Virus record (IMG/VR): IMGVR_UViG_3300045902_000666
Location: 37,744 to 101,743 of that record
Origin: a virus
Reading direction: 5' to 3' (one strand)
DNA length: 64,000 nucleotides
Position 1 is the first letter of the stretch; every line of letters begins with the position of its first letter. Both the position numbers and the translations under genes were made by a program. This document shows positions 1 to 64,000 of the stretch, piece by piece. Under the pieces are notes generated by a model that did no database searches, was not told where the DNA came from, and saw only the letters and a program-made list of their open reading frames with translations.

Positions 1-35
1 GCGTGATTTCCATAGGGTTGTTGCGCCTTTATTTA

Positions 36-878
36 TTATTTAATATATTTAGAAAGCTCAACTTTTTTCTTATCATATTCTTCCTGAGAAATTAACCCAA
101 GGTCAAGCTTATCTTTGTACTGCTTTAATTCATCAAGAGCTTCTTCTGAAGTCATTTGTGTAGATATAACTTTATCAAAAAACGAAAACCACAAAGCATT
201 AATAGTGCCTTCTAAAGAAGTTTTAGCTGTATTATATGAAGGTATATACTCACCATTTTTCTTAAAAAAAGAAGTAGAGGTGATATTAGATTTTGCTCCA
301 TTATAATAATGAGCATCATCTACAAATTCAAAAGTTACAAGACTATCTTTAATTTTTACATAAATGTGATATGACATATCATAAACAAAAGTCGTACCTA
401 AAGATTTAAAATACCATGCATTACTTGCATATCCAGAAATTGTTACACTCTCGCCTGGAATACTTCCAGTCAATACCTTGTCTGAATTTTTATAAGTAGA
501 ATTAACCCAGTTAATAATTTTTTGATATGTTACATTGTCACTGTGAGGCGATTTAAATTTAGCAACCGAAATTCCATATGAAGTCACCTTAATACTATCC
601 CTCCCAAAAAGAACCAATTTTTCAGAAAATTGTTTTCCAATAACATAATTACTAACATCAGAAAACGCAATGAATTTACTTGGCACTTTTGTATTTGCCT
701 CACCATTTCTTGTCAGACTTTTGGTATATGTAATTTTCTTCGCAGTTGAATCCACCTTAATGATAGCACATGGGATTGCGCCTGATTTTGAAAAGATTGT
801 GTCTTTATAATTTTGCCCAAAAGACACCAGAACAATGCACATAAAAAGTGCTGTAAAAATAAATTTAATTGCTTTCAT
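36..878 (-). CDS. Exported SHOCT-domain protein, DUF4468-like
   Basis: 280 residues with an N-terminal signal peptide (hydrophobic residues about 6-21, then Q-N-Y), so probably exported to the periplasm. The last 35 residues (LKQYKDKLDLGLISQEEYDK) fit the SHOCT motif, a short helical hairpin found at the C-terminus of many envelope proteins. The middle, with a run of beta strands around residues 140-190, resembles the DUF4468 fold common in Bacteroidota lipoproteins (family memory, not a search). A phage-type promoter lies 29 bp upstream of the ATG. Probably acts on the host envelope; exact role unknown. Confidence 0.6.
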   Translation of the reverse strand: MKAIKFIFTALFMCIVLVSFGQNYKDTIFSKSGAIPCAIIKVDSTAKKITYTKSLTRNGEANTKVPSKFIAFSDVSNYVIGKQFSEKLVLFGRDSIKVTSYGISVAKFKSPHSDNVTYQKIINWVNSTYKNSDKVLTGSIPGESVTISGYASNAWYFKSLGTTFVYDMSYHIYVKIKDSLVTFEFVDDAHYYNGAKSNITSTSFFKKNGEYIPSYNTAKTSLEGTINALWFSFFDKVISTQMTSEEALDELKQYKDKLDLGLISQEEYDKKKVELSKYIK

Positions 879-906
879 TTTTTGTTCTTTTAGATTTTAT
901 TCAATC

Positions 907-935
907 ATTATACGCAAAAATAACAAAAAAGTTTC
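907..935 (-). promoter_or_regulatory. Phage-type promoter GGAAC-N18-TATAAT
   Basis: Minus strand reads GAAAC, 18 bp, then GCG-TATAAT. Predicted start about 7 bp downstream, just before the SHOCT gene. One of nine copies with identical spacing. Confidence 0.7.
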
Positions 936-968
936 TTATTTACCCATTACGATTTCAGTTTTTTTGTA

Positions 969-977
969 CTATTTATA
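969..977 (+). promoter_or_regulatory. CTATTTAT box (probable late promoter)
   Basis: CTATTTATA immediately upstream of the HNH gene. An ATG at 978 touches the box, which argues that translation starts at 990 instead, matching the 8-20 bp gap seen at the other copies. Confidence 0.5.
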
Positions 978-989
978 ATGAAAAACATT

Positions 990-1721
990 ATGAGCACTCA
1001 AGAAGAAAAAGACAGAAAGAATGAATACATGAGGATGTACAGAGCTAAAAATAAAGAAAAAATCTCAGCTTATAACAAAAATTACATGACAAAGTATAGA
1101 ACAGGAGAATCTCGTGAAAAATACTTAAAAAGCAAAAGAAAATCTTACGATAGTAATAAGTCAAAAATAAGAAAAGAACAAAAAGAATACTATTCAAAGA
1201 ACAAAGAAAAAATAAATCAATCCAACAAAGCTAATTATAATAAAAACAAAGAGAGGCGTAATCTACAAAGCAAAGTCTGGAGAGAAAATAATCCCGAAAG
1301 AAATAAGGAGTTAAAAAAAATATGGTATGAAAAAAACAAGCACAAAAGAGCTGGACAGACAAAATTAAGAAAAGAAAAAGACCCTCTCTTTAAATTAAAA
1401 ACTGCTATATCCAACAGAATTAGAAATGGAATTAAAAGTACAGGTTTCTGCAAAAATTTTAAAACCAAAGAAATTTTAGGATGTACATATGAGGAGTTTA
1501 AAGCATATCTTGAGTCGGGATTTGAGCCCTGGATGACTTGGCAAAATTACGGCTTATACAATGGCGAATTAAATTATGGCTGGGACTTGGACCATATTAT
1601 TCCACTGTGGACAGCAAAAACAGAAGAAGAAGTTATTAGTTTAAATCATTATACAAACTTTCAACCTTTATGTAGCAGGGTAAATAGAAACATAAAAAGA
1701 AATAAAAAGAGCGAGAATTAA
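990..1721 (+). CDS. Free-standing HNH endonuclease
   Basis: About 243 residues. The first 130 residues are a very basic series of Y-x-x-N-K-x-K/N-K-E repeats, a DNA-contacting region seen in phage HNH homing enzymes. The C-terminal quarter holds the HNH core: WDLDHIIPL (first His/Asp), then N..NFQPLC and NRNIKRNK. Start chosen at 990 (MSTQ) because the promoter box abuts the 978 ATG. It stands alone, reads toward the OmpA gene and shares a two-way terminator with it. Likely a selfish homing endonuclease; a role in packaging is possible but nothing suggests it. Confidence 0.75.
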   Translation: MSTQEEKDRKNEYMRMYRAKNKEKISAYNKNYMTKYRTGESREKYLKSKRKSYDSNKSKIRKEQKEYYSKNKEKINQSNKANYNKNKERRNLQSKVWRENNPERNKELKKIWYEKNKHKRAGQTKLRKEKDPLFKLKTAISNRIRNGIKSTGFCKNFKTKEILGCTYEEFKAYLESGFEPWMTWQNYGLYNGELNYGWDLDHIIPLWTAKTEEEVISLNHYTNFQPLCSRVNRNIKRNKKSEN

Positions 1722-1734
1722 TTCTCGCTCTTTT
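1705..1734. terminator. Bidirectional terminator
   Basis: Perfect 15-bp palindrome with a GAGCGAGAATT arm, A-run before and T-run after, between two convergent genes; works on either strand. Confidence 0.85.
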
Positions 1735-1753
1735 CTTGTTATAACGCTTATAA

Positions 1754-3562
1754 TCAGCGACCCATCACAATTTCTACACGTCTGTTTTTAGCACGTCCAG
1801 AGTTACTACCATTGTCAGCAATTGGTTCACGTTGACCTTTACCTTCAACTTTAGCAAAACGTGAGTTAGGGAAGCTTGCATGAGATTTATTTTGCAACCA
1901 CTGTTTAACTGCATCAGCTCTTTGTTGAGAAAGAACATCATTTCCATCAACAGTTCCTGTATTATCAGTGTGACCAAAAATTTCAACTTTCAATCCACTA
2001 GCAATTACAAGTTGGTCGTATAAATTTTCTAAAGTTCTTTCACCTGCAGGAGTAATAGTAGATTTACCACTTTCAAACTCAATAGACCAAGCACGTTTAG
2101 CAACAGTCTCAGACATATTATTACCTTCAGTGTAAGTTACTTTATCAGCAGAAGTGATATTTGTAGCCTTACTCTTAGCAGAGATGATATAGCTTAAGTC
2201 AAGTACATCTTCAATTTTAGGATATGTTGCAACATATTCAGGATAAAGAGAGCTAACTACATCACCAAACACTTTGTAAACTGAAGCATAAGTATTTGAT
2301 TTGTTTTCGCCAAGACCAAATAATTCTAAGTTATCTGCAAGGTTGTGAGCACGAGAACCACCAAGTTCTACAAGATTACCATCCTTATCAGTTTGTTTGA
2401 TACCACGATAGTAACGTACCCAATATGAACCATCTTTTTCATTATAAATTTTCGCAGAAATTTCACCAGCTTTATTCAAGGCAGCATCAAAAGATTTTAC
2501 TTGGTCACCACCTTCAGAAGCAGCTACGATAAAATTTACAACATGATTTCTGTTATCTTGCAACCACTTTTTAATACCAATTACAATATTTGGCATTTGT
2601 GAGCGATATTCAGCAGTAGATACGATAGAAACAAGTCCACCTTTATTTTCTGCAATCATAACGTCACCCGGAGTCCATGTAGTAGAACAGTTAACAGTAA
2701 CTTTTTTCTTCTCACCTGTTTTTATAGTTTTACCAGTATTAGGGTCAACTTTTACAACAGCACGTTCTTCGCTATATCCAGAGATATATTTTTGAGCAGC
2801 ATCAATGAAGTCATTTGCAGCTACGAAGTTCATTGCTTCAGGGTCATAAGTAGTTTCGTCTGTATTTACACGGATACCGTTATCAGAGCACCATTTTACA
2901 ACAATATTCCAATCACCATCACGAAGTACAGCAGCACAAACTAAACCTTTAGCATTTTGCGGATTTTCTTTTACGATAGGAGGTGCCATGAATTTATCTT
3001 CACCTTGAGATTTACCGCATGAATAAACGATTTGAGCAGTGTATTCATCACCTAATTTAGCAAGCTCTGCATTTACACCAGAAAGCCAAGAAGGTCCACC
3101 GTCACCCATGATTGCGATTAAATTTGTTCCTACGGCAGTAGTTGGATTACTTTTATAATCATTGGCAAACTTAATTAAGTTTTGAGCCATTTGATTACAG
3201 TCATCCTGACGTTTAATGGTAAGATTAACATTGTGTTTCTCCATTAAACTTCCTTTGGTAGTTTGAGGGCCACCATTGGCAAAATTAAGCCCCATTTGAG
3301 AGTTCCAAGCCATGATTTCCATAGTCATGCGTGGAGAATTTACTGAAGCCACTTCATCAGTAGGAAGTGCTACAGCTTCAATATTTTGTCCCGAAGTTGT
3401 TTTTGGGGCATCTGGGAGAACGATTTGTTGAACGTTTACAGATTGTTTTACTTCCTTAGTAAATAAGTACTCAGAATCAACAAGCAACCATTTTACAAAG
3501 AATACCAAGCCCACCAACAATAATCCTAATGTGAGCTTACCAGCGAGTGTTAACTTTTTCAT
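1754..3562 (-). CDS. Membrane-anchored OmpA-family protein with periplasmic binding-like domain
   Basis: 602 residues. One N-terminal membrane segment (residues 8-27) places the rest in the periplasm. Residues about 80-470 look like a periplasmic substrate-binding fold (AWNSQMGLNFANGG, IMGDGGPSW, WNIVVKWCSDNGI). The last 105 residues are an OmpA peptidoglycan-binding domain: FESGKSTITPAGE, GHTDNTG, LSQQRADAV, GRAKNRRVEI. Cellular proteins combining these two domains are known with unclear function. Preceded by its own GGAAC/TATAAT promoter and followed upstream by two coiled-coil proteins, suggesting a joint envelope-acting set. Ligand unknown. Confidence 0.75.
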   Translation of the reverse strand: MKKLTLAGKLTLGLLLVGLVFFVKWLLVDSEYLFTKEVKQSVNVQQIVLPDAPKTTSGQNIEAVALPTDEVASVNSPRMTMEIMAWNSQMGLNFANGGPQTTKGSLMEKHNVNLTIKRQDDCNQMAQNLIKFANDYKSNPTTAVGTNLIAIMGDGGPSWLSGVNAELAKLGDEYTAQIVYSCGKSQGEDKFMAPPIVKENPQNAKGLVCAAVLRDGDWNIVVKWCSDNGIRVNTDETTYDPEAMNFVAANDFIDAAQKYISGYSEERAVVKVDPNTGKTIKTGEKKKVTVNCSTTWTPGDVMIAENKGGLVSIVSTAEYRSQMPNIVIGIKKWLQDNRNHVVNFIVAASEGGDQVKSFDAALNKAGEISAKIYNEKDGSYWVRYYRGIKQTDKDGNLVELGGSRAHNLADNLELFGLGENKSNTYASVYKVFGDVVSSLYPEYVATYPKIEDVLDLSYIISAKSKATNITSADKVTYTEGNNMSETVAKRAWSIEFESGKSTITPAGERTLENLYDQLVIASGLKVEIFGHTDNTGTVDGNDVLSQQRADAVKQWLQNKSHASFPNSRFAKVEGKGQREPIADNGSNSGRAKNRRVEIVMGR

Positions 3563-3598
3563 GTTTTTTAAATTTAGATTTTAATTGTTTAACGTTTA

Positions 3599-3627
3599 AT
3601 TATACGATTTTTTTTGTTTTAGGTTTC
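3599..3627 (-). promoter_or_regulatory. Phage-type promoter
   Basis: Minus strand GAAAC, 18 bp, then TCG-TATAAT, 37 bp upstream of the OmpA-type gene. Confidence 0.7.
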
Positions 3628-3631
3628 AGAT

Positions 3632-4663
3632 TTATTCAAGAAAATTTCCAAACTTTCCTGAATCTGAATTTGATTCATTTCTCTTTACAGGTTGAGCCTG
3701 TTTATTATCAAACTGAATTGTATTCACGTTTGAATTAGGTAACCCTTTCATTTGATTTGAACCAAATATCGTTTCAATTCCTTTTTTCTCAAATTCTTCA
3801 AGCATTTTGAATCCTTGCTCTTCATAAATTGCATTATCAAGGTCAACGTTTCTGATAAATTCTTGAGAAGCATCAAGCATTCTTTCGATTTCACCAACTT
3901 TCATACTTGTATCATCAATCACAAACTCCATAGCTTGGTCAAAAAGAACTCTTTTATCATCATTACCTTTAATGATATTGGTAACAGATTTCATGATAGA
4001 ATGACTCTTTAAAATGTATTCACGCTCTTCTTTGCGAATTCTAACTTCAGACTTCAAGTTTTTAATCATAACATTAGAAACTTGTTCCATCTTTTGAAGA
4101 ATTTTAAAAAGAACTTCCATTTTAACCAAAAGATTTTCCATTTTTTTCTTAAATGTATCCAGACGAGCAGCTTCTTGGTTGTAGAAGTTTACATCAAGCT
4201 CAGAATAATTATTAGGGTCAGATTTTGCCTTTGAAGCTTTAGCTAGGTTTTGTCTGATTTCCTCACTCTTAGAATCAATGTTGGTTTTCAACTTTTTAAT
4301 TTGAGCCATCAAATCATCTAAATTGGTGTTGATAGTTTTTTGCTTTTCTTCAAGGTCCTCAACATAGCTTAACAAGATATTAATAGGATTCATCTGAACG
4401 AAGATTCCAGTTAAAAATCTCATTAAATTTTTATAAGAATACCACACCAAAGTTCTGAATCTTTTGTCCATGAGTAATGTAAAAATTACAAAAAGACCAA
4501 CACCCATACCAACAGCGTAATAGGTATTTTTTAATAATTCAAGAATAGTAGGTAGAGATTTGTATAATGCATATCCACCAAACCCAATAAGGGCAGCGAG
4601 TAAAATAACCCCTGGTTTACCTTCGGGTCTTTGCCAGAAATTTTTAGGCGACTTTGTTTCCAT
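3632..4663 (-). CDS. PspA-like membrane coiled-coil protein
   Basis: 343 residues. Two hydrophobic stretches (about 18-37 and 48-66) precede a long charged coiled coil (about 95-230). The start of the coil, MNPINILLSYVEDLEEKQ, resembles the beginning of the PspA/IM30 helical core, and the predicted all-helical layout agrees; this link is an inference. The C-tail (residues 300-343) is low complexity. It is the second gene of the unit that starts at 5412 and lies next to the OmpA/binding protein, so an inner-membrane scaffold or membrane-remodelling job is plausible. Confidence 0.5.
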   Translation of the reverse strand: METKSPKNFWQRPEGKPGVILLAALIGFGGYALYKSLPTILELLKNTYYAVGMGVGLFVIFTLLMDKRFRTLVWYSYKNLMRFLTGIFVQMNPINILLSYVEDLEEKQKTINTNLDDLMAQIKKLKTNIDSKSEEIRQNLAKASKAKSDPNNYSELDVNFYNQEAARLDTFKKKMENLLVKMEVLFKILQKMEQVSNVMIKNLKSEVRIRKEEREYILKSHSIMKSVTNIIKGNDDKRVLFDQAMEFVIDDTSMKVGEIERMLDASQEFIRNVDLDNAIYEEQGFKMLEEFEKKGIETIFGSNQMKGLPNSNVNTIQFDNKQAQPVKRNESNSDSGKFGNFLE

Positions 4664-4692
4664 TTTTCTATTTGTATTTATTTAACTGATTT

Positions 4693-5412
4693 TTACTGAA
4701 TGAATGCATTAATATTCATTTTGTCATCATTGATTTGCTTTTTAACAGCTTCTGCTGTTGTAACAAAGCTATTGATGGCATTATCAATTTTAATTGCATT
4801 GTTTTGCGCTTCGTTTTGAAGAGTAGAAACCTCTGTACGAAGTTTTGCGATTTCTTCATTCAATTTATTGATAAGTTGAATTTTTTCGTTAATAGAAGCT
4901 TCTTTTTGTTTTGAATCCTCCATTAAAGCATCAACTTTTTGGCCTCTTGAAGCAGCACTTTCTTCTTTAAATTCCTGAACTTCTTTATCTACAATTCCGA
5001 TGTAAAAATCAGCAGCTTGTAGTAAAGAATCTTTTGTAATTTTACTGCCTGATGCAGCCTTTAAAGCAATGAAAGCAGAAACATATTTAGACTGCTCAGT
5101 CATTCCAGTTTGACCATTCATATCGTTTTTAGCTTCTTGAAATTCCCAGTAATCAATTCCGGGCATATTGTTTTCAGCTAAAGTTTTACGTAAATGCTCA
5201 TACATACCTTGGTTGAAAACCCCTTGTAAAGGAATGGTTTGATTCACAAGCCCATTTGAAACTGGCATGCTATTTACTTGTGTGTTTGGAGTTGGGGTTG
5301 ATGTATTGGAAGTGTTTGAATCATTTGATTCAACAGTTGTTTCAGTCTCATCTTGATTAATGAAGATAGATAAGAATCCGCCTTTCTTTTTTGATTTTTC
5401 GCTATTTGACAT
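4693..5412 (-). CDS. Coiled-coil partner protein
   Basis: 239 residues. N-terminal Ser/Thr/Asn-rich linker (residues 20-60), a compact helical segment about 70-145 (MYEHLRKTL, YWEFQEAKNDM, YVSAFIALK), and a C-terminal coiled coil (about 150-225). No signal peptide, so cytoplasmic. Co-transcribed with the PspA-like membrane protein downstream (30-bp gap) from a phage-type promoter. Function not recognised; the layout suggests it is an adaptor of the same envelope set. Confidence 0.5.
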   Translation of the reverse strand: MSNSEKSKKKGGFLSIFINQDETETTVESNDSNTSNTSTPTPNTQVNSMPVSNGLVNQTIPLQGVFNQGMYEHLRKTLAENNMPGIDYWEFQEAKNDMNGQTGMTEQSKYVSAFIALKAASGSKITKDSLLQAADFYIGIVDKEVQEFKEESAASRGQKVDALMEDSKQKEASINEKIQLINKLNEEIAKLRTEVSTLQNEAQNNAIKIDNAINSFVTTAEAVKKQINDDKMNINAFIQ

Positions 5413-5439
5413 TTTTATTTGTTTTTGAATTAAACGAAG

Positions 5440-5468
5440 ATTATACGTGCAAAATTAAATAAAGTTCC
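5440..5468 (-). promoter_or_regulatory. Phage-type promoter
   Basis: GGAAC, 18 bp, ACG-TATAAT on the minus strand, driving the two coiled-coil genes. The -35 half sits inside the terminator hairpin of the preceding gene. Confidence 0.75.
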
Positions 5469-5495
5469 AAGAATATACAAAATTCTTGAAACTTT
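5461..5495 (-). terminator. Terminator of the lipoprotein gene
   Basis: Inverted repeat AAAGTT-x-CAAGAAT around a 7-base loop followed on the minus strand by a T-rich tract. It overlaps the -35 element of the next promoter. Confidence 0.55.
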
Positions 5496-5506
5496 ATTTT
5501 TAAAAT

Positions 5507-5971
5507 TTATCCAGGAAACTTTTCTAAGTTGCTCAAAACAAGCTTACAAGAGTCGTTTTCAACGATTACTGGAATTCTAATAGTGCGGTCTGGACTAAAC
5601 TTATCAGTTTGGTAATTTAATACAATAGTATCTCCAGAAACCGTCTTACTATGAAGTTTGGTTAATTTATAGCCAAAATTCATTTTATTTTTATAGAATT
5701 CCAACACTTCACTTTTTCCAAACTTAGAAACAGTAGAAGAGGATGTCCACTTAACCATTTCATCAAACTTACCTTGTTTATAAAGCAAATTGATAAAAGT
5801 ACCAAAATCACTTCCAACAAATACAGATGGGTCATTATAAGAGATTTTAGACTCTACAAATTCAGAAACCTCTGTTTTGATATTAGTTTCAACAGAAGCT
5901 ACTTTTGTTTCTTTTGTTCCACAAGCCACAATTCCAATGGCTAGTACAATGTAAATGAATAACTTGTTCAT
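5507..5971 (-). CDS. Small lipoprotein
   Basis: 154 residues with a type II signal peptide: MNKLFIYIVLAIGIVACG, lipobox cysteine at residue 17. The mature part is a small alpha/beta domain with no family recognised (cystatin-like or DUF4878-like is possible). Probably anchored in the envelope. It has its own phage-type promoter 21 bp upstream of the start and belongs by location to the envelope gene group. Confidence 0.65.
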   Translation of the reverse strand: MNKLFIYIVLAIGIVACGTKETKVASVETNIKTEVSEFVESKISYNDPSVFVGSDFGTFINLLYKQGKFDEMVKWTSSSTVSKFGKSEVLEFYKNKMNFGYKLTKLHSKTVSGDTIVLNYQTDKFSPDRTIRIPVIVENDSCKLVLSNLEKFPG

Positions 5972-5991
5972 GTTTTTTGTGTTTTATACTT

Positions 5992-6020
5992 ATTATACGC
6001 AAATCGTTTTTAAAAGTTCC
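5992..6020 (-). promoter_or_regulatory. Phage-type promoter
   Basis: GGAAC, 18 bp, GCG-TATAAT, for the lipoprotein gene; divergent from the J-domain gene. Confidence 0.75.
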
Positions 6021-6023
6021 AAT

Positions 6024-6031
6024 TATTTATA
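6024..6031 (+). promoter_or_regulatory. TATTTATA box (probable late promoter)
   Basis: Box ends 5 bp before the ATG of the J-domain gene at 6037, which fixes that start over an upstream ATG at 5977. Confidence 0.5.
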
Positions 6032-6036
6032 ATAAA

Positions 6037-6738
6037 ATGAAAAAGAATTTAAATAAGCTGGAAATTAAGAAGTTATTCAGGGAATTGGACTATCTACTCT
6101 CAGACAAAGAGTATAAAGATGAGTTTAAGGTGGAGTTTAACCCTGAATTCAACCATGCTTTATATGAATTCATCAAAAACAATCCAAATTTAATGGCTCT
6201 GGCTGGTATTGTGGACCAAGCTAAAAAAACACAAGAAGAAGCTTTAAACAGCACCATAGAACCAGTTAATCCAGAAAACAATCAGCCAACTGATTTAAAT
6301 GATTTAATTATTGATTTTGAGAATCAATCCATAGTTTCTATACCAAAAACAAAAGAAACTTTTCATAAAGTTGAAAAGGATACTAAGGTTAAAAAACTAT
6401 ATAGATTAATTTCAAAAAAAACTCACCCGGATAAAGTACCTGTAAAATACCTGAATGATTTTTACATACAAGCAAAAGATGCATATGAAAAAAATGATAT
6501 TTCAAAGCTGATGTATATCTGTAATGAGTTAAAAATAGATTTTGATTTAGAACAAGATGATGTATTTAAAATAAAAGAAAAAATAAAGCTCCTAAAAGAA
6601 GAAACTCTTTTATTTGAAAAAACATTCATCTGGATTTGGTATCATTCCGATGAAAAAAAGAAGGATGAAATACTACAAGCTTTCATCCTTCAACAACCTG
6701 ATATTGCAAAAAAAATATTTAATTCAAGAAATGGTTAA
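6037..6738 (+). CDS. J-domain (DnaJ-like) protein
   Basis: 233 residues. A J-domain signature lies near residues 108-150: KKLYRLISKKTHPDKV with the HPD tripeptide that stimulates DnaK ATPase, followed by an AYEKND helix. Unlike DnaJ the J domain is internal and there is no Gly/Phe or zinc region, as in phage J-domain proteins that recruit host Hsp70. The C-terminal 80 residues are helical and charged. Start set at 6037 because the promoter box would lie inside a longer reading. Its 3' end overlaps the convergent gene by 20 bp. Confidence 0.75.
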   Translation: MKKNLNKLEIKKLFRELDYLLSDKEYKDEFKVEFNPEFNHALYEFIKNNPNLMALAGIVDQAKKTQEEALNSTIEPVNPENNQPTDLNDLIIDFENQSIVSIPKTKETFHKVEKDTKVKKLYRLISKKTHPDKVPVKYLNDFYIQAKDAYEKNDISKLMYICNELKIDFDLEQDDVFKIKEKIKLLKEETLLFEKTFIWIWYHSDEKKKDEILQAFILQQPDIAKKIFNSRNG

Positions 6739-7723
6739 TTGCTTCAGTGTGTTCCGCCTCTGGTCCCCATGCATCAACAATTAAAAAACCGCCTTTAACT
6801 TTAACAGCTGCTATTGGGTCATCGTCTTCAAAAAACAATCTTGTTGGGAGAGGTCTTGGTCTTTCGATAATTTCCATTTCATCTGTTACTGTTTTATCTT
6901 CTAAATCAAACATATGCTTAGCCGCACAAATAACAAATTGAGGTTGTCCTTTTGCAGTGTCTAGACGTTGGTGTTTTAGAATACCAGACTGAATAATTGA
7001 TTTCACATCAACTCTCTTGATAAAATAAGGAATTGAAATAACTCTATATCCAAGCTCAGGCATATTATACACACTCAATTTTAAATGAATATTACCTTCA
7101 TTCCCATAAACAACATCACCGCCTCTACACATAAATTCTACAATTGCTGACTGTATAAAAATTTTATAAGCTTCATTGTTATTTTCTGCTAATCTTTGAA
7201 AACAAAAATTAATTACATTTAGTAAATGGTCAGACTCTATGGTTTTAAGAGTTGTTTCTCTACCTGTTTGAGTAACCCATCTTGTACTTCTTAAGGTTTC
7301 TAATTCATCTCTATTTACAGAATTTTCTAATGTCTCCAAAAATGATTTATCAGCTATTTTGAAATTTAAAATAGAATCTTGAACCTTCTTTGGAATAGAA
7401 TCAATATAATAAGATGGATGTCCCCAAATCAAACCATATTTTTGACATAGAGCTATCCACTCATCTGATGGTACAAATTTATAATTAGGAGCTATTACTC
7501 TATAGCTCTCTATTAACTTAACTTTTTCCTCTTGTTTTTTTATTTCTTCCGGGGAACTTTGTCTAGCTTCTTTAAAATTATGGAATCCCAATTCTTTTAG
7601 TGCTTCAACTTTATCTTTATCAATTGAGTTAGTTTTTTCTAATTCAATTTTAACTTTTGAATCTACACTCTTAAAATCACTATGAATTTTTTCGATTGTA
7701 ATTTTTTCCTGGTTATTACTCAT
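6719..7723 (-). CDS. Conserved phage protein of unknown function
   Basis: 334 residues, soluble, no signal peptide. N-terminal 75 residues are charged and helical; the rest looks like a mixed alpha/beta domain. Features include GHPSYYID (about 110), MCRGGDVVYGNEG and a C-terminal GGFLIVDAWGPEAEH. No catalytic motif recognised. Starts 12 bp after the end of the 7735-8382 gene and is probably co-transcribed with it from the host-type promoter at 8417. Confidence 0.55.
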   Translation of the reverse strand: MSNNQEKITIEKIHSDFKSVDSKVKIELEKTNSIDKDKVEALKELGFHNFKEARQSSPEEIKKQEEKVKLIESYRVIAPNYKFVPSDEWIALCQKYGLIWGHPSYYIDSIPKKVQDSILNFKIADKSFLETLENSVNRDELETLRSTRWVTQTGRETTLKTIESDHLLNVINFCFQRLAENNNEAYKIFIQSAIVEFMCRGGDVVYGNEGNIHLKLSVYNMPELGYRVISIPYFIKRVDVKSIIQSGILKHQRLDTAKGQPQFVICAAKHMFDLEDKTVTDEMEIIERPRPLPTRLFFEDDDPIAAVKVKGGFLIVDAWGPEAEHTEAINHFLN

Positions 7724-7734
7724 GACTTTTTATT

Positions 7735-8382
7735 TTAAGATTTAACAATAGCATTCTTAGACCAAAACTCCACACTGGTTTTATATTTTTCTCTGTCAAT
7801 AGAAACTCCAGAACCACCTTCAGCAGTACCAAGTGCATTACGCATCATTGTAATAGGCTGCATAGGTTCCTCGTCAGGATGAGTTTGCCCAAGAATAGCA
7901 ACAACACCCCATGAATCTTCCTCAGACAATTCAAAAGGTGTTTCTGTTTTTTGGTCAGCGTGTTCTTTTAAAAGCTGTTCTCTTGAATAAACAACAACAA
8001 TTAAATAATCTGCAACTGGAGCTGATACTGGAAGTTCAAACCATCTTGTCATTACAGGTAATTCTTTCTCAGTTCTAGCAGAATATCCAGAGCGAAGATA
8101 TTGATAGTTTTCTATTTTAATAGGAAGTGAACCAACTTTTGCATTGGTGAAATTTTTAATGGCTATTAATTTACAAAAAGGTGCATAGCCATCAATTATT
8201 TTTACAACATCAGTTGTGATTGGAATCACGTTTGTTCCAGCTTTAATACGTTCATAAGCCTGCATTTCCAAATTAAGTTTAGCCTCAAACTCTTCTGAGG
8301 TTTTATCTGTAATTTTTGTTCCACCAAACTTAGGGTCAAAGTGGCGTTTTCCAAAATCTGTAATTTTTATTTTTCCAAACAT
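7735..8382 (-). CDS. DUF3228-like protein
   Basis: 215 residues. The N-terminus (IKITDFGKRHFDPKFGGTKI) and the C-terminal block (TMMRNALGTAEGGSGV, then VEFWSKNAIVK) recall the DUF3228 family of uncharacterised bacterial proteins; this is from memory of the family. No catalytic residues assigned. First gene of a unit driven by a clear host-type promoter, so probably early. Its product is cytoplasmic. Confidence 0.5.
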   Translation of the reverse strand: MFGKIKITDFGKRHFDPKFGGTKITDKTSEEFEAKLNLEMQAYERIKAGTNVIPITTDVVKIIDGYAPFCKLIAIKNFTNAKVGSLPIKIENYQYLRSGYSARTEKELPVMTRWFELPVSAPVADYLIVVVYSREQLLKEHADQKTETPFELSEEDSWGVVAILGQTHPDEEPMQPITMMRNALGTAEGGSGVSIDREKYKTSVEFWSKNAIVKS

Positions 8383-8416
8383 AAAAAAAGTATCTGTTGA
8401 AATTGTTTTACAACCA

Positions 8417-8448
8417 CAAAGATACTTAATTTTTATAATTCGTGCAAA
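8417..8448 (-). promoter_or_regulatory. Host-type (Bacteroidota) promoter
   Basis: TTTG, 20 bp, TATCTTTG on the minus strand, upstream of the DUF3228-like gene. Its -33 context (ATTTGCACGAATT) is identical to that of the promoter at 23592. Confidence 0.75.
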
Positions 8449-8772
8449 TTATTTTACAACATAAACATACTCACCTGTCTCCAACTGAGTTAAGTGTTGT
8501 GGTGCCTTAAAGAAATTAGGACCACAATATGTTGTATTTGAGGATACAAACAACTCAAATTTACCTTTATCGTGAGTTTGTACCCAGCAGGCCCAACCGC
8601 CTCTTACCTTCCTTGCATCTTCTAATGCAATCAATTCATAATTTTCTCCATACCTCTCGCACTCATAAAACACATCTCCTTTTTTTACGCTTTTTAATTC
8701 TAAATAATAGTCTTCCCAACTGTCGCCATAGTTAAATAAATCTGGCTTCAGAAATTTAATTTTCTGTTTCAT
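8449..8772 (-). CDS. Small phage protein of unknown function
   Basis: 107 residues, soluble, rich in aromatic residues. The central part (VKKGDVFYECERYGENYELIA, shortened here in function terms) reads like a small beta-barrel with an exposed loop, followed by GGWACWVQ. Not recognised. Ends one base before the host-type promoter at 8417-8448 begins, so it is a separate unit upstream of it. Confidence 0.5.
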   Translation of the reverse strand: MKQKIKFLKPDLFNYGDSWEDYYLELKSVKKGDVFYECERYGENYELIALEDARKVRGGWACWVQTHDKGKFELFVSSNTTYCGPNFFKAPQHLTQLETGEYVYVVK

Positions 8773-8863
8773 AATAATACAAAAACTTAATGTTTTACCT
8801 GTAAAGAACGCTTTTAAAATAAATATGAAACAAATTAAAAAATACCAATAAAAAGCAATAAAA

Positions 8864-8883
8864 AAAGGCTCAAAAGAGCCTTT
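8864..8883 (-). terminator. Terminator
   Basis: AAAGGCTC - AAAA - GAGCCTTT hairpin with flanking A and T runs, downstream of the HD gene. Confidence 0.7.
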
Positions 8884-8920
8884 AAAATTTTAAATTTTCG
8901 TTGGTTTTTGAAAAAGTTTT

Positions 8921-9499
8921 CTACCCAAAGAAAATCTCTTCTAAATATAACCACACAGGTTCATATTCTCCTTGAATATATAGCTTTTCTTTAAAGTGAG
9001 CATGTTCTTTTTGATATTTTTCAAACATATCACTTCCAGTCATTTTAGAATATTGAACATTGGCAATTCTATCACACAACTTAACAAAAGTTGCAAATTT
9101 AGTATTACGAATATCATCATAAACAAAGTTTGGCATTCTTTCATCACGATTTCTTCCTCTACCATAATTTGTAACTGCACGTACAATTTCAGCAACCAAA
9201 GTGTTGGTTCTTTTTTTGATGCTATTATAATTTTGCCTTGCATCTTCAATTGTATCATGCAACCAAGAAGCAGCAATTACATCAAATACATGTTCAACTG
9301 GGATTAAGTAAATAAAATCTCTAGCAGCCTTATTAACCATCCTTAAATGAAATTCATAAGGAAGATATTCATCGTAAAAATGATTGGTATCATGATGAGC
9401 TTTAATAGCAAATACCTCTATGTCTTTTAATTCTTGGGAATTAAGAATTGCTAATGCTTCTTTTGTTATTGCAACTCCTGCTTTATTTATTGTTTCCAT
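8921..9499 (-). CDS. HD-domain hydrolase, SpoT/MESH1-like
   Basis: 192 residues. Metal-binding HD pattern complete: His35/36 (AIKAHHDTNHF), His51 after YEF, HD at 81-82 (WLHDTIEDA) and Asp143 (KLCDRIANV). The Y-x-Y-E-F-H-L-R-M-V and LHDTIED context is that of the (p)ppGpp hydrolase half of RelA/SpoT and of stand-alone MESH1 enzymes, so it may remove the alarmone during infection. No synthetase domain. Stop codon is TAG. Substrate is inferred from the family. Confidence 0.75.
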   Translation of the reverse strand: METINKAGVAITKEALAILNSQELKDIEVFAIKAHHDTNHFYDEYLPYEFHLRMVNKAARDFIYLIPVEHVFDVIAASWLHDTIEDARQNYNSIKKRTNTLVAEIVRAVTNYGRGRNRDERMPNFVYDDIRNTKFATFVKLCDRIANVQYSKMTGSDMFEKYQKEHAHFKEKLYIQGEYEPVWLYLEEIFFG

Positions 9500-9509
9500 A
9501 ATTTTTATT

Positions 9510-9835
9510 TTAATGTTGTCTGTAAATGCTTCTTTTAGGGTCCCAGCCTTTTGGCATATATTCTGGTTGTGCGTGTTCTATAAAATGCATCCTCCACATC
9601 TCTACAAATTCTTGTAAATCTACTATTTGAGCCATTACAATTTTTGCATGGGCAGATTCAGCATCTTCTCTTTTTATTTTAAAAGCAGCCACTTCTCTTA
9701 ATTGTTCTTCTGTATAATTATCTGTACCAAAATAATCCTTTAATGTCTGTTTAAACTCTACTTGCTTTTCAGTAGGCAGTTTATCAAAATAGTTGAGTGT
9801 TATATGTGCACAACTTTTAAGTTTTTTAATAACAT
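9510..9835 (-). pseudogene. Phage gene with a -1 frame break at an A6 run
   Basis: An open frame of about 100 codons (reads ...LKSCAHITLNYFDKLP... then KIKREDAESAHAKIV) has no ATG, GTG or TTG before residue 48 or so, whereas an ATG at 9835 just after the HNH stop runs out after 11 codons. Shifting by -1 at the A AAA AAC heptamer right after MLLK joins the two and gives a plausible 108-residue protein. Either a programmed -1 shift at a classical slippery site, or a single A lost by mutation or assembly. Product not recognised. Confidence 0.5.
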
Positions 9836-9836
9836 T

Positions 9837-10307
9837 TTACTCTTCAGTCATCTTGTCATGAAATGGAGCATTGTATTTCTTAGACAATTCATGCTTTAAT
9901 TTATCAGCATGCCTTTCATATTCTAAATGATGTTCTAAGCATAATGGTGCTATATCAAAACTACTCGATTGTTTTACTTCAATCGGCATACACTCTCTAT
10001 ACATATAAGGAATAATGTGATGTCTAGTTAATATAGATAGCTCTTCATCCCCACAACAAACACACATATTGTGTTTTTCCGAAAGATAATACTCATCACC
10101 ATGCCAACCTTCCTTTTTAGGCTCAAATGTCAATTGAATAACCAGAGGGCTATCTTGTATGATAATTGCCAAGTTTCTCTTAAGATACCAATTAGCCTTT
10201 TTTTCTAAACAAAGAAACATCTTATTCCCTCTTGGGGATAACACTGTACAGTTCCCATAAATTTTATTCACTCTAGGTTGAAAGTTTTCAAATCTATCCT
10301 TTTTCAT
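9837..10307 (-). CDS. HNH nuclease-like protein
   Basis: 156 residues. Zinc-type HNH core in the second half: CVCCG, then LTRHHIIPYMYR, SFDIAPLC and HHLEYE. The order CxxC - HHIIP - PLC..H is that of the HNH domain attached to EXD2-like proteins and of phage relatives, in which the tandem His pair and the last His bind metal. N-terminal 75 residues have no known fold. Driven by a phage-type promoter 17 bp upstream. May be a homing enzyme or a nucleic-acid processing enzyme. Confidence 0.65.
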   Translation of the reverse strand: MKKDRFENFQPRVNKIYGNCTVLSPRGNKMFLCLEKKANWYLKRNLAIIIQDSPLVIQLTFEPKKEGWHGDEYYLSEKHNMCVCCGDEELSILTRHHIIPYMYRECMPIEVKQSSSFDIAPLCLEHHLEYERHADKLKHELSKKYNAPFHDKMTEE

Positions 10308-10323
10308 GCTTCTTTTATTTTAT

Positions 10324-10352
10324 ATTATACGAAATTACGCAAAAAAAGTTCT
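10324..10352 (-). promoter_or_regulatory. Phage-type promoter
   Basis: AGAAC, 18 bp, TCG-TATAAT, upstream of the HNH gene at 10307. Confidence 0.7.
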
Positions 10353-10362
10353 AAAAACAAAA

Positions 10363-10382
10363 AAACTGGCAAATGCCAGTTT
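10363..10382 (-). terminator. Terminator
   Basis: AAACTGGCA - AA - TGCCAGTTT hairpin downstream of the 583-residue gene. Confidence 0.75.
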
Positions 10383-10387
10383 TCTTA

Positions 10388-12136
10388 TCAGTTTATAGGA
10401 CCGAACAACCATCCTGTATCATCAAATATATCATTCAAAGATTTTAAATCCCTGAAATCCTGCATCAACTGGTCGTGGTCAACAATTTTTGTCTCACCCA
10501 TAGGCAAGTTATTTCCATTCTCAAACTTCTCTCTTAACCTTTCAGAAGCATTTTCATAAGAAACATAACATTGTGCTTCATCATCCCAAATTTGACTTCC
10601 ATTAAAGTTTTCATTTTTCAAAACAATTCTAATACATTTAGATTTTGAGTTGGTTAAATCATATTGTTCTTTAACTCTATAATTCATGCCAAAAACTTTA
10701 TTAAACTCTTCTAAAACATTTTCCACTTCAAACCAAAAAGGACTCTTTTTATTAGAAGCAAGCATTGATTTTTCAAAATTATAATAGTTTTCACTTGGCT
10801 CGAAGTCTATTTCTAGAATTCTATCTTTCACCCTTGTTTCTTTAGGTTTTAATTTACCAGCTATATAATACCTAGCCCAATCATCTAAGTTCTTATCATA
10901 AGCTACCTCATGAACTTTTGTATAATCACCCTTGATTAAAGTTTTTAATTCACTTTCATACTTCCTTTGACGCAATGTTTTTTTTGGAAACCTCATAGCA
11001 TCAGCTTCTTCTTTTGAAACTGGTCTAAAATTTACAACATCATCTCTATACCCCATTGGTAAATCATACTCAATAGCAGGAATGCCAGAATGAGTAGCGC
11101 TATATCTAGAATCACTCGGCATACCTTCCCCTTTGGCCACATATCCATTTTTTATAATATCATTTACTTTTTTATCAACTTCACCATAAGTATTTCTTAT
11201 TGATTTGATACTTTTAACAGGGATACCTGTTATTTTAGAAGCATATTCCCAGTCACTTTCTTTTAAAGTATCTTCTCTTGAATTTATAAAATCATACAAA
11301 AACTGTTTTTGCTCATCATTTAAAGACCATTTTAAGTGGTCAAATATTTTTGGTGTTGGTCTGAATATCCCACCACTACCAACAACCATATGCCTACCTT
11401 CACTAATACCACCTCCAGAATCACCACCTCCAATGTCTCCACCAGAAACAGCAGCATCCATATAATACAAATTAAAAGATGGTCTTCTTAAAATGTATGG
11501 ATTATTTTTTTTCTTTTTCTTTTTTCTTTCATCTAAATTTTCCGCACCACCTATTAAATATTCTATGTCATCTTTCTTACTTATTGTTAAAACATTATAT
11601 CCAGCCTTTTTTAACATATCATCCCTTAAATCTTTATATTCTGAATAACTCATCAAATAAATATCTTTAGGCACTTCACAATTTCCGCTTTTACAAGCCT
11701 CTCCAACATATCTAATTAAGTCTGAATAAATATATTTAAAAGCTTCTTCTGTTGTAATTTCTTTTGCAAATTGTGGTATACTATCTTGAAGCTCTCTATT
11801 CCAATCTTGTTTTATTTCATAAGGGTGGCCATCATCATCTAGCCAAAAATATTTTCTGGTTATACCATGTCTAAATAAGGAAAGATTTATTTTATCAAAA
11901 AATCTAACAGTTTCATAATATATAAAGCCATCTGCAGCTTCCATATATTTTTCGCCAAATATTTCTTTTAAAAACTTATAAAGAGGATTCCAGTCAATAG
12001 AATCTTCAGAAAAACCTTTGTCCAAAATAGAATGCAAAGTTTTCCTTCTCTCAGTAGGTTTCATTGAATCATCTGAAATCAATTTCCCTTCTAAGACTAA
12101 ACTTAAAACCTCTCTTATTGTTTTTTTTAAGCTCAT
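10388..12136 (-). CDS. Large unknown protein with capsid-targeting-like N-terminus
   Basis: About 582 residues from MSLKKTIREVLSLVLEG, chosen because it overlaps the upstream stop and matches the shared basic helix of other late proteins. A lysine run (about 200-210) and a Gly-rich linker (GGDIGGGDSGGG, near 230) separate an N-terminal helical part from a C-terminal part with no recognised fold. Co-transcribed with the 12138-12533 gene, which has a CTATTTAT box. Likely a virion or head-associated protein (inference). Confidence 0.5.
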   Translation of the reverse strand: MSLKKTIREVLSLVLEGKLISDDSMKPTERRKTLHSILDKGFSEDSIDWNPLYKFLKEIFGEKYMEAADGFIYYETVRFFDKINLSLFRHGITRKYFWLDDDGHPYEIKQDWNRELQDSIPQFAKEITTEEAFKYIYSDLIRYVGEACKSGNCEVPKDIYLMSYSEYKDLRDDMLKKAGYNVLTISKKDDIEYLIGGAENLDERKKKKKKNNPYILRRPSFNLYYMDAAVSGGDIGGGDSGGGISEGRHMVVGSGGIFRPTPKIFDHLKWSLNDEQKQFLYDFINSREDTLKESDWEYASKITGIPVKSIKSIRNTYGEVDKKVNDIIKNGYVAKGEGMPSDSRYSATHSGIPAIEYDLPMGYRDDVVNFRPVSKEEADAMRFPKKTLRQRKYESELKTLIKGDYTKVHEVAYDKNLDDWARYYIAGKLKPKETRVKDRILEIDFEPSENYYNFEKSMLASNKKSPFWFEVENVLEEFNKVFGMNYRVKEQYDLTNSKSKCIRIVLKNENFNGSQIWDDEAQCYVSYENASERLREKFENGNNLPMGETKIVDHDQLMQDFRDLKSLNDIFDDTGWLFGPIN

Positions 12137-12137
12137 T

Positions 12138-12533
12138 TTAATCTCCAGAACCGTATTGGTCAATCCACTTTTGCTTGCCAGTATTATAGTTATTTTTCCA
12201 GTCTATAAATTCTGGATTTATAACTTTCACTTTATCAAACCAAGCACCTCCAGGATTTAAAGAAAATACTGGGGTTGTACCAAATTTTTTTTCAAATTGA
12301 TTTACATAGTTTATAACATCATCTTGTCCAAAAACAGTTGACATAGCATCACCTTCATCTACAGAAGGAATCATTACTTCACCCCATCCTTTAACACCCC
12401 TATTCTTCCAATCAACATTCGCTCTTACATCTGGGAGTTTATTAAATGGGTAGTGATTAAGGATTTCTAAACCCTCAATTCCGCCAGCATTTTGCTGCTC
12501 CAACATCTCTCTGATAATTTTTCTAATTTTCAT
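12138..12533 (-). CDS. Small unknown protein with capsid-targeting-like N-terminus
   Basis: 131 residues beginning MKIRKIIREMLEQQ, the same basic amphipathic start as five other proteins in the window. The remainder (GWGEVMIPS, VFSLNPGGAWFDKV) is not recognised. Preceded by a CTATTTAT box about 16 bp upstream of the ATG, so probably late. May enter the prohead with the signal helix. Confidence 0.5.
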   Translation of the reverse strand: MKIRKIIREMLEQQNAGGIEGLEILNHYPFNKLPDVRANVDWKNRGVKGWGEVMIPSVDEGDAMSTVFGQDDVINYVNQFEKKFGTTPVFSLNPGGAWFDKVKVINPEFIDWKNNYNTGKQKWIDQYGSGD

Positions 12534-12548
12534 AGCAAAAACTTTACA

Positions 12549-12556
12549 ATAAATAG
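12549..12556 (-). promoter_or_regulatory. CTATTTAT box
   Basis: Minus strand GGAC-CTATTTAT, 16 bp before the ATG at 12533. Confidence 0.5.
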
Positions 12557-12573
12557 GTCCAAAAACACAAAAC

Positions 12574-12591
12574 CCTAGCTATTTAGCTAGG
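12574..12591 (-). terminator. Terminator
   Basis: CCTAGCTA - TT - TAGCTAGG hairpin just after the stop of the 12600-13307 gene. Confidence 0.7.
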
Positions 12592-12599
12592 ATTTTATA

Positions 12600-13307
12600 C
12601 TACCAGTACATCCATCTTGCAGAATGACGATGGTTATATCTGTATTCATAATCATCATAATCACCTACTTTAGAAAGGTTTCTTTTCAAAGCTTTCTTGT
12701 TGTAATTTCTGTCAGAACGAGTAAAATCCTTTCTATAATCTTTAGGAGGATTTCTTCTTCCATCATACCAGCCACCAACTGGCCAGAACTTTTTCTGACA
12801 CAAATAACCCTTTCTTTCAGACTCCTCTTTAGCCAACACAGAATCAAATTCTTGATAGTGTGTAATCCAGCGAGGTTTGATTTTTTCTACGAAGTAGTAG
12901 CTAGGAAATGTACATTCATATATTTTTCTGAATGGACTCCAACGTCTACTCCAAGGGCTAATTGCTGAAAAATACTTTTTAACAGCAGGATGCAATTTTT
13001 CATAAGTTTCCTCAGAAATATCTCCAAATCCCGGATAAAGATATTCGTATTTTCCTTTGCTTAATTTTGTTCTGAAGGATTTATCTTTACAAAAAACCCT
13101 GTGTCCAACAAGTTTTAAGCATTCATAAAATACCCAAGCATCATCACGATTTTTGATGTCTTCTCTAAGGTCATGAAATTTGTAATAGCCGTCTTTGTAC
13201 GGTTTTTCAAGTTCAACCCAATTTTTATTGCGTTGAATTTTCCAGATTTGATAAATTTCTTTTTCAAGTCTGAGTTTCTCTTTGTAGAGAGGATGTTTTG
13301 AATTCAT
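12600..13307 (-). CDS. Unknown basic phage protein
   Basis: 235 residues, very rich in Lys, Arg, Tyr and Trp; ends in MYW at a TAG stop. N-terminal helix (LYKEKLRLEKEIYQIWK) followed by aromatic segments (VFYECLKLVGHRVFC, SPWSRRWSPFRKIYE). Composition suggests nucleic-acid contact, but no fold is recognised. Two promoters precede it: a phage-type one and a TATTTATA box, so it may be made both mid and late. Confidence 0.5.
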   Translation of the reverse strand: MNSKHPLYKEKLRLEKEIYQIWKIQRNKNWVELEKPYKDGYYKFHDLREDIKNRDDAWVFYECLKLVGHRVFCKDKSFRTKLSKGKYEYLYPGFGDISEETYEKLHPAVKKYFSAISPWSRRWSPFRKIYECTFPSYYFVEKIKPRWITHYQEFDSVLAKEESERKGYLCQKKFWPVGGWYDGRRNPPKDYRKDFTRSDRNYNKKALKRNLSKVGDYDDYEYRYNHRHSARWMYW

Positions 13308-13387
13308 TGGCGTTTAAGTTTATTTACTTAAATCGCCAAAACTCCTCCACAGCTATTTTTACGAATGTTCATAAATCAGTTATTTTT

Positions 13388-13395
13388 TATAAATA
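13388..13395 (-). promoter_or_regulatory. TATTTATA box
   Basis: Between the phage-type promoter and the gene at 13307; a 14-codon open frame starts at the next ATG. Confidence 0.4.
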
Positions 13396-13409
13396 TACAA
13401 ATTTTGTCA

Positions 13410-13438
13410 ATTATACGCAAAACAATAATAAAGGTTCC
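13410..13438 (-). promoter_or_regulatory. Phage-type promoter
   Basis: GGAAC, 18 bp, GCG-TATAAT, located 10 bp past the tRNA-Arg gene. Confidence 0.75.
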
Positions 13439-13447
13439 TTTTTTTTG

Positions 13448-13521
13448 TGATTCCGATAGGACTTGAACCTACAACCCTCTCCTTAGGACGGAGTAGCTCT
13501 ATCCAGTTGAGCTACGGAACC
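13448..13521 (-). tRNA. tRNA-Arg (CCU anticodon)
   Basis: 74-nt cloverleaf. Acceptor GGTTCCG/CGGAATC, loop GTCCTAA gives anticodon CCT, reading AGG. One mismatch at the base of the anticodon stem. Supplies a codon that an AT-rich phage needs and is served by the phage ArgRS. Confidence 0.85.
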
Positions 13522-13522
13522 A

Positions 13523-13807
13523 TTAATTTTGAGAATCCTGAATATCTTTCCAGATTTGTTTATCTATAACATGTTTTGGTGTTCTCTCATATTTCAGATA
13601 TGAACACATTGGACAAGAACAAGGAGTGGAAGTCCATTTTAAAAATGTCCACATTTCCCCTTTTCTAATCTTGTCTCTAATCTCAGCGGAAGTCATTCTC
13701 TCCCATCCAAAATATTGATGCTGATTAGCAGGAACCCAAATTTTAAGACGCTTCTCAAATTTACATTTTTCTTTCCAGCGTCTTTCAGCTCTTTTTAAAT
13801 TTTTCAT
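13523..13807 (-). CDS. Small Cys-rich phage protein (CSCxMC motif)
   Basis: 94 residues. Basic N-terminus (RAERRWKEKCKFEKR) and a central TPCSCPMCSYLK motif with three clustered cysteines, as in a widespread group of small unstudied proteins that end in a CSCxMC metal-binding-like site. Directly downstream of its own TATTTATA box and a hairpin leader. Function unknown. Confidence 0.55.
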   Translation of the reverse strand: MKNLKRAERRWKEKCKFEKRLKIWVPANQHQYFGWERMTSAEIRDKIRKGEMWTFLKWTSTPCSCPMCSYLKYERTPKHVIDKQIWKDIQDSQN

Positions 13808-13810
13808 TTT

Positions 13811-13880
13811 ACCTCAGATTTTGTCAGAGGTAGAGTGAATTGAGGACTTTCCTTATCACCCTACCTCATCGTTTGAGGTA
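13811..13880 (-). promoter_or_regulatory. Leader with two ACCTC/GAGGT hairpins
   Basis: The untranslated leader of the 13807 gene holds TACCTCA-TCGTT-TGAGGTA (13861-13880) and a second ACCTC...GAGGT pair (13817-13836). The arms of the two hairpins are alike, so alternative pairings are possible, as in an attenuator. Confidence 0.35.
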
Positions 13881-13910
13881 ACGAGCTTTATATGTTTTGT
13901 GAGTATTCAT
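13866..13910 (-). CDS. Possible 14-codon leader peptide
   Basis: ATG 8 bp downstream of a TATTTATA box; reads MNTHKTYKARYLKR then TGA. The last codons fall in the leader hairpin. Too short to be sure it is translated. Confidence 0.25.
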   Translation of the reverse strand: MNTHKTYKARYLKR

Positions 13911-13917
13911 AATTTTC

Positions 13918-13925
13918 TATAAATA
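13918..13925 (-). promoter_or_regulatory. TATTTATA box
   Basis: Upstream of the leader and the CSCxMC gene, 8 bp before an ATG. Confidence 0.45.
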
Positions 13926-13935
13926 TACGACTTTT

Positions 13936-15141
13936 TTAAACATTATCCACTTCAAAAAGACCAATTTTTTTCATACCAACATACAAATCAGACATTAACT
14001 TGAAAAACATTACTTTGTTTTCTTCATTGCCAGATATATGATGTGTTGTATACAAAGAATTAATCTCTTTACATAATTCAACCAAAGCTTGAAATAAAAC
14101 ACTTGGGTTTAGAGCTGCTTTAGCTTTAATATAAGCGTACTTAATCTCTGGCTTGATAAAATCATCAGCCGAATGGTTTAAATCAACTCCAGCACTTTTT
14201 AAACGAGCCATAGTATAACTTAAATATAATCCGGGAGAATTTTTATGATTCTTCATCAAACTCATATCAAAAGTCTTATCTGACTTTGGCGAGCCTCCCA
14301 AAATATATCCTGCAAAAATGTTATAGGCTAATTTTTCATCACCATTAAACTCTTCTTTTAATTCTTCCATAAAATCTGAAAGATAAACAACATTACGAAG
14401 ACGTGTAGACATTTTACCATTTGCAGATGGAATCATTTTATTTGACTTCAATTTAACAAGCCCCAATCCTACATGTGTTATATGAGGATAAACTTTATTT
14501 AAAAGTTTAAAATGATTCTCTTGTTCATATCCAGTCAAATAAAGAGTATCATCATTTAAAAGAGATGCCAATGCTAAATCCTGATAAAAATAAGAAGTAG
14601 AACCATCTTTTTTTATTACAACAATTTTTTCTTCTCCAGCCTCAACTATTTTTGTTCCTTCATATTCTCCTTCTCCATCTTTCAATTCACCTCCATATTT
14701 CATTTCGGAAGCAAAGAAAATTTTATCTACTTTATAGTCAAAATTTTTACAGTGTTCTTTGAATTTTTCCAAAGCTTCTTCTTTAGAAACATCACCAGTT
14801 AATGTATCTCCAAGCATAGAAACATATTCTTCAGCGACTCCAAGTTTCTGAAATGCTTTAGCTAAAATTAAATTTGAAAAGTGGCCAATATGTAAATGTT
14901 TATTAAGATTTGGGCTGAACCCATCCATGTATTTGAACTTTTTTTCCCCTATAAACATTTTACCAAAATCTGTTTTTTCAGTAGGGAAAAAATTGGTGTA
15001 TCCTTTTTCTTTTTGAATTATAAAATTGCAAGACTCTGCTAGGTTTAAAACTTCTTGTGTTGGTTCGCCAAATACACAAAACCCAAATCCTTTATTAAGA
15101 TTAGAAGGTATTACTTTAAATAAACTCGAATCTGTTGACAT
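13936..15141 (-). CDS. argS: Arginyl-tRNA synthetase (compact)
   Basis: About 401 residues from MSTDSS; the longer frame would run through a tRNA-like gene. Class I aminoacyl-tRNA synthetase: HIGH motif as LHIGHFSNL (residues 83-91), KMSKS-type loop as GKMSTRLRNVVYL, and ArgRS hallmarks YVSMLGDTLTGD, SYFYQDLALASLL and LYLSYTMARLKSA. A shortened DALR-like helical anticodon domain ends the protein. It lacks the N-terminal Add1 domain of cellular ArgRS (usually 550 residues or more). Lies among phage tRNA-Arg genes (CCU, UCU), which it probably charges when host translation is disturbed. Confidence 0.85.
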   Translation of the reverse strand: MSTDSSLFKVIPSNLNKGFGFCVFGEPTQEVLNLAESCNFIIQKEKGYTNFFPTEKTDFGKMFIGEKKFKYMDGFSPNLNKHLHIGHFSNLILAKAFQKLGVAEEYVSMLGDTLTGDVSKEEALEKFKEHCKNFDYKVDKIFFASEMKYGGELKDGEGEYEGTKIVEAGEEKIVVIKKDGSTSYFYQDLALASLLNDDTLYLTGYEQENHFKLLNKVYPHITHVGLGLVKLKSNKMIPSANGKMSTRLRNVVYLSDFMEELKEEFNGDEKLAYNIFAGYILGGSPKSDKTFDMSLMKNHKNSPGLYLSYTMARLKSAGVDLNHSADDFIKPEIKYAYIKAKAALNPSVLFQALVELCKEINSLYTTHHISGNEENKVMFFKLMSDLYVGMKKIGLFEVDNV

Positions 15142-15156
15142 TGTTTTTGTTTTTTG

Positions 15157-15247
15157 TACAGGAGGAGGGATTCGAACCCCCATTGGCATTGCTGCTTCAA
15201 CTCCAGTTACGGATAAAAGTTTAGAAAACTTCCTCGGTTACACCTGC
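15157..15247 (-). tRNA. Atypical tRNA-like element (class II size)
   Basis: 91 nt. Keeps an acceptor stem (GCAGGTG/CTCCTGT, one mismatch) and a perfect T arm with TTCGAAT loop, but the D arm is missing. A GAAGT/ACTTT stem with loop TTTCTAA would give anticodon UCU (Arg), followed by a long variable arm. Could be a degenerate tRNA or a tRNA mimic. Confidence 0.45.
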
Positions 15248-15255
15248 ATATTTTG

Positions 15256-15328
15256 TGACCCGAACAGGAATCGAACCTGTGACCGACTGCTTAGAAGGCA
15301 GTTGCTCTATCCCCTGAGCTACCGAGCC
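15256..15328 (-). tRNA. tRNA-Arg (UCU anticodon)
   Basis: 73-nt cloverleaf; acceptor GGCTCGG/TCGGGTC, anticodon stem ACTGC/GCAGT with loop CTTCTAA, anticodon UCU reading AGA. Confidence 0.9.
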
Positions 15329-15334
15329 ATATTT

Positions 15335-15520
15335 TTATTCATCTTCTAAATCTACAATCACATAAAATTTGACTATAGATTTTTCTTTGAGAATTTTTAG
15401 TTTAGGATTTTCATATCCTTTTTCTAAAGCTCTCTTTCTATACTTTTCATAAACCGTATCAAAATCTTTTTCAATTTCTTTACGTTTTATTTTTCCAATA
15501 TAAAACATTCTCTGTTCCAT
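15335..15520 (-). CDS. Small protein between tRNA genes
   Basis: About 61 residues from MEQRMF, or 57 from MFYIGKI. Highly charged helix (KRKEIEKDFDTVYEKYRK) then a short beta pair (IVKFYVIVDLEDE). Starts 3 bp after the tRNA-Ser(GGA) gene; earlier ATGs fall inside that tRNA. Not recognised. Confidence 0.45.
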   Translation of the reverse strand: MEQRMFYIGKIKRKEIEKDFDTVYEKYRKRALEKGYENPKLKILKEKSIVKFYVIVDLEDE

Positions 15521-15522
15521 CT

Positions 15523-15611
15523 CAGAGAGTGAGAGATTCGAACTCTCGCATCGTTTTACCGACCTACTTCCTTTCCAGGGAAGCCCCTTACAACCACTTG
15601 GGTAACTCTCT
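15523..15611 (-). tRNA. tRNA-Ser (GGA anticodon)
   Basis: 89-nt class II tRNA; acceptor AGAGAGT/ACTCTCT, discriminator G, loop CTGGAAA giving GGA (UCC/UCU), long variable arm. Confidence 0.9.
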
Positions 15612-15622
15612 ATAAATTTATC

Positions 15623-15687
15623 GGCTGAAGAGTGGATTCGAACCACTAAATAGCTAGTACGTACTTAACTATCCTTCCAACTTCAGC
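15623..15687 (-). tRNA. Mini tRNA-like element
   Basis: 65 nt. Perfect 7-bp acceptor GCTGAAG/CTTCAGC and a perfect T arm AGTGG-TTCGAAT-CCACT, but only 33 nt between them, with one short hairpin (TAGT/ACTA) and no regular anticodon loop. Looks like a D-arm-less or anticodon-less tRNA relative. Confidence 0.45.
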
Positions 15688-15693
15688 ATCTTG

Positions 15694-15783
15694 CGGAGAG
15701 ATAGGGATTCGAACCCTAGGTACAGGTTTACCCCGTACAACAGCTTAGCAGGCTGCCCCGATAGACCACTCTGGCATCTCTCC
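15694..15783 (-). tRNA. tRNA-Ser (GCU anticodon)
   Basis: 90-nt class II tRNA; acceptor GGAGAGA/TCTCTCC, discriminator G, loop CTGCTAA giving GCU (AGC/AGU). Confidence 0.9.
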
Positions 15784-15794
15784 AAATTATTTCG

Positions 15795-15865
15795 CACAGG
15801 TGGAGAGATTCGAACTCCCGTCAACGGTTTTGGAGACCGCTATTCTACCACTGAACTACACCTGT
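15795..15865 (-). tRNA. tRNA-Trp (CCA anticodon)
   Basis: 71-nt class I tRNA; acceptor ACAGGTG/CACCTGT, discriminator G, stem GCGGT/ACCGT with loop CTCCAAA, anticodon CCA. Confidence 0.9.
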
Positions 15866-15873
15866 ATATTTTG

Positions 15874-15963
15874 CACGTTGGGAAGGATTCGAACCCTCGA
15901 AGAGTTAATTACACTCTTTACAGTTTTGGAGACTGCTGCCTTCAACCACTCGGCCACCAACGT
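15874..15963 (-). tRNA. Serine-type class II tRNA with Trp (CCA) anticodon
   Basis: 90 nt. Acceptor ACGTTGG/CCAACGT, discriminator G, D arm GCC-GAGTGGTTGAA-GGC and a 6-bp long variable arm AAGAGT/ACTCTT are features of tRNA-Ser. The anticodon arm GCAGT-CTCCAAA-ACTGT carries CCA, with the same seven-base loop as the neighbouring tRNA-Trp. It would be expected to be charged with Ser (identity lies in the long arm) yet read UGG. Confidence 0.75.
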
Positions 15964-15969
15964 ATTTTG

Positions 15970-16054
15970 TGGAAGGTGTGAGATTCGAACTCACGGACCC
16001 CGAAGGGCCTCTAGTTTTCAAGACTAGTGCAATAGACCGCTCTACCAACCTTCC
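15970..16054 (-). tRNA. tRNA-Ser (UGA anticodon)
   Basis: 85-nt class II tRNA; acceptor GGAAGGT/ACCTTCC, stem CTAGT/ACTAG with loop CTTGAAA, anticodon UGA (UCA). Discriminator reads A, unusual for tRNA-Ser. Confidence 0.85.
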
Positions 16055-16057
16055 AAT

Positions 16058-16486
16058 TTATTTTTTCAATCTTTCAATTTCTTCTTTTATATCTTCTGTT
16101 TTAGTTCTCTTTCTTAGATGATAATATTTGTTCTTATCTATTTTTTCAAAGGGAATAAACCCATCAAAATGTTTATCAATCTGGTCTGCAAAATGTTCAA
16201 TCCTTTCAAGGAATGGCTCAAATTGATAGTTAATCGTTAAGAACACTCCAAGTTTTTCATCCCACTGTGCAAGGCCATGATTGCGAAATCTTACACCCAA
16301 ATAATATGCTCCATCAACAAGTTCTTCTTTTGGTATAGCTTCCTCAAGAAGTTTTTTTTCATGAAGCTTTTCTTCTTCATATTCTTCTTTCAAACGCTCT
16401 CTATTCTTTTGTGCATTTTCCTTTATTTCGTCTGCTTTTTTCTTACCAAACTTTTCTACTAACTTATTATAATGTTCTTCTTTCAT
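16058..16486 (-). CDS. Unknown charged helical protein
   Basis: 142 residues. First 50 residues are a Lys/Glu-rich helix; then a short globular stretch (GAYYLGVRFRNHGLAQWDEKL, split across 58-80) and a helical tail ending EEIERLKK. No signal or membrane segment. Starts upstream of the tRNA cluster and runs in the same direction, so it may share its transcript. Not recognised. Confidence 0.5.
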   Translation of the reverse strand: MKEEHYNKLVEKFGKKKADEIKENAQKNRERLKEEYEEEKLHEKKLLEEAIPKEELVDGAYYLGVRFRNHGLAQWDEKLGVFLTINYQFEPFLERIEHFADQIDKHFDGFIPFEKIDKNKYYHLRKRTKTEDIKEEIERLKK

Positions 16487-16578
16487 TTTTTTCTTTTTAA
16501 ATTATTACAAATAAAAAACCCCAGCTCTTTTGCAGAACCAGGGTTATACTGTTTTAACTTAAATATCTTTTAGAAAAG

Positions 16579-16668
16579 TTACGACAATATAGATGCTGGT
16601 CCGCTAGTTCTTTTTGAACTCGAACTTGAACTTCTCCAAGACCATCTATATGTTGTTGTTACTTTCAT
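16579..16668 (-). CDS. 29-residue Ser/Arg-rich peptide
   Basis: Reads MKVTTTYRWSWR, then six serines, KRTSGPASILS and TAA. Both a phage-type promoter (16706) and a TATTTATA box (16674) sit directly upstream of its ATG, which is the main support for expression. Basic and serine-rich; role unknown. Confidence 0.4.
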   Translation of the reverse strand: MKVTTTYRWSWRSSSSSSKRTSGPASILS

Positions 16669-16673
16669 GTTTT

Positions 16674-16681
16674 TATAAATA
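16674..16681 (-). promoter_or_regulatory. TATTTATA box
   Basis: Five bases upstream of the ATG of the 29-residue peptide. Confidence 0.45.
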
Positions 16682-16705
16682 TCAAAAATTTTCTTTTTTC
16701 TTGAG

Positions 16706-16734
16706 ATTGTACGCAAAGATAATAAAAAAGTTCT
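16706..16734 (-). promoter_or_regulatory. Phage-type promoter (TACAAT variant)
   Basis: AGAAC, 18 bp, GCG-TACAAT on the minus strand, before the small peptide gene. Confidence 0.65.
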
Positions 16735-16753
16735 ACAAAAGTCAAGTTTTTTT

Positions 16754-17020
16754 TTATTTTTTTTGCAACTTGTTGATTCCGAACCATTCATCCCTTGTTA
16801 TTTTTATTACAAAAGAAGTGTTAATCTGGAAAAAATTCTTTATCTGGGAACAAATTTCATATTTTTCTAAATTAGAATAATATTCTAAAGCCTCTTCTAT
16901 TATGAACGTAGGTATTAGTTCTTCATCTATTTTTTTCATTGTGTTATTGGCCAAAGAAGCTATACCATGATACATCATTATATCAATCTTACACGCTTTA
17001 TGTTCTCCTTTAAGCTTCAT
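16754..17020 (-). CDS. Small unknown protein
   Basis: 88 residues, alpha-helical by composition, ending in a Lys-rich tail. Lies 6 bp downstream of the 17027-17314 gene in the same frame, separated from it only by a TAG codon and two sense codons, so read-through by the phage CUA suppressor tRNA would fuse them. Not recognised. Confidence 0.5.
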   Translation of the reverse strand: MKLKGEHKACKIDIMMYHGIASLANNTMKKIDEELIPTFIIEEALEYYSNLEKYEICSQIKNFFQINTSFVIKITRDEWFGINKLQKK

Positions 17021-17026
17021 ACATAA

Positions 17027-17314
17027 CTAACAATAAACAGTGGGCGCACCTGGTCTTCCAGATTTTCCTTGTCTAATAGAACCGTTTAATATATCATTTA
17101 ACGAAGTGTTTTCTTCGGTAAATGTATTGCAAATAGGTTTACCTGCTGTGCTATCAGTTAGCAATTCATAAGAGACACTTCTATTTGGAGTTACTTTATT
17201 AAAAACTAACTGTAAGTGGTCTTTAATAATTTCCACTTGTTTAGGAGTTAGTTTTTTATCTCCAGATAATTCAAAAAACCCTTGTAACCAATAACAAAAA
17301 TCTGTTGCTTCCAT
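17027..17314 (-). CDS. Conserved phage protein (WLQGFFEL family)
   Basis: 95 residues. N-terminal FCYWLQGFFELSG...LTPKQVEIIKDHL.LVF is a pattern I recall from many phage genomes with no assigned role; the usual C-terminus is a Cys-ending tail, as here (PTVYC then TAG). Downstream of a TATTTATA box 14 bp before the ATG. Confidence 0.6.
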   Translation of the reverse strand: MEATDFCYWLQGFFELSGDKKLTPKQVEIIKDHLQLVFNKVTPNRSVSYELLTDSTAGKPICNTFTEENTSLNDILNGSIRQGKSGRPGAPTVYC

Positions 17315-17325
17315 AACTTATTTTT

Positions 17326-17333
17326 TATAAATA
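17326..17333 (-). promoter_or_regulatory. TATTTATA box
   Basis: Upstream of the ATG at 17314. Confidence 0.45.
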
Positions 17334-17353
17334 CATCTATAATTTTAGAAAAT

Positions 17354-17683
17354 TTACCTTTGTGAAATATATTTCCAATCATCCCTATCTAAGTTTTTTT
17401 CTAGATATTTAAGCGGCTCTTCTGCTAGTAACATCTGCTTTGCATGCCACTCCCATAAAATGCACTCATCTCCTAAATGAGGATGAGTTGAATTGTATTG
17501 CAACCATTTTTTACTTAAACCCCATATGGCTTTCATGAAATCTTTATCAAAGATAATTGCATAATAATTTGTGCCATCTAAATAAAAACCCTCATGTGCA
17601 CAAGGACCATTAAACACCTCTTTTGTATAACCATTTTTTCTAGCTTTTTCTAAAGCTTTTTCTAATATCTCAGAATTTCTCAT
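17354..17683 (-). CDS. Conserved phage protein of unknown function
   Basis: About 109 residues from MRNSEIL. Carries YYAIIFDKDFMKAIWG and WEWHAKQMLLAEEPLKYLEKNL, a pattern familiar from small hypothetical proteins of many tailed phages. No enzymatic motif. ATG at 17683 chosen over an upstream TTG. A TACATTTG box about 20 bp upstream could serve as host-type -7 element. Confidence 0.55.
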   Translation of the reverse strand: MRNSEILEKALEKARKNGYTKEVFNGPCAHEGFYLDGTNYYAIIFDKDFMKAIWGLSKKWLQYNSTHPHLGDECILWEWHAKQMLLAEEPLKYLEKNLDRDDWKYISQR

Positions 17684-17730
17684 ACCCAATTAATTATACA
17701 CAAATGTACTAAAACTTTATAAAAAAATAA

Positions 17731-17749
17731 AGCCCAGACTAACTGGGCT
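17731..17749 (-). terminator. Terminator
   Basis: AGCCCAG - ACTAA - CTGGGCT hairpin downstream of the 204-residue gene, followed by an A/T tract. Confidence 0.75.
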
Positions 17750-17755
17750 CTATCG

Positions 17756-18370
17756 TTATTTTAACTTCCACTCTAAATACTTATCCGAATCTGTGGGTTC
17801 AAATTTACCACTTAACAATATTGGCCCTGTTGTAGCCCAATTAGCTCCTTGGTTTTTACCATTTTCATCTAAAATATCCCAATCATAAAACTTCCATTTA
17901 CCTTCTTTTTTCTGAAGAAACTTCCAACCATTTTTATATTTCTCACAAACTTCATCTAAATACTTTTGGTCGCTTGCTTTTTTATATGAAATATAATCAT
18001 CTAGTTCTTCTTTCAAGTCTTTAAAAAAACTATCTATTCTTTCTTGTCTATGTGCCGGGATAGCATAACCTCCAAATCTAAATTCAAATTTTGATTTTAA
18101 TTTCTCAAATAAACCGTCTTCTGGCTCTTGATAACTATTCCACTCTAAATCATCCCAAATATAATCATTTGGCTCTTTGGTCCATATATCCACTTTTGTT
18201 CCTTCTGTAGAAGTTATATATTTCCCATCCTCATCAATATAAGAATAAGGACCGTCCCAATAACCCTCTTTTAATTCTGCAAAAATTGGTACTCCTCCAC
18301 TCATTCTTACGTAAGCTTCTCCAGAAGGGTCGGCATCTTGCAGCATTTTAATAAAATCTTTAGTTTTCAT
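17756..18370 (-). CDS. Conserved phage protein of unknown function
   Basis: 204 residues. N-terminus KTKDFIKMLQDADPSGEAYV and a GYWDGPYSYIDEDGKY segment resemble a recurrent phage hypothetical family. A rare strong Shine-Dalgarno (GGAGGAG) precedes its ATG, inside the end of the upstream gene (11-bp overlap), which suggests translational coupling with that gene; the latter is now split by the tnpB element. Confidence 0.55.
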   Translation of the reverse strand: MKTKDFIKMLQDADPSGEAYVRMSGGVPIFAELKEGYWDGPYSYIDEDGKYITSTEGTKVDIWTKEPNDYIWDDLEWNSYQEPEDGLFEKLKSKFEFRFGGYAIPAHRQERIDSFFKDLKEELDDYISYKKASDQKYLDEVCEKYKNGWKFLQKKEGKWKFYDWDILDENGKNQGANWATTGPILLSGKFEPTDSDKYLEWKLK

Positions 18371-18730
18371 ATACTCCTCCTTCTTCTTTAAAGGATTTTT
18401 TTAGCTGCTTATACTTATCTTTTGTTTCTAACATTAATTTAAGTTGAGCTTTAAATTCCTTTCTTGATTTTTCAACTTCTTGCTGTTCAACAGAAGGAAG
18501 GACTTGAACTTTCTTTTCATCTTTTAAAAATCTTTTGTATACAAAAGCTAATAACACATTCATCTTTCTTCTGCTATTTGCTTTCATGAAAAAATAGATT
18601 TTATTTGCAAGCTTCTTTTTTGAAGAACGTGTTGCATTTTCTAAATCTATATTTTCAATAGAAGATAAATCACCTTCTAGTACAAGATTTTTTTCTGAAA
18701 TTCTTTTTTTAATTTCAATTACAGCATTCT
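18360..18730 (-). pseudogene. 3' part of phage gene A, interrupted by IS element
   Basis: 123 codons plus stop continuing from Q-NAVIEIKKRISEK; Lys/Glu-rich coiled-coil-like protein. The 5' part is at 20044-20104. Removing 18731-20043 joins ...TTTAC with AGAATGC... and gives one uninterrupted 143-codon frame (METSKKTGLDYSNQAI...), so the element inserted into a working gene. Product not recognised. Confidence 0.8.
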
Positions 18731-18830
18731 GTGAACTACCCACCCACGCCAGAGGCGATGGGTTGGGCTTCAAGGGTCAACGCTCCTACCAACGTAGGCA
18801 ACTTACCTTGATTTTTCCTATCCGTTCCAG
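18711..18830 (-). ncRNA. Predicted omega-RNA of element A (approximate ends)
   Basis: TnpB partners use an RNA made from the end of tnpB and the right end, with the first bases beyond the element as guide. Here the right-end fold is ACCCA-T-CGCC-TCT-GGCG-TGGGT, ending GTTCAC; the guide would begin AGAATGCTGTAATTG. Ends are estimated. Confidence 0.45.
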
Positions 18831-19908
18831 ATAAGATATTTTTTAATGCAAATGATTTAATGTTTATGGCAGCATTTACATCTCTTGAAACTAAACCCCC
18901 ACACTTAGGGCAAGTCCATTCCCTATCGGATAGGGTTAGGTCCTTGTTTATATACCCGCAATTTGCGTGTAGCTTAGATGATGGTTCAAATCTACCAATT
19001 TTCAGAATGTTTTTTCCGTACCATTCTGCCTTGTATTCCAACATTGTTACGAAGGTTGACCAACTCGCATCACTTATTGATTGCGCAAGTTTGTGGTTCT
19101 TTACCATATTGGAAACCGCTAAATCTTCAATCGCTAAACTATCGTGGTTCTTGATTAGTTCACTTGAAGTTTTATGTAGAAAGTCTTTTCTTTGATTAGC
19201 TACTTTTTCGTGGATTACGGCTAATTTTTGCTTTGTTCTTTTACCTTTATGTTTTGAGTATTTGCGTTGTACATACTTTAATTTAGATTGTGCTTTACAA
19301 AGGTGTTTTGGATTTTCAAACTCTTTTCCGTCAGATGCGACAAGATATGTTTTAATTCCTAAATCAATTCCAATTGTTGTATTTTCTCTAACCCTTGCTT
19401 TTGGTTTTGCATCTTCTCCTGTATCACATAGTATTGAAACAAAATATTTTCCTGTCGGTGTTCTGCTTATTGTCGCTTGCCTAATCGCACCTTTAATTGG
19501 TCTGTGTACAACAATATCAATTCCTTTCCTGAACTTTGGGATAACCAACTTGCCGTTTTTTAATGAAACATTTTGTGGAATATTGAAACTACCACCGCTT
19601 GATTTCTTTTTAAATTTTGGAAACTTGTTTTGCCCTTTAAAAAATGCAGTGTATGATTTGTCTAAGTTAGTTATTGATTGTTGCAAAGATTGACTGTTAA
19701 TTTCTTTAAGCCATTCGCATTCTGTTTTAAGGTCTTTTAACTGGCTGTGCAAAGCAAAACAACTTAAATTAATCTTGTAACCTGCCCAAGCCATTTGCTT
19801 AACTTCTAAAGCGAGATTATACACAAAACGACTTGCTCCGATATGCTTATTAAGCAAGACGGTTTGTTCTTTTGTAGGGGTTAATCTATATTTAAAAGCT
19901 TTTAACAT
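18736..19908 (-). CDS. tnpB: TnpB RNA-guided nuclease
   Basis: 390 residues from MLKAFKYRLTP. OrfB/TnpB architecture: N-terminal HTH_OrfB region (QTVLLNKHIGASRFVYN), then RuvC-like motifs GIDLGIKTYLVA (first Asp), SLAIEDLAVSNM (Glu) and RDVNAAINI (last Asp). The zinc ribbon has CPKCG but the first pair reads H-A-N-C instead of C-x-x-C. TnpB proteins are ancestors of Cas12 and cut DNA next to the element's target motif using an omega-RNA. Its own promoter (TTTG-N19-TATATTTG) is of host type. Confidence 0.9.
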   Translation of the reverse strand: MLKAFKYRLTPTKEQTVLLNKHIGASRFVYNLALEVKQMAWAGYKINLSCFALHSQLKDLKTECEWLKEINSQSLQQSITNLDKSYTAFFKGQNKFPKFKKKSSGGSFNIPQNVSLKNGKLVIPKFRKGIDIVVHRPIKGAIRQATISRTPTGKYFVSILCDTGEDAKPKARVRENTTIGIDLGIKTYLVASDGKEFENPKHLCKAQSKLKYVQRKYSKHKGKRTKQKLAVIHEKVANQRKDFLHKTSSELIKNHDSLAIEDLAVSNMVKNHKLAQSISDASWSTFVTMLEYKAEWYGKNILKIGRFEPSSKLHANCGYINKDLTLSDREWTCPKCGGLVSRDVNAAINIKSFALKNILSGTDRKNQGKLPTLVGALTLEAQPIASGVGG

Positions 19909-19924
19909 CAATTATAAATATGTG

Positions 19925-19955
19925 CAAATATATAAAAGTTTAAAGAAACCGCAAA
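19925..19955 (-). promoter_or_regulatory. Host-type promoter of tnpB (element A)
   Basis: TTTG, 19 bp, TATATTTG inside the element's left end. Confidence 0.7.
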
Positions 19956-20043
19956 ATTTATTTAAAACGATTATTAACTTTGTATTAGGTCGCTTTCATC
20001 CCACCCACAGCAAAGCTGATGAGTGGGCTTTCGCTCCCTCTAT

Positions 20044-20104
20044 GTAAATTTGTTTTGATGGCTTGATTACTATAATCTAAGCCTGTTTTTTTTGAAGTTT
20101 CCAT
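20044..20104 (-). pseudogene. 5' part of phage gene A
   Basis: 20 codons plus one base, METSKKTGLDYSNQAIKTNL, ending at the TTTAC target of element A. Continues at 18730. Without the rest it reads on into the element. Confidence 0.75.
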
Positions 20105-20144
20105 GTTTAATTTTTTTTATGATTAATATTTTATATGCTTTTTT

Positions 20145-20213
20145 CCATATAAACACCATTTATATGGATTTTTTAATATAAGGTCTAGACCTTATAATAA
20201 CCTTTAAGGTTAT
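20145..20213. repeat. Three consecutive inverted repeats
   Basis: In a gene-free stretch (20105-20277): CCATATAAA-5-TTTATATGG (20145-20167), the 20-bp palindrome TATAAGGTCT/AGACCTTATA (20177-20196) and ATAACCTT-1-AAGGTTAT (20197-20213). The last two abut. They lie downstream of the tRNA genes in transcription order and may be processing or regulatory sites. No ORF here. Confidence 0.6.
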
Positions 20214-20277
20214 AGCCTGATAATAAAACAGGGCTTCTAATTTTTATCTATTTATTTTTCATAACATTTATTTTTTG

Positions 20278-20348
20278 TGCGAGTAATGGGATTCGAACCC
20301 ATGAACAAGCTTTTAGAGAGCTTCACTTTACCACTAAATTATACTCGC
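20278..20348 (-). tRNA. Suppressor tRNA (CUA anticodon, reads UAG)
   Basis: 71-nt regular cloverleaf. Acceptor GCGAGTA/TACTCGC, discriminator A, D stem ATTT/AAGT, anticodon stem AAGCT/AGCTT with loop CTCTAAA, so positions 34-36 are CUA. T arm ATGGG-TTCGAAT-CCCAT. Reads the amber codon. Amino acid not certain. Several genes here end in TAG, so suppression must be partial or timed. Confidence 0.8.
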
Positions 20349-20353
20349 ATTTG

Positions 20354-20427
20354 AGCAGGAGGATGGATTCGAACCACCGTACTTTGGGATTGCGGCCCAA
20401 CGCTTGAACACGCTCAGCTACTCCTGC
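20354..20427 (-). tRNA. tRNA-Cys (GCA anticodon)
   Basis: 74 nt; acceptor GCAGGAG/CTCCTGC, discriminator U (a Cys identity base), stem TTGGG/CCCAA with loop CCGCAAT, anticodon GCA. Position 33 is C where U is nearly universal. Confidence 0.8.
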
Positions 20428-20432
20428 ATGGT

Positions 20433-20478
20433 GGGAGTTGAAGATTCTCACTTCAAGGTCCTACTTCAGACCACTCCC
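20433..20478 (-). tRNA. 46-nt mini tRNA-like element
   Basis: Three perfect stems with almost no linkers: acceptor-like GGGAGT/ACTCCC, hairpin GGTC-8-GACC and T-arm-like TGAAG-TGAGAAT-CTTCA. No anticodon arm of normal form. Directly follows tRNA-Cys. Confidence 0.45.
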
Positions 20479-20485
20479 TAATTTT

Positions 20486-20746
20486 TTATTCTATCAAAGC
20501 AATTATCATTTTATCTTGTTCAACAATTTTCAATTTACCTCTAAACATTAAAGAACCTTTTGTATGCTCATTGCCCGGAGTTTCTTTTGTAGAAAAGCCA
20601 ACAGTAGAATCTAAATGATTAACATAAAAACTTTGACCTTTATGTTTCACAACCCAAGGAGCTATTGTAGTATCTTCATTATGTTTCTTGTTATAATGAA
20701 ATACTATCCTTTGGACAATATTATCTTGAAAGATAACCTTATTCAT
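20486..20746 (-). CDS. Conserved small phage protein
   Basis: 86 residues. WVVKHKGQSFYVNHLDSTVG and KETPGNEHTKGSL form a pattern I recall from many phage hypothetical proteins. Mostly beta strand. A strong Shine-Dalgarno (AAAGGAGGTGA) sits before its ATG, and the gene overlaps the end of the Pth2-like gene by 8 bp, so the two are translationally coupled. Function unknown. Confidence 0.6.
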   Translation of the reverse strand: MNKVIFQDNIVQRIVFHYNKKHNEDTTIAPWVVKHKGQSFYVNHLDSTVGFSTKETPGNEHTKGSLMFRGKLKIVEQDKMIIALIE

Positions 20747-21095
20747 TGGTCACCTCCTTTTCTTTTTTATGAAACTTAGTGTATTCTTTTAAAGCCAATG
20801 GTAAATTAGAAACAAGTTTATATGTTTCCTCGTGTGGCTCTAAAATTATAGATGTGATTTGATTATCTATATCAGGCTCTGTAAATGCAGAATGCTTAAT
20901 ACCTTTTTCAGAAGCTTTTAATAAAAGTTCCTTTAAAGCATTTTCATCTTTAACAGATAATAAAATAAGATAATTTGAATTGTGATACCACTGATAAAAA
21001 GCCTCAGGATGCTCATAAGAAAATTGCGGTATCGAGTGTGCAGATTGCACTGCCTGATAACCAGGCGTAATATCCCTTCTGGTTACGATAACCAA
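20739..21095 (-). CDS. Peptidyl-tRNA hydrolase, Pth2/PTRHD1-like
   Basis: 118 residues from a TTG. Pth2 signature: MVIVTRRDITPGYQAVQSAH (nucleotide-like N-terminal strand, Gly, Gln and conserved Ala-His), YLILLSVKDENAL, and TEPDIDNQITSIILEP; ends SNLPLAL. Such enzymes release peptidyl-tRNA from aborted translation, fitting its place beside the tRNA genes. An ATG at 21131 lies in the same frame 12 codons upstream but is followed by AAG and then TAG; read-through by the phage CUA tRNA would give MK-X-ITTNNKNPK before the domain. Host-type promoter at 21189. Confidence 0.75.
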   Translation of the reverse strand: MVIVTRRDITPGYQAVQSAHSIPQFSYEHPEAFYQWYHNSNYLILLSVKDENALKELLLKASEKGIKHSAFTEPDIDNQITSIILEPHEETYKLVSNLPLALKEYTKFHKKEKEVTNE

Positions 21096-21188
21096 TTTAG
21101 GATTTTTGTTATTTGTAGTAATCTACTTCATGACTTTTTTTTTCTTTTAAATATATGAAAAATTTATTTTTTCAAAAAATTGTATGAA

Positions 21189-21220
21189 CAAAGATAATAA
21201 AAAGTTTTTGATAAAGTCAA
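21189..21220 (-). promoter_or_regulatory. Host-type promoter
   Basis: TTG, 21 bp, TATCTTTG upstream of the Pth2-like gene. Confidence 0.5.
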
Positions 21221-21373
21221 GTGATTTCAAAAAATTTTTTCATAAAACAACTTTGTCCACAAAAAACTAGACCTAAAAATGTGATAATCAATATGTTACA
21301 ACCACTTGTTAAAAAATAAAAAATTATTGCAATCCATGTCGTATTACAATAAATTTTCCTCACATTTATAATT

Positions 21374-21715
21374 ATGGAAATGTTACTTATACTTTTGTTT
21401 TTTTGTTTTTCTACAGCCAGCATGTGCGTATTTTTACACAATTGTATGGAGCCTGAAATGGTATTTCGTAGATATTATTTATGGCTAACTTATCATTGGA
21501 TAAGAAGTTGGCGAAAGAAGGACAGATGGAAAAGGCCTTTTTTAAAAATAATTGGAATGTGTGTATTTTGTAATTCTGTTTATATAGGACTATTTTGTTT
21601 TACTTTATTCAATATCATATTTTTAAATTTTTCAATAACCAACTTTATATTATTATGCCCTCTATTCATAGGAACACAACATATTTTAATCAAATTACTG
21701 CTTAGGTTAAAATAG
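21374..21715 (+). CDS. Small membrane protein, paralog of 21881-22063
   Basis: 113 residues with a hydrophobic N-terminus (residues 1-20), a conserved middle (RRYYLWLTYHWIRSWRKKDR) and two further membrane segments (about 58-78, 82-105). A related protein is encoded on the opposite strand 170 bp away. A weaker CATTTATA box lies 4 bp before the ATG. Function unknown. Confidence 0.5.
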   Translation: MEMLLILLFFCFSTASMCVFLHNCMEPEMVFRRYYLWLTYHWIRSWRKKDRWKRPFLKIIGMCVFCNSVYIGLFCFTLFNIIFLNFSITNFILLCPLFIGTQHILIKLLLRLK

Positions 21716-21735
21716 CATGGAACTGATTTTAAAAG

Positions 21736-21894
21736 CGGTCTAAGCAACATTCTTTAAAATTAAAAGGAAGAAAACTTATTGAATCTCAAAAGAAAAAAAT
21801 AAGCGAAAATTCTCCTTTTAAAGGAATTAAAAGAAGTGAAGAATATAAAAGAAAAATGTCAGAGACCTGCAAAAAAAGATTCAAAAAAGACTAA
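21736..21894 (+). pseudogene. Homing endonuclease remnant (NUMOD3 repeats)
   Basis: A 52-codon open stretch with no start codon near its beginning reads two NUMOD3-type units, KGRKLIESQKKKISE and KGIKRSEEYKRKMSE, which form the DNA-binding C-terminus of GIY-YIG and HNH homing enzymes. The catalytic half is gone. It lies between two inverted paralogs and close to an intact GIY-YIG gene. Confidence 0.65.
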
Positions 21895-22063
21895 GAAGCC
21901 ATCTTTTCCAACGGTCTTTCTTTCTCCAATTTTTTATCCAATGATAAGTTAACCAAAGATAATATCTTCTTAGAATCATATTTGGTTTCATGCACTCTTG
22001 AATAAATAGTCCAAATCCTACTATCGCTAGGGAGAAGAGTAATAAATTTATTTGTATTTCCAT
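21881..22063 (-). CDS. Truncated paralog of the small membrane protein
   Basis: 60 residues: hydrophobic N-terminus, then RRYYLWLTYHWIKNWRKKDR, matching the + strand protein at 21374 (about 60% identical over the shared part), but ending before the second and third membrane segments. Inverted duplication with loss of the 3' end. It overlaps the end of the GIY-YIG gene by 16 bp. Confidence 0.45.
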   Translation of the reverse strand: MEIQINLLLFSLAIVGFGLFIQECMKPNMILRRYYLWLTYHWIKNWRKKDRWKRWLLSLF

Positions 22064-22719
22064 ATAAATCCACCTGCCGTATTTCTATATCCTCTACATA
22101 CCATATTTATTTTATTATTAGAAATACCAATACTTCTTTGAACCTCTTGAGCAGATGGCCATTCCTTTATAATTTTTCCATCTTTATCACATTGTAAAAC
22201 TGCTATACCTCTTTTGTTAATTAGTGCTTTTCCTATTTTGTTTTTATGTTCTTCTGTAATTTTACTTCCATTCTTAACTCCAGGTTTTGATTTAAAAAAC
22301 TCGGAATCTATTGTAAATTTCTTGCCTTTTACAAAAGGTATCCCTCCTGTTTTAAATCCATGAGTATTACCTTTTAATTTAGCTGAAATTTTTAATTTTG
22401 ATTCAATAGACAACTCATTATAATCTCCGCCATTAGTAGAATTAACTAATTTAAACCCCCAAGATTTATATAGAGATATATAATACGGTTCCCAGAATTT
22501 ATAATCATCAACTTCATCTAAAAACTCTATTTTTGGTATGTGGTTTTTATCTAATAATTTTTTAATCCAACAATCTTTGTGAGTTTGTTTGAATTTAGAT
22601 TTTTGTATATGTTCTTTAAGCCTCTTATTTAAAGACCTAGATGTAATACCAATGTATTTTATTTCATTAGTTTCAGGGTCTATTAAACAATAAACCTTAA
22701 ACTTAAGCCGCTTTTCCAT
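22048..22719 (-). CDS. GIY-YIG homing endonuclease
   Basis: About 223 residues from MEKRLKFKVYC. GIY-YIG-type catalytic domain: VYCLIDPETNEIKYIGIT (residues 9-26), Arg in RLKEHI, Glu in FWEPYYI. Downstream NUMOD3-like segment (LSIESKLKISAKLKG, ITEEHKNKIGKAL) and a NUMOD1-type C-terminus (WPSAQEVQRSIGISNNKI, GGFIWKYK) for DNA recognition. Free-standing, beside another homing-enzyme remnant. Confidence 0.85.
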   Translation of the reverse strand: MEKRLKFKVYCLIDPETNEIKYIGITSRSLNKRLKEHIQKSKFKQTHKDCWIKKLLDKNHIPKIEFLDEVDDYKFWEPYYISLYKSWGFKLVNSTNGGDYNELSIESKLKISAKLKGNTHGFKTGGIPFVKGKKFTIDSEFFKSKPGVKNGSKITEEHKNKIGKALINKRGIAVLQCDKDGKIIKEWPSAQEVQRSIGISNNKINMVCRGYRNTAGGFIWKYK

Positions 22720-22861
22720 AGACAAAAATTTTTTTAGTATCATAAGTAAATGACACTATTTTTTTTCTTTTTCCTTTAAGTGGTTTTATTTCTTTATCAC
22801 TTGGCAAAAGTGTTATCTCGCAACCACGCTTTGTTCTGCAACTATTAGAAATTCCATTCAT
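22703..22861 (-). CDS. Small basic 52-residue protein
   Basis: Open frame MNGISNSCRTKRGCEITLL..., ending VYGKAA. Two Cys near the N-terminus, Lys-rich centre (PLKGKRKKIVSF). Its ATG is 12 bp after a TATTTATA box, the main evidence for expression. The GIY-YIG start lies within its last codons. Confidence 0.4.
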   Translation of the reverse strand: MNGISNSCRTKRGCEITLLPSDKEIKPLKGKRKKIVSFTYDTKKIFVYGKAA

Positions 22862-22873
22862 AATTTTTTTATC

Positions 22874-22881
22874 TATAAATA
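22874..22881 (-). promoter_or_regulatory. TATTTATA box
   Basis: Upstream of the 52-residue gene. Confidence 0.45.
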
Positions 22882-22882
22882 A

Positions 22883-23170
22883 TCATAAAATTTCTATAAC
22901 CTTACCGAATACATTTTTTGTCCACCCGTTTATGTGTCCTTTATTATTTCCAATTAAACATCCTTTATTGGCATCTTTTGCTTTTACTAAATGTGTGTAA
23001 AGATTTCCACGAACTTTACAATATACAATATCACCTACTTCAACCTTGTCCCATGTTATAGGAACCAACCTAACAGGTTGTTTTGATTTAATCAATGGCA
23101 ACATAGAGTTACCGGGTTCTTTACTTATGATTGTTTCTCCATTCATTAATTTTTCTACTTTCCAATTCAT
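22883..23170 (-). CDS. S24/S26 peptidase-like protein
   Basis: 95 residues. GNSMLPLIKSKQPVRLVP carries the Ser-Met-x-Pro motif of LexA-type and signal peptidases, followed by EVGDIVYCKVRGNLYTHLV and IGNNKGHINGW, the usual order VGDIV - H - GDN. The Lys-type general base is not obvious (THLVKAK is a candidate). Short like many phage homologs, with no membrane anchor or DNA-binding domain, so its substrate is unclear. Confidence 0.6.
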   Translation of the reverse strand: MNWKVEKLMNGETIISKEPGNSMLPLIKSKQPVRLVPITWDKVEVGDIVYCKVRGNLYTHLVKAKDANKGCLIGNNKGHINGWTKNVFGKVIEIL

Positions 23171-23199
23171 ATTTTTACTTTTAAATTATACAAAATAAA

Positions 23200-23229
23200 A
23201 AAGGGAGCACTGTTAACCAGGCTCCCTTT
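23200..23229 (-). terminator. Terminator
   Basis: AAAGGGAGC - 12-base loop - GCTCCCTTT between two minus-strand genes. Confidence 0.75.
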
Positions 23230-23250
23230 AATAATAAATAGCAGAAAAAA

Positions 23251-23544
23251 TTATCTAGCAACTTCTTTATTGTATTGCTTTAATAAAGCATTGAAATTGC
23301 TGTACTGTTCTCTGCTGATGTTTTTGTTCTTGAAGTTCTCAGAAACTCTTGCTTTTACATCAGAAAGATAATTTCTTCCTTTGTTGTGAGTTCTTGAAGC
23401 TTCAGAAAGAGAAAGTTTTTTTCTGATAGCAGTTTGAAGAATCTTAATTCCATTCTCAATACTAGTTTGAGAAGGATTTTTCTGAGTTCTTGTTCTAGAA
23501 CTTGCAGCTTTTTTTGAAGCTGGCTTTCTACTTACAGTTGCCAT
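23251..23544 (-). CDS. Small basic DNA-binding-like protein
   Basis: 97 residues from MATVSRKPASKKAASSRTRT, a histone-tail-like Lys/Arg/Ser/Ala N-terminus, then helices with SLSEASRTHNKGRNYLSDVKARV, resembling a small helix-turn-helix. Driven by a clear host-type promoter and ended by a strong terminator, so it is a single-gene early unit. Could act as an early regulator or nucleoid protein. Confidence 0.5.
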   Translation of the reverse strand: MATVSRKPASKKAASSRTRTQKNPSQTSIENGIKILQTAIRKKLSLSEASRTHNKGRNYLSDVKARVSENFKNKNISREQYSNFNALLKQYNKEVAR

Positions 23545-23591
23545 TGTTCTTGTTTTTTTGTTATACATTTGTTTATAAAGAATTTAGGATA

Positions 23592-23623
23592 CAAATCTAA
23601 TCAAAAAACACAATTCGTGCAAA
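23592..23623 (-). promoter_or_regulatory. Host-type promoter
   Basis: TTTG, 20 bp, TAGATTTG; the -33 context ATTTGCACGAATT is shared with the promoter at 8417. Confidence 0.75.
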
Positions 23624-23674
23624 TTTTTTTAAAAAAATTTTCAATCAATTGAAAATCAACTATTTAAATACTGC

Positions 23675-24211
23675 TCAATCAATTATACCTCTTTCGTATT
23701 TGAAAAATTTAATAACATCATCCCACGTATGAAATGGGTCAATCCCGAATTGGATATGTTTCCCAATAAATTTACCAGCACCATACTTAGTTCTGTCATC
23801 AATAAGATAATGGCCCATAGCCAAATCTTTTCTGAATGTCAAATCCATTTTCTTGTGAGCAAATTCACCAAAATGTTTTTCAATCCATATTCTTTTCTCT
23901 GTAAATGAATCAGGATTTCCCCATGATGGTGCAGAAAGAAAACGAACATCATAAAATCTTCCAAGTTCCATTACAGCTTCTTTTGCTCCCGGAATCAATT
24001 CTAGTTCTGCATAAAATTTTGGTTGTCTGTAATGTTTATTGTCTTTGAACTCCTGTGGAGTTATACCCATTCTTTCTGCCCATATTGTAGCTGTTTTATC
24101 AAAATCTGCTACAACTCCATCCATATCAACAAACACTATTTCTTGGCCATTTGCATCAGTAAGTGCTCTTAAAAAAACACTTTTTATGTCTACATTAAGT
24201 TCTTTTAACAT
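23675..24211 (-). CDS. 5'(3')-deoxyribonucleotidase-like HAD phosphatase
   Basis: 178 residues. HAD motif I VDMDGVVADF (nucleophile Asp and acid Asp), motif II region FLSAPSWGN, Lys in FRKDLAM and motif IV LIDDRTKYG. Spacing is that of the NT5C/5'-nucleotidase group, which dephosphorylates (d)NMPs; in phages these adjust nucleotide pools. Overlaps the preceding gene by 7 bp, and that gene ends in the same kind of domain. Confidence 0.75.
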   Translation of the reverse strand: MLKELNVDIKSVFLRALTDANGQEIVFVDMDGVVADFDKTATIWAERMGITPQEFKDNKHYRQPKFYAELELIPGAKEAVMELGRFYDVRFLSAPSWGNPDSFTEKRIWIEKHFGEFAHKKMDLTFRKDLAMGHYLIDDRTKYGAGKFIGKHIQFGIDPFHTWDDVIKFFKYERGIID

Positions 24212-25203
24212 ACGAATTTCATTAAATAATTTTTAACCACTTCCCAGTTTGGCCACTTGTCGGTTTTAAACTTGAGAAATTTCCCTTCAAAATCTGCTTG
24301 ACCATTATGGTCCCAGTTATCAACCAAAAAATCTCCTTTTACTAAAGATTTATCTGGGCACAAAATCAATCTTTCCAAATATTCCTCTCCAAGATATTTT
24401 TCAACCCACTCAGCTTTTTCAGAATATGAATGTATATTCTTTATAGACGGTCTTGTTAAAATATATATGTCATAATATACCTCAAGCTCTTTAAGCGCTT
24501 CTAAAGCCCCAGGAATAGGTTTTAAGCGGGAAAAGAAACCAAATTTAGATTGAGGGTATGCAACATCTGGGAATTTAGCCTTATAAACTTGCCAAAGACC
24601 ACTATAATCACAAATTGTATCATCCATATCTACATACAATTTCTTTCTTATGGCCACTCCAAATCTTTTATAAATCTCTTCTACAGTAAGATTTTTATCT
24701 CCTTCTAAATCTCTTATCCTATATCCCTTTGGGTAATACGCAATGGTTTCTAGTTTCAATTTAAGTCCAGCTTTTATACCAGCTTCATCAAATCCTGTTT
24801 GACCACCAGAACGAACAACCTCAAGTTTTAATCTTAAGTTTGTATGGCTTGCAATTGCTTTGACAAGTGAATATGTAAATTCATCACATTGATTTTGTGT
24901 CATTGCGCCCTGCATAGTGTAAATACCATTACCTGCAATATTTAAAACAAAAGTTTTCTTTGAAGTTTCGTTTTCAAAATACTTGTTAATAGCAGAAACA
25001 ATCTTACTTGCTTTTTCAGAAATATCACCAGAAGGTGTTACTGGTAAATAAAGTTTATTATGTTGTAAAGCCAAACTCTTGGTTAGTTTTTCTCCGGGAG
25101 AATCAAACTTAATAGCAATTGCCATTGTTACATCTGATTCCTTTATGTTTACTTCTGTCCTATGTTTATAATCTGAACTGTCGTCTTCTCTTAAAATTAA
25201 CAT
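24205..25203 (-). CDS. SLOG-like domain fused to HAD nucleotidase
   Basis: 332 residues. Residues about 35-175 contain VVRSGGQTGFDEAGIKAG and YYPKGYRIRDLEGD, the Gly-rich phosphate-binding pattern of the SLOG/DprA-like (putative molybdenum-carrier) Rossmann group. Residues about 188-332 form a second 5'-nucleotidase: LYVDMDDTICDY, YILTRPS, CPDKSLVKGDFLVDNW. The fusion suggests that the SLOG part binds or releases the nucleotide handled by the HAD part. Translationally coupled to the single-domain nucleotidase downstream. Confidence 0.7.
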   Translation of the reverse strand: MLILREDDSSDYKHRTEVNIKESDVTMAIAIKFDSPGEKLTKSLALQHNKLYLPVTPSGDISEKASKIVSAINKYFENETSKKTFVLNIAGNGIYTMQGAMTQNQCDEFTYSLVKAIASHTNLRLKLEVVRSGGQTGFDEAGIKAGLKLKLETIAYYPKGYRIRDLEGDKNLTVEEIYKRFGVAIRKKLYVDMDDTICDYSGLWQVYKAKFPDVAYPQSKFGFFSRLKPIPGALEALKELEVYYDIYILTRPSIKNIHSYSEKAEWVEKYLGEEYLERLILCPDKSLVKGDFLVDNWDHNGQADFEGKFLKFKTDKWPNWEVVKNYLMKFVC

Positions 25204-25214
25204 CTTATTCTGTT

Positions 25215-25427
25215 TTAAAATAATATTTCCTTCGATTCCCTTAGCTTATAAAACTCACTTTTCCACAATCTTATACCATTTTTAGATGATTTTAATTTCT
25301 CAAATAACTCATCTGAAATAACAACCTCTTTCAAGTCGTTATCTGGTCTTTCATATTCATCAGGAACTTCATCAGGCATAGAATCCCAATATTCCTGAAC
25401 ATAATCTTTATAATCTTGCTTGCTTAA
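25215..25427 (-). pseudogene. 3' part of phage gene B, interrupted by IS element
   Basis: 71 codons: LSKQDYKDYVQEYWDSMPDE..., ending KEILF-TAA. The 5' part is at 26662-26739. Removing 25428-26661 joins ...TTCAC to TTAAGC... and restores a 96-residue protein in frame (WGQRSDGCSIHLSKQDYKDY), with the W-T-E-x-E-R-G-W-G-Q-R - Y-W - PDEVPDEYERP pattern I recall from a common small phage protein family of unknown function. Confidence 0.8.
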
Positions 25428-25530
25428 GTCAATTACCCACAGCTAAAGCAGGTGGGCTTGTAACTGACTTCTCAAATGAAAAGTCGCTACCATAGGCAGA
25501 TTGACCTCTACCCAATAAACGAATGTTTAA
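25408..25530 (-). ncRNA. Predicted omega-RNA of element B (approximate ends)
   Basis: Right-end fold CCCAC-CT-GC-TTTA-GC-T-GTGGG ending AATTGAC; the guide would begin TTAAGCAAGCAAG. Ends are estimated. Confidence 0.4.
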
Positions 25531-26553
25531 AGCACCATTAAAATCAGCATTAGAAGAATGAACGCAAGCCCTACATACAAATTCACTTTGACTTTTCCTA
25601 TTGGCCTTTTCAATATGCCCGCATTGACTACATCTCTGCGAAGTATATTGAGGATTAACAAGCAAAACTGGAACGCCAGCAATCTGCGCCTTGTAGGTTA
25701 TGAAACTTCTCAACTGATTAAAAGCCCAAGAACTTTGTTTGGCTCTTTGATTATGCCTAACCTTTGTCCTCGTTCTTATGCCACTCAAATTCTCAATGGC
25801 AATAGCCCGATTCGTGTCTTTGGCAACCTTAACAAGTTCTTTGCTTATTTTATGGTTAGTATCTTTTTTAAATTTCGCTTCTTTACCAGAAATTTTTTTA
25901 AGTCGTCTTTTAGCAGATTTCGTTCCAACTGCCTGCAATTTGGCTCTGAGGTTAGAATACCATTGTCGTATTTCTTCTGTTTGTTTTCCAGAATAACTTT
26001 TACCATCAGAAGTAGTTGCTATTTGTACAATACCAAAATCCACACCCAATACATCTTCAAAATCATTAACATTTTCATCAGGAATTTCACAAGTAGCAAG
26101 CAAATAAAATGTACCTTTAATGTATGCAAGGTCGCTTTCTCCTTGCTGATATTTCAAAAGTTTTTCCTGTCTTTGCCCAATCAGATAGGGAATGATTTGC
26201 CTGCCGTTTACAGTCCAAATACTTACTTCTTTTCTAATAGTTTTATATCTCAAAATACGGCTATCGTAAGCAATGCAGCCATACTTTTTGAATATTCTTT
26301 TTGTATCTTTATCTTTTTTGTAGGCATCCGCTACTTTTCCTATGCAACGAACAATCATCTGGGCAGAAAGTTTGAAAGAAGATTTGAGGCGATAATAAAT
26401 TTGCTTTTGCAAATCATATTTACTGAATACTTTTTTCTCAAAAGCATAATAGGAAATTTCCTGACAAGCAGTATTCGCCTCTTTCAAAGTATCAAGGAGA
26501 AACTTATTTTGTTCTTTTGTAGGATTAAGTTTTATTTGCGCAGTTAATTTCAT
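25429..26553 (-). CDS. tnpB: TnpB RNA-guided nuclease
   Basis: 374 residues from MKLTAQIKLNPTKEQ. RuvC motifs VLGVDFGIVQIAT (Asp), RAIAIENLSGIR (Glu), SNADFNGALNI (Asp). Complete zinc ribbon CSQCG...CRAC. Longer N-terminal part with VIWTVNGRQIIPY-like WED/REC region. Only distantly similar to the TnpB at 18736. Its stop codon lies in the right end of the element, as is usual. Expected to cut at TTCAC-flanked sites with the omega-RNA. Confidence 0.9.
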   Translation of the reverse strand: MKLTAQIKLNPTKEQNKFLLDTLKEANTACQEISYYAFEKKVFSKYDLQKQIYYRLKSSFKLSAQMIVRCIGKVADAYKKDKDTKRIFKKYGCIAYDSRILRYKTIRKEVSIWTVNGRQIIPYLIGQRQEKLLKYQQGESDLAYIKGTFYLLATCEIPDENVNDFEDVLGVDFGIVQIATTSDGKSYSGKQTEEIRQWYSNLRAKLQAVGTKSAKRRLKKISGKEAKFKKDTNHKISKELVKVAKDTNRAIAIENLSGIRTRTKVRHNQRAKQSSWAFNQLRSFITYKAQIAGVPVLLVNPQYTSQRCSQCGHIEKANRKSQSEFVCRACVHSSNADFNGALNIRLLGRGQSAYGSDFSFEKSVTSPPALAVGN

Positions 26554-26557
26554 AATG

Positions 26558-26588
26558 CAAAAATACAAAATTATTTAATTCAACCAAA
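26558..26588 (-). promoter_or_regulatory. Host-type promoter of tnpB (element B)
   Basis: TTTG, 19 bp, TATTTTTG in the element's left end. Confidence 0.7.
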
Positions 26589-26661
26589 TGAATAAAATAT
26601 TATTTCAAAAGCCGAAATTCATCCCACTCATAAATGAGTGGGCTTCCTTTCAGCAGGAATC

Positions 26662-26739
26662 GTGAATAGAACAACCATCACTTCTCTGGCCCCACCCTCT
26701 TTCAGATTCGGTCCAAGTATCTAAGAAAGCTGTATTCAT
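26662..26739 (-). pseudogene. 5' part of phage gene B
   Basis: 26 codons MNTAFLDTWTESERGWGQRS-DGCSIH, ending at the TTCAC target; continues at 25427. A TAAATTTG box upstream could be its host-type promoter. Confidence 0.75.
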
Positions 26740-26769
26740 AACTTGTAGTTTTTTAATGCTACTACAAAT

Positions 26770-27243
26770 TTACAACTTTTTTTTTAAATCTATACTATGA
26801 ATTGTGAAAAACTTTCTATAGTCTTTCTTTTTAAGAACATACACTTTAGTGTTGCTGCCAGGGTCACCGCAATTTTCTTTAATTTGAGGCTTTAGTTCTT
26901 TTAATATTTTTTTCAAATTGCTGGTTTTAATATTCCAGATTTCTCCAAAATGATAAAAATAAGTAACAAAATAATCTGCTTCAGTAACAGATATTCCAGA
27001 AGGTTTCCCTCTACTTTCAAATTCTATAACTATATTTCCAGTATCACGAGGATAAATGTCTGTTTTTATTTCATAAGTATATTCTTTGTTTTGATAAGAC
27101 ATTTTTAAATCATATCTATAATCAAAACACTCGCCAATAAATTTAAAATTTTTATCTTCTAAAAACTCTCTTATGATTAGCTGACCTTTTTCCCCAAAGG
27201 TAATATCTTCTTTGAAATTATACTTGCCGCCTTGTAGTGCCAT
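26770..27243 (-). CDS. PD-(D/E)XK nuclease-like protein
   Basis: About 157 residues from MALQGGKYNFKED. Core pattern: YRYDLKMSYQNKEYTYEIKTD, with Asp followed by a strand and E-x-K, the active site of the restriction-endonuclease-like fold, then VIEFESRGKPSGISVTEADYFVTYF, the usual next strand and helix. Single domain, no helicase partner. Could cut host DNA or act in recombination. Start chosen at the ATG that begins the domain. Confidence 0.65.
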   Translation of the reverse strand: MALQGGKYNFKEDITFGEKGQLIIREFLEDKNFKFIGECFDYRYDLKMSYQNKEYTYEIKTDIYPRDTGNIVIEFESRGKPSGISVTEADYFVTYFYHFGEIWNIKTSNLKKILKELKPQIKENCGDPGSNTKVYVLKKKDYRKFFTIHSIDLKKKL

Positions 27244-27279
27244 AACTAAATTAAAAATACAAAATTTTATCAATAAAAA

Positions 27280-27302
27280 AAAGGCCTCTTTATGAGACCT
27301 TT
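27280..27302 (-). terminator. Terminator
   Basis: AAAGG-C-CTC - loop - GAG-A-CCTTT, after the stop of the 199-residue gene. Confidence 0.65.
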
Positions 27303-27306
27303 CTTT

Positions 27307-27906
27307 TTAGATTGAATACTTTATTTCATCATGTTTTATTTCTAGATAAACCACAAGCACATCATCATTTTTATATTGCAAATAAATTGGGAAATGTACG
27401 CTTTCTACTTTTGCTGATTTCAGCATAATTGAAAATACAGGTTTTTCCAATCTATCTAAAACAGCCACTGTAATATCTCCTAAAGAATTACCTTTTTTTA
27501 ACTTTAAAAGTTTTTCATAATTATCTTTTGATAAATAAATTTCAACTGTAGATGAATCATATCTTTTAGCCTTAGATGTAGTTCTAGATTTTACAACAGA
27601 TGCTGGGCCGTTGTAAGAAAAACTTCTAATAGTTTTAGGGTCCACACCCGGAATATTAACAACAAAAAAGTTAGCAACTATATATTCTGGAATCTCAGGT
27701 AAATATTTTAAGTCAGTTACCTCAATTGTCTGTTTGTTATCATAAGATAATTCTTCTACAGTTGTAGGCAATGGAGATTCCCCTAATGTCCATTCATATT
27801 TTCCAGTTTCTGGATTTTTAACCAACTTTCTAGGTTCATTCGTATTTTCTTGTTTTTCAACGTTTTTTGGCTCACTTCCGAACCATTTTCTAAAGATAGA
27901 TTTCAT
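27307..27906 (-). CDS. Unknown protein, beta-rich
   Basis: 199 residues. Short basic N-terminus (MKSIFRKWFGSE), a KNPETGKYEWTLGESPL motif, then alternating strands with VKSRTTSKAKRYDSSTVEIYL. No signal peptide. Not recognised; divergent from the two membrane-protein genes that follow. Confidence 0.45.
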   Translation of the reverse strand: MKSIFRKWFGSEPKNVEKQENTNEPRKLVKNPETGKYEWTLGESPLPTTVEELSYDNKQTIEVTDLKYLPEIPEYIVANFFVVNIPGVDPKTIRSFSYNGPASVVKSRTTSKAKRYDSSTVEIYLSKDNYEKLLKLKKGNSLGDITVAVLDRLEKPVFSIMLKSAKVESVHFPIYLQYKNDDVLVVYLEIKHDEIKYSI

Positions 27907-27935
27907 AAAACTGTGTGTTTAATTTTTTAAATAAA

Positions 27936-27942
27936 TATTTAT
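27936..27942 (+). promoter_or_regulatory. TATTTAT box
   Basis: 20 bp before the ATG of the 27963 membrane gene. Confidence 0.45.
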
Positions 27943-27962
27943 GATAAAAAATAATAGATAAA

Positions 27963-28322
27963 ATGGAAAAAATCAAGAGTTTATTAAAAGGACAATGGGA
28001 ATGGATTAAGTACACTAAATTAGGAAAGCTCATCTATTCTTTAGCCCTAGCATTTGGTTGTTTTGGATTAGCAAATGTCTGGGATTTCATGTTTTATGTA
28101 GGTTGGGTATTTATGCTTTATCCACTAGGATTATTTTGTGTAATGATGGCTTATGCATGGGTTATAAACCCAATACGTGACTGGAAAGAAACTAAAAAAA
28201 TGAGAGAAGAGGCAGATAAAGCAAAAACAGAAACGACAACTGTTGCAAAAACAATAGCCCCTTCTACAGAAGAAACAAAAACAACTTCTCCTAAAAAGAG
28301 AGGTCCAAAAAAGAAAAAATAA
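27963..28322 (+). CDS. Small membrane protein
   Basis: 119 residues; two membrane segments (about 22-42 and 44-68) followed by a charged tail ending in KKRGPKKKK, presumably cytoplasmic. First of a two-gene unit (1-bp gap to the next) from a TATTTAT box. Size and layout would fit a holin-type or other late membrane protein, but no family is recognised. Confidence 0.5.
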   Translation: MEKIKSLLKGQWEWIKYTKLGKLIYSLALAFGCFGLANVWDFMFYVGWVFMLYPLGLFCVMMAYAWVINPIRDWKETKKMREEADKAKTETTTVAKTIAPSTEETKTTSPKKRGPKKKK

Positions 28323-28323
28323 T

Positions 28324-28692
28324 ATGAAAGAAAAACCTAAAAAATATTTTTTCGGCTGGACCAATATCAAATGGGCTATAAAAGAGTTCTTTGATATGTA
28401 CAGCAATACACCAAGCTATTTCAGTAAAAAAAGATTTGAAAGCTCTATGGCTTTTTTATCTGCCATGTTTTTAATACTAGGACATGCTATTTACAATAGA
28501 AACACTATAACTAACTCTGAAATACTTGCAGATGCCACATTGCTATTTATAATAGCTGGCTATACAGTTAACCAAATTCAAAAAGAAAAAAAGGAACCTA
28601 CAAATGTTAAGCAACCTGACACAACAAAAAAAGAGGAGTCAAAAACAGATTCAAAAAAAGAAGATTATTCAAAAGATGAAGATGCAGTATAA
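28324..28692 (+). CDS. Small membrane protein
   Basis: 122 residues; two membrane segments (about 40-55 and 66-80) with a Lys/Glu/Asp-rich C-terminus (KKEESKTDSKKEDYSK). Same architecture as the gene just upstream. Followed by a strong two-way terminator. Function unknown; a lysis role is conceivable. Confidence 0.5.
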   Translation: MKEKPKKYFFGWTNIKWAIKEFFDMYSNTPSYFSKKRFESSMAFLSAMFLILGHAIYNRNTITNSEILADATLLFIIAGYTVNQIQKEKKEPTNVKQPDTTKKEESKTDSKKEDYSKDEDAV

Positions 28693-28719
28693 AAAAAGCC
28701 CGGATTTATTGGGCTTTTT
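28693..28719. terminator. Bidirectional terminator
   Basis: AAAAAGCCC - 9-base loop - GGGCTTTTT between convergent genes. Confidence 0.85.
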
Positions 28720-29053
28720 AATTGTATAATGTCGAGTTTTCTTCTATTATTTTTAGATTTGTTTCAATCTGCTCACATGTTTTTTTAAAACTTTTAACAT
28801 CGTTATGGTTTAACATAAACCATTCTCCAAGTAAATTACTATAATCATCTGGGAGATATTTGCTTGTTTGAAATCTTCTATGGAGTATAGCCTCTATTTT
28901 TGTTGCTCTTGATGTATGATAAAAATCTATTAAAATAATCTTAAAAGGATTACCAGTTTGCAGAGATTCAATTCTTAATTTAGGGTCTTTTTTTGTAAAT
29001 CCTATTTTATAAATTTCTGTCCCTTCTATTTGGGCTAAGTAAATATATTTCAT
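28718..29053 (-). CDS. GIY-YIG-like (T5orf172/MUG113) protein
   Basis: 111 residues. KYIYLAQIEGTEIYKIGFTKKDPKLRI with Lys-Ile-Gly and RIESLQTGNP, then IEAILHRRFQ: the pattern of the T5orf172/MUG113 branch of GIY-YIG nucleases, which often reads Y-x-Y-K-I-G. Catalytic Arg and Glu candidates present (KLRIESL, KIEAILH). Stand-alone, a likely homing or DNA-processing nuclease. Confidence 0.7.
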   Translation of the reverse strand: MKYIYLAQIEGTEIYKIGFTKKDPKLRIESLQTGNPFKIILIDFYHTSRATKIEAILHRRFQTSKYLPDDYSNLLGEWFMLNHNDVKSFKKTCEQIETNLKIIEENSTLYN

Positions 29054-29090
29054 AATAAAATATACTACAGCTTAAAAATAAAATAAAGCA

Positions 29091-29444
29091 CTATTGAATC
29101 TCATTTTTTGGAAGGTCTAAGAAATATTTAAAACCTGTGAATGGTTCTATTTTAAATTTCTGCTCAAAAGAATATAAATAAGGCACAAGGTTTAAAGTGG
29201 TCATATTATTTTCGCTGTCAATTTTATTAATATACATCCAACCTTTTACTTCATCGTTATAAACTAAATAGCACTTTTTCTCAACTCTTGTTTTTGGAGT
29301 TCCGCTTAATTGTATTTTAAAATAATCAGCTTCAGATTTTAAATTTATAAAACTATGAATATAATCAAGCCAACTTATTTCCATCGGAAGAGATACTAAT
29401 AAATCTCTGTATTTAGAATATAAAATATCATTTATAGTTCCCAT
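29091..29444 (-). CDS. Unknown protein
   Basis: 117 residues from MGTINDILYSK, chosen because a TATTTATA box lies 3 bp upstream and earlier codons would fall inside it. Aromatic-rich, mixed alpha/beta, with DYIHSFINLKSEADYFKIQL. Not recognised; probably late. Confidence 0.45.
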   Translation of the reverse strand: MGTINDILYSKYRDLLVSLPMEISWLDYIHSFINLKSEADYFKIQLSGTPKTRVEKKCYLVYNDEVKGWMYINKIDSENNMTTLNLVPYLYSFEQKFKIEPFTGFKYFLDLPKNEIQ

Positions 29445-29447
29445 GCT

Positions 29448-29455
29448 TATAAATA
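29448..29455 (-). promoter_or_regulatory. TATTTATA box
   Basis: Just upstream of the ATG at 29444. Confidence 0.45.
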
Positions 29456-29469
29456 ATATTCTAAAAAAC

Positions 29470-29497
29470 AAAAGCCCCAGATTTCTCTGAGGCTTTT
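29470..29497 (-). terminator. Terminator of the Ro60 gene
   Basis: AAAAGCC-C-CAGA - TTTC - TCTG-A-GGCTTTT, 18 bp after the Ro60 stop. Confidence 0.8.
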
Positions 29498-29515
29498 TTA
29501 TAAAATTAGATTTTA

Positions 29516-31111
29516 TTAATCTAACTTAGAGTAGTTATTGATTGTGTTAATCAAAACATTCTTGTCTTGCTCTGCAACCTTCATAAGGTCAAAAACTTTT
29601 TCAGAGAAACCAGCTAAGGTTATAACTCTTTCGCCTTTGAACTGAAGTGTTGGAGAACCTTGCAAGTCAAAGTTATATACGAATGGGTTACATCCATATT
29701 TTGACTTATATTGGTTCAAGTATGTTTGACTAGCATCCATTTGCTGCCAAGCTTCACCGTCAGAAAGAATAATCAATCTGTCGTATTTCTTGTTCAACTT
29801 TTGGAAGAATGCGTGATAGCTTGTACCACCCATATTCTTATGATTGAACTGCTTGTTAATTGTGAATATACTATCTCTCAAAGAGAAGTTAGTATATTCA
29901 GCTGCTGTACCGAACAATACAACATCAGCGTTATTAGACTTAGCTAAGATAGCTGCAAACAAACCACCAATTTGTGTTGGTCTTCCGCTCATAGAGCCAG
30001 AACGGTCATAAATAACACAGGTTTCACCTGGTAATTTTGGAACGTTCTCGCAAGCGATTTCAATTGCATCTTCAAGAGCTTGAACAATTTTTCTTGATTC
30101 CTTGGAACCAAATTTGTTAATCTCTTCAATTGCAGTTGTGAATCTGAATGGAAGAACCAAAGAGTTTCTAATTAACTTAACATCAACCAAAAGTGCACAT
30201 GCTTCATCTACAAGCTCTGGAGCTTGAGTCATGATGTTTCTTAAGTTCTTCAAAAGAGCCATGTAACTGATTTTTCTAGTCTTAATCAAAGATGCCCAAG
30301 CCTCCTTTTTCAATTCATCTTTTTCATCTTCTGATTCAGCTTTCTTACCAGCTTCAGACAACTTAGCTTCCCAAGTTTGAGTGTTCTTAAGAGCACCAAT
30401 CATCAAAGCCTCAATAGCATTGATTGGGTATGTTTCTTTCTTAGAAGCTTTAACTTTTTTAATCAAAGCTTTTAATTCTGCAACTCTTTCTTTATTCTTT
30501 CTTGCGGTAGCATTTTCCAAAGAAGCATTTAATGTTTCTAGGTACTCTGCTCTATCAACTTCAACCATACCGTTATGCTCTACGTAAGATGGGTGAACGA
30601 TATTAGCAACGTCAATCAAGGAAATTTCTTTACCTTCACCACGATATTTAGCTAATTGATAAGCATCAAATTTTTCGAATGCTTTAGCAAAACCTTTCTT
30701 TAAAGAGTTTGGCAATGACTTATTTTTCTTGTTACCGAAGTAAACAGAGATAATTTCAGTCATGTCATCTGGTCTACGTACAACTTGTGCATAGAACTCT
30801 TTACCCCAAGGCTGACCAGAAATATACTTAGCAAGCTCTGCTCCTAATACGTGAGTAATAGAACGCATACCGAACTCGTTTCTTGCATAAATAGCTGCCT
30901 TAGCTGCAAATTTTGCATCTACTTTAGATAAGCAAGCAGACATTCTGTTAAGAGTATCATTGCTTGTTCTGTAGAACTGGTCCTCAACAAAAGATGTTAA
31001 AAGGATAGTAACCAATTCTAATTCTGCAGACTTTGTGTAAGCCTGACCACCTGCATAATTCACTGTTGGAATTCCTGAGGTTGGAGTTTTTTTGGTGTTG
31101 AACTTTGACAT
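29516..31111 (-). CDS. Ro60 / TROVE-domain RNA-binding protein
   Basis: 531 residues. N-terminal TROVE domain of helical HEAT-like repeats forming an RNA-binding ring (TILLTSFVEDQFYRTSNDTL, AAKAAIYARNEFGMRSITHV, LPNSLKKGFAKAFEKFD) and a C-terminal von Willebrand A domain with the MIDAS motif DRSGSMSG, TSYH and LSDGE. Ro60 and its bacterial homolog Rsr bind Y RNAs on the outer surface and misfolded RNA ends in the hole, and in bacteria help PNPase in RNA decay. Preceded by tandem Y-RNA-like genes, so a complete phage Ro RNP appears encoded. Confidence 0.95.
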   Translation of the reverse strand: MSKFNTKKTPTSGIPTVNYAGGQAYTKSAELELVTILLTSFVEDQFYRTSNDTLNRMSACLSKVDAKFAAKAAIYARNEFGMRSITHVLGAELAKYISGQPWGKEFYAQVVRRPDDMTEIISVYFGNKKNKSLPNSLKKGFAKAFEKFDAYQLAKYRGEGKEISLIDVANIVHPSYVEHNGMVEVDRAEYLETLNASLENATARKNKERVAELKALIKKVKASKKETYPINAIEALMIGALKNTQTWEAKLSEAGKKAESEDEKDELKKEAWASLIKTRKISYMALLKNLRNIMTQAPELVDEACALLVDVKLIRNSLVLPFRFTTAIEEINKFGSKESRKIVQALEDAIEIACENVPKLPGETCVIYDRSGSMSGRPTQIGGLFAAILAKSNNADVVLFGTAAEYTNFSLRDSIFTINKQFNHKNMGGTSYHAFFQKLNKKYDRLIILSDGEAWQQMDASQTYLNQYKSKYGCNPFVYNFDLQGSPTLQFKGERVITLAGFSEKVFDLMKVAEQDKNVLINTINNYSKLD

Positions 31112-31184
31112 AATTTTTGTCTTTTTAAAAGTTAAACTTTGTTTTGTTTTTGTTTTTATATGTTAATTTAGGACATATACAAAT

Positions 31185-31316
31185 AAAAAAGGGATACCGT
31201 TTTGCAACAGTATCCCTTCTAAAGCTTTGCGGGATTGATGATGTGGGTGTCTTTTTTGAAATTTTCAGAATTTTCGAAGTAACCCAGTATCTTGCCACAC
31301 AATTTCCTACGGTCAG
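31185..31316 (-). ncRNA. Y-RNA-like gene 2
   Basis: 5' arm GTGTGGCAAGATAC-TGGGT-TACTTCG (31275-31300), 3' arm GAC-ACCCA-CATCATC-AATCCC (31231-31251): stem TGGGT/ACCCA extended by GAT/ATC past a small bulge, as in the Ro-binding helix of Y RNAs (animal Y RNAs also read TGGGTTA). Ends with an 11-bp terminator GGGATACTGTT-GCAA-AACGGTATCCC. Shares 'GTTACTTCG' and 'CAAAAAAGACAC' with copy 1. Confidence 0.65.
31191..31216 (-). terminator. Terminator of Y-RNA-like gene 2
   Basis: Perfect 11-bp stem with GCAA tetraloop and T6 on the minus strand. Confidence 0.85.
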
Positions 31317-31319
31317 GCT

Positions 31320-31473
31320 AACAAAAAACAGCCGAAACTGTTCAGGGTATTGCCATCCCGTTTATATAACTTTAGTAGGGATAAGTACAGTGAGTGTCTT
31401 TTTTGTAATAAGCATTTACGAAGTAACTCAACCGTTTGCCACTACTTAATATCAATATGTTTAAAGAACTAAA
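31320..31473 (-). ncRNA. Y-RNA-like gene 1
   Basis: Starts just after a phage-type promoter. 5' arm GTGGCAAACGGT-TGAGT-TACTTCG (31419-31442), 3' arm GAC-ACTCA-CTGT-ACTTATCCC. Compared with copy 2 the core pair changes from TGGGT/ACCCA to TGAGT/ACTCA, a compensated change. Outer helix ACGG/CTGT with one bulged T. Ends with AACAG-TTTCGG-CTGTT-TTTT (31327-31342). No ORF. Confidence 0.65.
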
Positions 31474-31479
31474 GGAACA

Positions 31480-31508
31480 ATTATACGCAAATATACGAAA
31501 AAGGTTCC
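31480..31508 (-). promoter_or_regulatory. Phage-type promoter of the Y-RNA/Ro60 unit
   Basis: GGAAC, 18 bp, GCG-TATAAT; predicted start about 31473. Confidence 0.8.
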
Positions 31509-31599
31509 ATAAAAATCAATTTTTTTTTAAAATTTTTTTGAGGGATTGGTGTAGAGAGTATTGTGAACTACCCGTTGCCTAAAGGCGAAGGGGCTTCAA

Positions 31600-31815
31600 A
31601 TAGAGGTAAATGAGAATATCACTTACATATTTTGAACTTTTCGTACTTCAACGATTCCTTTTCTCTGACAAGTCAGAGTTGTGCAGGACATCTCGATACG
31701 CTCAACAGGTCGTCCCAAACCTTGAACTTAATTCGCACAAATATTTTAATATGTTTGAAGGTTTTACGGAAACACAATTTTGTTTCCAACCAAAATACCT
31801 CAAAGAACTTATTTG
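31600..31815 (-). ncRNA. Structured RNA inside the IS relic
   Basis: Downstream of a host-type promoter: hairpins GGAAACA-6-TGTTTCC, GGAC...GTCC and CTCTGAC-TT-GTCAGAG, running into the right-end hairpin. Could be a stand-alone guide RNA (omega-RNA) usable by TnpB A in trans. Limits approximate. Confidence 0.4.
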
Positions 31816-31845
31816 CAAATATACAACAATTATTTCAAAATGCAA
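31816..31845 (-). promoter_or_regulatory. Host-type promoter inside the IS relic
   Basis: TTG, 19 bp, TATATTTG. Confidence 0.55.
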
Positions 31846-32420
31846 GTGATATTAGGAGGTCGCTTACATCCCCTTGCCTAAAGGCGAAGGGGTTTTACGC
31901 TCAAATAGATAAAAAATTTTGGACGTTGGGATAGTTTGGTTAAGCGACATCAATTTATCCTTACGCATAAAGTTTAGAGATTTACTGTAAGGTATGACCG
32001 TATACGTTTTAAGTCTATATACATCGACTGTAGCTTAGTAAGGTCAGCTAACTTTACCCTACGCTTTAGGATTCGTAACTCCCACATGGCTTTTGTAGTC
32101 ACAGAAAAAGCGTGAACCGTTTCTGCCCTCTAATCAGCTTCACAGGAATGGCCTCCACTGATTAAACCGTACAACTTCATTAGACTTTCATCCTCCATTA
32201 TACAGCTTGTTTTCATGATATTTGTTTATACGAAGTATCTCAAACACCTTGCCACAACATTTCCAAAATTTCAATTACTCAAAGAACAATCATTATATAT
32301 AGTTGCAAATTTATAAAATCTTATGAATATAGAAAAATTTTTTTCATTTTTTTTATAAGTTGCTGATAATCAGATAGAAAAATTTTTTTTAATTTATTTT
32401 TACCTAACAAAAACACGACT

Positions 32421-32428
32421 CTATTTAT
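32421..32428 (+). promoter_or_regulatory. CTATTTAT box
   Basis: Upstream of the ATG at 32445. Confidence 0.5.
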
Positions 32429-32444
32429 TAATAAACTTTATCTT

Positions 32445-32690
32445 ATGAAAGAAGGCGGAGAAGAAACTAAAGAAAAAATCATTTCACCAAACCCTAAAGA
32501 CGGTGAAGTATACGAATTTGGCTACTTAATCGGAGTTATTTTAGATTATTATGAATCTTCTAAAAGTAAAGTAGAAGATGGTGAAGCATGGAAAAAAGGA
32601 ACTGTTTATGAAGAAAGAATAGTTCCCGAAGAAATTGATTCACATATCAAAAGAGCATTTGCAAAGCAGCTGAATAAATTTTGCAAATAA
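32445..32690 (+). CDS. Small acidic unknown protein
   Basis: 81 residues, Glu/Lys rich. Contains NPKDGEVYEFGYLIGVILDYYESS and ends in a basic helix (IKRAFAKQLNKFCK). No signal peptide. Divergent from the Ro60 region and followed 20 bp later by the PrsW-like gene; both have CTATTTAT-type boxes. Not recognised. Confidence 0.45.
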   Translation: MKEGGEETKEKIISPNPKDGEVYEFGYLIGVILDYYESSKSKVEDGEAWKKGTVYEERIVPEEIDSHIKRAFAKQLNKFCK

Positions 32691-32697
32691 TTTGATA

Positions 32698-32705
32698 TAT
32701 TTATA
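32698..32705 (+). promoter_or_regulatory. TATTTATA box
   Basis: Four bases upstream of the PrsW-like ATG. Confidence 0.45.
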
Positions 32706-32709
32706 GTAT

Positions 32710-33537
32710 ATGTTCCAGGACAACAACATATTACTATTAATATTTTCGTTTTTACCAGCGCTAATATATTCTTATGTTATAGCGTCTAACTCACCAGTAA
32801 ACTCCCTCAGTAAAAAAAGCAGTGTAGCTTATATTTCAATGGGATTTCTTTCTATTTTTTTTATTACAACTCTTCACTTTTTATTTCCACACTTTCACGA
32901 CCTAATGTTTGTGAATCCTATTGATTCAGTTGTAGTAGGAAATAAACTAATAGAAGTATATGAGCCAACTTTATCATCTATTGTAATACTAGCTTTTTTT
33001 CAAGTTGCTTTTTTTGAAGAGTTTTGTAAATGGGGAGCTTATAGAACCGGGTGTTATATTCGTGGAAAGTATAATAATTATGATGAACCATATGCAATAA
33101 TGTTTTATTCATGTATGGTCTCGGTAGGGTTTGCTTGTTTAGAAAACATACACTATGTTCAAAACGCTTTATTTGCTAATAATCAAATAGGCTCAAATAT
33201 AGACCCAGTTTATTTATTGTTTTTACGCTCTGTATCTGCAGTAATAATTCATATGGCATGTGGAATCATTTCAGGATTCTTTATGGCATTAGGAAGGAAG
33301 AAAAACGCTTTAATGAACTCTCTATATAATTTTATAGGTGTTATATCAGCATCTATAATACATGGTATTTATGATTTCAATTTAATGAAACCAAATAGCA
33401 ATAAAGATAATATAAAAATATTTGATGGTTTTGAAGTTCACTTCTCTAGCTTAATAATTATAGCAATGTGTTTGGTTTTGTGCTATATATTAGCCAGTAT
33501 CCTAAAAAAAGAAACTATTAAATCGCAGGAGATATAA
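32710..33537 (+). CDS. PrsW-like intramembrane metalloprotease
   Basis: 275 residues with about seven to eight membrane segments. Catalytic-site motifs of the PrsW/CPBP superfamily: FFEEFCKWGAYR (EExxK-type), FYSCMVSVGFACLENIHYV (second Glu), VIIHMACGIISGF (His) and ASIIHGIYDF (His, Asp). PrsW cleaves anti-sigma factors, and relatives include the CAAX protease/Abi family. In a phage it might act on a host membrane protein or give immunity to other phages or bacteriocins; the target is unknown. Confidence 0.8.
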   Translation: MFQDNNILLLIFSFLPALIYSYVIASNSPVNSLSKKSSVAYISMGFLSIFFITTLHFLFPHFHDLMFVNPIDSVVVGNKLIEVYEPTLSSIVILAFFQVAFFEEFCKWGAYRTGCYIRGKYNNYDEPYAIMFYSCMVSVGFACLENIHYVQNALFANNQIGSNIDPVYLLFLRSVSAVIIHMACGIISGFFMALGRKKNALMNSLYNFIGVISASIIHGIYDFNLMKPNSNKDNIKIFDGFEVHFSSLIIIAMCLVLCYILASILKKETIKSQEI

Positions 33538-34078
33538 TATTTTCATTTTTTATTTTAAAAAACAACTCTTCATACAAACAAGCAATTACATCCTGAAGGG
33601 TGAACTTAGTTTTTAATTCCAAAGTTGTGTATTCGTTATATTCAAGTTTCATTTTCTCATCTATGAGTACTGGAATATCTCCTATTTTTTCATAACCTAA
33701 ATCGCCACCCTCACACTCATTCAATGTAACAATTGGTGTTATGCATAGAAACTTAGTTTCATCATTTTCAACAAAATCATCACTTTCTATTGTGAAAGCT
33801 TTTGAAAAGGTTATTGATTTATACGGTTTATTAAATTTACCAATACTCGTAAAAGCTCTTAATGCTTCATATTCCTCTAAGTGATAGGCAGAGACATATT
33901 GCTTTAAACCATATAAAGAATGCAATAATTCACTTAGAACAATTCCATCTTCTAATGTAACATTTAAAGCTAGAAAACCCATAAGGTATTCATTTAAATT
34001 TTTTACTTCTTGTGTATTGACAAGAACACCATCTAAGTATAAATTTGAATCCCTACCTATCCTTAAAAAATTACTCAT
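33518..34078 (-). CDS. Unknown protein
   Basis: 186 residues, acidic, mixed alpha/beta. N-terminal LRIGRDSNLYLDGVLV and C-terminal KFTLQDVIACLYEELFFKI. Its 3' end overlaps the PrsW-like gene by 20 bp, and its start overlaps the stop of the ClpC-like gene by 4 bp, so it is translationally coupled to it. Could be an adaptor for the unfoldase (inference from coupling only). Confidence 0.45.
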   Translation of the reverse strand: MSNFLRIGRDSNLYLDGVLVNTQEVKNLNEYLMGFLALNVTLEDGIVLSELLHSLYGLKQYVSAYHLEEYEALRAFTSIGKFNKPYKSITFSKAFTIESDDFVENDETKFLCITPIVTLNECEGGDLGYEKIGDIPVLIDEKMKLEYNEYTTLELKTKFTLQDVIACLYEELFFKIKNENIISPAI

Positions 34079-36105
34079 AATTTCACAACAACTTTATTGT
34101 TATCCTTTCTATCCATATTCAATTTTAACACAGAACCAACTGCAGGTTTTTCTAATAATATAAACTTAGCTATAGTTGTTTCTATGTAAGTGGTAATAGC
34201 TCTTTTTAGTGGTCTTGCGCCATAATCTTTATCATAACCATTATCTAATAAGAATTTTTTAACAGAAGAGCCTATATTTAATTTATAACCTTTATTTGAA
34301 ATTCTATCAACAACCTTTTTAAGTTCATTATCAACAATCTTCATAATATTATCTTCTGTTAAAGGCTTAAATACAACTTTTTCATCTATCCTGTTAATTA
34401 ATTCTGGTCTAAAATGCTTCTTCAATTCACCCATAACCTTATCAACAATATCATCATTTTGATTGCTTCCAACTAAACCAAAACCAAGTTTTCTTTCAGA
34501 AAGAATTTTTTCAGTTCCAATATTAGAAGTTAATATGATAATAGTGTTTTTAAAATTAATTTCCTTACCATGTGAATCAGTTAATTTACCTTCATCTAAT
34601 ACCTGCAACAAAATATTATAAATATCTGGATGAGCTTTTTCTATTTCATCAAATAAAAGCACACAATATGGTTTGTTCTTTATTTTTTCAGTAAGTATAC
34701 CTTTTTCTTCATGACCAACATAACCTGGAGGTGAGCCTATTAATTTTGTTACATTAAACTTCTCCATATATTCAGACATATCAAATCTTACAAACGACTC
34801 ATCAGTGTCAAATAAATATTTAGCAAGTGTCTTAGCTAAATAAGTTTTACCAACACCAGTACTTCCTAAAAATAAAAATGAAGATATTGGTTTGTCTGGG
34901 TCTTGGATACCTATTCTTGAACGCTGTATAGCGTCTACGATTTTATGAACTGCCTCATCTTGTCCAATAACCGTTTCAGTTAAATATTTCTCCATAGAAA
35001 TTAACTTTTCATTTTCCGAGTCAGTTAATTTATTTAAAGGTATTCCAGTATGAGATGCAATAATTTTTGCTACATCTTCAATAGTAACAACAATTTTCAT
35101 CTCTTTCATTTTTTGTTGCCACTTAACATTCTCCTCTTCAATTAAAGCTTGTGTTTCTCTTTCTTTATCTCGATATGTTGCAGCTCCTTCATAATCCTGA
35201 ATCTTTGCTGCTTCTTTTTTCTTATCTCTGATTTCTACCAAAAGATTTTCTAATCTTTTAATTTCTTCTGGAAGTGTTACGTTTTTAAGTTTAACCATTG
35301 AACCAACCTCATCAAGTAAGTCAATTGCTTTATCCGGGAAATTTCTATATGTAACATATCTATCAGAAAGTTCAACACACTTTTCAAGAACTTCATCAGA
35401 ATAAGATACAGCATGATAATCTTCATACTTATTTCTTATTTGTTTTAAAATCTGAAGAGTTTCAACTTTGGTTGGTATATTTACATAAACCTTTTGAAAT
35501 CTTCTTTCTAAAGCGCTATCTGATTCAATAACCTTTTTATATTCATCTACAGTAGTAGCTCCGATACATCTCATATCTCCTCTAGCTAAAGCAGGTTTAA
35601 TAATATTTGCTGCATCCATAGAACCAGAGGCCCCACCTGCACCAATTACATTGTGAATTTCATCAATAAAAATAATAATATCAGGATTTCGTTGAACCTC
35701 TTTTATAATCTCTTCCATTCTCTGTTCAAACTCTCCTCTGTATTTAGTACCAGAAACAATTGAAGTTAGGTTTAATTCAATTATCTTTTTATTAAAAAGC
35801 CATCTATCAACTTCTTTATTAAAAATTCTAAGAGCTAAACCTTCAGCAATGGCAGTTTTACCAACACCACTTTCACCTACTAATATTGGATTATTCTTTT
35901 TCCTTTTATTAAGAATTTGTATTGTTTGGTCAATTTCACTTTCTCTTCCAATAACGGGGTCTAATTTCCCAAGAGAAGCTAACTTAGTTAAATCTTTACC
36001 AAAGTGGTCTAATACAGGAGTATTTGACTTGCTATTTTTTTTGAGCTTATCTGAACTTGGCTCCTCATCTTCAGAACCATCAAATGCTCTTCTTCCTTTA
36101 TCCAT
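34075..36105 (-). CDS. ClpC/ClpA-like AAA+ unfoldase
   Basis: 676 residues from MDKGRRAFDG. Two AAA+ modules: D1 with GESGVGKT (77-84), FIDEIHNV; a short middle domain with a UVR-like KIQDYEGAATYRDKE; D2 with GSTGVGKT, LLFDEIEKAHP and the sensor region PELINRIDEKVVF. The N-terminal Clp repeat domain is absent. A LGFGLVGSN loop is present where ClpC and ClpA carry the (I/L)GF tripeptide that docks on ClpP. Probably unfolds selected proteins into host ClpP. A TAAATTTG box lies close upstream. Confidence 0.9.
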   Translation of the reverse strand: MDKGRRAFDGSEDEEPSSDKLKKNSKSNTPVLDHFGKDLTKLASLGKLDPVIGRESEIDQTIQILNKRKKNNPILVGESGVGKTAIAEGLALRIFNKEVDRWLFNKKIIELNLTSIVSGTKYRGEFEQRMEEIIKEVQRNPDIIIFIDEIHNVIGAGGASGSMDAANIIKPALARGDMRCIGATTVDEYKKVIESDSALERRFQKVYVNIPTKVETLQILKQIRNKYEDYHAVSYSDEVLEKCVELSDRYVTYRNFPDKAIDLLDEVGSMVKLKNVTLPEEIKRLENLLVEIRDKKKEAAKIQDYEGAATYRDKERETQALIEEENVKWQQKMKEMKIVVTIEDVAKIIASHTGIPLNKLTDSENEKLISMEKYLTETVIGQDEAVHKIVDAIQRSRIGIQDPDKPISSFLFLGSTGVGKTYLAKTLAKYLFDTDESFVRFDMSEYMEKFNVTKLIGSPPGYVGHEEKGILTEKIKNKPYCVLLFDEIEKAHPDIYNILLQVLDEGKLTDSHGKEINFKNTIIILTSNIGTEKILSERKLGFGLVGSNQNDDIVDKVMGELKKHFRPELINRIDEKVVFKPLTEDNIMKIVDNELKKVVDRISNKGYKLNIGSSVKKFLLDNGYDKDYGARPLKRAITTYIETTIAKFILLEKPAVGSVLKLNMDRKDNNKVVVKL

Positions 36106-36161
36106 AAAAAACAAATTTATTTTGTGAAATATAAAAATTTTACTGGAAAAAACAAAATATT

Positions 36162-36356
36162 TTATTTCTTTGGAACAAGTTCTATAAAAACGATGTTTTC
36201 ATTGTCTTTATCTACTTTAATAGAAAGTATATCGAACTTATTAACAGAATAGGCCTCTCTGATTCTATCCCAAATATAATCAAAACCCTTTTTATCTATC
36301 TCCTTGGGAGAAACTTCTAGAACGTATTTTTCCAAGCTTCTTTGAATTAATCTCAT
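36162..36356 (-). CDS. Small unknown late protein
   Basis: 64 residues beginning MRLIQRSLEKYVLE, a basic amphipathic helix similar to the putative head-targeting start of other late genes; then a small alpha/beta part (FDYIWDRIREA, NIVFIELVPKK). TATTTAT box 17 bp upstream. Unknown function. Confidence 0.5.
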   Translation of the reverse strand: MRLIQRSLEKYVLEVSPKEIDKKGFDYIWDRIREAYSVNKFDILSIKVDKDNENIVFIELVPKK

Positions 36357-36372
36357 GGCCCACTATTTATCA

Positions 36373-36379
36373 ATAAATA
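36373..36379 (-). promoter_or_regulatory. TATTTAT box
   Basis: Upstream of the ATG at 36356; forms a small palindrome with an adjacent ATAAATA. Confidence 0.4.
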
Positions 36380-36418
36380 ATGATACAAAAAATTAAAAGA
36401 AGGATAAACGAATAAAAT

Positions 36419-36745
36419 TTATTTGTTGAGATTAGAGTAAAATTTATAATCTTGTTTAAGATTTTCTATTACTCTTTGAGCTAATTCCAAAACACTAAAA
36501 GATGGATTTCTATCTTTTTCTATTTTTAAACCTAAATTAAACTCTTCCTGAGGAAATTGTTGTAAATCTTGATTGGTAGAAATATGATTCCAGGCATCAA
36601 AATAAACACTTTCTGGGTTTTGTTCTTCCGGGAGAGTTTGGTCTAAATATGGGAATTTATTCATTCCGTAATTATAGACTGGAGTATTCTGATAATACTC
36701 TTCAATAACTTTTCTTATCGTATGTCTTAAACGAAAATTGCCCAT
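36419..36745 (-). CDS. Small unknown late protein with capsid-targeting-like N-terminus
   Basis: 108 residues. N-terminus FRLRHTIRKVIEEYYQ is the shared basic helix; the remainder is acidic and Gln/Asn rich. Its start codon lies within one arm of a 14-bp hairpin whose loop holds the TATTTATA box, so transcripts coming from upstream should hide the start while those begun at the box should not. Confidence 0.5.
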   Translation of the reverse strand: MGNFRLRHTIRKVIEEYYQNTPVYNYGMNKFPYLDQTLPEEQNPESVYFDAWNHISTNQDLQQFPQEEFNLGLKIEKDRNPSFSVLELAQRVIENLKQDYKFYSNLNK

Positions 36746-36768
36746 ATGATATAAATATGGGCAATTTT
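36734..36768 (-). promoter_or_regulatory. Hairpin covering a start codon, with TATTTATA box in the loop
   Basis: AAAATTGCCCATAT - 7 nt - ATATGGGCAATTTT. The box is at 36750-36757 and the ATG at 36743-36745 is in the 3' arm. It can also serve as terminator for the 44-residue gene upstream. Confidence 0.65.
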
Positions 36769-36771
36769 CTA

Positions 36772-36906
36772 TTATCTTTCAAGAAGCCTTTCTAAGGCTT
36801 TAATTTTTTTATCTATTTCATCAAAAAACTTCTGGTCTAAAACTTCTACTCTGTCAATTTTTGCCGCTATATTAGGATGGTTCTCTATAAGATATGAGAT
36901 TTTCAT
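36772..36906 (-). CDS. Small helical 44-residue protein
   Basis: Reads MKISYLIENHPNIAAKIDRV... ending RLLER, one to two helices. Starts 8 bp after the RadA-like stop and probably belongs to that transcript. Not recognised. Confidence 0.45.
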   Translation of the reverse strand: MKISYLIENHPNIAAKIDRVEVLDQKFFDEIDKKIKALERLLER

Positions 36907-36913
36907 GTTTCGC

Positions 36914-37879
36914 TTATTGCGATACCTTCTCAGTTGATTTTTCAACACTATTCTCTTTAGACAACTCAATTTCATACTTATCAGAAAGTTCCTTAATTAT
37001 TTTTGTATACTCTATAATTGCTTCAAATTCGTTTGAAAATTTTGAAGAATTTTCGTATAAATATTCAATTTTTTTAGAAAGCTCTTTTTTAAAGGTTAAA
37101 TAATTTTTATGATTTTTATTTATTCCGTTTAAGTATGTTGCAATACTACCACGAATAATTTCTGCAAAAGTAATGTTTTCTTTTTTATTTTCAAACTCTT
37201 CTACTGAATAAAATTTTAAAGTTTCTGAAGAATCCAAAATTTCATAATACAGCTTATCCAACTTGCCCATTCTATTCTTGGTGGTTTCAATGGTTCTTGT
37301 GTTTTTCTTTTTATCATAAACCATGTGAACATGAGCATCTGCATCATGCTTTAAAAAGTTAGCACCCTGAAAATCTCCATCCTTTGTAACTTGTCCAATA
37401 ATGATAACAATACCATTTTTTCTATCTTTCCAAGACATAAGGATAGAGTAGATATGTCTCATTGCAGCCTCTAATGACATACCTTGTTTTGTATAATCTT
37501 CAGCTATACGTTGGATTGAGTCTAAAATCAAAATCTTGATGTCTGAACGACTCTCTACCATCTTCATAAACCCATCCATATGAGGAAAGTCTTTAACATC
37601 CGCAATATAAGCATTGCTATGTTTTATATCCAAACGCAATGTTTGTTTTTTAACAAGAGAACTTAACATTTCTCTTGAATAAAATACAGAAACGTATTCA
37701 GAAATAAGAGATTGTAATTTCTTACACAAAGTTGTTTTACCAGCTCCAGAAGTACCAGTAAGGAAAATCAAATTAGCCCATTCAATACCCCCTTGAGCAG
37801 AGAAAAGGTTATCCAATTTATCATCCCCAATCTTAACCGATGGAGTTGAAATAATCTGAACTTGTGAATAATTTTTCAT
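36914..37879 (-). CDS. RadA/Sms-like RecA-fold ATPase
   Basis: About 321 residues from MKNYSQ; an upstream ATG at 37900 would lie at or before the predicted transcript start. Walker A TGTSGAGKTTL, Walker B ILILDSIQRIA, and the RadA marks IIIGQVTKDGDFQGANFLKHDADAHVH and KNRMG (KNRFG in RadA). It has neither the zinc finger nor the Lon-like C-terminus of RadA; instead the C-terminus is a coiled coil. RadA promotes branch migration as a ring helicase, so a recombination or replication role is likely. Confidence 0.75.
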   Translation of the reverse strand: MKNYSQVQIISTPSVKIGDDKLDNLFSAQGGIEWANLIFLTGTSGAGKTTLCKKLQSLISEYVSVFYSREMLSSLVKKQTLRLDIKHSNAYIADVKDFPHMDGFMKMVESRSDIKILILDSIQRIAEDYTKQGMSLEAAMRHIYSILMSWKDRKNGIVIIIGQVTKDGDFQGANFLKHDADAHVHMVYDKKKNTRTIETTKNRMGKLDKLYYEILDSSETLKFYSVEEFENKKENITFAEIIRGSIATYLNGINKNHKNYLTFKKELSKKIEYLYENSSKFSNEFEAIIEYTKIIKELSDKYEIELSKENSVEKSTEKVSQ

Positions 37880-37903
37880 TGTCTTTGCGTTTGTTTTCAT
37901 ATT

Positions 37904-37932
37904 ATTATACGCAAAGTGCCCGAAAAGGTTCC
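37904..37932 (-). promoter_or_regulatory. Phage-type promoter
   Basis: GGAAC, 18 bp, GCG-TATAAT for the RadA-like gene. Confidence 0.75.
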
Positions 37933-37939
37933 AAAAAGA

Positions 37940-39340
37940 TTAATTTTTTTGTAAAATCTGGATTTTATTCTTAGCTGTATTGTAATCCTTTAAGAACGAA
38001 TGTTTTGTATTTTTTTGTATGTTTATAAGCTTGAAAACCACACAAATAACTAGGAAATTCTTTATTTCAGAATCTTCGGCCTGAATACCACTCTTTCTTA
38101 TGCTTTCACAAAAATCTTGATAAAATGGCACATCATCGCCTGGGGTTTTTAAACCATTAGAATATAAAACATCAAGTAATAAAGGATATTTGTCGTTTTG
38201 AGATTGTATAGAAAGGTCATTAATTTTTTTAATAGCCTCCATATCTTCTTCAGTTGGAGATGTTAACTCTTCTATTTGTGTAGGCTGAATGTTTGCAAAA
38301 TCATCTACTTGTTCACTTTGAGTTTGCTCTTCAATTGCACTTCGAGGTTCTTCCTCAGCTTTAAATTCCCCGGAATCTGTTGAAACGTATGTCATCACAT
38401 CATTTTCTTCACTACCACTTTCTTCTTCTTTTATTTCTTCAGATTTACCATTGAACAATTTTTTAACAGTCCAATTACTTTTAGGTTTTTTTACTTTAAA
38501 CAATTCACCTATAGGTTCACCTTCTTCTGGGGAACCTTCTTTCCAAGAATCTAATATAACTTTGTTTGTGGCTATAACCAAAACAACGGCCAGTGGGTCA
38601 AAAACAAATATTAATAAAAACATGAAAAAGTTAACAACACTATCCATGCTTGTATTAAAAAGATTTGCTATATATTGCAAAGGGGCCGCTTCTCCTTTTA
38701 AATTTTCAGCTTCTTTTCCATTTACATCTAATTCTAATTTTGAAATTTCTTCATTGTAACCATTTACAACATTTAACAAACTATCAGATTCTCTTGTCAG
38801 TTTTTTTATTTCAACATCTGCATCTTTGATTTGCCCTTCTACTATTTTAGCCTGCTTATAATATCTTCTTGCATAAAGTGAATCCAAACGAACTTCTTGA
38901 GATGTTCTTAAATTATTAAGAGATGTTATCCTCTCATTTTTCTTTTTAATATTTTCTTCAGTATTTTTTATTCTTTCTTTAAACTGCTCTGTTTTTTTAT
39001 CAAGCAAAGAAATTTCACCTTGTGATATTTGTAATTTAGAAGAAGTTTCAGCATAAGCCCCAGATAAATAACCATAAATACCAGCTGAAGTAATCGCCAT
39101 TAAAACAACTAAGGCACTTATCAAATAAGTTTTCTCTAAAGCTTTTATTTTCTTCCAATATCTATAAACATAAGAAGCAACTACAAGTTTAGAAAATTCT
39201 AAAACTGCAGCCATAACCATAATAGAAATAGCTGAACCAGCAAATAATTTACCTAAACCAGTTACAGAAAAATAAGCCGCTATAGCGGCAGTGGCGAAAG
39301 CTGAAAATCCTAATAAATATGGGAACTTACTTTTTTTCAT
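37940..39340 (-). CDS. Conserved phage membrane protein with coiled coil
   Basis: 466 residues. Four membrane segments: about 10-30, 35-55, 70-92, then a coiled coil (about 100-205) and a fourth segment around 235-260. The N-terminus (FSVTGLGKLFAG, EFSKLVVASYVYRYW, ITSAGIYGYLSGAY) is a pattern I recall in many large phages with no known role. The C-terminal 170 residues are acidic linker plus a small domain. A TAAATTTG host-type -7 box lies 6 bp upstream of the ATG. Confidence 0.6.
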   Translation of the reverse strand: MKKSKFPYLLGFSAFATAAIAAYFSVTGLGKLFAGSAISIMVMAAVLEFSKLVVASYVYRYWKKIKALEKTYLISALVVLMAITSAGIYGYLSGAYAETSSKLQISQGEISLLDKKTEQFKERIKNTEENIKKKNERITSLNNLRTSQEVRLDSLYARRYYKQAKIVEGQIKDADVEIKKLTRESDSLLNVVNGYNEEISKLELDVNGKEAENLKGEAAPLQYIANLFNTSMDSVVNFFMFLLIFVFDPLAVVLVIATNKVILDSWKEGSPEEGEPIGELFKVKKPKSNWTVKKLFNGKSEEIKEEESGSEENDVMTYVSTDSGEFKAEEEPRSAIEEQTQSEQVDDFANIQPTQIEELTSPTEEDMEAIKKINDLSIQSQNDKYPLLLDVLYSNGLKTPGDDVPFYQDFCESIRKSGIQAEDSEIKNFLVICVVFKLINIQKNTKHSFLKDYNTAKNKIQILQKN

Positions 39341-39382
39341 ACTACCAAATTTATTTAATTTTAAGATTAAAACAAAGAGAAT

Positions 39383-39826
39383 TTACTTTTCCCCCGGTTC
39401 TAAATCTGTGTGATTGTTATCCCCAATCTTATTGGCTTTTTTAAATTTATCTATCATCTTTTGGAGAACTGAATTTGGCCTTCCCTGAGTTTCAGAATTC
39501 GGTCTTAAGTCGTTTAAATGTCTTTTGGTCCATATATTAGGCTTCCCATTTGGAAGTATATAATCATCGTAATTGTGATACCAAACATCATCAAACCAAA
39601 CATATAGAGGATGCTGCTCTCCATAAGAATAAGCAACATACATTTTACCTAAACCTCCTAAATCTTCTCCGTAAGTGTGTGAGCCAACAAAGTTTTCTCT
39701 ATTTCTAACTTTTTCGGCAGCATCTTTATTTGTTATCCTTTCTTCATCTATGACACCTTCGCCATAAACATTCTCTTGGTAACAACCTTCCAAAATAGTT
39801 CTTATTAAACCTCTAATTTTTTTCAT
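39383..39826 (-). CDS. Unknown late protein with capsid-targeting-like N-terminus
   Basis: 147 residues starting MKKIRGLIRTILEGCYQ. Middle part WFDDVWYHNYDDYILPNGKP is aromatic-rich and not recognised. CTATTTAT box 24 bp upstream of the ATG. Possibly packaged in the head. Confidence 0.5.
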   Translation of the reverse strand: MKKIRGLIRTILEGCYQENVYGEGVIDEERITNKDAAEKVRNRENFVGSHTYGEDLGGLGKMYVAYSYGEQHPLYVWFDDVWYHNYDDYILPNGKPNIWTKRHLNDLRPNSETQGRPNSVLQKMIDKFKKANKIGDNNHTDLEPGEK

Positions 39827-39849
39827 TTTAAAGACACCTTTTTACAGAA

Positions 39850-39857
39850 ATAAATAG
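39850..39857 (-). promoter_or_regulatory. CTATTTAT box
   Basis: GGGA-CTATTTAT upstream of the ATG at 39826. Confidence 0.5.
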
Positions 39858-39869
39858 TCCCAAAAAAAG

Positions 39870-39892
39870 AAAAGGCTCCATTGGAGCCTTTT
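39870..39892 (-). terminator. Terminator of the ssb gene
   Basis: AAAAGGCTCC - ATT - GGAGCCTTTT. Confidence 0.85.
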
Positions 39893-39921
39893 ACAAATTA
39901 CACTATTAACGCTATAATATT

Positions 39922-40377
39922 TTAGAAAGGAAGGTCATCTCCCTGGTCTAAACTAGCTGCAAATTGTGCTTGATTATTTTCAGCACCACTTGTAGCATAA
40001 TCATTCACCTGCTGAGCTGGTGAAGGATTTGCACCTTCGTTTTTACTTTCTTTTTTCTGAATTTGAACGTCATAAGCTACGATTTTTGTAGCTCTAACTT
40101 TTTGTCCTTCTTTGTTTTCAAATTCTTCAGTCTTGATTTTTCCTTCAACATAGACCAAAGAACCTTTTTTAAGGTTATTTCCAACAAACTTTGCTGTCTC
40201 ACCCCAAACCTCTACATTATGCCACTCTGTTCTTGTTTGTTTTTCACCATTCTTGTCTTTAAAATATTCATTTGTGGCAACTGTGAATCTTGCTACTGTA
40301 GCGTCATTTTTTAAATAACTAACTTCGGCATCTTTGCCAGCATTTCCTAATAGGATTACTTTGTTTACACTGTTCAT
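39922..40377 (-). CDS. ssb: Single-stranded DNA-binding protein
   Basis: 151 residues. Bacterial-type OB fold: NKVILLGNAGKDAEV, FTVATNE, TEWHNVEVWGETAKFV, KGSLVYVEGKIKTEEF. Gln/Asn-rich linker and acidic tip ending DDLPF, the signal by which SSB recruits replication and repair proteins. Host-type promoter upstream suggests early expression. Protects ssDNA during phage replication. Confidence 0.95.
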   Translation of the reverse strand: MNSVNKVILLGNAGKDAEVSYLKNDATVARFTVATNEYFKDKNGEKQTRTEWHNVEVWGETAKFVGNNLKKGSLVYVEGKIKTEEFENKEGQKVRATKIVAYDVQIQKKESKNEGANPSPAQQVNDYATSGAENNQAQFAASLDQGDDLPF

Positions 40378-40424
40378 AACTTTACTGTTTTAAATTTAAC
40401 TTTGTTTTGTTGTTAATAGTAATA

Positions 40425-40455
40425 CAAATATAGTTCTTTTTCTGGGAAAAAACAA
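40425..40455 (-). promoter_or_regulatory. Host-type promoter of ssb
   Basis: TTG, 20 bp, TATATTTG on the minus strand. Confidence 0.65.
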
Positions 40456-40477
40456 TAATAAAACACTTTTTTTTGGA

Positions 40478-40485
40478 CTATTTAT
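40478..40485 (+). promoter_or_regulatory. CTATTTAT box
   Basis: TTGGA-CTATTTAT, divergent from ssb; 32 bp before the ATG at 40518. Confidence 0.55.
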
Positions 40486-40517
40486 GTAAAAATAAACACC
40501 AAAAAAAATACTATAAC

Positions 40518-42047
40518 ATGGAAAAGGCTATAAGACAAGTAATTAGAGAGGCTTTTAATTCAGCTTTTGTTCATTTTTCGCTATTAAATGAAGCAAAAAT
40601 GAATATTACACCTGAGCAAGCAGCTAATGTTTTAAAATCAATGAAAGATACTCCTGATTTTAGAAATCTTAAATTTGGTAAAGTTGATGATAAATTTCTA
40701 AACGAAGTTTTAAGTATACTAATTGAAGAATACAAACAAAATCCTTCCCAAGAATTAGCATGGGCTATTGCAATGCCTTTTACAGATGATTCTATAGCTA
40801 TGAGAAAAATAGTTTTACCCGTTGTAAACAATCTTAAAAAAGGATTTGGCCAATATAACATATACAACGAGGCGTTTTTAGATATTTATAAAAAAGCTTG
40901 GTCTCTTTTGTTTACGACTACCAATGAAAGAACTGGAACGCCTATGCTTTTTAGCATTGTGAGCAAAGGTTATGGTGAGTCTAAAATTGAGCCGATGCTT
41001 GAAACTTTTGATGAATTAATACAAGATTCTAATTTAAGTGAAGAATATAAAATTATAGCTCATGAGCATTATGCTAATAGAAGAAATGCAAAAACCATCT
41101 CTGATAACTATAAAGAATATTTCCCAACTCCAGAAGATGCACATATAGCAATTGAAAATTTTAAAAATGACCCAGCTGTAATTTCTATTGGTAAAGAGGC
41201 TTTCAGAAAAAATCAAATTCCAGAATCATCTTTTACCAAATTTAACCCTATGAACCCAGAAGCCTTATTTGGAAGAAGGGAGGCAGATAATCTTTCGAAA
41301 ATTATTACGGCTTTCAAAAATCAAGTTTCAAATGCTACAAGAACAGCTAATATAACAGCAACTGACGTTTCGCTTGACGCTCCTCTAGGTGGTTCTGGTG
41401 ATGAAGATGACACAACAATGGCTGATAAATTAAAATCTAAGAGTGGTGATTTTAATCCAGAATTACAAGGTGTAAAAGGGTATGATGTTTCTCAATCTAC
41501 ATATGGAGATGTAGCTTCAGAAACTGGTTCAGAATTTAATGATGCATCAGAAAAATTAGGAAAAGTTTATGATGCTTTTAAAGAAGTTTTAGAATTTGCT
41601 AAATCATTAAATGTAGACCCTAAAATTACAACTGCAGCAGAAGAGGTTTATGTTAACGGAATTAACTATGACAATATTTCTGCAAAATACCCAGAACTTT
41701 ATCCAACAAATGCAGATGTTAGAACTGCTTTGAAGAGATATATAACGATGATGACTGGTAAAAAAATAGAGCCTGCAGTAGAAAAAATATTTACAAAATA
41801 TGGTTTACCAACAGGAAAGTGGGAGTGGAGCGATGAAGCTCAAGATGAATTGTGGGTACCTTTATTATCGGCAGTTCCTCCAAAAGAATTCTTTAAATCA
41901 GGCGAAAGCGAAACAGCTCAAAAGAAAAAAATGAGGTCGCTTGGTTCTATAGATACCTCAAAGAGACAAATATGGGAAGAAGAAATAAGTGATGAAGAAG
42001 TTGATAAAATATTTGAAATGATAATTAAAAAGATAAATGGTAAGTAA
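40518..42047 (+). CDS. Large late protein, possibly a divergent sigma-like factor
   Basis: 509 residues from MEKAIRQVIREAFN (shared head-targeting-like helix). A DVSLDAPLGGSGDEDDTTMADKL segment near residue 290 resembles the linker between sigma regions 3 and 4. Two related helix-turn-helix-like blocks are visible: YKIIAHEHYANRRNAKTISDN (about 175) and PKITTAAEEVYVNGINYDNI (about 370). Region 2 is not clear. It could be a structural protein instead. Late box upstream and a strong terminator downstream make it a single-gene unit. Confidence 0.4.
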   Translation: MEKAIRQVIREAFNSAFVHFSLLNEAKMNITPEQAANVLKSMKDTPDFRNLKFGKVDDKFLNEVLSILIEEYKQNPSQELAWAIAMPFTDDSIAMRKIVLPVVNNLKKGFGQYNIYNEAFLDIYKKAWSLLFTTTNERTGTPMLFSIVSKGYGESKIEPMLETFDELIQDSNLSEEYKIIAHEHYANRRNAKTISDNYKEYFPTPEDAHIAIENFKNDPAVISIGKEAFRKNQIPESSFTKFNPMNPEALFGRREADNLSKIITAFKNQVSNATRTANITATDVSLDAPLGGSGDEDDTTMADKLKSKSGDFNPELQGVKGYDVSQSTYGDVASETGSEFNDASEKLGKVYDAFKEVLEFAKSLNVDPKITTAAEEVYVNGINYDNISAKYPELYPTNADVRTALKRYITMMTGKKIEPAVEKIFTKYGLPTGKWEWSDEAQDELWVPLLSAVPPKEFFKSGESETAQKKKMRSLGSIDTSKRQIWEEEISDEEVDKIFEMIIKKINGK

Positions 42048-42053
42048 ATAATT

Positions 42054-42073
42054 AACCCCGGACTTCCGGGGTT
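42054..42073. terminator. Bidirectional terminator
   Basis: AACCCCGGA - CT - TCCGGGGTT, between convergent genes. Confidence 0.9.
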
Positions 42074-42075
42074 TT

Positions 42076-42321
42076 TTATTCTCTTCTCATTACAACAGCT
42101 TCAAAATTTTCTTTTTCTATTTTTACAAGTTTTCCTTCTTCATCAATCTTGTATATGTTTAATTCAGAATCAAAAAATACTTTTGAGTAATTCATTTCAT
42201 TTGATTCATAAATTTTTTCTTTTGAAGTGTCTTTTACTCTTATTTTAAGAGAATCTCTTTTTGCGGACAGATAAGTTTCAAACATCAAATCTATTTCCTT
42301 ATATCTTGCTTCGTCTTTCAT
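42076..42321 (-). CDS. Small unknown protein
   Basis: 81 residues, highly charged. Helical N-terminal half (ARYKEIDLMFETYLSAKRD) and a short beta C-terminal half (VFFDSELNIYKIDEEGKLV). TATATTTG sits only 5 bp upstream of the ATG, so a transcript from it would be nearly leaderless. Not recognised. Confidence 0.45.
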   Translation of the reverse strand: MKDEARYKEIDLMFETYLSAKRDSLKIRVKDTSKEKIYESNEMNYSKVFFDSELNIYKIDEEGKLVKIEKENFEAVVMRRE

Positions 42322-42348
42322 AAAACAAATATAATAAATAAATTAGAA

Positions 42349-42792
42349 TTAGCAAAAACCAGAATACTTACAGATTATATTTTCTATGCTTTTACTTTTT
42401 AAATCAAACATTTTTTGCATGTTTGGTAAAACAGACTCTGGCATTTCGTACAAATAAAACCAGCCATAATCAATAGCTTCCTCGGCAGGCCCTAATTCAG
42501 GGACAAATTCTTCATCGAACAAGCCGATGTAAGTATAAAAATCCAAATGATTATCTCTATTTACATATACAGGCTCTTTCGATATTCTATATTCACCTTC
42601 GTATTGGCTTTCTTCTTTAAACTCTCTTTTAGCTGTTTCCTGAGGATTAGAATCCTCTGGCTCCATCTTACCCCCAAAACCAGCCCACAGTCCAGGTGAA
42701 GGTTGATTAAACCCTCTCCTAACTAACAATATTCTTCCTGTTTTAGTACAAATAGGGAGAACACCAGCAGCTATTTTTTTACCAGATGTCAT
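42349..42792 (-). CDS. Nudix hydrolase
   Basis: 147 residues from MTSGKKIAAGVLP; this ATG follows a CTATTTAT box. Nudix box reads GGKMEPEDSNPQETAKREFKEESQY, with the R-E-x-x-E-E catalytic core. The layout (LWAGFGGKME, DYGWFYLYEMPE) is that of NTP- or ADP-ribose-type Nudix enzymes. May clean the nucleotide pool or act on NAD-derived molecules. Expressed separately from the helicase gene upstream. Confidence 0.85.
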   Translation of the reverse strand: MTSGKKIAAGVLPICTKTGRILLVRRGFNQPSPGLWAGFGGKMEPEDSNPQETAKREFKEESQYEGEYRISKEPVYVNRDNHLDFYTYIGLFDEEFVPELGPAEEAIDYGWFYLYEMPESVLPNMQKMFDLKSKSIENIICKYSGFC

Positions 42793-42798
42793 ACTGAA

Positions 42799-42806
42799 AT
42801 AAATAG
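42799..42806 (-). promoter_or_regulatory. CTATTTAT box
   Basis: AATA-CTATTTAT 6 bp upstream of the Nudix ATG, located inside the last codons upstream region of the helicase gene. Confidence 0.5.
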
Positions 42807-42821
42807 TATTAAAAATAACAA

Positions 42822-45413
42822 TTAACATCCAAAAACCATAAAATATAACTTATGCTTGCTTCTTGATACAGCTACATAATGTATATTTTTAGGTTCCACA
42901 TCAACTTCATCATTAGGGTCGAAAGTAATCGCTTCTAATTGTTTTTTACTAAGCCTAGTCCACATAGGATTGGATTGGAGTATTTCCATAGAAATGGAAT
43001 TAACCACAACACAGGTTTCAAATTCTCTCCCCTTGCTCTTGTGTATAGTAGTAATGAATTTATTGCTTTTTTTATGCATTTCAATAAAATGTATTATCTC
43101 ATGCTCACTTTCAAAATAGTTTTTAAGCTTAAGGAATTTATTTTTCAATAATCCATTTATTTCTCCTTTGTGAAAGTTCTTAATATCCTTATCAGTTATA
43201 AAATTAAAATACCTCATAGGTATTTTTTTTCTAAGCAATATAAGCTCTAATTTTTTGATAATGTCATTGGTCCTAACTAGAACAGCGACTTGTTCTGGCG
43301 TTTGTAGAATTTCAATAAGCTCATCTATTGTAACCATGAACTTATTATCTACAAATCCATTTTCTTTACTATTTGCAGTTGCTTTTAATGATGAGAATTT
43401 ATTGGAATTTTCAACAATATTTTGGTCACTCCTAAAATTAACAGAAAGAGACATTACTTTTGTTTCACGTCTTGCCTTTAACATTTCTTCTAGCAAGTTA
43501 CAGTTTGCTCCAGAATAACCATATATACTATTATGAGTAAAAATTCCATTAGCTATGAAATTATGAGTGTTTTCTATATTTATATCATATACAAATCCAT
43601 CATAATTTTCAACACTTACAGACTCTATTATATCATATTCTATATTATTATTTTCTCCTAAGACATATACAGTCATTCCTTTAATAAGGTATGATGCCTT
43701 TGTGAAATTTAAAGCACTTCCTTTTTTAAGTAAAGTATTTCTATTTTCAATACCATCAACTATGCTCAAAAATTTATTTTTAATTATAACTAAATCTTCA
43801 AAATTATTAGATTGCTTCCTTATTCTCCACCCAGTACCTTTTCCATTATTTTGAACTTTAAGCCCAGCATTTATTATTTTTTCTCTATCAGAATATGAAC
43901 TTCCTCCTATTTCTAATTTATGAATTGATTTATCACCTCTTCCGTCACCACACAAACATATATTAATGTTTCTATCATGCAAATTATTGGTACTTTTTGG
44001 AAAGTGATGAGGAATATTAAAATCAAAGTCTTTAAACTTTAACAACTCCAAACCACCAACTTCCGAATTTATGTTTTTAAATACTTTATCAATAAACTCC
44101 TGAGTTGTTATCTTATCTCTTTCTTGAAAAACCAATGTTGGTATTCCATATTTTAAAGAATAATATTGCTCCCAATACTTTGAATCCTGTAATGTTTCAC
44201 TAGCTTCTAGTAACCATATTTTCTGAGCATGCTCTCCATTTAGCCTATTCATAAAGCCAAAACGATTGCCTTTATCAAATGAGATTCTGTTGTGGTAACT
44301 CCTAGTAATTCCAATTCTAAAACCATAACCTTTTTTATACATCAAATATGTAAAAAATAATTCTTTTTCATTTATAACATATTTTGCAAAGTGAGTATGC
44401 TCTCTTGTAGTAATCAATTCTTTTCCAGATTTAGTTTTTATTTTAATAACTTCTCCAGAAAACTTATTTTTAAAGACATCAGTTACTGTTTTATAGCCTA
44501 AATTATCAGAACCTTTTCCTGTTAATACTTTGTCTCCTATTTTTAATTCTTCTATACACTTAATTCCATTATCAGTATGTATTTTTGTCCCTTCAACTAC
44601 GCACTGATTTTTATCTCCAATCAAATAGTAATATGTAGCATTTAGAGAAAGTAAAATCTGTAATTGTATTGTAGAAGTATCTTGATACTCATCAACAAAT
44701 ATATAATCATATTTGTTTCTAAACATTTTTAACCACTTATCTTCACGAAATAAATCTCTGACTTCAATTAGCATATCAGAGAAATCTCTCGCTTTTGTTT
44801 CTCTTAAATAAAGATTATATTCATAAATAAATGGAGGTGCCAAACACTTTACCTTATCAGCAGTTTGAAGTTTATAAGCAGCAATTTTAGAAGAAAAGAA
44901 ATTTGAATCTTCGTATAAATTGCCTATTGTCTCATAAAAAATATCTTTCACTTCTTGGTCTGCTCCTAGAGCTGGTTTGTATTTCTCCTTAAACCATTCA
45001 ATGAATTTATAAAAATCAGCAACCTCTTTGTACTTACCAAGAGTAGTTAATATACTTAAACAAAAAGAGTGAATTGTTGTAATTCTAATTCCTTTTTTGG
45101 TTTTATTATCCCAAACTTGTATACCATCTCTTTCAATCCTTTCTGTCAATTCTTTCACAGCATCATTTGTAAAACTAAAAAAGATAATCTTTTCAGGCTC
45201 TACACCTCTTCTAAGTAACTCTTTTAATCTTTGAACACATGAAAATGTTTTACCACTACCTGCAGTAGCAGAAAGTATTATTGACTCTTTACCAGAATAT
45301 TCTACAAATGCTTTTTGCTCCTCAGTATACTTCTGTGTTTCCAGCTCATCTAAAATACTAAGCTGGGGAGGAGCTGGTTGTAATGATTTTACAACCAGTT
45401 TCTTCCTTGCCAT
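42822..45413 (-). CDS. UvrD/PcrA-like DNA helicase with intein
   Basis: 863 residues before splicing, about 505 after. SF1A helicase motifs: Q/Walker A ILSATAGSGKTFSC (49-56), TTIHSFCLSIL, Walker B IFVDEYQDTS (238-247), GDKNQ-SIYGYSG (split by the intein), FVTTIHKSKGREFE and VAVSRSKHKLYF. Shorter than UvrD (about 720), so subdomains are reduced, as in phage Dda/UvrD-like enzymes. Works 3' to 5' on DNA in repair or replication, by family. Neighbours are an inactive-looking exonuclease and the sigma factor. Confidence 0.85.
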   Translation of the reverse strand: MARKKLVVKSLQPAPPQLSILDELETQKYTEEQKAFVEYSGKESIILSATAGSGKTFSCVQRLKELLRRGVEPEKIIFFSFTNDAVKELTERIERDGIQVWDNKTKKGIRITTIHSFCLSILTTLGKYKEVADFYKFIEWFKEKYKPALGADQEVKDIFYETIGNLYEDSNFFSSKIAAYKLQTADKVKCLAPPFIYEYNLYLRETKARDFSDMLIEVRDLFREDKWLKMFRNKYDYIFVDEYQDTSTIQLQILLSLNATYYYLIGDKNQCVVEGTKIHTDNGIKCIEELKIGDKVLTGKGSDNLGYKTVTDVFKNKFSGEVIKIKTKSGKELITTREHTHFAKYVINEKELFFTYLMYKKGYGFRIGITRSYHNRISFDKGNRFGFMNRLNGEHAQKIWLLEASETLQDSKYWEQYYSLKYGIPTLVFQERDKITTQEFIDKVFKNINSEVGGLELLKFKDFDFNIPHHFPKSTNNLHDRNINICLCGDGRGDKSIHKLEIGGSSYSDREKIINAGLKVQNNGKGTGWRIRKQSNNFEDLVIIKNKFLSIVDGIENRNTLLKKGSALNFTKASYLIKGMTVYVLGENNNIEYDIIESVSVENYDGFVYDINIENTHNFIANGIFTHNSIYGYSGANCNLLEEMLKARRETKVMSLSVNFRSDQNIVENSNKFSSLKATANSKENGFVDNKFMVTIDELIEILQTPEQVAVLVRTNDIIKKLELILLRKKIPMRYFNFITDKDIKNFHKGEINGLLKNKFLKLKNYFESEHEIIHFIEMHKKSNKFITTIHKSKGREFETCVVVNSISMEILQSNPMWTRLSKKQLEAITFDPNDEVDVEPKNIHYVAVSRSKHKLYFMVFGC
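43530..44603 (-). other. Intein in the UvrD-like helicase
   Basis: 358 residues inserted after Gln270, in motif III (GDKNQ/SIYGYSG). Begins CVVEGTKIHTDNGIKCIEEL (block A, Cys1), block B TREHTHF, and ends VYDINIENTHNFIANGIFTHN (blocks F and G, His-Asn) followed by Ser. The centre (EHAQKIWLLEASETLQDSKY, GDGRGDKSIH) is typical of the homing-endonuclease part of UvrD/PcrA inteins. All splice residues are present. Confidence 0.9.
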
Positions 45414-45433
45414 ATTGTTATTAAAATTTTAAT

Positions 45434-46285
45434 TTATTTGTTTTCTGCTACAACAGCAGCTTCAGCTTTAGCAATCAACTTCTTAAATACCAACTTTGTG
45501 TCGGCAGGCATATTTGATTCTTTTATAAACCAATCACAATATCCTTTATCTGCGGCAATAATAGTAAACAGTTGGCCCTTGTATTTTTGACCAGTGTTTA
45601 GAACAGGTTTGCCATCTGCATTTAATACAATATATCCATTAATATCAAGTGCACCTTTATTATCATTAAAAAGGTTATTCAACACTTCAATATCTTTTTT
45701 AAATTCATAAACATTACCTTTTCTATCTTGATATTGTTTTTCCGAATAAGTTTCCAACATAGAATTGAATATTCTTAAATTGGTATCATTAACAAAATCA
45801 GAAGAAAGAGGTGTTCCGAATTCCACTTTCTCATCACAATAAAATCTTGCTGCAGAACGAAAATCTCTTGGTTCCATAGTGTGATATATTAAAGAAAGGT
45901 CAATTATTTTTCTGTTATAAAAAGTGAACTCTACATTTGCTCTTGCAAATTCTTCAGATAAGAATTTTAAATCAAAATTTCTGATATTAAAACCAATAAA
46001 ATCACAATCTCCAAGAAACTCTTTAATTTTAGATGCCACCTCTTGAAATGTAGGTGAATCTTTTACCATTTCATCTGTAATACCATTTAAATCACTTGCT
46101 GTTTTTGGTATAGGCATTCCTGGATTAAATTTTCTTGTACCTGTTTGTTTTTTCCCGTCTTTAGAAATTTTTGTAATAGACAATTCAATAATTCTATCAC
46201 TTTCTGAGTTCAATCCTGTTGTTTGAATTTTAATAAAAGCCAATGGCTTCTTTAGCTCTAAGTTTAATTTATCAACTGTTTTCAT
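45434..46285 (-). CDS. DnaQ-like exonuclease with degraded active site
   Basis: 283 residues. Clearly of the DEDDh 3'-5' exonuclease fold: LAFIKIQTTGLNSESDRIIEL, GITDEMVKDSPTF, CDFIGFNIRNFDLKFL, DLSLIYHTMEPRDFRSAA. But the first motif D-x-E is K-x-Q, and the His of the third motif (AHxAxxD) is missing (FGTPLSSDF), so metal-dependent catalysis is unlikely. Could be a structural or DNA-binding subunit for the polymerase or helicase. Extra C-terminal 100 residues not recognised. Confidence 0.75.
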   Translation of the reverse strand: MKTVDKLNLELKKPLAFIKIQTTGLNSESDRIIELSITKISKDGKKQTGTRKFNPGMPIPKTASDLNGITDEMVKDSPTFQEVASKIKEFLGDCDFIGFNIRNFDLKFLSEEFARANVEFTFYNRKIIDLSLIYHTMEPRDFRSAARFYCDEKVEFGTPLSSDFVNDTNLRIFNSMLETYSEKQYQDRKGNVYEFKKDIEVLNNLFNDNKGALDINGYIVLNADGKPVLNTGQKYKGQLFTIIAADKGYCDWFIKESNMPADTKLVFKKLIAKAEAAVVAENK

Positions 46286-46295
46286 AATAATTTGT

Positions 46296-46562
46296 TTATA
46301 GTTCTAACCATTTTTGATTTAATATTTTATATATCTCCTTACTCCTGTTTTCGTCCCACTCTTCTTCTTTTTCTTCAACAAAAGTAACTTCTTTTTCTGT
46401 AACCCAGAAATATTTTTTTGTGTCTTCATCTATAATAGCTTCAACAAACATCATATCTTCCTCATTTTTAAGCAATAAAATAATTTGATTTGCTGGTATA
46501 GAGGAAAGGTCCAACATTTGTTTTTTATCATTTAACTTATAGTATCTAACACTTTTTTTCAT
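46296..46562 (-). CDS. Small unknown protein
   Basis: 88 residues, acidic. YYKLNDKKQMLDLSSIPANQ then beta strands and a Glu-rich helix (EEKEEEWDENRSKEIYK). Two bp after the sigma-factor stop region in the same transcript, so possibly linked to sigma or transcription. Not recognised. Confidence 0.45.
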   Translation of the reverse strand: MKKSVRYYKLNDKKQMLDLSSIPANQIILLLKNEEDMMFVEAIIDEDTKKYFWVTEKEVTFVEEKEEEWDENRSKEIYKILNQKWLEL

Positions 46563-46564
46563 TT

Positions 46565-47437
46565 TTAAGAAATTTTACAATTCAAAAATTCTCTTAACCT
46601 TGAACTTTGATTAAACATTCTCAATTTTTTAAGAGCCAGCTCTTTTACTTGCCTAACTCTTTCATTTGTTAAATCTAGTTCTTCACCTATTTCTTTTAAA
46701 CTCATTTCATGATAACCATTTAAACCAAAAAACATATTAAGGATTTTAACTTCTCTTTCTGTTAAAGATTCAAATACATTATTGATTTCTGTTTTCAAAG
46801 AATATGAATTTATTTTTTCATCTATATCATCTAAAGTATCTCCCGGAATAATATCACTTAACTCAGTATCTGAATCATCTGAAACTTTAGAATCTATTGA
46901 TAAACAGAAATTACTTCCAGCTAAAATTTCAGATATTTCTTTTTCTTTAAAATCTAAAACTTGACTAAGTTCATCTGCAGTAGGCTCTCTATCTAATTGT
47001 TGGAATAATTTTTCTTGAGCCTTGGATATTTTTGTATTCGCATTTATTTTGTTTACAGGCAATCTTACAGTGCTTCCTGTTTCATATAAAGCTTGTAAAA
47101 TTGATTGTCTCACCCACCAAACAGCATAAGAAATAAATTTAAACCCTCTGGTTTCATCATATTTATCTATTGCTTTTATCAAACCTATATTACCTTCTTG
47201 TATCAATTCTTCAACAGGTAATCCTAAATTTTGATATTCTTTTGCAACAGATAAAACAAATTTTAAATTACATTCTATAAGCTTTGCCTTAGCTTTTTCA
47301 TCTCCTTTTTTAGCTGATACTGCTAATTTTGTTTGGTCTTCACCAGAAAGAACTTCTATCTTTCTAATGTCTTTGAAATAGTTTTTTACTGAAATACTAT
47401 TTCCACTAATTAAATAATCTCCATTGTTGTTTGCCAT
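46565..47437 (-). CDS. RpoD-like sigma-70 factor
   Basis: 290 residues. All sigma-70 regions of the short Bacteroidota primary sigma: region 1.2 (ISVKNYFKDIRKI), region 2 (NLKFVLSVAKEYQNLGLPVE, ELIQEGNIGLIKAIDKYDET, GFKFISYAVWWVRQSILQAL), region 3 (REPTADELSQVL), region 4 (SLTEREVKILNMFFGLNGYH, SLKEIGEELDLTNERVRQVK). Regions 2.3-2.4 are nearly identical in type to host sigma-A, implying acquisition from a host. Probably redirects RNA polymerase to phage promoters. Confidence 0.95.
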   Translation of the reverse strand: MANNNGDYLISGNSISVKNYFKDIRKIEVLSGEDQTKLAVSAKKGDEKAKAKLIECNLKFVLSVAKEYQNLGLPVEELIQEGNIGLIKAIDKYDETRGFKFISYAVWWVRQSILQALYETGSTVRLPVNKINANTKISKAQEKLFQQLDREPTADELSQVLDFKEKEISEILAGSNFCLSIDSKVSDDSDTELSDIIPGDTLDDIDEKINSYSLKTEINNVFESLTEREVKILNMFFGLNGYHEMSLKEIGEELDLTNERVRQVKELALKKLRMFNQSSRLREFLNCKIS

Positions 47438-47468
47438 AACTCTTTTTTCTTGCCATAATCTTCTGAAA

Positions 47469-47747
47469 TTATGCGTTCCAGTCTAATTGTTGTATAAATT
47501 TTTTAAATGCCAGAAACTGTTCTTCTGTACTAATATTAATTTGTGTTCTCGTTGGTTTACTCTCTTCGTTTTGATTTTCTGGTATACTAAATCCGTGAAC
47601 TATAACTGAAACATATCTTGTTTCTGTTCCTTTTTCACGAAAGGTAACTAAATCAAATTCTAAGAAACCATTGTTCTCATCTCCAATTCTAACATAAGTT
47701 TGATTTTCTTGTTGTTGAACTGGGTTGTTTTGTTCATTGTTATTCAT
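47469..47747 (-). CDS. Small unknown protein
   Basis: 92 residues. Asn/Gln-rich start, then a beta-type domain (YVRIGDENNGFLEFDLVTF, YVSVIVHGFSIP) and a C-terminal helix (LAFKKFIQQLDW). First gene of the transcript that includes the sigma factor, from a host-type promoter. Not recognised. Confidence 0.5.
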   Translation of the reverse strand: MNNNEQNNPVQQQENQTYVRIGDENNGFLEFDLVTFREKGTETRYVSVIVHGFSIPENQNEESKPTRTQINISTEEQFLAFKKFIQQLDWNA

Positions 47748-47778
47748 AATAAAAAAATTTTACATTAAACGCCAAATA

Positions 47779-47810
47779 CAAATATAACTTATTTTGGATA
47801 ATTCACCAAA
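47779..47810 (-). promoter_or_regulatory. Host-type promoter
   Basis: TTTG, 20 bp, TATATTTG; drives the 92-residue gene and the sigma factor. Confidence 0.75.
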
Positions 47811-47814
47811 TAAG

Positions 47815-48570
47815 TTACAAACTTCTTGCGTCTTTTATGTTTTTTATATGATGTGCAATAAATAGGACGTTTGGATAGGTGTCCTGAACAATTTTTTTTG
47901 CGGAATTTAGCCAATCCTCTCTATCTTCATAGAAATTAACAATATCCCAATCGTTTTGGGCTATTGTGTCTAAGATTGTCTGGTTTTTAAAGTTTTGAAT
48001 CCCCGTACTACCACCCGGATAAGTAAAGAGTCCATAGTTCGGATAATCAAGTCCAAGACTTTCAAGTCTTTCCTTGATTTTTTCTGATAATTCCGAACCT
48101 CTACCTGTTAGAATCATTTTGTTTTTTGCCATACTGTATTGTTTTACGATTTGTTGATTTACACTTTTACCAATTGTGTCTGCATCTGAATGAAATCCTG
48201 GAATAGATTCAAGTGCTAATAACCCTTTTTGGCTTCCGAACATTCTTAACATATCTTTTTGAACTCCTCTTTTTAAACCAAGAGCTGTTAATGATTCAGG
48301 GCTTAAGTCCTGAATGTAAGAGATGTAATCGTCTGAGAGTGGATTATTTGTTTTTACATCAAATAAGAGGATGTAATCTCCTTGTTTTTTAAAATAAACT
48401 TCTTTAGAAAAGATGATATAAAAATAATTTTTTAACTTCTGTAGAACTTCCCCATATTTTCCATTTAAGTCTACAACACCATCTTTTTCTGTTTTTACAA
48501 AATCTGATATTGTTGGGGTGTGAAGTAAGGTATCATCAAGGTCGAATATATGTATTTCTTTCTGTTCCAC
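47815..48570 (-). CDS. HAD-superfamily phosphatase (RNA-repair-like)
   Basis: 251 residues from a GTG. HAD motif I HIFDLDDTLLHTP; motif II MILTGRGSELSEKI; motif III/IV region NFYEDREDWLNSA. A long cap-like insert lies between motifs I and II. The TGR-type motif II recalls the 'Swiss Army Knife' RNA-repair HAD group and the phosphatase half of T4 Pnk. Substrate unknown. TATTTATA box about 31 bp upstream. Confidence 0.65.
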   Translation of the reverse strand: MEQKEIHIFDLDDTLLHTPTISDFVKTEKDGVVDLNGKYGEVLQKLKNYFYIIFSKEVYFKKQGDYILLFDVKTNNPLSDDYISYIQDLSPESLTALGLKRGVQKDMLRMFGSQKGLLALESIPGFHSDADTIGKSVNQQIVKQYSMAKNKMILTGRGSELSEKIKERLESLGLDYPNYGLFTYPGGSTGIQNFKNQTILDTIAQNDWDIVNFYEDREDWLNSAKKIVQDTYPNVLFIAHHIKNIKDARSL

Positions 48571-48600
48571 TATTTCTAACTGTATTCATTTAAATCTATT

Positions 48601-48608
48601 TATAAATA
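48601..48608 (-). promoter_or_regulatory. TATTTATA box
   Basis: Upstream of the HAD gene. Confidence 0.4.
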
Positions 48609-48675
48609 CTATATTTTTTTAAAAAATTACAAAATCACAAAAAAAATTTTAACTTTTAAAGTGCTGATTATCAAG

Positions 48676-49032
48676 TTAATATAAGTCCTTGTATTTCAAT
48701 ATCTTTTGCATTTTTATAGCGTCTAAAACAAGACCACTACCGCTTTTAAGAACGATATTGTACTCTTTTGAAATAGCCGTTTCTATTTCCTCAAAAGACA
48801 TTCTTGTACCATCAATCAAGAACCCTCTTTCAGAAAAAAGAACCTCAAATGGATTAGAACTCTTATCAAAAATCACTTTTGTGACTTTTTTAGGCTGCTT
48901 AGGAGCATTTTCTGCCGGGGTTACTGGTGTAGTAACCTCTGGAGCATTTGTGGCTCCCACGTTCTCCTTTAACCTTGTTTTAAGGTTACTTAATACATCA
49001 ACTATGTGCTTATTTTGCTCTTTTGAATACAT
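48676..49032 (-). CDS. Unknown late protein
   Basis: 118 residues. N-terminal helix NKHIVDVLSNLKTRLKENV, a Pro/Thr/Ala linker (about 25-45), then a small alpha/beta domain (VIFDKSSNPFEVLFSERGFL). CTATTTAT box 18 bp upstream. Not recognised. Confidence 0.5.
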   Translation of the reverse strand: MYSKEQNKHIVDVLSNLKTRLKENVGATNAPEVTTPVTPAENAPKQPKKVTKVIFDKSSNPFEVLFSERGFLIDGTRMSFEEIETAISKEYNIVLKSGSGLVLDAIKMQKILKYKDLY

Positions 49033-49049
49033 AACATAAATGCTTTAAT

Positions 49050-49057
49050 ATAAATAG
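49050..49057 (-). promoter_or_regulatory. CTATTTAT box
   Basis: Upstream of the ATG at 49032. Confidence 0.5.
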
Positions 49058-49073
49058 TAGGAATTTTAAAAAA

Positions 49074-49105
49074 ATAACCCATTACACGTAAGCATAATGG
49101 GTTAT
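49074..49105 (-). terminator. Terminator
   Basis: ATAACCCATTA - 10-base loop - TAATGGGTTAT after the 65-residue gene. Confidence 0.75.
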
Positions 49106-49122
49106 AAATCTATAAAACCTTT

Positions 49123-49320
49123 TTAAGCTTGGCTATATCTGGCCTTCATCAACCTTTCAAAAAACTCTTCTTGTTTCTTTGCAAGTTTTTTTCTTTCCTC
49201 AATAAGTTTCATTTTTCTTAAATGCTTTTCTTTTTGAGTTTTTTTAAGCCTAAGAGCTCTTTTCTCTCCTCTTTTTGCTGCAGCCTTTCTTTCTGCTGTT
49301 GTAAGTTTATTCTTTTTCAT
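49123..49320 (-). CDS. Very basic small protein
   Basis: 65 residues, nearly half Lys/Arg: TTAERKAAAKRGEKRALRLK and LIEERKKLAKKQEEF. A single long helix. Suggests nucleic-acid binding or packing. Has its own terminator. Function unknown. Confidence 0.5.
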   Translation of the reverse strand: MKKNKLTTAERKAAAKRGEKRALRLKKTQKEKHLRKMKLIEERKKLAKKQEEFFERLMKARYSQA

Positions 49321-49370
49321 AACTTGTTTATTTTAATAAATCTAATAAAATGATTTTTAAAAACAAATAA

Positions 49371-49399
49371 AAAAGGGTCCTAAATTTAGAAACCCTTTT
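49371..49399 (-). terminator. Terminator of the RNR genes
   Basis: AAAAGGGT - loop - ACCCTTTT with T run, 22 bp after the nrdA stop. Confidence 0.7.
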
Positions 49400-49421
49400 T
49401 AACCACAACTTAAATAGTTTT

Positions 49422-51881
49422 TTAGCTAGAACAACCAAAGCACTCAAATTGGCTGTCGGCTGGCTTCTGAGGCAAAACTTCTGGTTCAACTGGTTTTTCA
49501 ATAACATTTGAAATCACAGTATTTTTAACCACAGTCTCTACAGGTGCTGTATGAGCATTAACGTTAGAAATATCTATAGCCAAGTGTTTTGCTCCAGTAG
49601 AAATAGCTTTGGTTCTAACATAATAACACAAAGTCTTTAACCCTCTTTTCCAAGCATGGAAATGACTTGAAGTTATTTTAGAAGGAGTTGCATTAGCCAT
49701 ATAAATATTCATTGATTGTGACTGGTCAATAAACGGTGCTCTTTCTGCAGCCATATCAATTAATTCTTTTTGAGAAACTTCCCAAATTGTTTTATACTTT
49801 TTAATTAAATGCTCAACTCTCTTTACTTTCTTTTCATAACCTTTTTCTTCCGGGTCAAGATATTTATTGAAATTGATGTTTTGAATAGAACCTTCATTTA
49901 CAATAATTTCGTTTTTGAAAGCTTCAGACCAGATTCCTATTTTCTCAAAATCCTCAATCATGTATTTATTTACAATCATAATTTCTCCACCAACTACTCT
50001 TCTGTTGAATAAAGCTGAATGTGCTGGCTCATACATTTCAAAAGAGCCAGTAATTTTAGCTGAAGAAGCAACAGGCATTTGTGCTGTAAACAAACTATTG
50101 CAAACACCATCTTGTATTACATTTTCTTTTAAAGTTTTCCAATCCCAAAGACCAGATAAATCTTCTTCTTTTAGGCCCCACATATCAAATTGAAATATAC
50201 CTTTTGACATAGGACTGCCTTTGAAAAATTTATATGGTTTATATTCTCCTGTTTTACATAAATTATGACTTTCTGTAATAGCAGCGAAATAAATTGTTTC
50301 AAATATTTTTTTGTTTAAATCTCTCGCTTCAGCTGAAGTAAATTCATAGTCCATTAAATAGAAAACGTCTGCAAGACCTTGTATACCTATTGCAATAGCT
50401 CTTTGCTCAAGACCTCCCTTTTCACCTTTCTTAGTAGAATAGCTATTAATATCAACAACTTTATTTAAGGCTCTTACAATCTTTCTAACTTCTTTATATA
50501 AAAGTTTAAAATCAAATTCACCATCAATAATATAATTCTTCAATACGGCTGATGACAAAGTACATATTGCAGTTGTCTTCTCATCGGTATATTGATAAAT
50601 TTCATTACACAAGTTGGATTGTTTTATAACACCGATATTTTGATGATTAGTTTTTCTATTTGCACTATCTTTTGAACAAAGATATGGAACTCCAGTTTCA
50701 ACTTGAGATTCTATAATCTTAACCCAAACATCCATTGCTTTTATTTTTTTACCAATACCTAAAGCAACAGCTTTATTATATTCTGCTTCATATTCTTCTC
50801 CATATAATTCTTGAAGAGGAGTTAAACCAGCTTTTATAATATCATTTGGGCAGAATAAATACCAGTCTTCATCTTTTTCTACGGCTCTCATGAAATTATC
50901 TGGAATCCACAAGGCAGTAAATAAATCTCTTGCTCTTAATTCTTCAGCACCAGTATTCTTTTTAATTTCTAATAAATCAAAAATATCTTTATGCCAAGGT
51001 TCAATGTAAATAGCTGCACTTCCCGGCCTTCTTCCTTGTTGATTAAAAAATCTTAAAGACTCATTAACTATTTTTAAATATTTCAACAAACCACCTGCAT
51101 AGCCACCAGAAGTTTTTATTCTACTTTCTTTACTTCTTATATTGCTCATACAAAGACCAATACCAGCTGCATCAGCAGAATAAACAGAAATATCTCTCAT
51201 TGTATCTAATAATCCCTCTCTAGAATCTGAATTATTATAATGCAAAACACAAGATGCTAATTGAGGAATTTTAGTTCCAGAATTAATCATAATAGGAGTT
51301 GCAGGAGATATTAGTTGTTTTGATAAAGATTCATAATATTCTTTAGCTTCTTTGAAACTTTTTGTAACCCACAATGCGACTCTTAAATACATGTGCTGTG
51401 GTCTCTCTATTGTTTTACCATTAGAGTTTTTCAACAAATACATTTCATATAAAGACTTCCAAGCAAAATAATCAAAATTATAATCACGTTCATGATTTAT
51501 AATTCCATCAACTTTTTCTGGGCCATATTTCTCAATCATCTCAATCATCTCTTGATTGATAATACCATCACTTGCAAGAGTTTTCATTGTCTCATAAAAA
51601 CTTTCACTTGTTTCCTTGTGATATGATGATATAGAAACACTAGCAGCCAATTTACTATAGTCATAATGGCTTCCAGTATAAGATGCAGAAATTTCTGAAA
51701 CTAATTTATCTAACTCTTTTGTTGTAATTACACCTTCAGTTGGTACTGATGTTATTACTTTTATAAAAATTTCATCTGAATTTACATTTAAACCTTTTGC
51801 AGCTTTCTTTATTCTATTTAAAATCTTTGAAGGATTGAACGCTGCATTGTCTCCGCTTCTTTTTTTAATTGATAATCCCAT
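49422..51881 (-). CDS. nrdA: Class Ia ribonucleotide reductase, large subunit
   Basis: 819 residues, full length. N-terminal ATP cone (KKRSGDNAAFNPSKI), active-site Cys in LASCVLHYN, NLCNEI...CTLSS, radical-path tyrosines in LKTLCYYVRTKA, and C-terminal redox pair FECFGCSS. Reduces ribonucleoside diphosphates to deoxy forms for phage DNA synthesis. Paired with nrdB 5 bp upstream. The sequence resembles the eukaryote/Bacteroidota type of class Ia enzyme rather than the T4 type. Confidence 0.97.
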   Translation of the reverse strand: MGLSIKKRSGDNAAFNPSKILNRIKKAAKGLNVNSDEIFIKVITSVPTEGVITTKELDKLVSEISASYTGSHYDYSKLAASVSISSYHKETSESFYETMKTLASDGIINQEMIEMIEKYGPEKVDGIINHERDYNFDYFAWKSLYEMYLLKNSNGKTIERPQHMYLRVALWVTKSFKEAKEYYESLSKQLISPATPIMINSGTKIPQLASCVLHYNNSDSREGLLDTMRDISVYSADAAGIGLCMSNIRSKESRIKTSGGYAGGLLKYLKIVNESLRFFNQQGRRPGSAAIYIEPWHKDIFDLLEIKKNTGAEELRARDLFTALWIPDNFMRAVEKDEDWYLFCPNDIIKAGLTPLQELYGEEYEAEYNKAVALGIGKKIKAMDVWVKIIESQVETGVPYLCSKDSANRKTNHQNIGVIKQSNLCNEIYQYTDEKTTAICTLSSAVLKNYIIDGEFDFKLLYKEVRKIVRALNKVVDINSYSTKKGEKGGLEQRAIAIGIQGLADVFYLMDYEFTSAEARDLNKKIFETIYFAAITESHNLCKTGEYKPYKFFKGSPMSKGIFQFDMWGLKEEDLSGLWDWKTLKENVIQDGVCNSLFTAQMPVASSAKITGSFEMYEPAHSALFNRRVVGGEIMIVNKYMIEDFEKIGIWSEAFKNEIIVNEGSIQNINFNKYLDPEEKGYEKKVKRVEHLIKKYKTIWEVSQKELIDMAAERAPFIDQSQSMNIYMANATPSKITSSHFHAWKRGLKTLCYYVRTKAISTGAKHLAIDISNVNAHTAPVETVVKNTVISNVIEKPVEPEVLPQKPADSQFECFGCSS

Positions 51882-51886
51882 AATAA

Positions 51887-52855
51887 TTAAAAATCTTCAT
51901 TAAAGTTTATTGTTTCATTTAATTTTACTTTTTGATATTCAACTGTTCTTGATTCAAAGAAATTTCCCTTTGTCTCAACAGCAATTTGTTCCATAAATTT
52001 AAATGGTTGCTCTACGTTGAATACTTTTTTACAATTCATTTTAACTAACAATTGGTCAGTTATAAATTCTAAATACTGCTTCATCAATTCTTTATTCATT
52101 CCTATTAATGAAACAGATAAAGATTCAGTTATAAATTCTTTCTCAATTTCTAGAGCTGATAACAAAATCTCTTTTATTCTTTTTTCACTAGGTCTATCAA
52201 CTACATGGTTGTTTAATAAGTGAATTGCAAAATCACAATGTAAATTTTCATCTTTAAAGATTAAAGAATTTGCATTACACAAACCTTGCATTAACCCTCT
52301 TGATTTTAACCAAAAAATAGAACAGAAAGAACCAGAAAAGAAAATTCCTTCTACAGCAGCAAAAGCAATTAACCTTTCGGCAAATGATTCACTCTTAATC
52401 CACTTTAAAGCCCAATCTGCTTTCTTTTTCACTGCTGGTAAATGCTCAATAGCTCTAAAGCATTCTAATTTCTCTTTTGGATTTTTTATATAAGTGTCAA
52501 TCAAAAGAGAATACATTAAGCTATGAATGTTTTCCATAGCTAATTGGAAGCCGTAAAAAAACTTAGCTTCTGGATACTGAACTTCTCTGTAAAAATTTTC
52601 TGCAAGATTCTCATTAACAATACCATCTGAAGCTGCAAAGAAAGAGAGTACATTCTTAATAAAGAACTGCTCATTTTCTGTTAGCTTTTCCCAGTCACGT
52701 ATGTCATTTGTCAAATCTATTTCTTCTGCAGTCCAGAATGCTGCCTGATGTGTTTTGTAAAACTCCCAAATATCATTATGTTCTATTGGAAATATAACAA
52801 AGCGATTTGGGTTTTCTTGTAAAATTGGTTCTTTAATTTTTTGTTCTTCGGACAT
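51887..52855 (-). CDS. nrdB: Class Ia ribonucleotide reductase, small subunit
   Basis: 322 residues. Di-iron ligands and radical site: [37 protein letters not shown] (tyrosyl radical Tyr and Glu/His ligands), [24 protein letters not shown]-terminus ends FNEDF, the tail that docks on the large subunit. Host-type -7 box TACCTTTG about 40 bp upstream. First gene of the nrdBA unit. Confidence 0.97.
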
Positions 52856-52895
52856 ATATTTTATTTTTTTATTTTTTTCAAACTTTAAAACTTTG

Positions 52896-52903
52896 CAAAG
52901 GTA
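52896..52903 (-). promoter_or_regulatory. Host-type -7 box (TACCTTTG)
   Basis: Upstream of nrdB; the -33 half is weak (TTTG at 14 bp). Confidence 0.4.
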
Positions 52904-52960
52904 AAGATAAATAAAACCAAATTTTTGAAAAACTTTTAAATTGAAAAAAAGTTTTCTACC

Positions 52961-54412
52961 TTAAGATTTTACCAAAATACTATTGATGTTATTTGAATCA
53001 TCATCAGTTGAAATTTTGGAATTTTTGTTGGTTGAAAATTTGGTGTTTGAAGGCTTACCTCCTGGAACATACATAGTTGGGGCATCTGGAAGAATTTCTA
53101 TGAAAATTTTTGATGTATCAAAAATTGCATCTCTATAAAATCCATCGGCACCATTTCTATTTTTCAATATTCCTATTTTAGCTCTTGGGTCGTTTATAGT
53201 TCTTTCTTCTTCTCCTCTACCAACACCAATAACAACATCAGCAGTAGCAGCCTTACCAAGTGCCTCACCTATAACATCTAAGCCAAATTCAGCTTTATTT
53301 AAACCACCTCTATTTGTTTGAGAAGCTGTCCAAATAGGAATACCTAATTCAACGGCCATTCCTCTGATTCCTTCATAGATACTTGTCAAAGAGTGTCTTT
53401 TCTCAGAGAAGTTTGCTAAAGGCTTCATAATATCAGCATAATCAATAAATATTATATCTGGTACAAAACCTTCATTTATTTGTAAAGTTCTTAAGTGAGC
53501 AAGTATTGTATTAACTGATGCTTGACCTGTTGCAAACTCTTTTATCTTCAATGAACCACCCAAATCTCTTATTTCTTGTGCTTTCTCTTTTATGACATCT
53601 GGGAATTCCCAAATATCTCTCATAGGAAGTTGATTTAAACAAGCATCAAATCTTTGTCCTACAACCTTTTCTGATAATTCTAAAGTATAGTAAACAACTT
53701 TTTTTCCAGCTAATAATGCAGAAGATGCAAATTTAACCAACATCATTGATTTACCACCACCTGGAGGGGCCAAAACAATTCCCAACTCACCACCAGCAAG
53801 TCCACCACCAATAAATCCATCTAAAACAGGCATCGCTGTTATAGGGGACCTAAAATCTCTTTCTAAACGCTTTTCAACATCATAAAAATAATCATGACCT
53901 GTATCTTTAGGCTCACCTGCTTTTAATGCATTTTCAAGCTTTGTTTTCATTGAGTCATAATTGTGTTTTTTCCAATCCACAACCAATTCAAATAAACAAT
54001 TCTTTACACTTCTTTCTTTAAAAAATATATAGGCTTTATCTTTTGCAGGTTTTATATTTTCAATTTCAAGAGCTTCTATTTTATCAATAAGACCTAATAA
54101 ATTTTCCTTATTAATTCCTTTTTCCTTCATCCCAACATAATCTCTTAATGCCGGGAATCTTGCTACCTCTCTATATTTATTGAAGAAATCTATTTCGTAA
54201 CTTAAAAGTAATTTTTGATATGAATCAAAATAATCAACCTGAACTATATCTACTATTCTCTCAGCAAAACCCTCTTTATCTGTAATAAAAATTTTTAGAA
54301 ATCTATTTTGATAATCTGTATCAAAAGGCTCTATTGAATCTTCTGAAAAAAATGCAGAAAAATCATTTGGTATTTTTATTATATTATTTTGTGTGGCTCC
54401 AGTGCTAGACAT
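52961..54412 (-). CDS. DnaB-type replicative helicase
   Basis: 483 residues. RecA-fold C-terminal half: Walker A LAPPGGGKSMM, VVYYTLELSE, Walker B IIFIDYADIMKP, PIWTASQTNRGG and the arginine-finger region KNRNGADGFYR. The N-terminal 150 residues are helical and differ from cellular DnaB, closer in layout to T4 gp41. Unwinds DNA 5' to 3' at the fork. One of the few genes with a strong Shine-Dalgarno (AAGGAGGAG) before the ATG, allowing coupling with the 5'-nuclease gene 12 bp upstream. Confidence 0.9.
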   Translation of the reverse strand: MSSTGATQNNIIKIPNDFSAFFSEDSIEPFDTDYQNRFLKIFITDKEGFAERIVDIVQVDYFDSYQKLLLSYEIDFFNKYREVARFPALRDYVGMKEKGINKENLLGLIDKIEALEIENIKPAKDKAYIFFKERSVKNCLFELVVDWKKHNYDSMKTKLENALKAGEPKDTGHDYFYDVEKRLERDFRSPITAMPVLDGFIGGGLAGGELGIVLAPPGGGKSMMLVKFASSALLAGKKVVYYTLELSEKVVGQRFDACLNQLPMRDIWEFPDVIKEKAQEIRDLGGSLKIKEFATGQASVNTILAHLRTLQINEGFVPDIIFIDYADIMKPLANFSEKRHSLTSIYEGIRGMAVELGIPIWTASQTNRGGLNKAEFGLDVIGEALGKAATADVVIGVGRGEEERTINDPRAKIGILKNRNGADGFYRDAIFDTSKIFIEILPDAPTMYVPGGKPSNTKFSTNKNSKISTDDDSNNINSILVKS

Positions 54413-54424
54413 TTTTACTCCTCC

Positions 54425-55459
54425 TTAAATCTTCATTTTTTTTGCGTACTCTTTTTCTTTTGTCATAAGCATATAAAATGGAGAAAAGAAATTATCTAAA
54501 TAAGCATTACCAACAATCCCAGACATCCCCTCCTTTGTAAATAAATTTATTGCATCCATTATACTTCTCTCTTCACTTAACGTTCCATTCCTTATAATGT
54601 TAACCATTTTTTTAGCCTCCTCTGTGACAAAAGGTTTTTTCAAATTCATCAACCTAGCATTTCTATAAAGTATATGCTCGGCTTCTATTATCTTATCGTA
54701 AATCTTTCTGTTTTTTTTCTTCTTGTCTTTTTTCTCTTCGTAACACTCTTCAACTAATCTTTTGTAAAGATACTTTTCTTTTTTGATATTTGGAAAATAT
54801 TTTATCAAAGTATCTCTTTTAATTCCTGAAACTCCTCCAATATCATCTCCATCATCACCTTCAAAACATTTAAACAATAATTCATTATCTAAAGTGTGAC
54901 CGTATTTTTCCTCATATTGTTTTCTATTAATTGTGAAATTGCTATCTGAAGAAATTATAAACACTTTATCAGATATAAGCTGTAAATAATCTTTATCTCT
55001 ACTAAAGATATAGACTTCTTCATTTTCATCACTTTCACTTAAAATAACATATTGAGCTATTAAATCATCGGCCTCTATGAAATCAACTTCTATTTGTCTA
55101 ACAAAAAGTTCTTCAAGCATGTTTTGAAGTTGAATTTTTTGTCTCAACATTTCAGCTTGTTCATTATCTTGGGGATTAGAAAGGCCATCATTAGCGATGG
55201 TCCTTTCTTCACTTTCCCAGTTCTTATATTTTCTTTTAGATTTATATTGAGGATAAATTTGGTATCTGTATTTACCAGCTTTAAAGCCATCCCAACAAAC
55301 TATTACACGGTCAGGTAATAGTTTGTTCATAACAACTCTTAAACTGTCTATGAAACCAAAGCTACCTCCACATAAGTGACCAGTCGAACTTAACAGGTCT
55401 TTTCTTTTGAAGAAGTTTCTTTTTAAATTCCAATTTCCATCAACTAAAAGTACACGCAT
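54425..55459 (-). CDS. 5'-3' exonuclease / RNase H (FEN-like)
   Basis: About 344 residues from MRVLLVDGN. FEN/PIN-type motifs: LVDGNWN, VIVCWDGFKAGKYR, YPQYKSKRK, EADDLIAQY, SRDKDYLQL, FEGDDGDDIGGVSGI (acidic metal cluster and H3TH). Removes RNA primers or flaps at the lagging strand; T4 rnh is the functional parallel. Complements the DNA polymerase, which lacks its own 5' nuclease. Next to the helicase and recombinase genes. Confidence 0.9.
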   Translation of the reverse strand: MRVLLVDGNWNLKRNFFKRKDLLSSTGHLCGGSFGFIDSLRVVMNKLLPDRVIVCWDGFKAGKYRYQIYPQYKSKRKYKNWESEERTIANDGLSNPQDNEQAEMLRQKIQLQNMLEELFVRQIEVDFIEADDLIAQYVILSESDENEEVYIFSRDKDYLQLISDKVFIISSDSNFTINRKQYEEKYGHTLDNELLFKCFEGDDGDDIGGVSGIKRDTLIKYFPNIKKEKYLYKRLVEECYEEKKDKKKKNRKIYDKIIEAEHILYRNARLMNLKKPFVTEEAKKMVNIIRNGTLSEERSIMDAINLFTKEGMSGIVGNAYLDNFFSPFYMLMTKEKEYAKKMKI

Positions 55460-55461
55460 TT

Positions 55462-56057
55462 TTAAAAACAATTATTTACCTCATTTAACCAGCCATTACT
55501 TGCCACAATTGAATATACTGAATTATTTTTTTTCATAAATTCTGATTTAGTTGTATATTTTTTTGCTTCTATTTTAACTTTATCAAATGTCCATTTTAAA
55601 TTACCACCACCAATTGCTCCTGTTTTTGCAATATTCAATATAACATATCCATTGTTTCTATATTTTTCAACAGTTTCATGTTCCACTAAAACTGCTTCTT
55701 CCACAGAAATATATTCTACATGTGTTAATTTAGGTGTTAGTCCCGTTTTTAATATGTGCTGGAATACTTTACTTCTTCGGTCACGTTTATGCTTGCTATC
55801 TCTTTTTTCAATATCATAAGTTAAGCCCACATAAACACTATTATCTATAAATTCATATACATATACAGTTCTTTTAAATAAATTCCCTTTTGTTTTCATA
55901 TGAACACATACACTTTCAAGCCAACCATTTCTCTGTGAGCTTATATATGCTCCGGGGGATTTTTTTTAAACTGTGACCTACATTTGTATTTCAAAGCTTC
56001 AATGTTACAACGTTCTTTTGACCAATAATTTCTACTTTTCCTATTGATTGTTTTCAT
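55462..56057 (-). pseudogene. GIY-YIG homing endonuclease with frame break at A8 run
   Basis: From the ATG at 56057 the frame reads NYWSKERCNIEALKYKCRSQ then stops; shifting -1 at the A8 run (55960-55967) continues SPGAYISSQRNGWLESVC and runs without a stop into the catalytic part (VYVYEFIDNSVYVGLTYDIE, KRDRRSK, VEHETVEKY) and a C-terminal repeat of the same W...EA.KY...F....YS.A..NGWL unit. So the intact protein has a recognition repeat at each end. From the ATG at 55899 a 145-residue catalytic form could still be made. Confidence 0.65.
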
Positions 56058-56068
56058 GAATATTGATT

Positions 56069-56076
56069 TATAAATA
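56069..56076 (-). promoter_or_regulatory. TATTTATA box
   Basis: 11 bp upstream of the ATG at 56057, supporting that ATG as the original start of the homing endonuclease. Confidence 0.5.
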
Positions 56077-56118
56077 GCCACAAAAAACAATCAATTAGAA
56101 ATGTCTTCATAATACTTC

Positions 56119-57186
56119 TTAATCAAGAGAAACGTTATCCCAATATTTATCATACTCCAAGTTCCACTCAGGAGCAACTTCTTTTCTGTAATTATCAATT
56201 ACATCTTTGTCGTCCAAAATGAATCCAGTATCAGTACATACCAATGTTCCTTTTGTTGAAACATCTGTAATGTGATTTTTTTGAACTTCTACAGCTGACT
56301 TAATAGCGAATTTAACCGAAGTCTCAACGCCATTAACTTTCTTTTTAACATCAACTTTAGAACTTCTAGTCATAACACCACCCATTCTAAACACTAATGT
56401 ACAAGCTAAATACATACCTTCGCCACCATAAGGCTCGATAGTTGTATTTCTCTTACCCATTTGAATATTAGGAGGTGAAAGATAACCTTGGTTGACCACA
56501 AATAATGTAGCTGTATAAGGGAAGTTTTCCAAGCGTGTTCCATTGATTCTGTAAGCCAAATATCTCTGGAATTGTTCTTTAATAACCCTAGCTGCAAGCA
56601 TCATAGCTCCACCACTTTCTTCATCTTCTCTGTTGATTAATTCAGCTTCAGTCGGAGTTGCTCCAATAGAATCCCAAATGAATACAACATCATGTTTTAA
56701 ATTACCTTTTTCTTGGTCATCTAAAATTTGCTTTACTAAACGACCACCTTCTTCAATTGTTCTAACACCTTTAAACAATAAAGCATTATCCCAATCAATA
56801 CCCATCTTAGTTGCTCTTTCTTCACTGAATTTATTTTCAGTGATAATAAACACAGGAAGAATTCCTTGCTTTTGTGCATACGCACCAAGCTCCATAGCCA
56901 TTGTAGATTTACCTGTATCTGATTTACCAAACACCATACTAATGTGTCCTACAGGTATTCCGGGAAGATTGCAAACGCTTTTAAAAGCATCGCTCATATT
57001 AATCCACTCTTGTGGTTTGTACTTAACTTCTTGAAAGTTAATTTTCTTTTTGTAATCAGCAAGTTTTGAAAATTTCTTGTTAATTACAGGTTTGTTGTCA
57101 TCTTTCTTTGTTTCTTCTGACTGCTCATTGCTTGTTGAATCCATAGATACTTCATCTTGGATTTCTTCTTTTTTCTTTTTTGCCAT
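56119..57186 (-). CDS. RecA/UvsX-type recombinase
   Basis: 355 residues. Acidic N-terminal extension (1-45), then the RecA core: LPGIPVGHISMVFGKSDTGKST (Walker A), FIITENKFSEERATKMGID, VFIWDSIGATPTEAE (Walker B), TLFVVNQGYLSPP and an L2-like GKRNTTIEPYGGEGMYLAC. The order and lack of the RecA C-terminal domain fit phage UvsX. Catalyses strand invasion in recombination-dependent replication. Host-type promoter 44 bp upstream. Confidence 0.9.
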   Translation of the reverse strand: MAKKKKEEIQDEVSMDSTSNEQSEETKKDDNKPVINKKFSKLADYKKKINFQEVKYKPQEWINMSDAFKSVCNLPGIPVGHISMVFGKSDTGKSTMAMELGAYAQKQGILPVFIITENKFSEERATKMGIDWDNALLFKGVRTIEEGGRLVKQILDDQEKGNLKHDVVFIWDSIGATPTEAELINREDEESGGAMMLAARVIKEQFQRYLAYRINGTRLENFPYTATLFVVNQGYLSPPNIQMGKRNTTIEPYGGEGMYLACTLVFRMGGVMTRSSKVDVKKKVNGVETSVKFAIKSAVEVQKNHITDVSTKGTLVCTDTGFILDDKDVIDNYRKEVAPEWNLEYDKYWDNVSLD

Positions 57187-57229
57187 AACTTATTTTTTTA
57201 TTAGAATTTACTCAATAGAATTACACCCA

Positions 57230-57260
57230 CAAAAATATACATTTTTGCGTAACAACCAAA
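57230..57260 (-). promoter_or_regulatory. Host-type promoter of the recombinase
   Basis: TTTG, 19 bp, TATTTTTG. Confidence 0.65.
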
Positions 57261-57305
57261 AAAAAGTTTAGAAATTTTATTTGATTGAAAAATTGTTGAC
57301 AAAAA

Positions 57306-57327
57306 ACCCTACTTTATTTCGTAGGGT
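57306..57327 (-). terminator. Terminator overlapping a stop codon
   Basis: ACCCTAC - loop - GTAGGGT with T6; the 5' arm contains the last codons and stop of the zinc-ribbon gene. Confidence 0.8.
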
Positions 57328-57691
57328 CTTGGTCTTCTTCCATAGGGGTATCCTTAGTTTTCCAATCTAAAACTTTGAATGTTTTATTGGTCTTAGGGTC
57401 TTTTACCTCTTTGGTTCTTAAATAAAAGATATTAGGATTTTCCGTTTGAGTGCCGAAATTTACATAGCCTTTGCAGCTATTGCACTTAACTAGGGTGTAT
57501 TTGAACTTATTTTTAGCTACATGTGCTGATAAATCTAAATCATCACTTCCACATAACCCACACTTGTGTACATCTCCAAAAGAGAAGTTTTTTGTCTGCA
57601 TCACCACTTCGTGTAAATTTTCACCTTCTACTGTAAATTGATGCACATTTTTTCCAATTGTTTTCTTAACAAACTTTGTAATCTTTGCCAT
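57314..57691 (-). CDS. Zinc-ribbon protein
   Basis: 125 residues. Zinc ribbon CGLCG ... CNSCK (about 44-75) after a beta-strand N-terminus (KITKFVKKTIGKNVHQFTVE). I recall similar stand-alone proteins in many phages without a known role; a DNA-binding function beside recombinase and polymerase is likely. C-terminus is a Lys/Thr/Asp tail. Confidence 0.6.
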   Translation of the reverse strand: MAKITKFVKKTIGKNVHQFTVEGENLHEVVMQTKNFSFGDVHKCGLCGSDDLDLSAHVAKNKFKYTLVKCNSCKGYVNFGTQTENPNIFYLRTKEVKDPKTNKTFKVLDWKTKDTPMEEDQDPTK

Positions 57692-57794
57692 AACGCTTAA
57701 TTTTAATTGTTTTACTTAATTTAACTGTACTGTATTATTTTTTTAAAATCAGTTAAATAATATAATCATTAAAACAAAAAAAATCAAGCCATTT

Positions 57795-59441
57795 TTAAAC
57801 TTTTTCTACAGAAATTTTATTATGGTGACCCAATTCTTTATAATTATTTCCGAGCCTGTAAGTTACACCTAAAACCATAGAATCTTGGACCCTTAAAAAC
57901 TTATAAATATCAGTAATTATCTCTTTTTCATCTGGATGCATATCTAAAACTAAAGAATCGTGTACTTGAAACAAAAATTGACTTTTTTTATTCTTTAAAT
58001 ATTCCCGGATTAACATAACTTTTTCTGCAACAAGTTCGGCAGCATAAGACTGAATGAAATTATTGAAACTAGCATGTCTTTTTTCAATTCTAATAATAGA
58101 ACCCCAAGGGGTTGTTATATACCCCCTTGAATCATAATAGTCCTTTAATTCCTCAGATTTCTTTATAAGAGGTGCTAAAAATTTTTTTACCTTGTAAAGT
58201 TTCTCTTCTGGATTTGCAATTCCTTCTAATTTTGAAATTAATGTATCATGTCCAGCTCCATACAACAAAGCATGATTTAAAAGCTTAGATGTTTCCCTTT
58301 GTTGATAATTAATTTTATATGTGTCAAAAATTATTTTAGCTGTTTCATAATGCAAATCTTTTTCAGAAAATCTATTCATGAATTCCTCATCACCACAAAG
58401 GTACAAAGCAATTTTTGTTTCAAAAGAAGTATAGTCAAAAACAAGTATTTTTCCACCTTTAAATCTTGATATTATATTTGCCCTATCATCACCATCTTTA
58501 GAAAGGTTTTGTGGATTATAATAGTCAAAAGCAGTGATACGGCCAGTTATAGTTCTTTTGTTGGAATATTGAATTTTAGCTAACTTGCAAAATCTTCTTA
58601 TTTTAAATTCAAGATTATTGTTCTCAAATTTATTTGAAAAAGCTATTTCTCTATTAGACATCCAGCAAGTTATTTTATCTCTCTGACACATCCTTTTTAA
58701 GAAGATTTTTTCTTCTTCGTCTAATTCAATAGGATTTAATTTGCTCATCAAAAAAGGTATGAACTTTTGTATATTAAATCCGGGAATAATATTAAAATAA
58801 TTTTCAGATGTATCTACACCATACTTAACCCATCTCAAATTTTCGATAGAAACAATATCAGAAAGCTCATCATGCTTTATGTAATTGTAAATGTTTTCAT
58901 AGTTAAAAACAATACAATTGAAATGATTAAAAAAATCAGTTAGCTTTTTCTTAACATCTTTCTCTGTAACCGATAAAGATTTTATGTTTACAATAAAATC
59001 CTTATTATTGTTTCTCAAATAAAGAGCGCCATCATGGAAGTATGCAAATATAGAATGGTTTTTGTCTAATAGCTTATCAAAGTAAGTTATTAAATCTTCA
59101 TTGTAAAATATGGAATCAAAAATGTCAAATTTTTTAGGTAACCAATCCTTTACAGATTGTGAAAAAAATTCTTCTATAGACTTATAAAAAGTTTTTTGGT
59201 CTTCTTTTGTAGAGAATGTCCAATATAGATTACTTTTTATTTTTTTATCTAAAATATTTTGCTTACCAAATTTATGCTTAACAAAATTCCATCCTATAAT
59301 AAGCGTTGGCATATCTATAAAATCATCCTCTGGATATTCTTTTAATATATCTACTGGATAATTTCCCAGATAGTTATAAAGAATATTGCGGTCCTCTTCG
59401 GACTGAACAATTATTTTACAAATAGAGAATACCTTTGCCAT
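57795..59441 (-). CDS. Family A DNA polymerase
   Basis: 548 residues. Palm and fingers: motif A LVFDYTSFETKIALYL (335-343 core), motif B RETSKLLNHALLYGAG (382-396), motif C FQVHDSLVLD (His494, Asp495); thumb-like YSNKRTITGRITAFDYYNPQ. No 5' nuclease domain (supplied by the FEN-like protein), and the first 230 residues keep no obvious 3'-5' exonuclease motifs, so proofreading may be absent or external. Main replicative polymerase of the phage by context. Confidence 0.95.
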   Translation of the reverse strand: MAKVFSICKIIVQSEEDRNILYNYLGNYPVDILKEYPEDDFIDMPTLIIGWNFVKHKFGKQNILDKKIKSNLYWTFSTKEDQKTFYKSIEEFFSQSVKDWLPKKFDIFDSIFYNEDLITYFDKLLDKNHSIFAYFHDGALYLRNNNKDFIVNIKSLSVTEKDVKKKLTDFFNHFNCIVFNYENIYNYIKHDELSDIVSIENLRWVKYGVDTSENYFNIIPGFNIQKFIPFLMSKLNPIELDEEEKIFLKRMCQRDKITCWMSNREIAFSNKFENNNLEFKIRRFCKLAKIQYSNKRTITGRITAFDYYNPQNLSKDGDDRANIISRFKGGKILVFDYTSFETKIALYLCGDEEFMNRFSEKDLHYETAKIIFDTYKINYQQRETSKLLNHALLYGAGHDTLISKLEGIANPEEKLYKVKKFLAPLIKKSEELKDYYDSRGYITTPWGSIIRIEKRHASFNNFIQSYAAELVAEKVMLIREYLKNKKSQFLFQVHDSLVLDMHPDEKEIITDIYKFLRVQDSMVLGVTYRLGNNYKELGHHNKISVEKV

Positions 59442-59480
59442 TCACATACAAAGATGATAAAAAATTAACAAAAAAGCAAA

Positions 59481-62400
59481 TTAAACTATATCGCTGGATT
59501 TCAGCAAAGTATAAGTGTATTTTTTCTGGCCACTTTTAGCTGCCTGAGCCCTTATAAGAGACTGGAACTGAAGCTGCTTATTTCTGTTTGGTATAACCTG
59601 ACAACCTGCAGACCAAGTATCCACATTAGACTTAGAAGCATCATCATTTGGATATTTACCTACATAAACAGAGTGCTGGAAAAATCCTCCACCAGTAGAA
59701 GGACTTTCTATTCTAGTAGGATTCCACACAGCATCTTTATTCCTGTCAAAATATGTATTAAACTTTTTAGAATCTGCAAAAGCTGGATGGTCATGATATG
59801 TTGTATTAACCCACACTTCCAAATATTGTCCTTCTGCTAAATAGTTTCCGGGATAATTTGTATTTCCTTTCATTACAGACAATCCTGGTTTTGTTGTACA
59901 AGCATACTTATAGCCAACCCACTTTCCACCTTCAAACCAAATTATATAAATCAAATCATCAAACCTATCTGATATTGGCTGGCCTATGAAAGGATATTTT
60001 CTGACACCCACTATATTTACTTTTCCATCTTTATAAACAACATACTTGTTATTGTTCATAACATTTATGATTTTATTAATTTCAGTTTCATTTGCCTTAT
60101 CTCCTGGAGCTGGTGAGAACAAAGTAGGGTCTCCTGTAGTTTGATTTTCTGGAGCTATAAATGGAATTCCTTCTTGACCTTTTGGTTTTTGAACTCTGTT
60201 AGGCTGAGTTACTTTAAGCTTAAAATTAGAACCCTCAATAACTTGTATTCCATTCTCTAAAGCATTTTCTTCTAAACCATCATATGTTATTGGCTGTATT
60301 CCTGCATAAGAATTTGTATTTGCATCAAATCTCATCCTAACACCTTCACATGTAGTGGACATGTTATTAGGACTTATTGAGTGCCTTACCTTCATAACTT
60401 GATATAAACCTTTAAACAATGGCATATTCTTTAAAAAGAAATAATCCATTGGGAATATTTGTGAGCAACCTAACATATCAAAAGAAGCTTTATAGCTTCT
60501 ACCTTCCATAACTGGAAGCATTGAACAGTTTGTTCCAAGTGCTTTATTACTATTTTCTTTGTCAACTAATCTCTGTAAATTCAAAATACTTTCTGCTGTA
60601 GGTTTATTATCTTCAGTACCTACAGTAACACTCTTAATTATTTTATTGGAAGGGTCACCAAATTTAACTTCTAAAGCATATTCATTACCTAGACTATCCC
60701 CATCAGAATTTGAGTTAACATCTGCATATAAAGTTTGCTTATCATTACTTAGCTTAGCTCTTGATTCTGGAGTAGGCATAAATGATACATGGAAATAATT
60801 TATTATTGAATTTTTTATCTGCGAGTTGATAGTCTGAATATCTGTTTCAGCCTGAAATACTCCTTGTAATCCATTAACTCTACTTCCTGGTATTGGTATA
60901 AATAAGAAATTATTTTTTGTACAAATTTGCTGTATAATGTTTAAAACAGTAGTGTTGGAATTTGGCTTATACATAGGCTCTATGTTAATAAGCGAATTAG
61001 CAACGTTTACTTTTTTACCTCCAGTATTTGCAATTTGCATACTATTCAAAGGATAATCATAAATAAATACACCATCCTGTTGAATACTCACATCATCTTT
61101 TGTAGCCTCAAAAGCATCTTTAGTTAAATGTGACCTTCCAAACTTTTCCTCTAACTCCCTTGAGTTTTTAGCTGCTTCTTTTATTTGTGCACCTTCAGCA
61201 TCATCCCCTCCATCAATTAAACTATTCCACTGATGGAATATGTTGTGAAATTGTTTGTAAATTAAATTCTCTTGCTGTGATGCATTCCCTAAAACTCTTG
61301 ATATTACATTAGACCTTTCTTGTTCAACAGCAACTATTTTATCTAAAACATTTTGGCACATTTTTTTAATATATGCCCTTTGTCTTGAACAATCAACACC
61401 ATTTGAAAAAGGTGCAAAACAAACAGCACTACTTGTACCTATTTCTGGATTATCAAAATTATAAGAATATGGTGCAATAGCCAAACTCTCAGCTGGTATT
61501 TCACCAGTTTGAAAATTATTTGGGTCTCCTAATTTTTGTGTTAAAACCAAGCTATCTATAATAGAATCCATAAAAGCTTGGTCAGTCATAAACCTTTCAT
61601 CATAAAACTCATTAGGTACAACTGACAAATTACCAAAATTTAATATGAACTTGTTTGGTACTCCCGAATCATTAATAAATTGAACCAATGGAGTTGGATT
61701 ACCTTCGTCATCATTGTAGCGATTTATTTTTATAAAACCTCTCCAATCTTCTCCAGTGTCTTTACCATAATCATCATCCACTCTATAAGTAGCATCAGTA
61801 TCCCAAGAATTAGTATTTGTTGCATCAGTTGCATCTTCTCCGAACATAACAACAAATCCAGTATTTAATGCACCTCCAACTAAACCAAGAGTTGCAACAT
61901 TTGTTAAGCTTGGTTGTACAGAGTTTGTAGTCCATAATTTAAACCAAGGAATTCCATTGTTTATAAATTTAACAGCTGTCCAAGATTGTGTATTAATAAA
62001 AGAAAAAGCAGAATCAATAGTCAATTGATTCTCCAAATCTACAGCTTCATTTGGATTTGGTTCAAACTGAATAGGTCTTCCTGATACTAAACTTAATATA
62101 AATTTACCAACAGAAATTTCCTGTCTCCCCTTGCCTGTAGCATCACCTTTTTCTATTACAACATTGTAATTTAAAATATCAGAAGTTATAGGGTCTCCTA
62201 TACTAGGAAAAGATACACTTACATCTTCTCCATTTTCACCTAAAAAACTTTCACCATCAGAACTAAATAACTTAACAAAGAAAACGCAAAATCTTCTTAA
62301 CTGAAGAAGTTCTGCATCATTTAAATCTTTAATAATGTTATCAGTTATATTTTCTGAATCAGCATCAGCCAATTTAAAAATAACATCTTCAATATTATCT

Positions 62401-63950
62401 CTATCTGGTTCATCTGTTAAATATTCAGTATTATAATATCCGGGCCTGTTAACATCATCTGAACCTGTAAAGAAGGCCGCAACAGCAGACCTAAATATAA
62501 TATTTTCTGCAATGTTTTTAAAGAATGGTTTATAAGGATTCTCTTTATTTACTTCTAAGTTATTTATTCTCTTTTTTAGCTTACTATCATCTAAAGCAGT
62601 TGAAACATTATCATCACTATCATAATCTCTAGCTAAACCTTCTGTTAAAGCAGTTATAAACTCTCTAACAAATTTCATTTCATAATCAGCAGCACCACTT
62701 TCTTTAGCCTCATCAGATACAGCAGGAACTTCTTCTCCATCTTTATTGATATATAATGGATAGTGAAGACCAATTAATTTTTTTTCTTCCAACAACTGAT
62801 TTCTTATAGACTGATTATTATCTAATCCTAAAAAACCAGCCTCTAAAATCCTACCAAGTATATAAGCACTATCTTTTGAAAGTTGTCTAAAAATTTCCGA
62901 TATAGTAATTTGTCTTAATTCACTCTTGCTTGATTCAAAAAATTTGGCTTTCGTGGCTTTATCTACTTTGTCAATATTATCATCTAAAATCTTTATTTTT
63001 GCATTAATATCATCTTGACCGAAGTTTGCATCACTTGCTCTATTTTGTTGAAATACTTCAAAGGGAATAAAATTTCCTCTTAACTTATCAAAATCGGAAA
63101 TATAAATCAAATATTGATTTATGCTCTGCAAATCTGATGCTGAATTTAAAAAAGATTTTAACTGTGCTTCATCTTTAAGCTTAGCATTGCCAGGAATTTT
63201 ACCTGGGTCATTTATAGTAATTTTTTGAAATTCTTTTACAGAACCACCAGCTACTTTACCATCAATAGCCTCTCCGAATTTTATTGTTTTAGCATTAACA
63301 GTGGATTCTAATATTCTACCACTTTTAATGATAGCCAATTGTTGTTGTAAAACCTCAAATTCTTTTGTAGTCTCTTTGGTTTTTACTTCTACTTTCTTAC
63401 CAATTTTAATTAAATCAAAAATACTCTTAGTTTTATCACCCTGACTCTTTTGAGCTTCACCTGTCATACCCTGCTCTCTTTGTCTCAAAGATTTACAAGC
63501 TAATAAAAATAAAAATGGAATATCTGAAAAGAAACCCCATTGATTAGGAACAAAGCTTGCAGTTATTTCATAACTACCATCAGACGGAACAAAATCAATC
63601 TTTGTTTTTTTCAAAGAAAGCAACCATGTAACAGGTCCACCTAAATATCCTTTAAATGAAAATTTAAATTTAGGAGGTGGCCAATCAAACAGTACAGAAT
63701 AATCTATATCATTATCATCTTGTGTGCCAGAGAAAGTATTTCCATATAAGTCTTTAAACTTAATTTCTATCACTGGTTGCAAAGAGGTATTAACTTCTAT
63801 ACTAATATCTGTAATACCAAAACCAATATCTTTTCTAAAAAAATTTACATCAAAAGTTTTCTTTCCAGTATAGTCTTTCCCATACGCAGTCAACCTAACC
63901 TCTAAGAATAGGTCCTCCATTCTGAAATCTTCTCTGGAAATAATTGGCAT
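59481..63950 (-). CDS. Very large tail/baseplate-like protein with possible peptidoglycan-active C-terminus
   Basis: 1,489 residues. N-terminal 170 residues are beta-rich (DISIEVNTSLQPVIEIKFKD, YEITASFVPNQWGFF), as in tail-hub proteins; long helical and linker parts follow. The last 170 residues hold GGFFQHSVYVGK and TWSAGCQVIP, a His...Ser-x-Gly-Cys pattern that resembles the active site of YkuD-type L,D-transpeptidases. Probable cell-puncturing or baseplate hub protein; the enzymatic part is an inference. No promoter recognised directly upstream. Confidence 0.6.
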   Translation of the reverse strand: MPIISREDFRMEDLFLEVRLTAYGKDYTGKKTFDVNFFRKDIGFGITDISIEVNTSLQPVIEIKFKDLYGNTFSGTQDDNDIDYSVLFDWPPPKFKFSFKGYLGGPVTWLLSLKKTKIDFVPSDGSYEITASFVPNQWGFFSDIPFLFLLACKSLRQREQGMTGEAQKSQGDKTKSIFDLIKIGKKVEVKTKETTKEFEVLQQQLAIIKSGRILESTVNAKTIKFGEAIDGKVAGGSVKEFQKITINDPGKIPGNAKLKDEAQLKSFLNSASDLQSINQYLIYISDFDKLRGNFIPFEVFQQNRASDANFGQDDINAKIKILDDNIDKVDKATKAKFFESSKSELRQITISEIFRQLSKDSAYILGRILEAGFLGLDNNQSIRNQLLEEKKLIGLHYPLYINKDGEEVPAVSDEAKESGAADYEMKFVREFITALTEGLARDYDSDDNVSTALDDSKLKKRINNLEVNKENPYKPFFKNIAENIIFRSAVAAFFTGSDDVNRPGYYNTEYLTDEPDRDNIEDVIFKLADADSENITDNIIKDLNDAELLQLRRFCVFFVKLFSSDGESFLGENGEDVSVSFPSIGDPITSDILNYNVVIEKGDATGKGRQEISVGKFILSLVSGRPIQFEPNPNEAVDLENQLTIDSAFSFINTQSWTAVKFINNGIPWFKLWTTNSVQPSLTNVATLGLVGGALNTGFVVMFGEDATDATNTNSWDTDATYRVDDDYGKDTGEDWRGFIKINRYNDDEGNPTPLVQFINDSGVPNKFILNFGNLSVVPNEFYDERFMTDQAFMDSIIDSLVLTQKLGDPNNFQTGEIPAESLAIAPYSYNFDNPEIGTSSAVCFAPFSNGVDCSRQRAYIKKMCQNVLDKIVAVEQERSNVISRVLGNASQQENLIYKQFHNIFHQWNSLIDGGDDAEGAQIKEAAKNSRELEEKFGRSHLTKDAFEATKDDVSIQQDGVFIYDYPLNSMQIANTGGKKVNVANSLINIEPMYKPNSNTTVLNIIQQICTKNNFLFIPIPGSRVNGLQGVFQAETDIQTINSQIKNSIINYFHVSFMPTPESRAKLSNDKQTLYADVNSNSDGDSLGNEYALEVKFGDPSNKIIKSVTVGTEDNKPTAESILNLQRLVDKENSNKALGTNCSMLPVMEGRSYKASFDMLGCSQIFPMDYFFLKNMPLFKGLYQVMKVRHSISPNNMSTTCEGVRMRFDANTNSYAGIQPITYDGLEENALENGIQVIEGSNFKLKVTQPNRVQKPKGQEGIPFIAPENQTTGDPTLFSPAPGDKANETEINKIINVMNNNKYVVYKDGKVNIVGVRKYPFIGQPISDRFDDLIYIIWFEGGKWVGYKYACTTKPGLSVMKGNTNYPGNYLAEGQYLEVWVNTTYHDHPAFADSKKFNTYFDRNKDAVWNPTRIESPSTGGGFFQHSVYVGKYPNDDASKSNVDTWSAGCQVIPNRNKQLQFQSLIRAQAAKSGQKKYTYTLLKSSDIV

Positions 63951-63958
63951 TGTTTATA

Positions 63959-64000
63959 TTATTTTTTCTTGTAATTTAAAATATAAGCTTTAACTTCATC
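63959..64000 (-). CDS. C-terminal end of an upstream gene (partial)
   Basis: 13 codons, ...DEVKAYILNYKKK then TAA, running off the window edge; in the same direction as and 9 bp before the large tail gene, so probably the same transcript. Confidence 0.5.
   Translation of the reverse strand, partial: DEVKAYILNYKKK

What the first reader, a model, noticed from the sequence alone, without database searches (positions are those of the whole stretch)
29516..32290. Phage Ro60 with three related Y-RNA-like genes
A full TROVE/vWA protein is preceded by three RNA units sharing GTGGCAA...TTACTTCG and a 3' ATCCC block. Copies 1 and 2 show a compensated base pair (TGAGT/ACTCA versus TGGGT/ACCCA) in the predicted Ro-binding helix, each with a bulge, and each ends in its own terminator. 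Animal Y RNAs carry the same TGGGTTA/TGAGTTA core. A phage-specific promoter drives the unit, so a complete phage RNP that could divert host RNA decay or stabilise phage RNA is plausible.
Basis: partly seen in the sequence, partly recalled or inferred. Interest (0 to 1): 0.85.

Follow-up and report, generated by a model that had tools for sequence, protein, structure and literature searches.

The report
Phage Ro60 with its Y RNAs
A large bacteria-infecting virus carries its own version of the Ro60 RNA-binding protein together with several small partner RNAs (Y RNAs), one of them enlarged about fourfold, and the partner RNAs may also switch the protein's gene on and off.

Summary
ORF 29516-31111(-) is a Ro60: TROVE E 4e-21, and the 13 best structural matches of its model are Ro60/Rsr, one from a Thermus phage. 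Upstream lie three Y RNA units. A covariance model built without any sequence from this phage finds copy 2 (E 5e-8) and copy 1 (E 0.0035) as its two best hits in 64 kb, plus two more outside the window. Related loci from huge phages and Bacteroidota keep the same helix, with 12 of 14 pairs changed on both sides. Copy 3 is not a small Y RNA: its Y stem closes at long range over about 290 nt, and 21 relatives have the same layout with a multi-helix domain instead of YrlA's permuted tRNA. Other copies in related phages sit in tRNA arrays, some as classical YrlA, some fused to an unpermuted tRNA body. Expression, binding and function are untested. Phage Ro60 and phage Y RNAs are known kinds; this is a new variant.

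The parts
29516..31111 (-). Ro60/Rsr protein (TROVE + vWA with MIDAS residues D369-x-S371-x-S373, T430, D451)
   Evidence: Pfam, PHROG, PDB sequence search and Foldseek on an AlphaFold2 model
31187..31220 (-). Intrinsic terminator between Y copy 1 and Ro60; a terminator lies 60-92 nt before Ro60 in 20 of 21 relatives
31225..31302 (-). Y RNA copy 1
   Evidence: CM R2, E 0.0035, full length; MFE fold
31323..31343 (-). Modest terminator after copy 2 (AACAG/CTGTT, then T run)
   Evidence: fold; not called by the scan
31372..31446 (-). Y RNA copy 2
   Evidence: CM R1 E 3.5e-6, R2 E 5.2e-8
31370..31383 (-). Copy 2 3' strand TATCCCTACTAAAG, candidate antiterminator partner
31211..31224 (-). Terminator 5' arm CTTTAGAAGGGATA, candidate antiterminator partner
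31487..31495 (-). Promoter-like TATATTTGC followed by TTCTTT, before copies 2 and 1
31540..31815 (-). RNA B: unassigned RNA-like segment whose ends pair (TTTGAGG/CCTCAAA) and which ends in ACACCAATCCC; possible degenerate Y RNA
   Evidence: fold only; not found by R1 or R2
31815..31823 (-). Promoter-like TATATTTGC before RNA B
31917..32272 (-). Giant Y RNA (copy 3): Y stem 32272-32231 with 31945-31917 around about 290 nt
   Evidence: best duplex partner within 500 nt, MFE closing stem, same architecture in 21 relatives
32305..32313 (-). Promoter-like TAAATTTGC before copy 3

Best explanation
The locus encodes a complete phage Ro60 particle: one Ro60/Rsr protein and at least three Y RNAs upstream of it, two small and one giant, with two more Y-like copies elsewhere in the record. 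The Y stem (lower helix, one bulged base, GTGG..GAGTTACTTCG box, upper GAG/CTC helix) is the Ro60 binding site. The distal part of each RNA sets which partner or substrate is brought to the Ro60 ring. By analogy with Deinococcus, where Y RNA tethers Rsr to PNPase and gates substrates, the phage particle most likely steers decay or quality control of structured RNA (tRNA, rRNA) in the infected cell; the giant Y RNA carries a different adaptor domain. Shown here: protein fold, RNA helix conserved by covariation, strand and place fixed next to Ro60. Inferred: binding (about 0.9), separate stable transcripts (about 0.75), RNA-decay or quality-control role (about 0.45), the partner nuclease being host PNPase (about 0.3). 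The confidence given is for the identity of the parts and Ro60-Y RNA binding.
For: Ro60 fold and family. R1, built from 21 relatives only: 95% of cells paired, 29 double-change cells versus 6.4 in shuffles; it finds window copies 2 and 1 and nothing else at E up to 10 in 64 kb. R2, again without this phage: 12 of 14 pairs with double changes, 61 cells versus 18.8; window copies 5e-8 and 0.0035, record copies 7e-6 and 0.009. All 31 and all 12 hits in other Ro60 loci are on the Ro60 strand. The core motif occurs 59 times sense and once antisense within 700 nt upstream of 38 Ro60 genes. Giant-stem covariation: 97.6% paired, 18 double-change cells versus 2.9. Rfam YrlA matches relatives at the same cores.
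Against: No expression or binding data. Copy 1 is only moderately significant; copy 3 rests on a long-range pairing whose duplex energy about 3.6% of windows in 64 kb reach. No Rfam match to a Y family in the window. The A2 rows were picked by a motif, so the conserved lower stem there is partly ascertained; the upper helix and the A6 lower stem are less so. No RtcB, RNA ligase or PNPase turned up among the window proteins scanned, about 28 ORFs.
Confidence: 0.82

Rival explanations
1. Cis-acting attenuator: the Y stems before Ro60 sense free Ro60. With no Ro60 bound, the 3' strand of Y copy 2 pairs with the terminator's 5' arm and RNA polymerase reads into Ro60. With Ro60 bound, the Y stem holds and the terminator forms. 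This need not exclude a trans role.
For: In the window, 13 of 14 nt complementary, duplex -19.3 kcal/mol, reached by 3 of 12,795 windows (site not excluded). In the nascent transcript the antiterminator pairs have probability near 1; with the terminator 3' arm added the MFE returns to Y stem plus terminator, -67.6 versus -61.4. In 20 relatives the Y1 3' strand matches the terminator 5' arm over 6-9 nt, elsewhere in the leader usually 4-6; L030, L020 and L036 keep it with different bases. Terminators precede Ro60 in 20 of 21 relatives.
Against: Thermodynamic model only; in relatives 7 nt is weak against a 9-12 bp terminator; about ten relatives show a mismatch at the next position; the resemblance could reflect a terminator derived from a Y stem.
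Confidence: 0.3
2. The RNAs are decoys: Y RNAs with tRNA-like bodies, lying in tRNA arrays, soak up host anticodon nucleases or modification enzymes and protect the phage's tRNAs, with Ro60 as stabiliser.
For: YrlA-type and tRNA-chimeric Y RNAs sit among phage tRNA genes in LR745206, G001 and G005, and one lies beside tRNA-Asn in the window's own record. The idea was raised for YrlA in PMC7790460.
Against: Window copies 1 and 2 have no tRNA-like body, and the distal domain of copy 3 is not clearly tRNA-like.
Confidence: 0.15
3. Chance or artefact: AT-rich noncoding DNA with repeated motifs and no functional RNA.
For: Copy 2 and copy 3 folds are no more stable than shuffles (z 0.35 and -0.96).
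Against: Independent covariance-model hits, strong covariation, strict strand bias.
Confidence: 0.02

Closest known systems
YrlA, bacterial Y RNA (Rfam RF02553)
   Same: Ro60-binding stem made by the 5' and 3' ends with a distal effector domain, gene next to rsr; several relatives here (L024, L017, L048, L041, L046) match RF02553 and carry the permuted T-arm/acceptor/D-arm.
   Different: All matches lie below the gathering score. Window copies 1 and 2 have a short single-stranded loop instead of the tRNA-like domain; copy 3 and the Y2 RNAs of relatives carry a roughly 190-290-nt multi-helix domain.
Deinococcus radiodurans Rsr / Y RNA / PNPase (RYPER)
   Same: Same protein family and the same tether logic is plausible.
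   Different: No PNPase seen in the window; no evidence of a complex.
Phage Ro60 and phage Y RNAs: Thermus phage phiLo Ro60 (PDB 9L5Y, 9KOP), mycobacteriophage Y RNAs (Chen 2014, as cited in PMC12282133), proposed Y RNAs in Listeria phage CKA15
   Same: Phage-borne Ro60, and for the last two Y RNAs as well.
   Different: The Bacteroidota-type huge-phage clade, giant Y RNAs and Y/tRNA chimeras were not found described in the papers searched.
Vertebrate Y RNAs
   Same: Stem of the RNA ends with bulge(s) as the Ro60 site.
   Different: A review (PMC4726728) calls bacterial Y RNAs not homologous; the shared GGGTTA core is recalled, not tested.

Membership tests
Ro60/Rsr protein | TROVE domain | tested here: met
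   PF05731 E 4.2e-21
Ro60/Rsr protein | C-terminal vWA with MIDAS residues | tested here: met
   D369, S371, S373 and D451 invariant and T430 nearly so in 30 homologues; PF25045 8.7e-5, under its cut-off
Ro60/Rsr protein | Ro60 ring fold | tested here: met
   model pLDDT 83, pTM 0.80; 13 best PDB matches all Ro60/Rsr, TM about 0.53-0.69
Ro60/Rsr protein | binds Y RNA | not testable with these tools
   needs biochemistry
Bacterial/phage Y RNA | conserved stem of the RNA's 5' and 3' ends with a bulge, adjacent to Ro60 | tested here: met
Bacterial/phage Y RNA | independent structural homology to other Y RNAs | tested here: met
   one CM unites window copies, huge-phage copies and loci that match RF02553
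YrlA (RF02553) in the strict sense | gathering score | tested here: not met
   no hit in the window; relatives at most 41.8 bits against 69
YrlA (RF02553) in the strict sense | circularly permuted tRNA-like domain | tested here: not met
   absent from copies 1 and 2; not seen in copy 3; present in L058, L071, L024, L017
RYPER-type complex | distal domain binds PNPase | not testable with these tools
   no interaction data

The most novel reading that the evidence does not exclude
The phage Y RNAs are dual: trans-acting scaffolds for Ro60 (including a giant Y RNA with a new adaptor domain) and, in cis, a Ro60-sensing attenuator in which the Y stem's 3' strand is the antiterminator of the Ro60 gene, so that occupancy of Y RNA by Ro60 sets Ro60 supply.
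Probability: 0.25. Interest if true: 0.85.

Novelty: new variant of a known kind. Interest (0 to 1): 0.7.

Why it matters
Ro60 is a human autoantigen whose job in bacteria and phages is largely unknown. A clade of huge phages that keeps Ro60 and several covarying Y RNAs as one unit implies that the particle pays off during infection, and gives small, testable RNAs. The giant Y RNA shows that the Y stem is a module onto which other domains are grafted, and the terminator complementarity makes the regulation of Ro60 by its own RNA directly testable.

Tried and rejected
Rfam at gathering score: only tRNAs in the window; permissive hits (SurA, RefA1, sau-31) are chance-level and not used. DNA similarity of the noncoding block to phages: nothing beyond short matches. 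A known large-RNA identity for the giant Y distal domain: none in Rfam at E up to 2. Other Ro60 phages (Vibrio pv27, Arthrobacter Atuin, Caulobacter CcrColossus, Rhizobium RHph_TM39, a crAss-like Bacteroides phage, Bacillus G): no convincing hit with R1 or R2, best about 0.04-0.09. RNA B as a fourth Y RNA: rejected as unproven. 'Phage-specific promoter': TAnnTTTGC alone is not enriched (24 sites, 20 expected), but the only three composite TAnnTTTGC..TTCTTT sites in the window lie here (0.5 expected). Chen 2014 and the Sim and Wolin reviews could not be opened, so novelty relative to them is not fully checked.

Full report
Setting. The window is part of a 101.7-kb virus record with phage replication genes: DnaB-like helicase, DNA polymerase, ribonucleotide reductase, exonuclease and a sigma factor. 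The nearest annotated-collection Ro60 relative, 49% identical, is in a 635-kb uncultured phage, LR745206. Close relatives otherwise come from IMG/VR contigs of up to 476 kb and from bacterial assemblies, mostly Saprospiraceae and other Bacteroidota.

Protein. ORF 29516-31111(-) has TROVE and vWA domains. Its AlphaFold2 model (pLDDT 83) matches Ro60 and Rsr structures and nothing else at E below 0.001, among them Ro60 of Thermus phage phiLo. The MIDAS residues are conserved across 30 homologues.

Three copies. Reading the minus strand, GTGGCAA boxes lie at 32255, 31442 and 31298 and ATCCC blocks at 31932, 31382 and 31235. The lower stems differ in sequence (GTTG/CAAC, AGTAG/CTACT, TTGTG/CGCAA), yet each fits its own 3' strand over 5-6 contiguous pairs and fits the others over only 1-2. 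Minimum-energy folds of copies 1 and 2 recover this helix with a single bulged base.

Independent test. Relatives' upstream regions carry CCAGTAGTGAnnnnnGAGTTACTTCG...CACTC...CTCTGG. Their alignment has a helix with 95% of cells paired and 29 double-change cells against 6.4 in shuffles. The model from these 21 sequences alone finds in the whole window only copies 2 and 1. A second, broader model (20 sequences from phages and bacteria, none from this record) has double changes at 12 of 14 pairs and finds copy 2 at 5e-8, copy 1 at 0.0035, and two further copies in the record outside the window at 7e-6 and 0.009. All hits in other Ro60 loci are on the Ro60 strand (31 of 31 and 12 of 12). A plain motif count gives 59 sense against 1 antisense upstream of 38 Ro60 genes. 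Caveat: the first alignment was collected with a motif, and the second partly from model hits, so conservation is partly ascertained; the covariation of the upper helix is not forced by this. E-values from these shortened calibrations are rough, and some loci are closely related to each other.

The giant Y RNA. Downstream of the small Y RNA, 21 relatives carry a second core, CATAGCGATAGTTTGAGATACTTCG, whose 3' partner lies about 190-290 nt further on. Unsupervised RNAalifold finds the stem (GCAAACA/TGTTTGC and TAGTTTGAG/CTTAGGCTA); counted, 97.6% of cells pair, with 18 double-change cells against 2.9. Some changes are wholesale (GAGGACA/TGTCCTC, GAAGGCA/TGCCTTC). Window copy 3 has the same layout: its 3' partner is the best duplex partner within 500 nt and the MFE fold closes AAATTTTGGA/TCCAAAATT plus GTTG/CAAC. 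The enclosed domain is multi-helical, matches no Rfam family at E up to 2, and is not clearly tRNA-like. In two other contexts the same Y stem carries tRNA bodies: the classical permuted YrlA form (L058, L071, L024) and, in three huge phages (L059, L060, L070), an unpermuted anticodon arm plus T arm inside the Y stem.

Transcription. The only three composite TAnnTTTGC..TTCTTT sites in the window precede copy 3, RNA B and copies 2+1. A strong terminator separates copy 1 from Ro60, and 20 of 21 relatives have one 60-92 nt before Ro60. This favours separate transcripts, with Ro60 made by read-through or from its own weak promoter.

A possible switch. The 3' strand of copy 2 is complementary to the 5' arm of the Ro60 terminator (14 nt, one mismatch), -19.3 kcal/mol, as strong as only 3 of 12,795 windows, the site itself not excluded. 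In the model the nascent RNA prefers this antiterminator; the finished RNA prefers Y stem plus terminator by 6 kcal/mol. Relatives, whose Y sequence is different (TCTGGTC), have a terminator arm with the matching GACCAGA, 6-9 nt, and three loci keep extended pairing with other bases. Binding of Ro60 to the Y stem would favour termination. This is inference from sequence and energies.

What is known. Bacterial Y RNAs tether Rsr to PNPase in Deinococcus (PMC7790460, PMC4726728). Phage Ro60 proteins are known (PHROG 850; PDB 9L5Y). Y RNAs were reported in mycobacteriophages and proposed in a Listeria phage (PMC12282133). I found no description of huge-phage Y RNAs, giant Y RNAs or the attenuator idea in the papers searched, but the central reviews were not available.

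Verdict. Observation confirmed and extended; interpretation supported; function inferred.

Noticed in passing
L059 197-302, L060 222-337, L070 209-323: Y stem whose distal part is an unpermuted tRNA body (anticodon arm and T arm), in tRNA arrays of three huge phages; ARAGORN calls two of them tRNAs.
   Followed up: partly
L071 81-230 (phage csAssE-Sib, OR575929): Unannotated YrlA-type Y RNA about 370 nt upstream of the annotated Ro sixty-related protein in a human-gut phage (R2 E 2.7e-5).
   Followed up: partly
window 31571-31596 and 31870-31895: A 26-nt hairpin (CCCCTTCGCCTTTAGGCAAGGGG) duplicated 299 nt apart in the noncoding block, one copy after the giant Y RNA and one inside RNA B near its 3' end; role unknown.
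   Followed up: no
window 20277-20348(-): tRNA with CTA anticodon (possible amber suppressor); use of TAG as a sense codon not checked.
   Followed up: no
window 13936-15189(-): ORF with a weak arginyl-tRNA-synthetase match beside the tRNA array at 13447-16054.
   Followed up: no
window 18736-19911(-) and 25429-26568(-): Two IS605-type TnpB ORFs.
   Followed up: no
L068 3656-4537 and L069 2356-3414: Long noncoding gaps next to the TROVE gene in a crAss-like Bacteroides phage and in Bacillus phage G; no hit with R2, perhaps diverged Y RNAs.
   Followed up: partly
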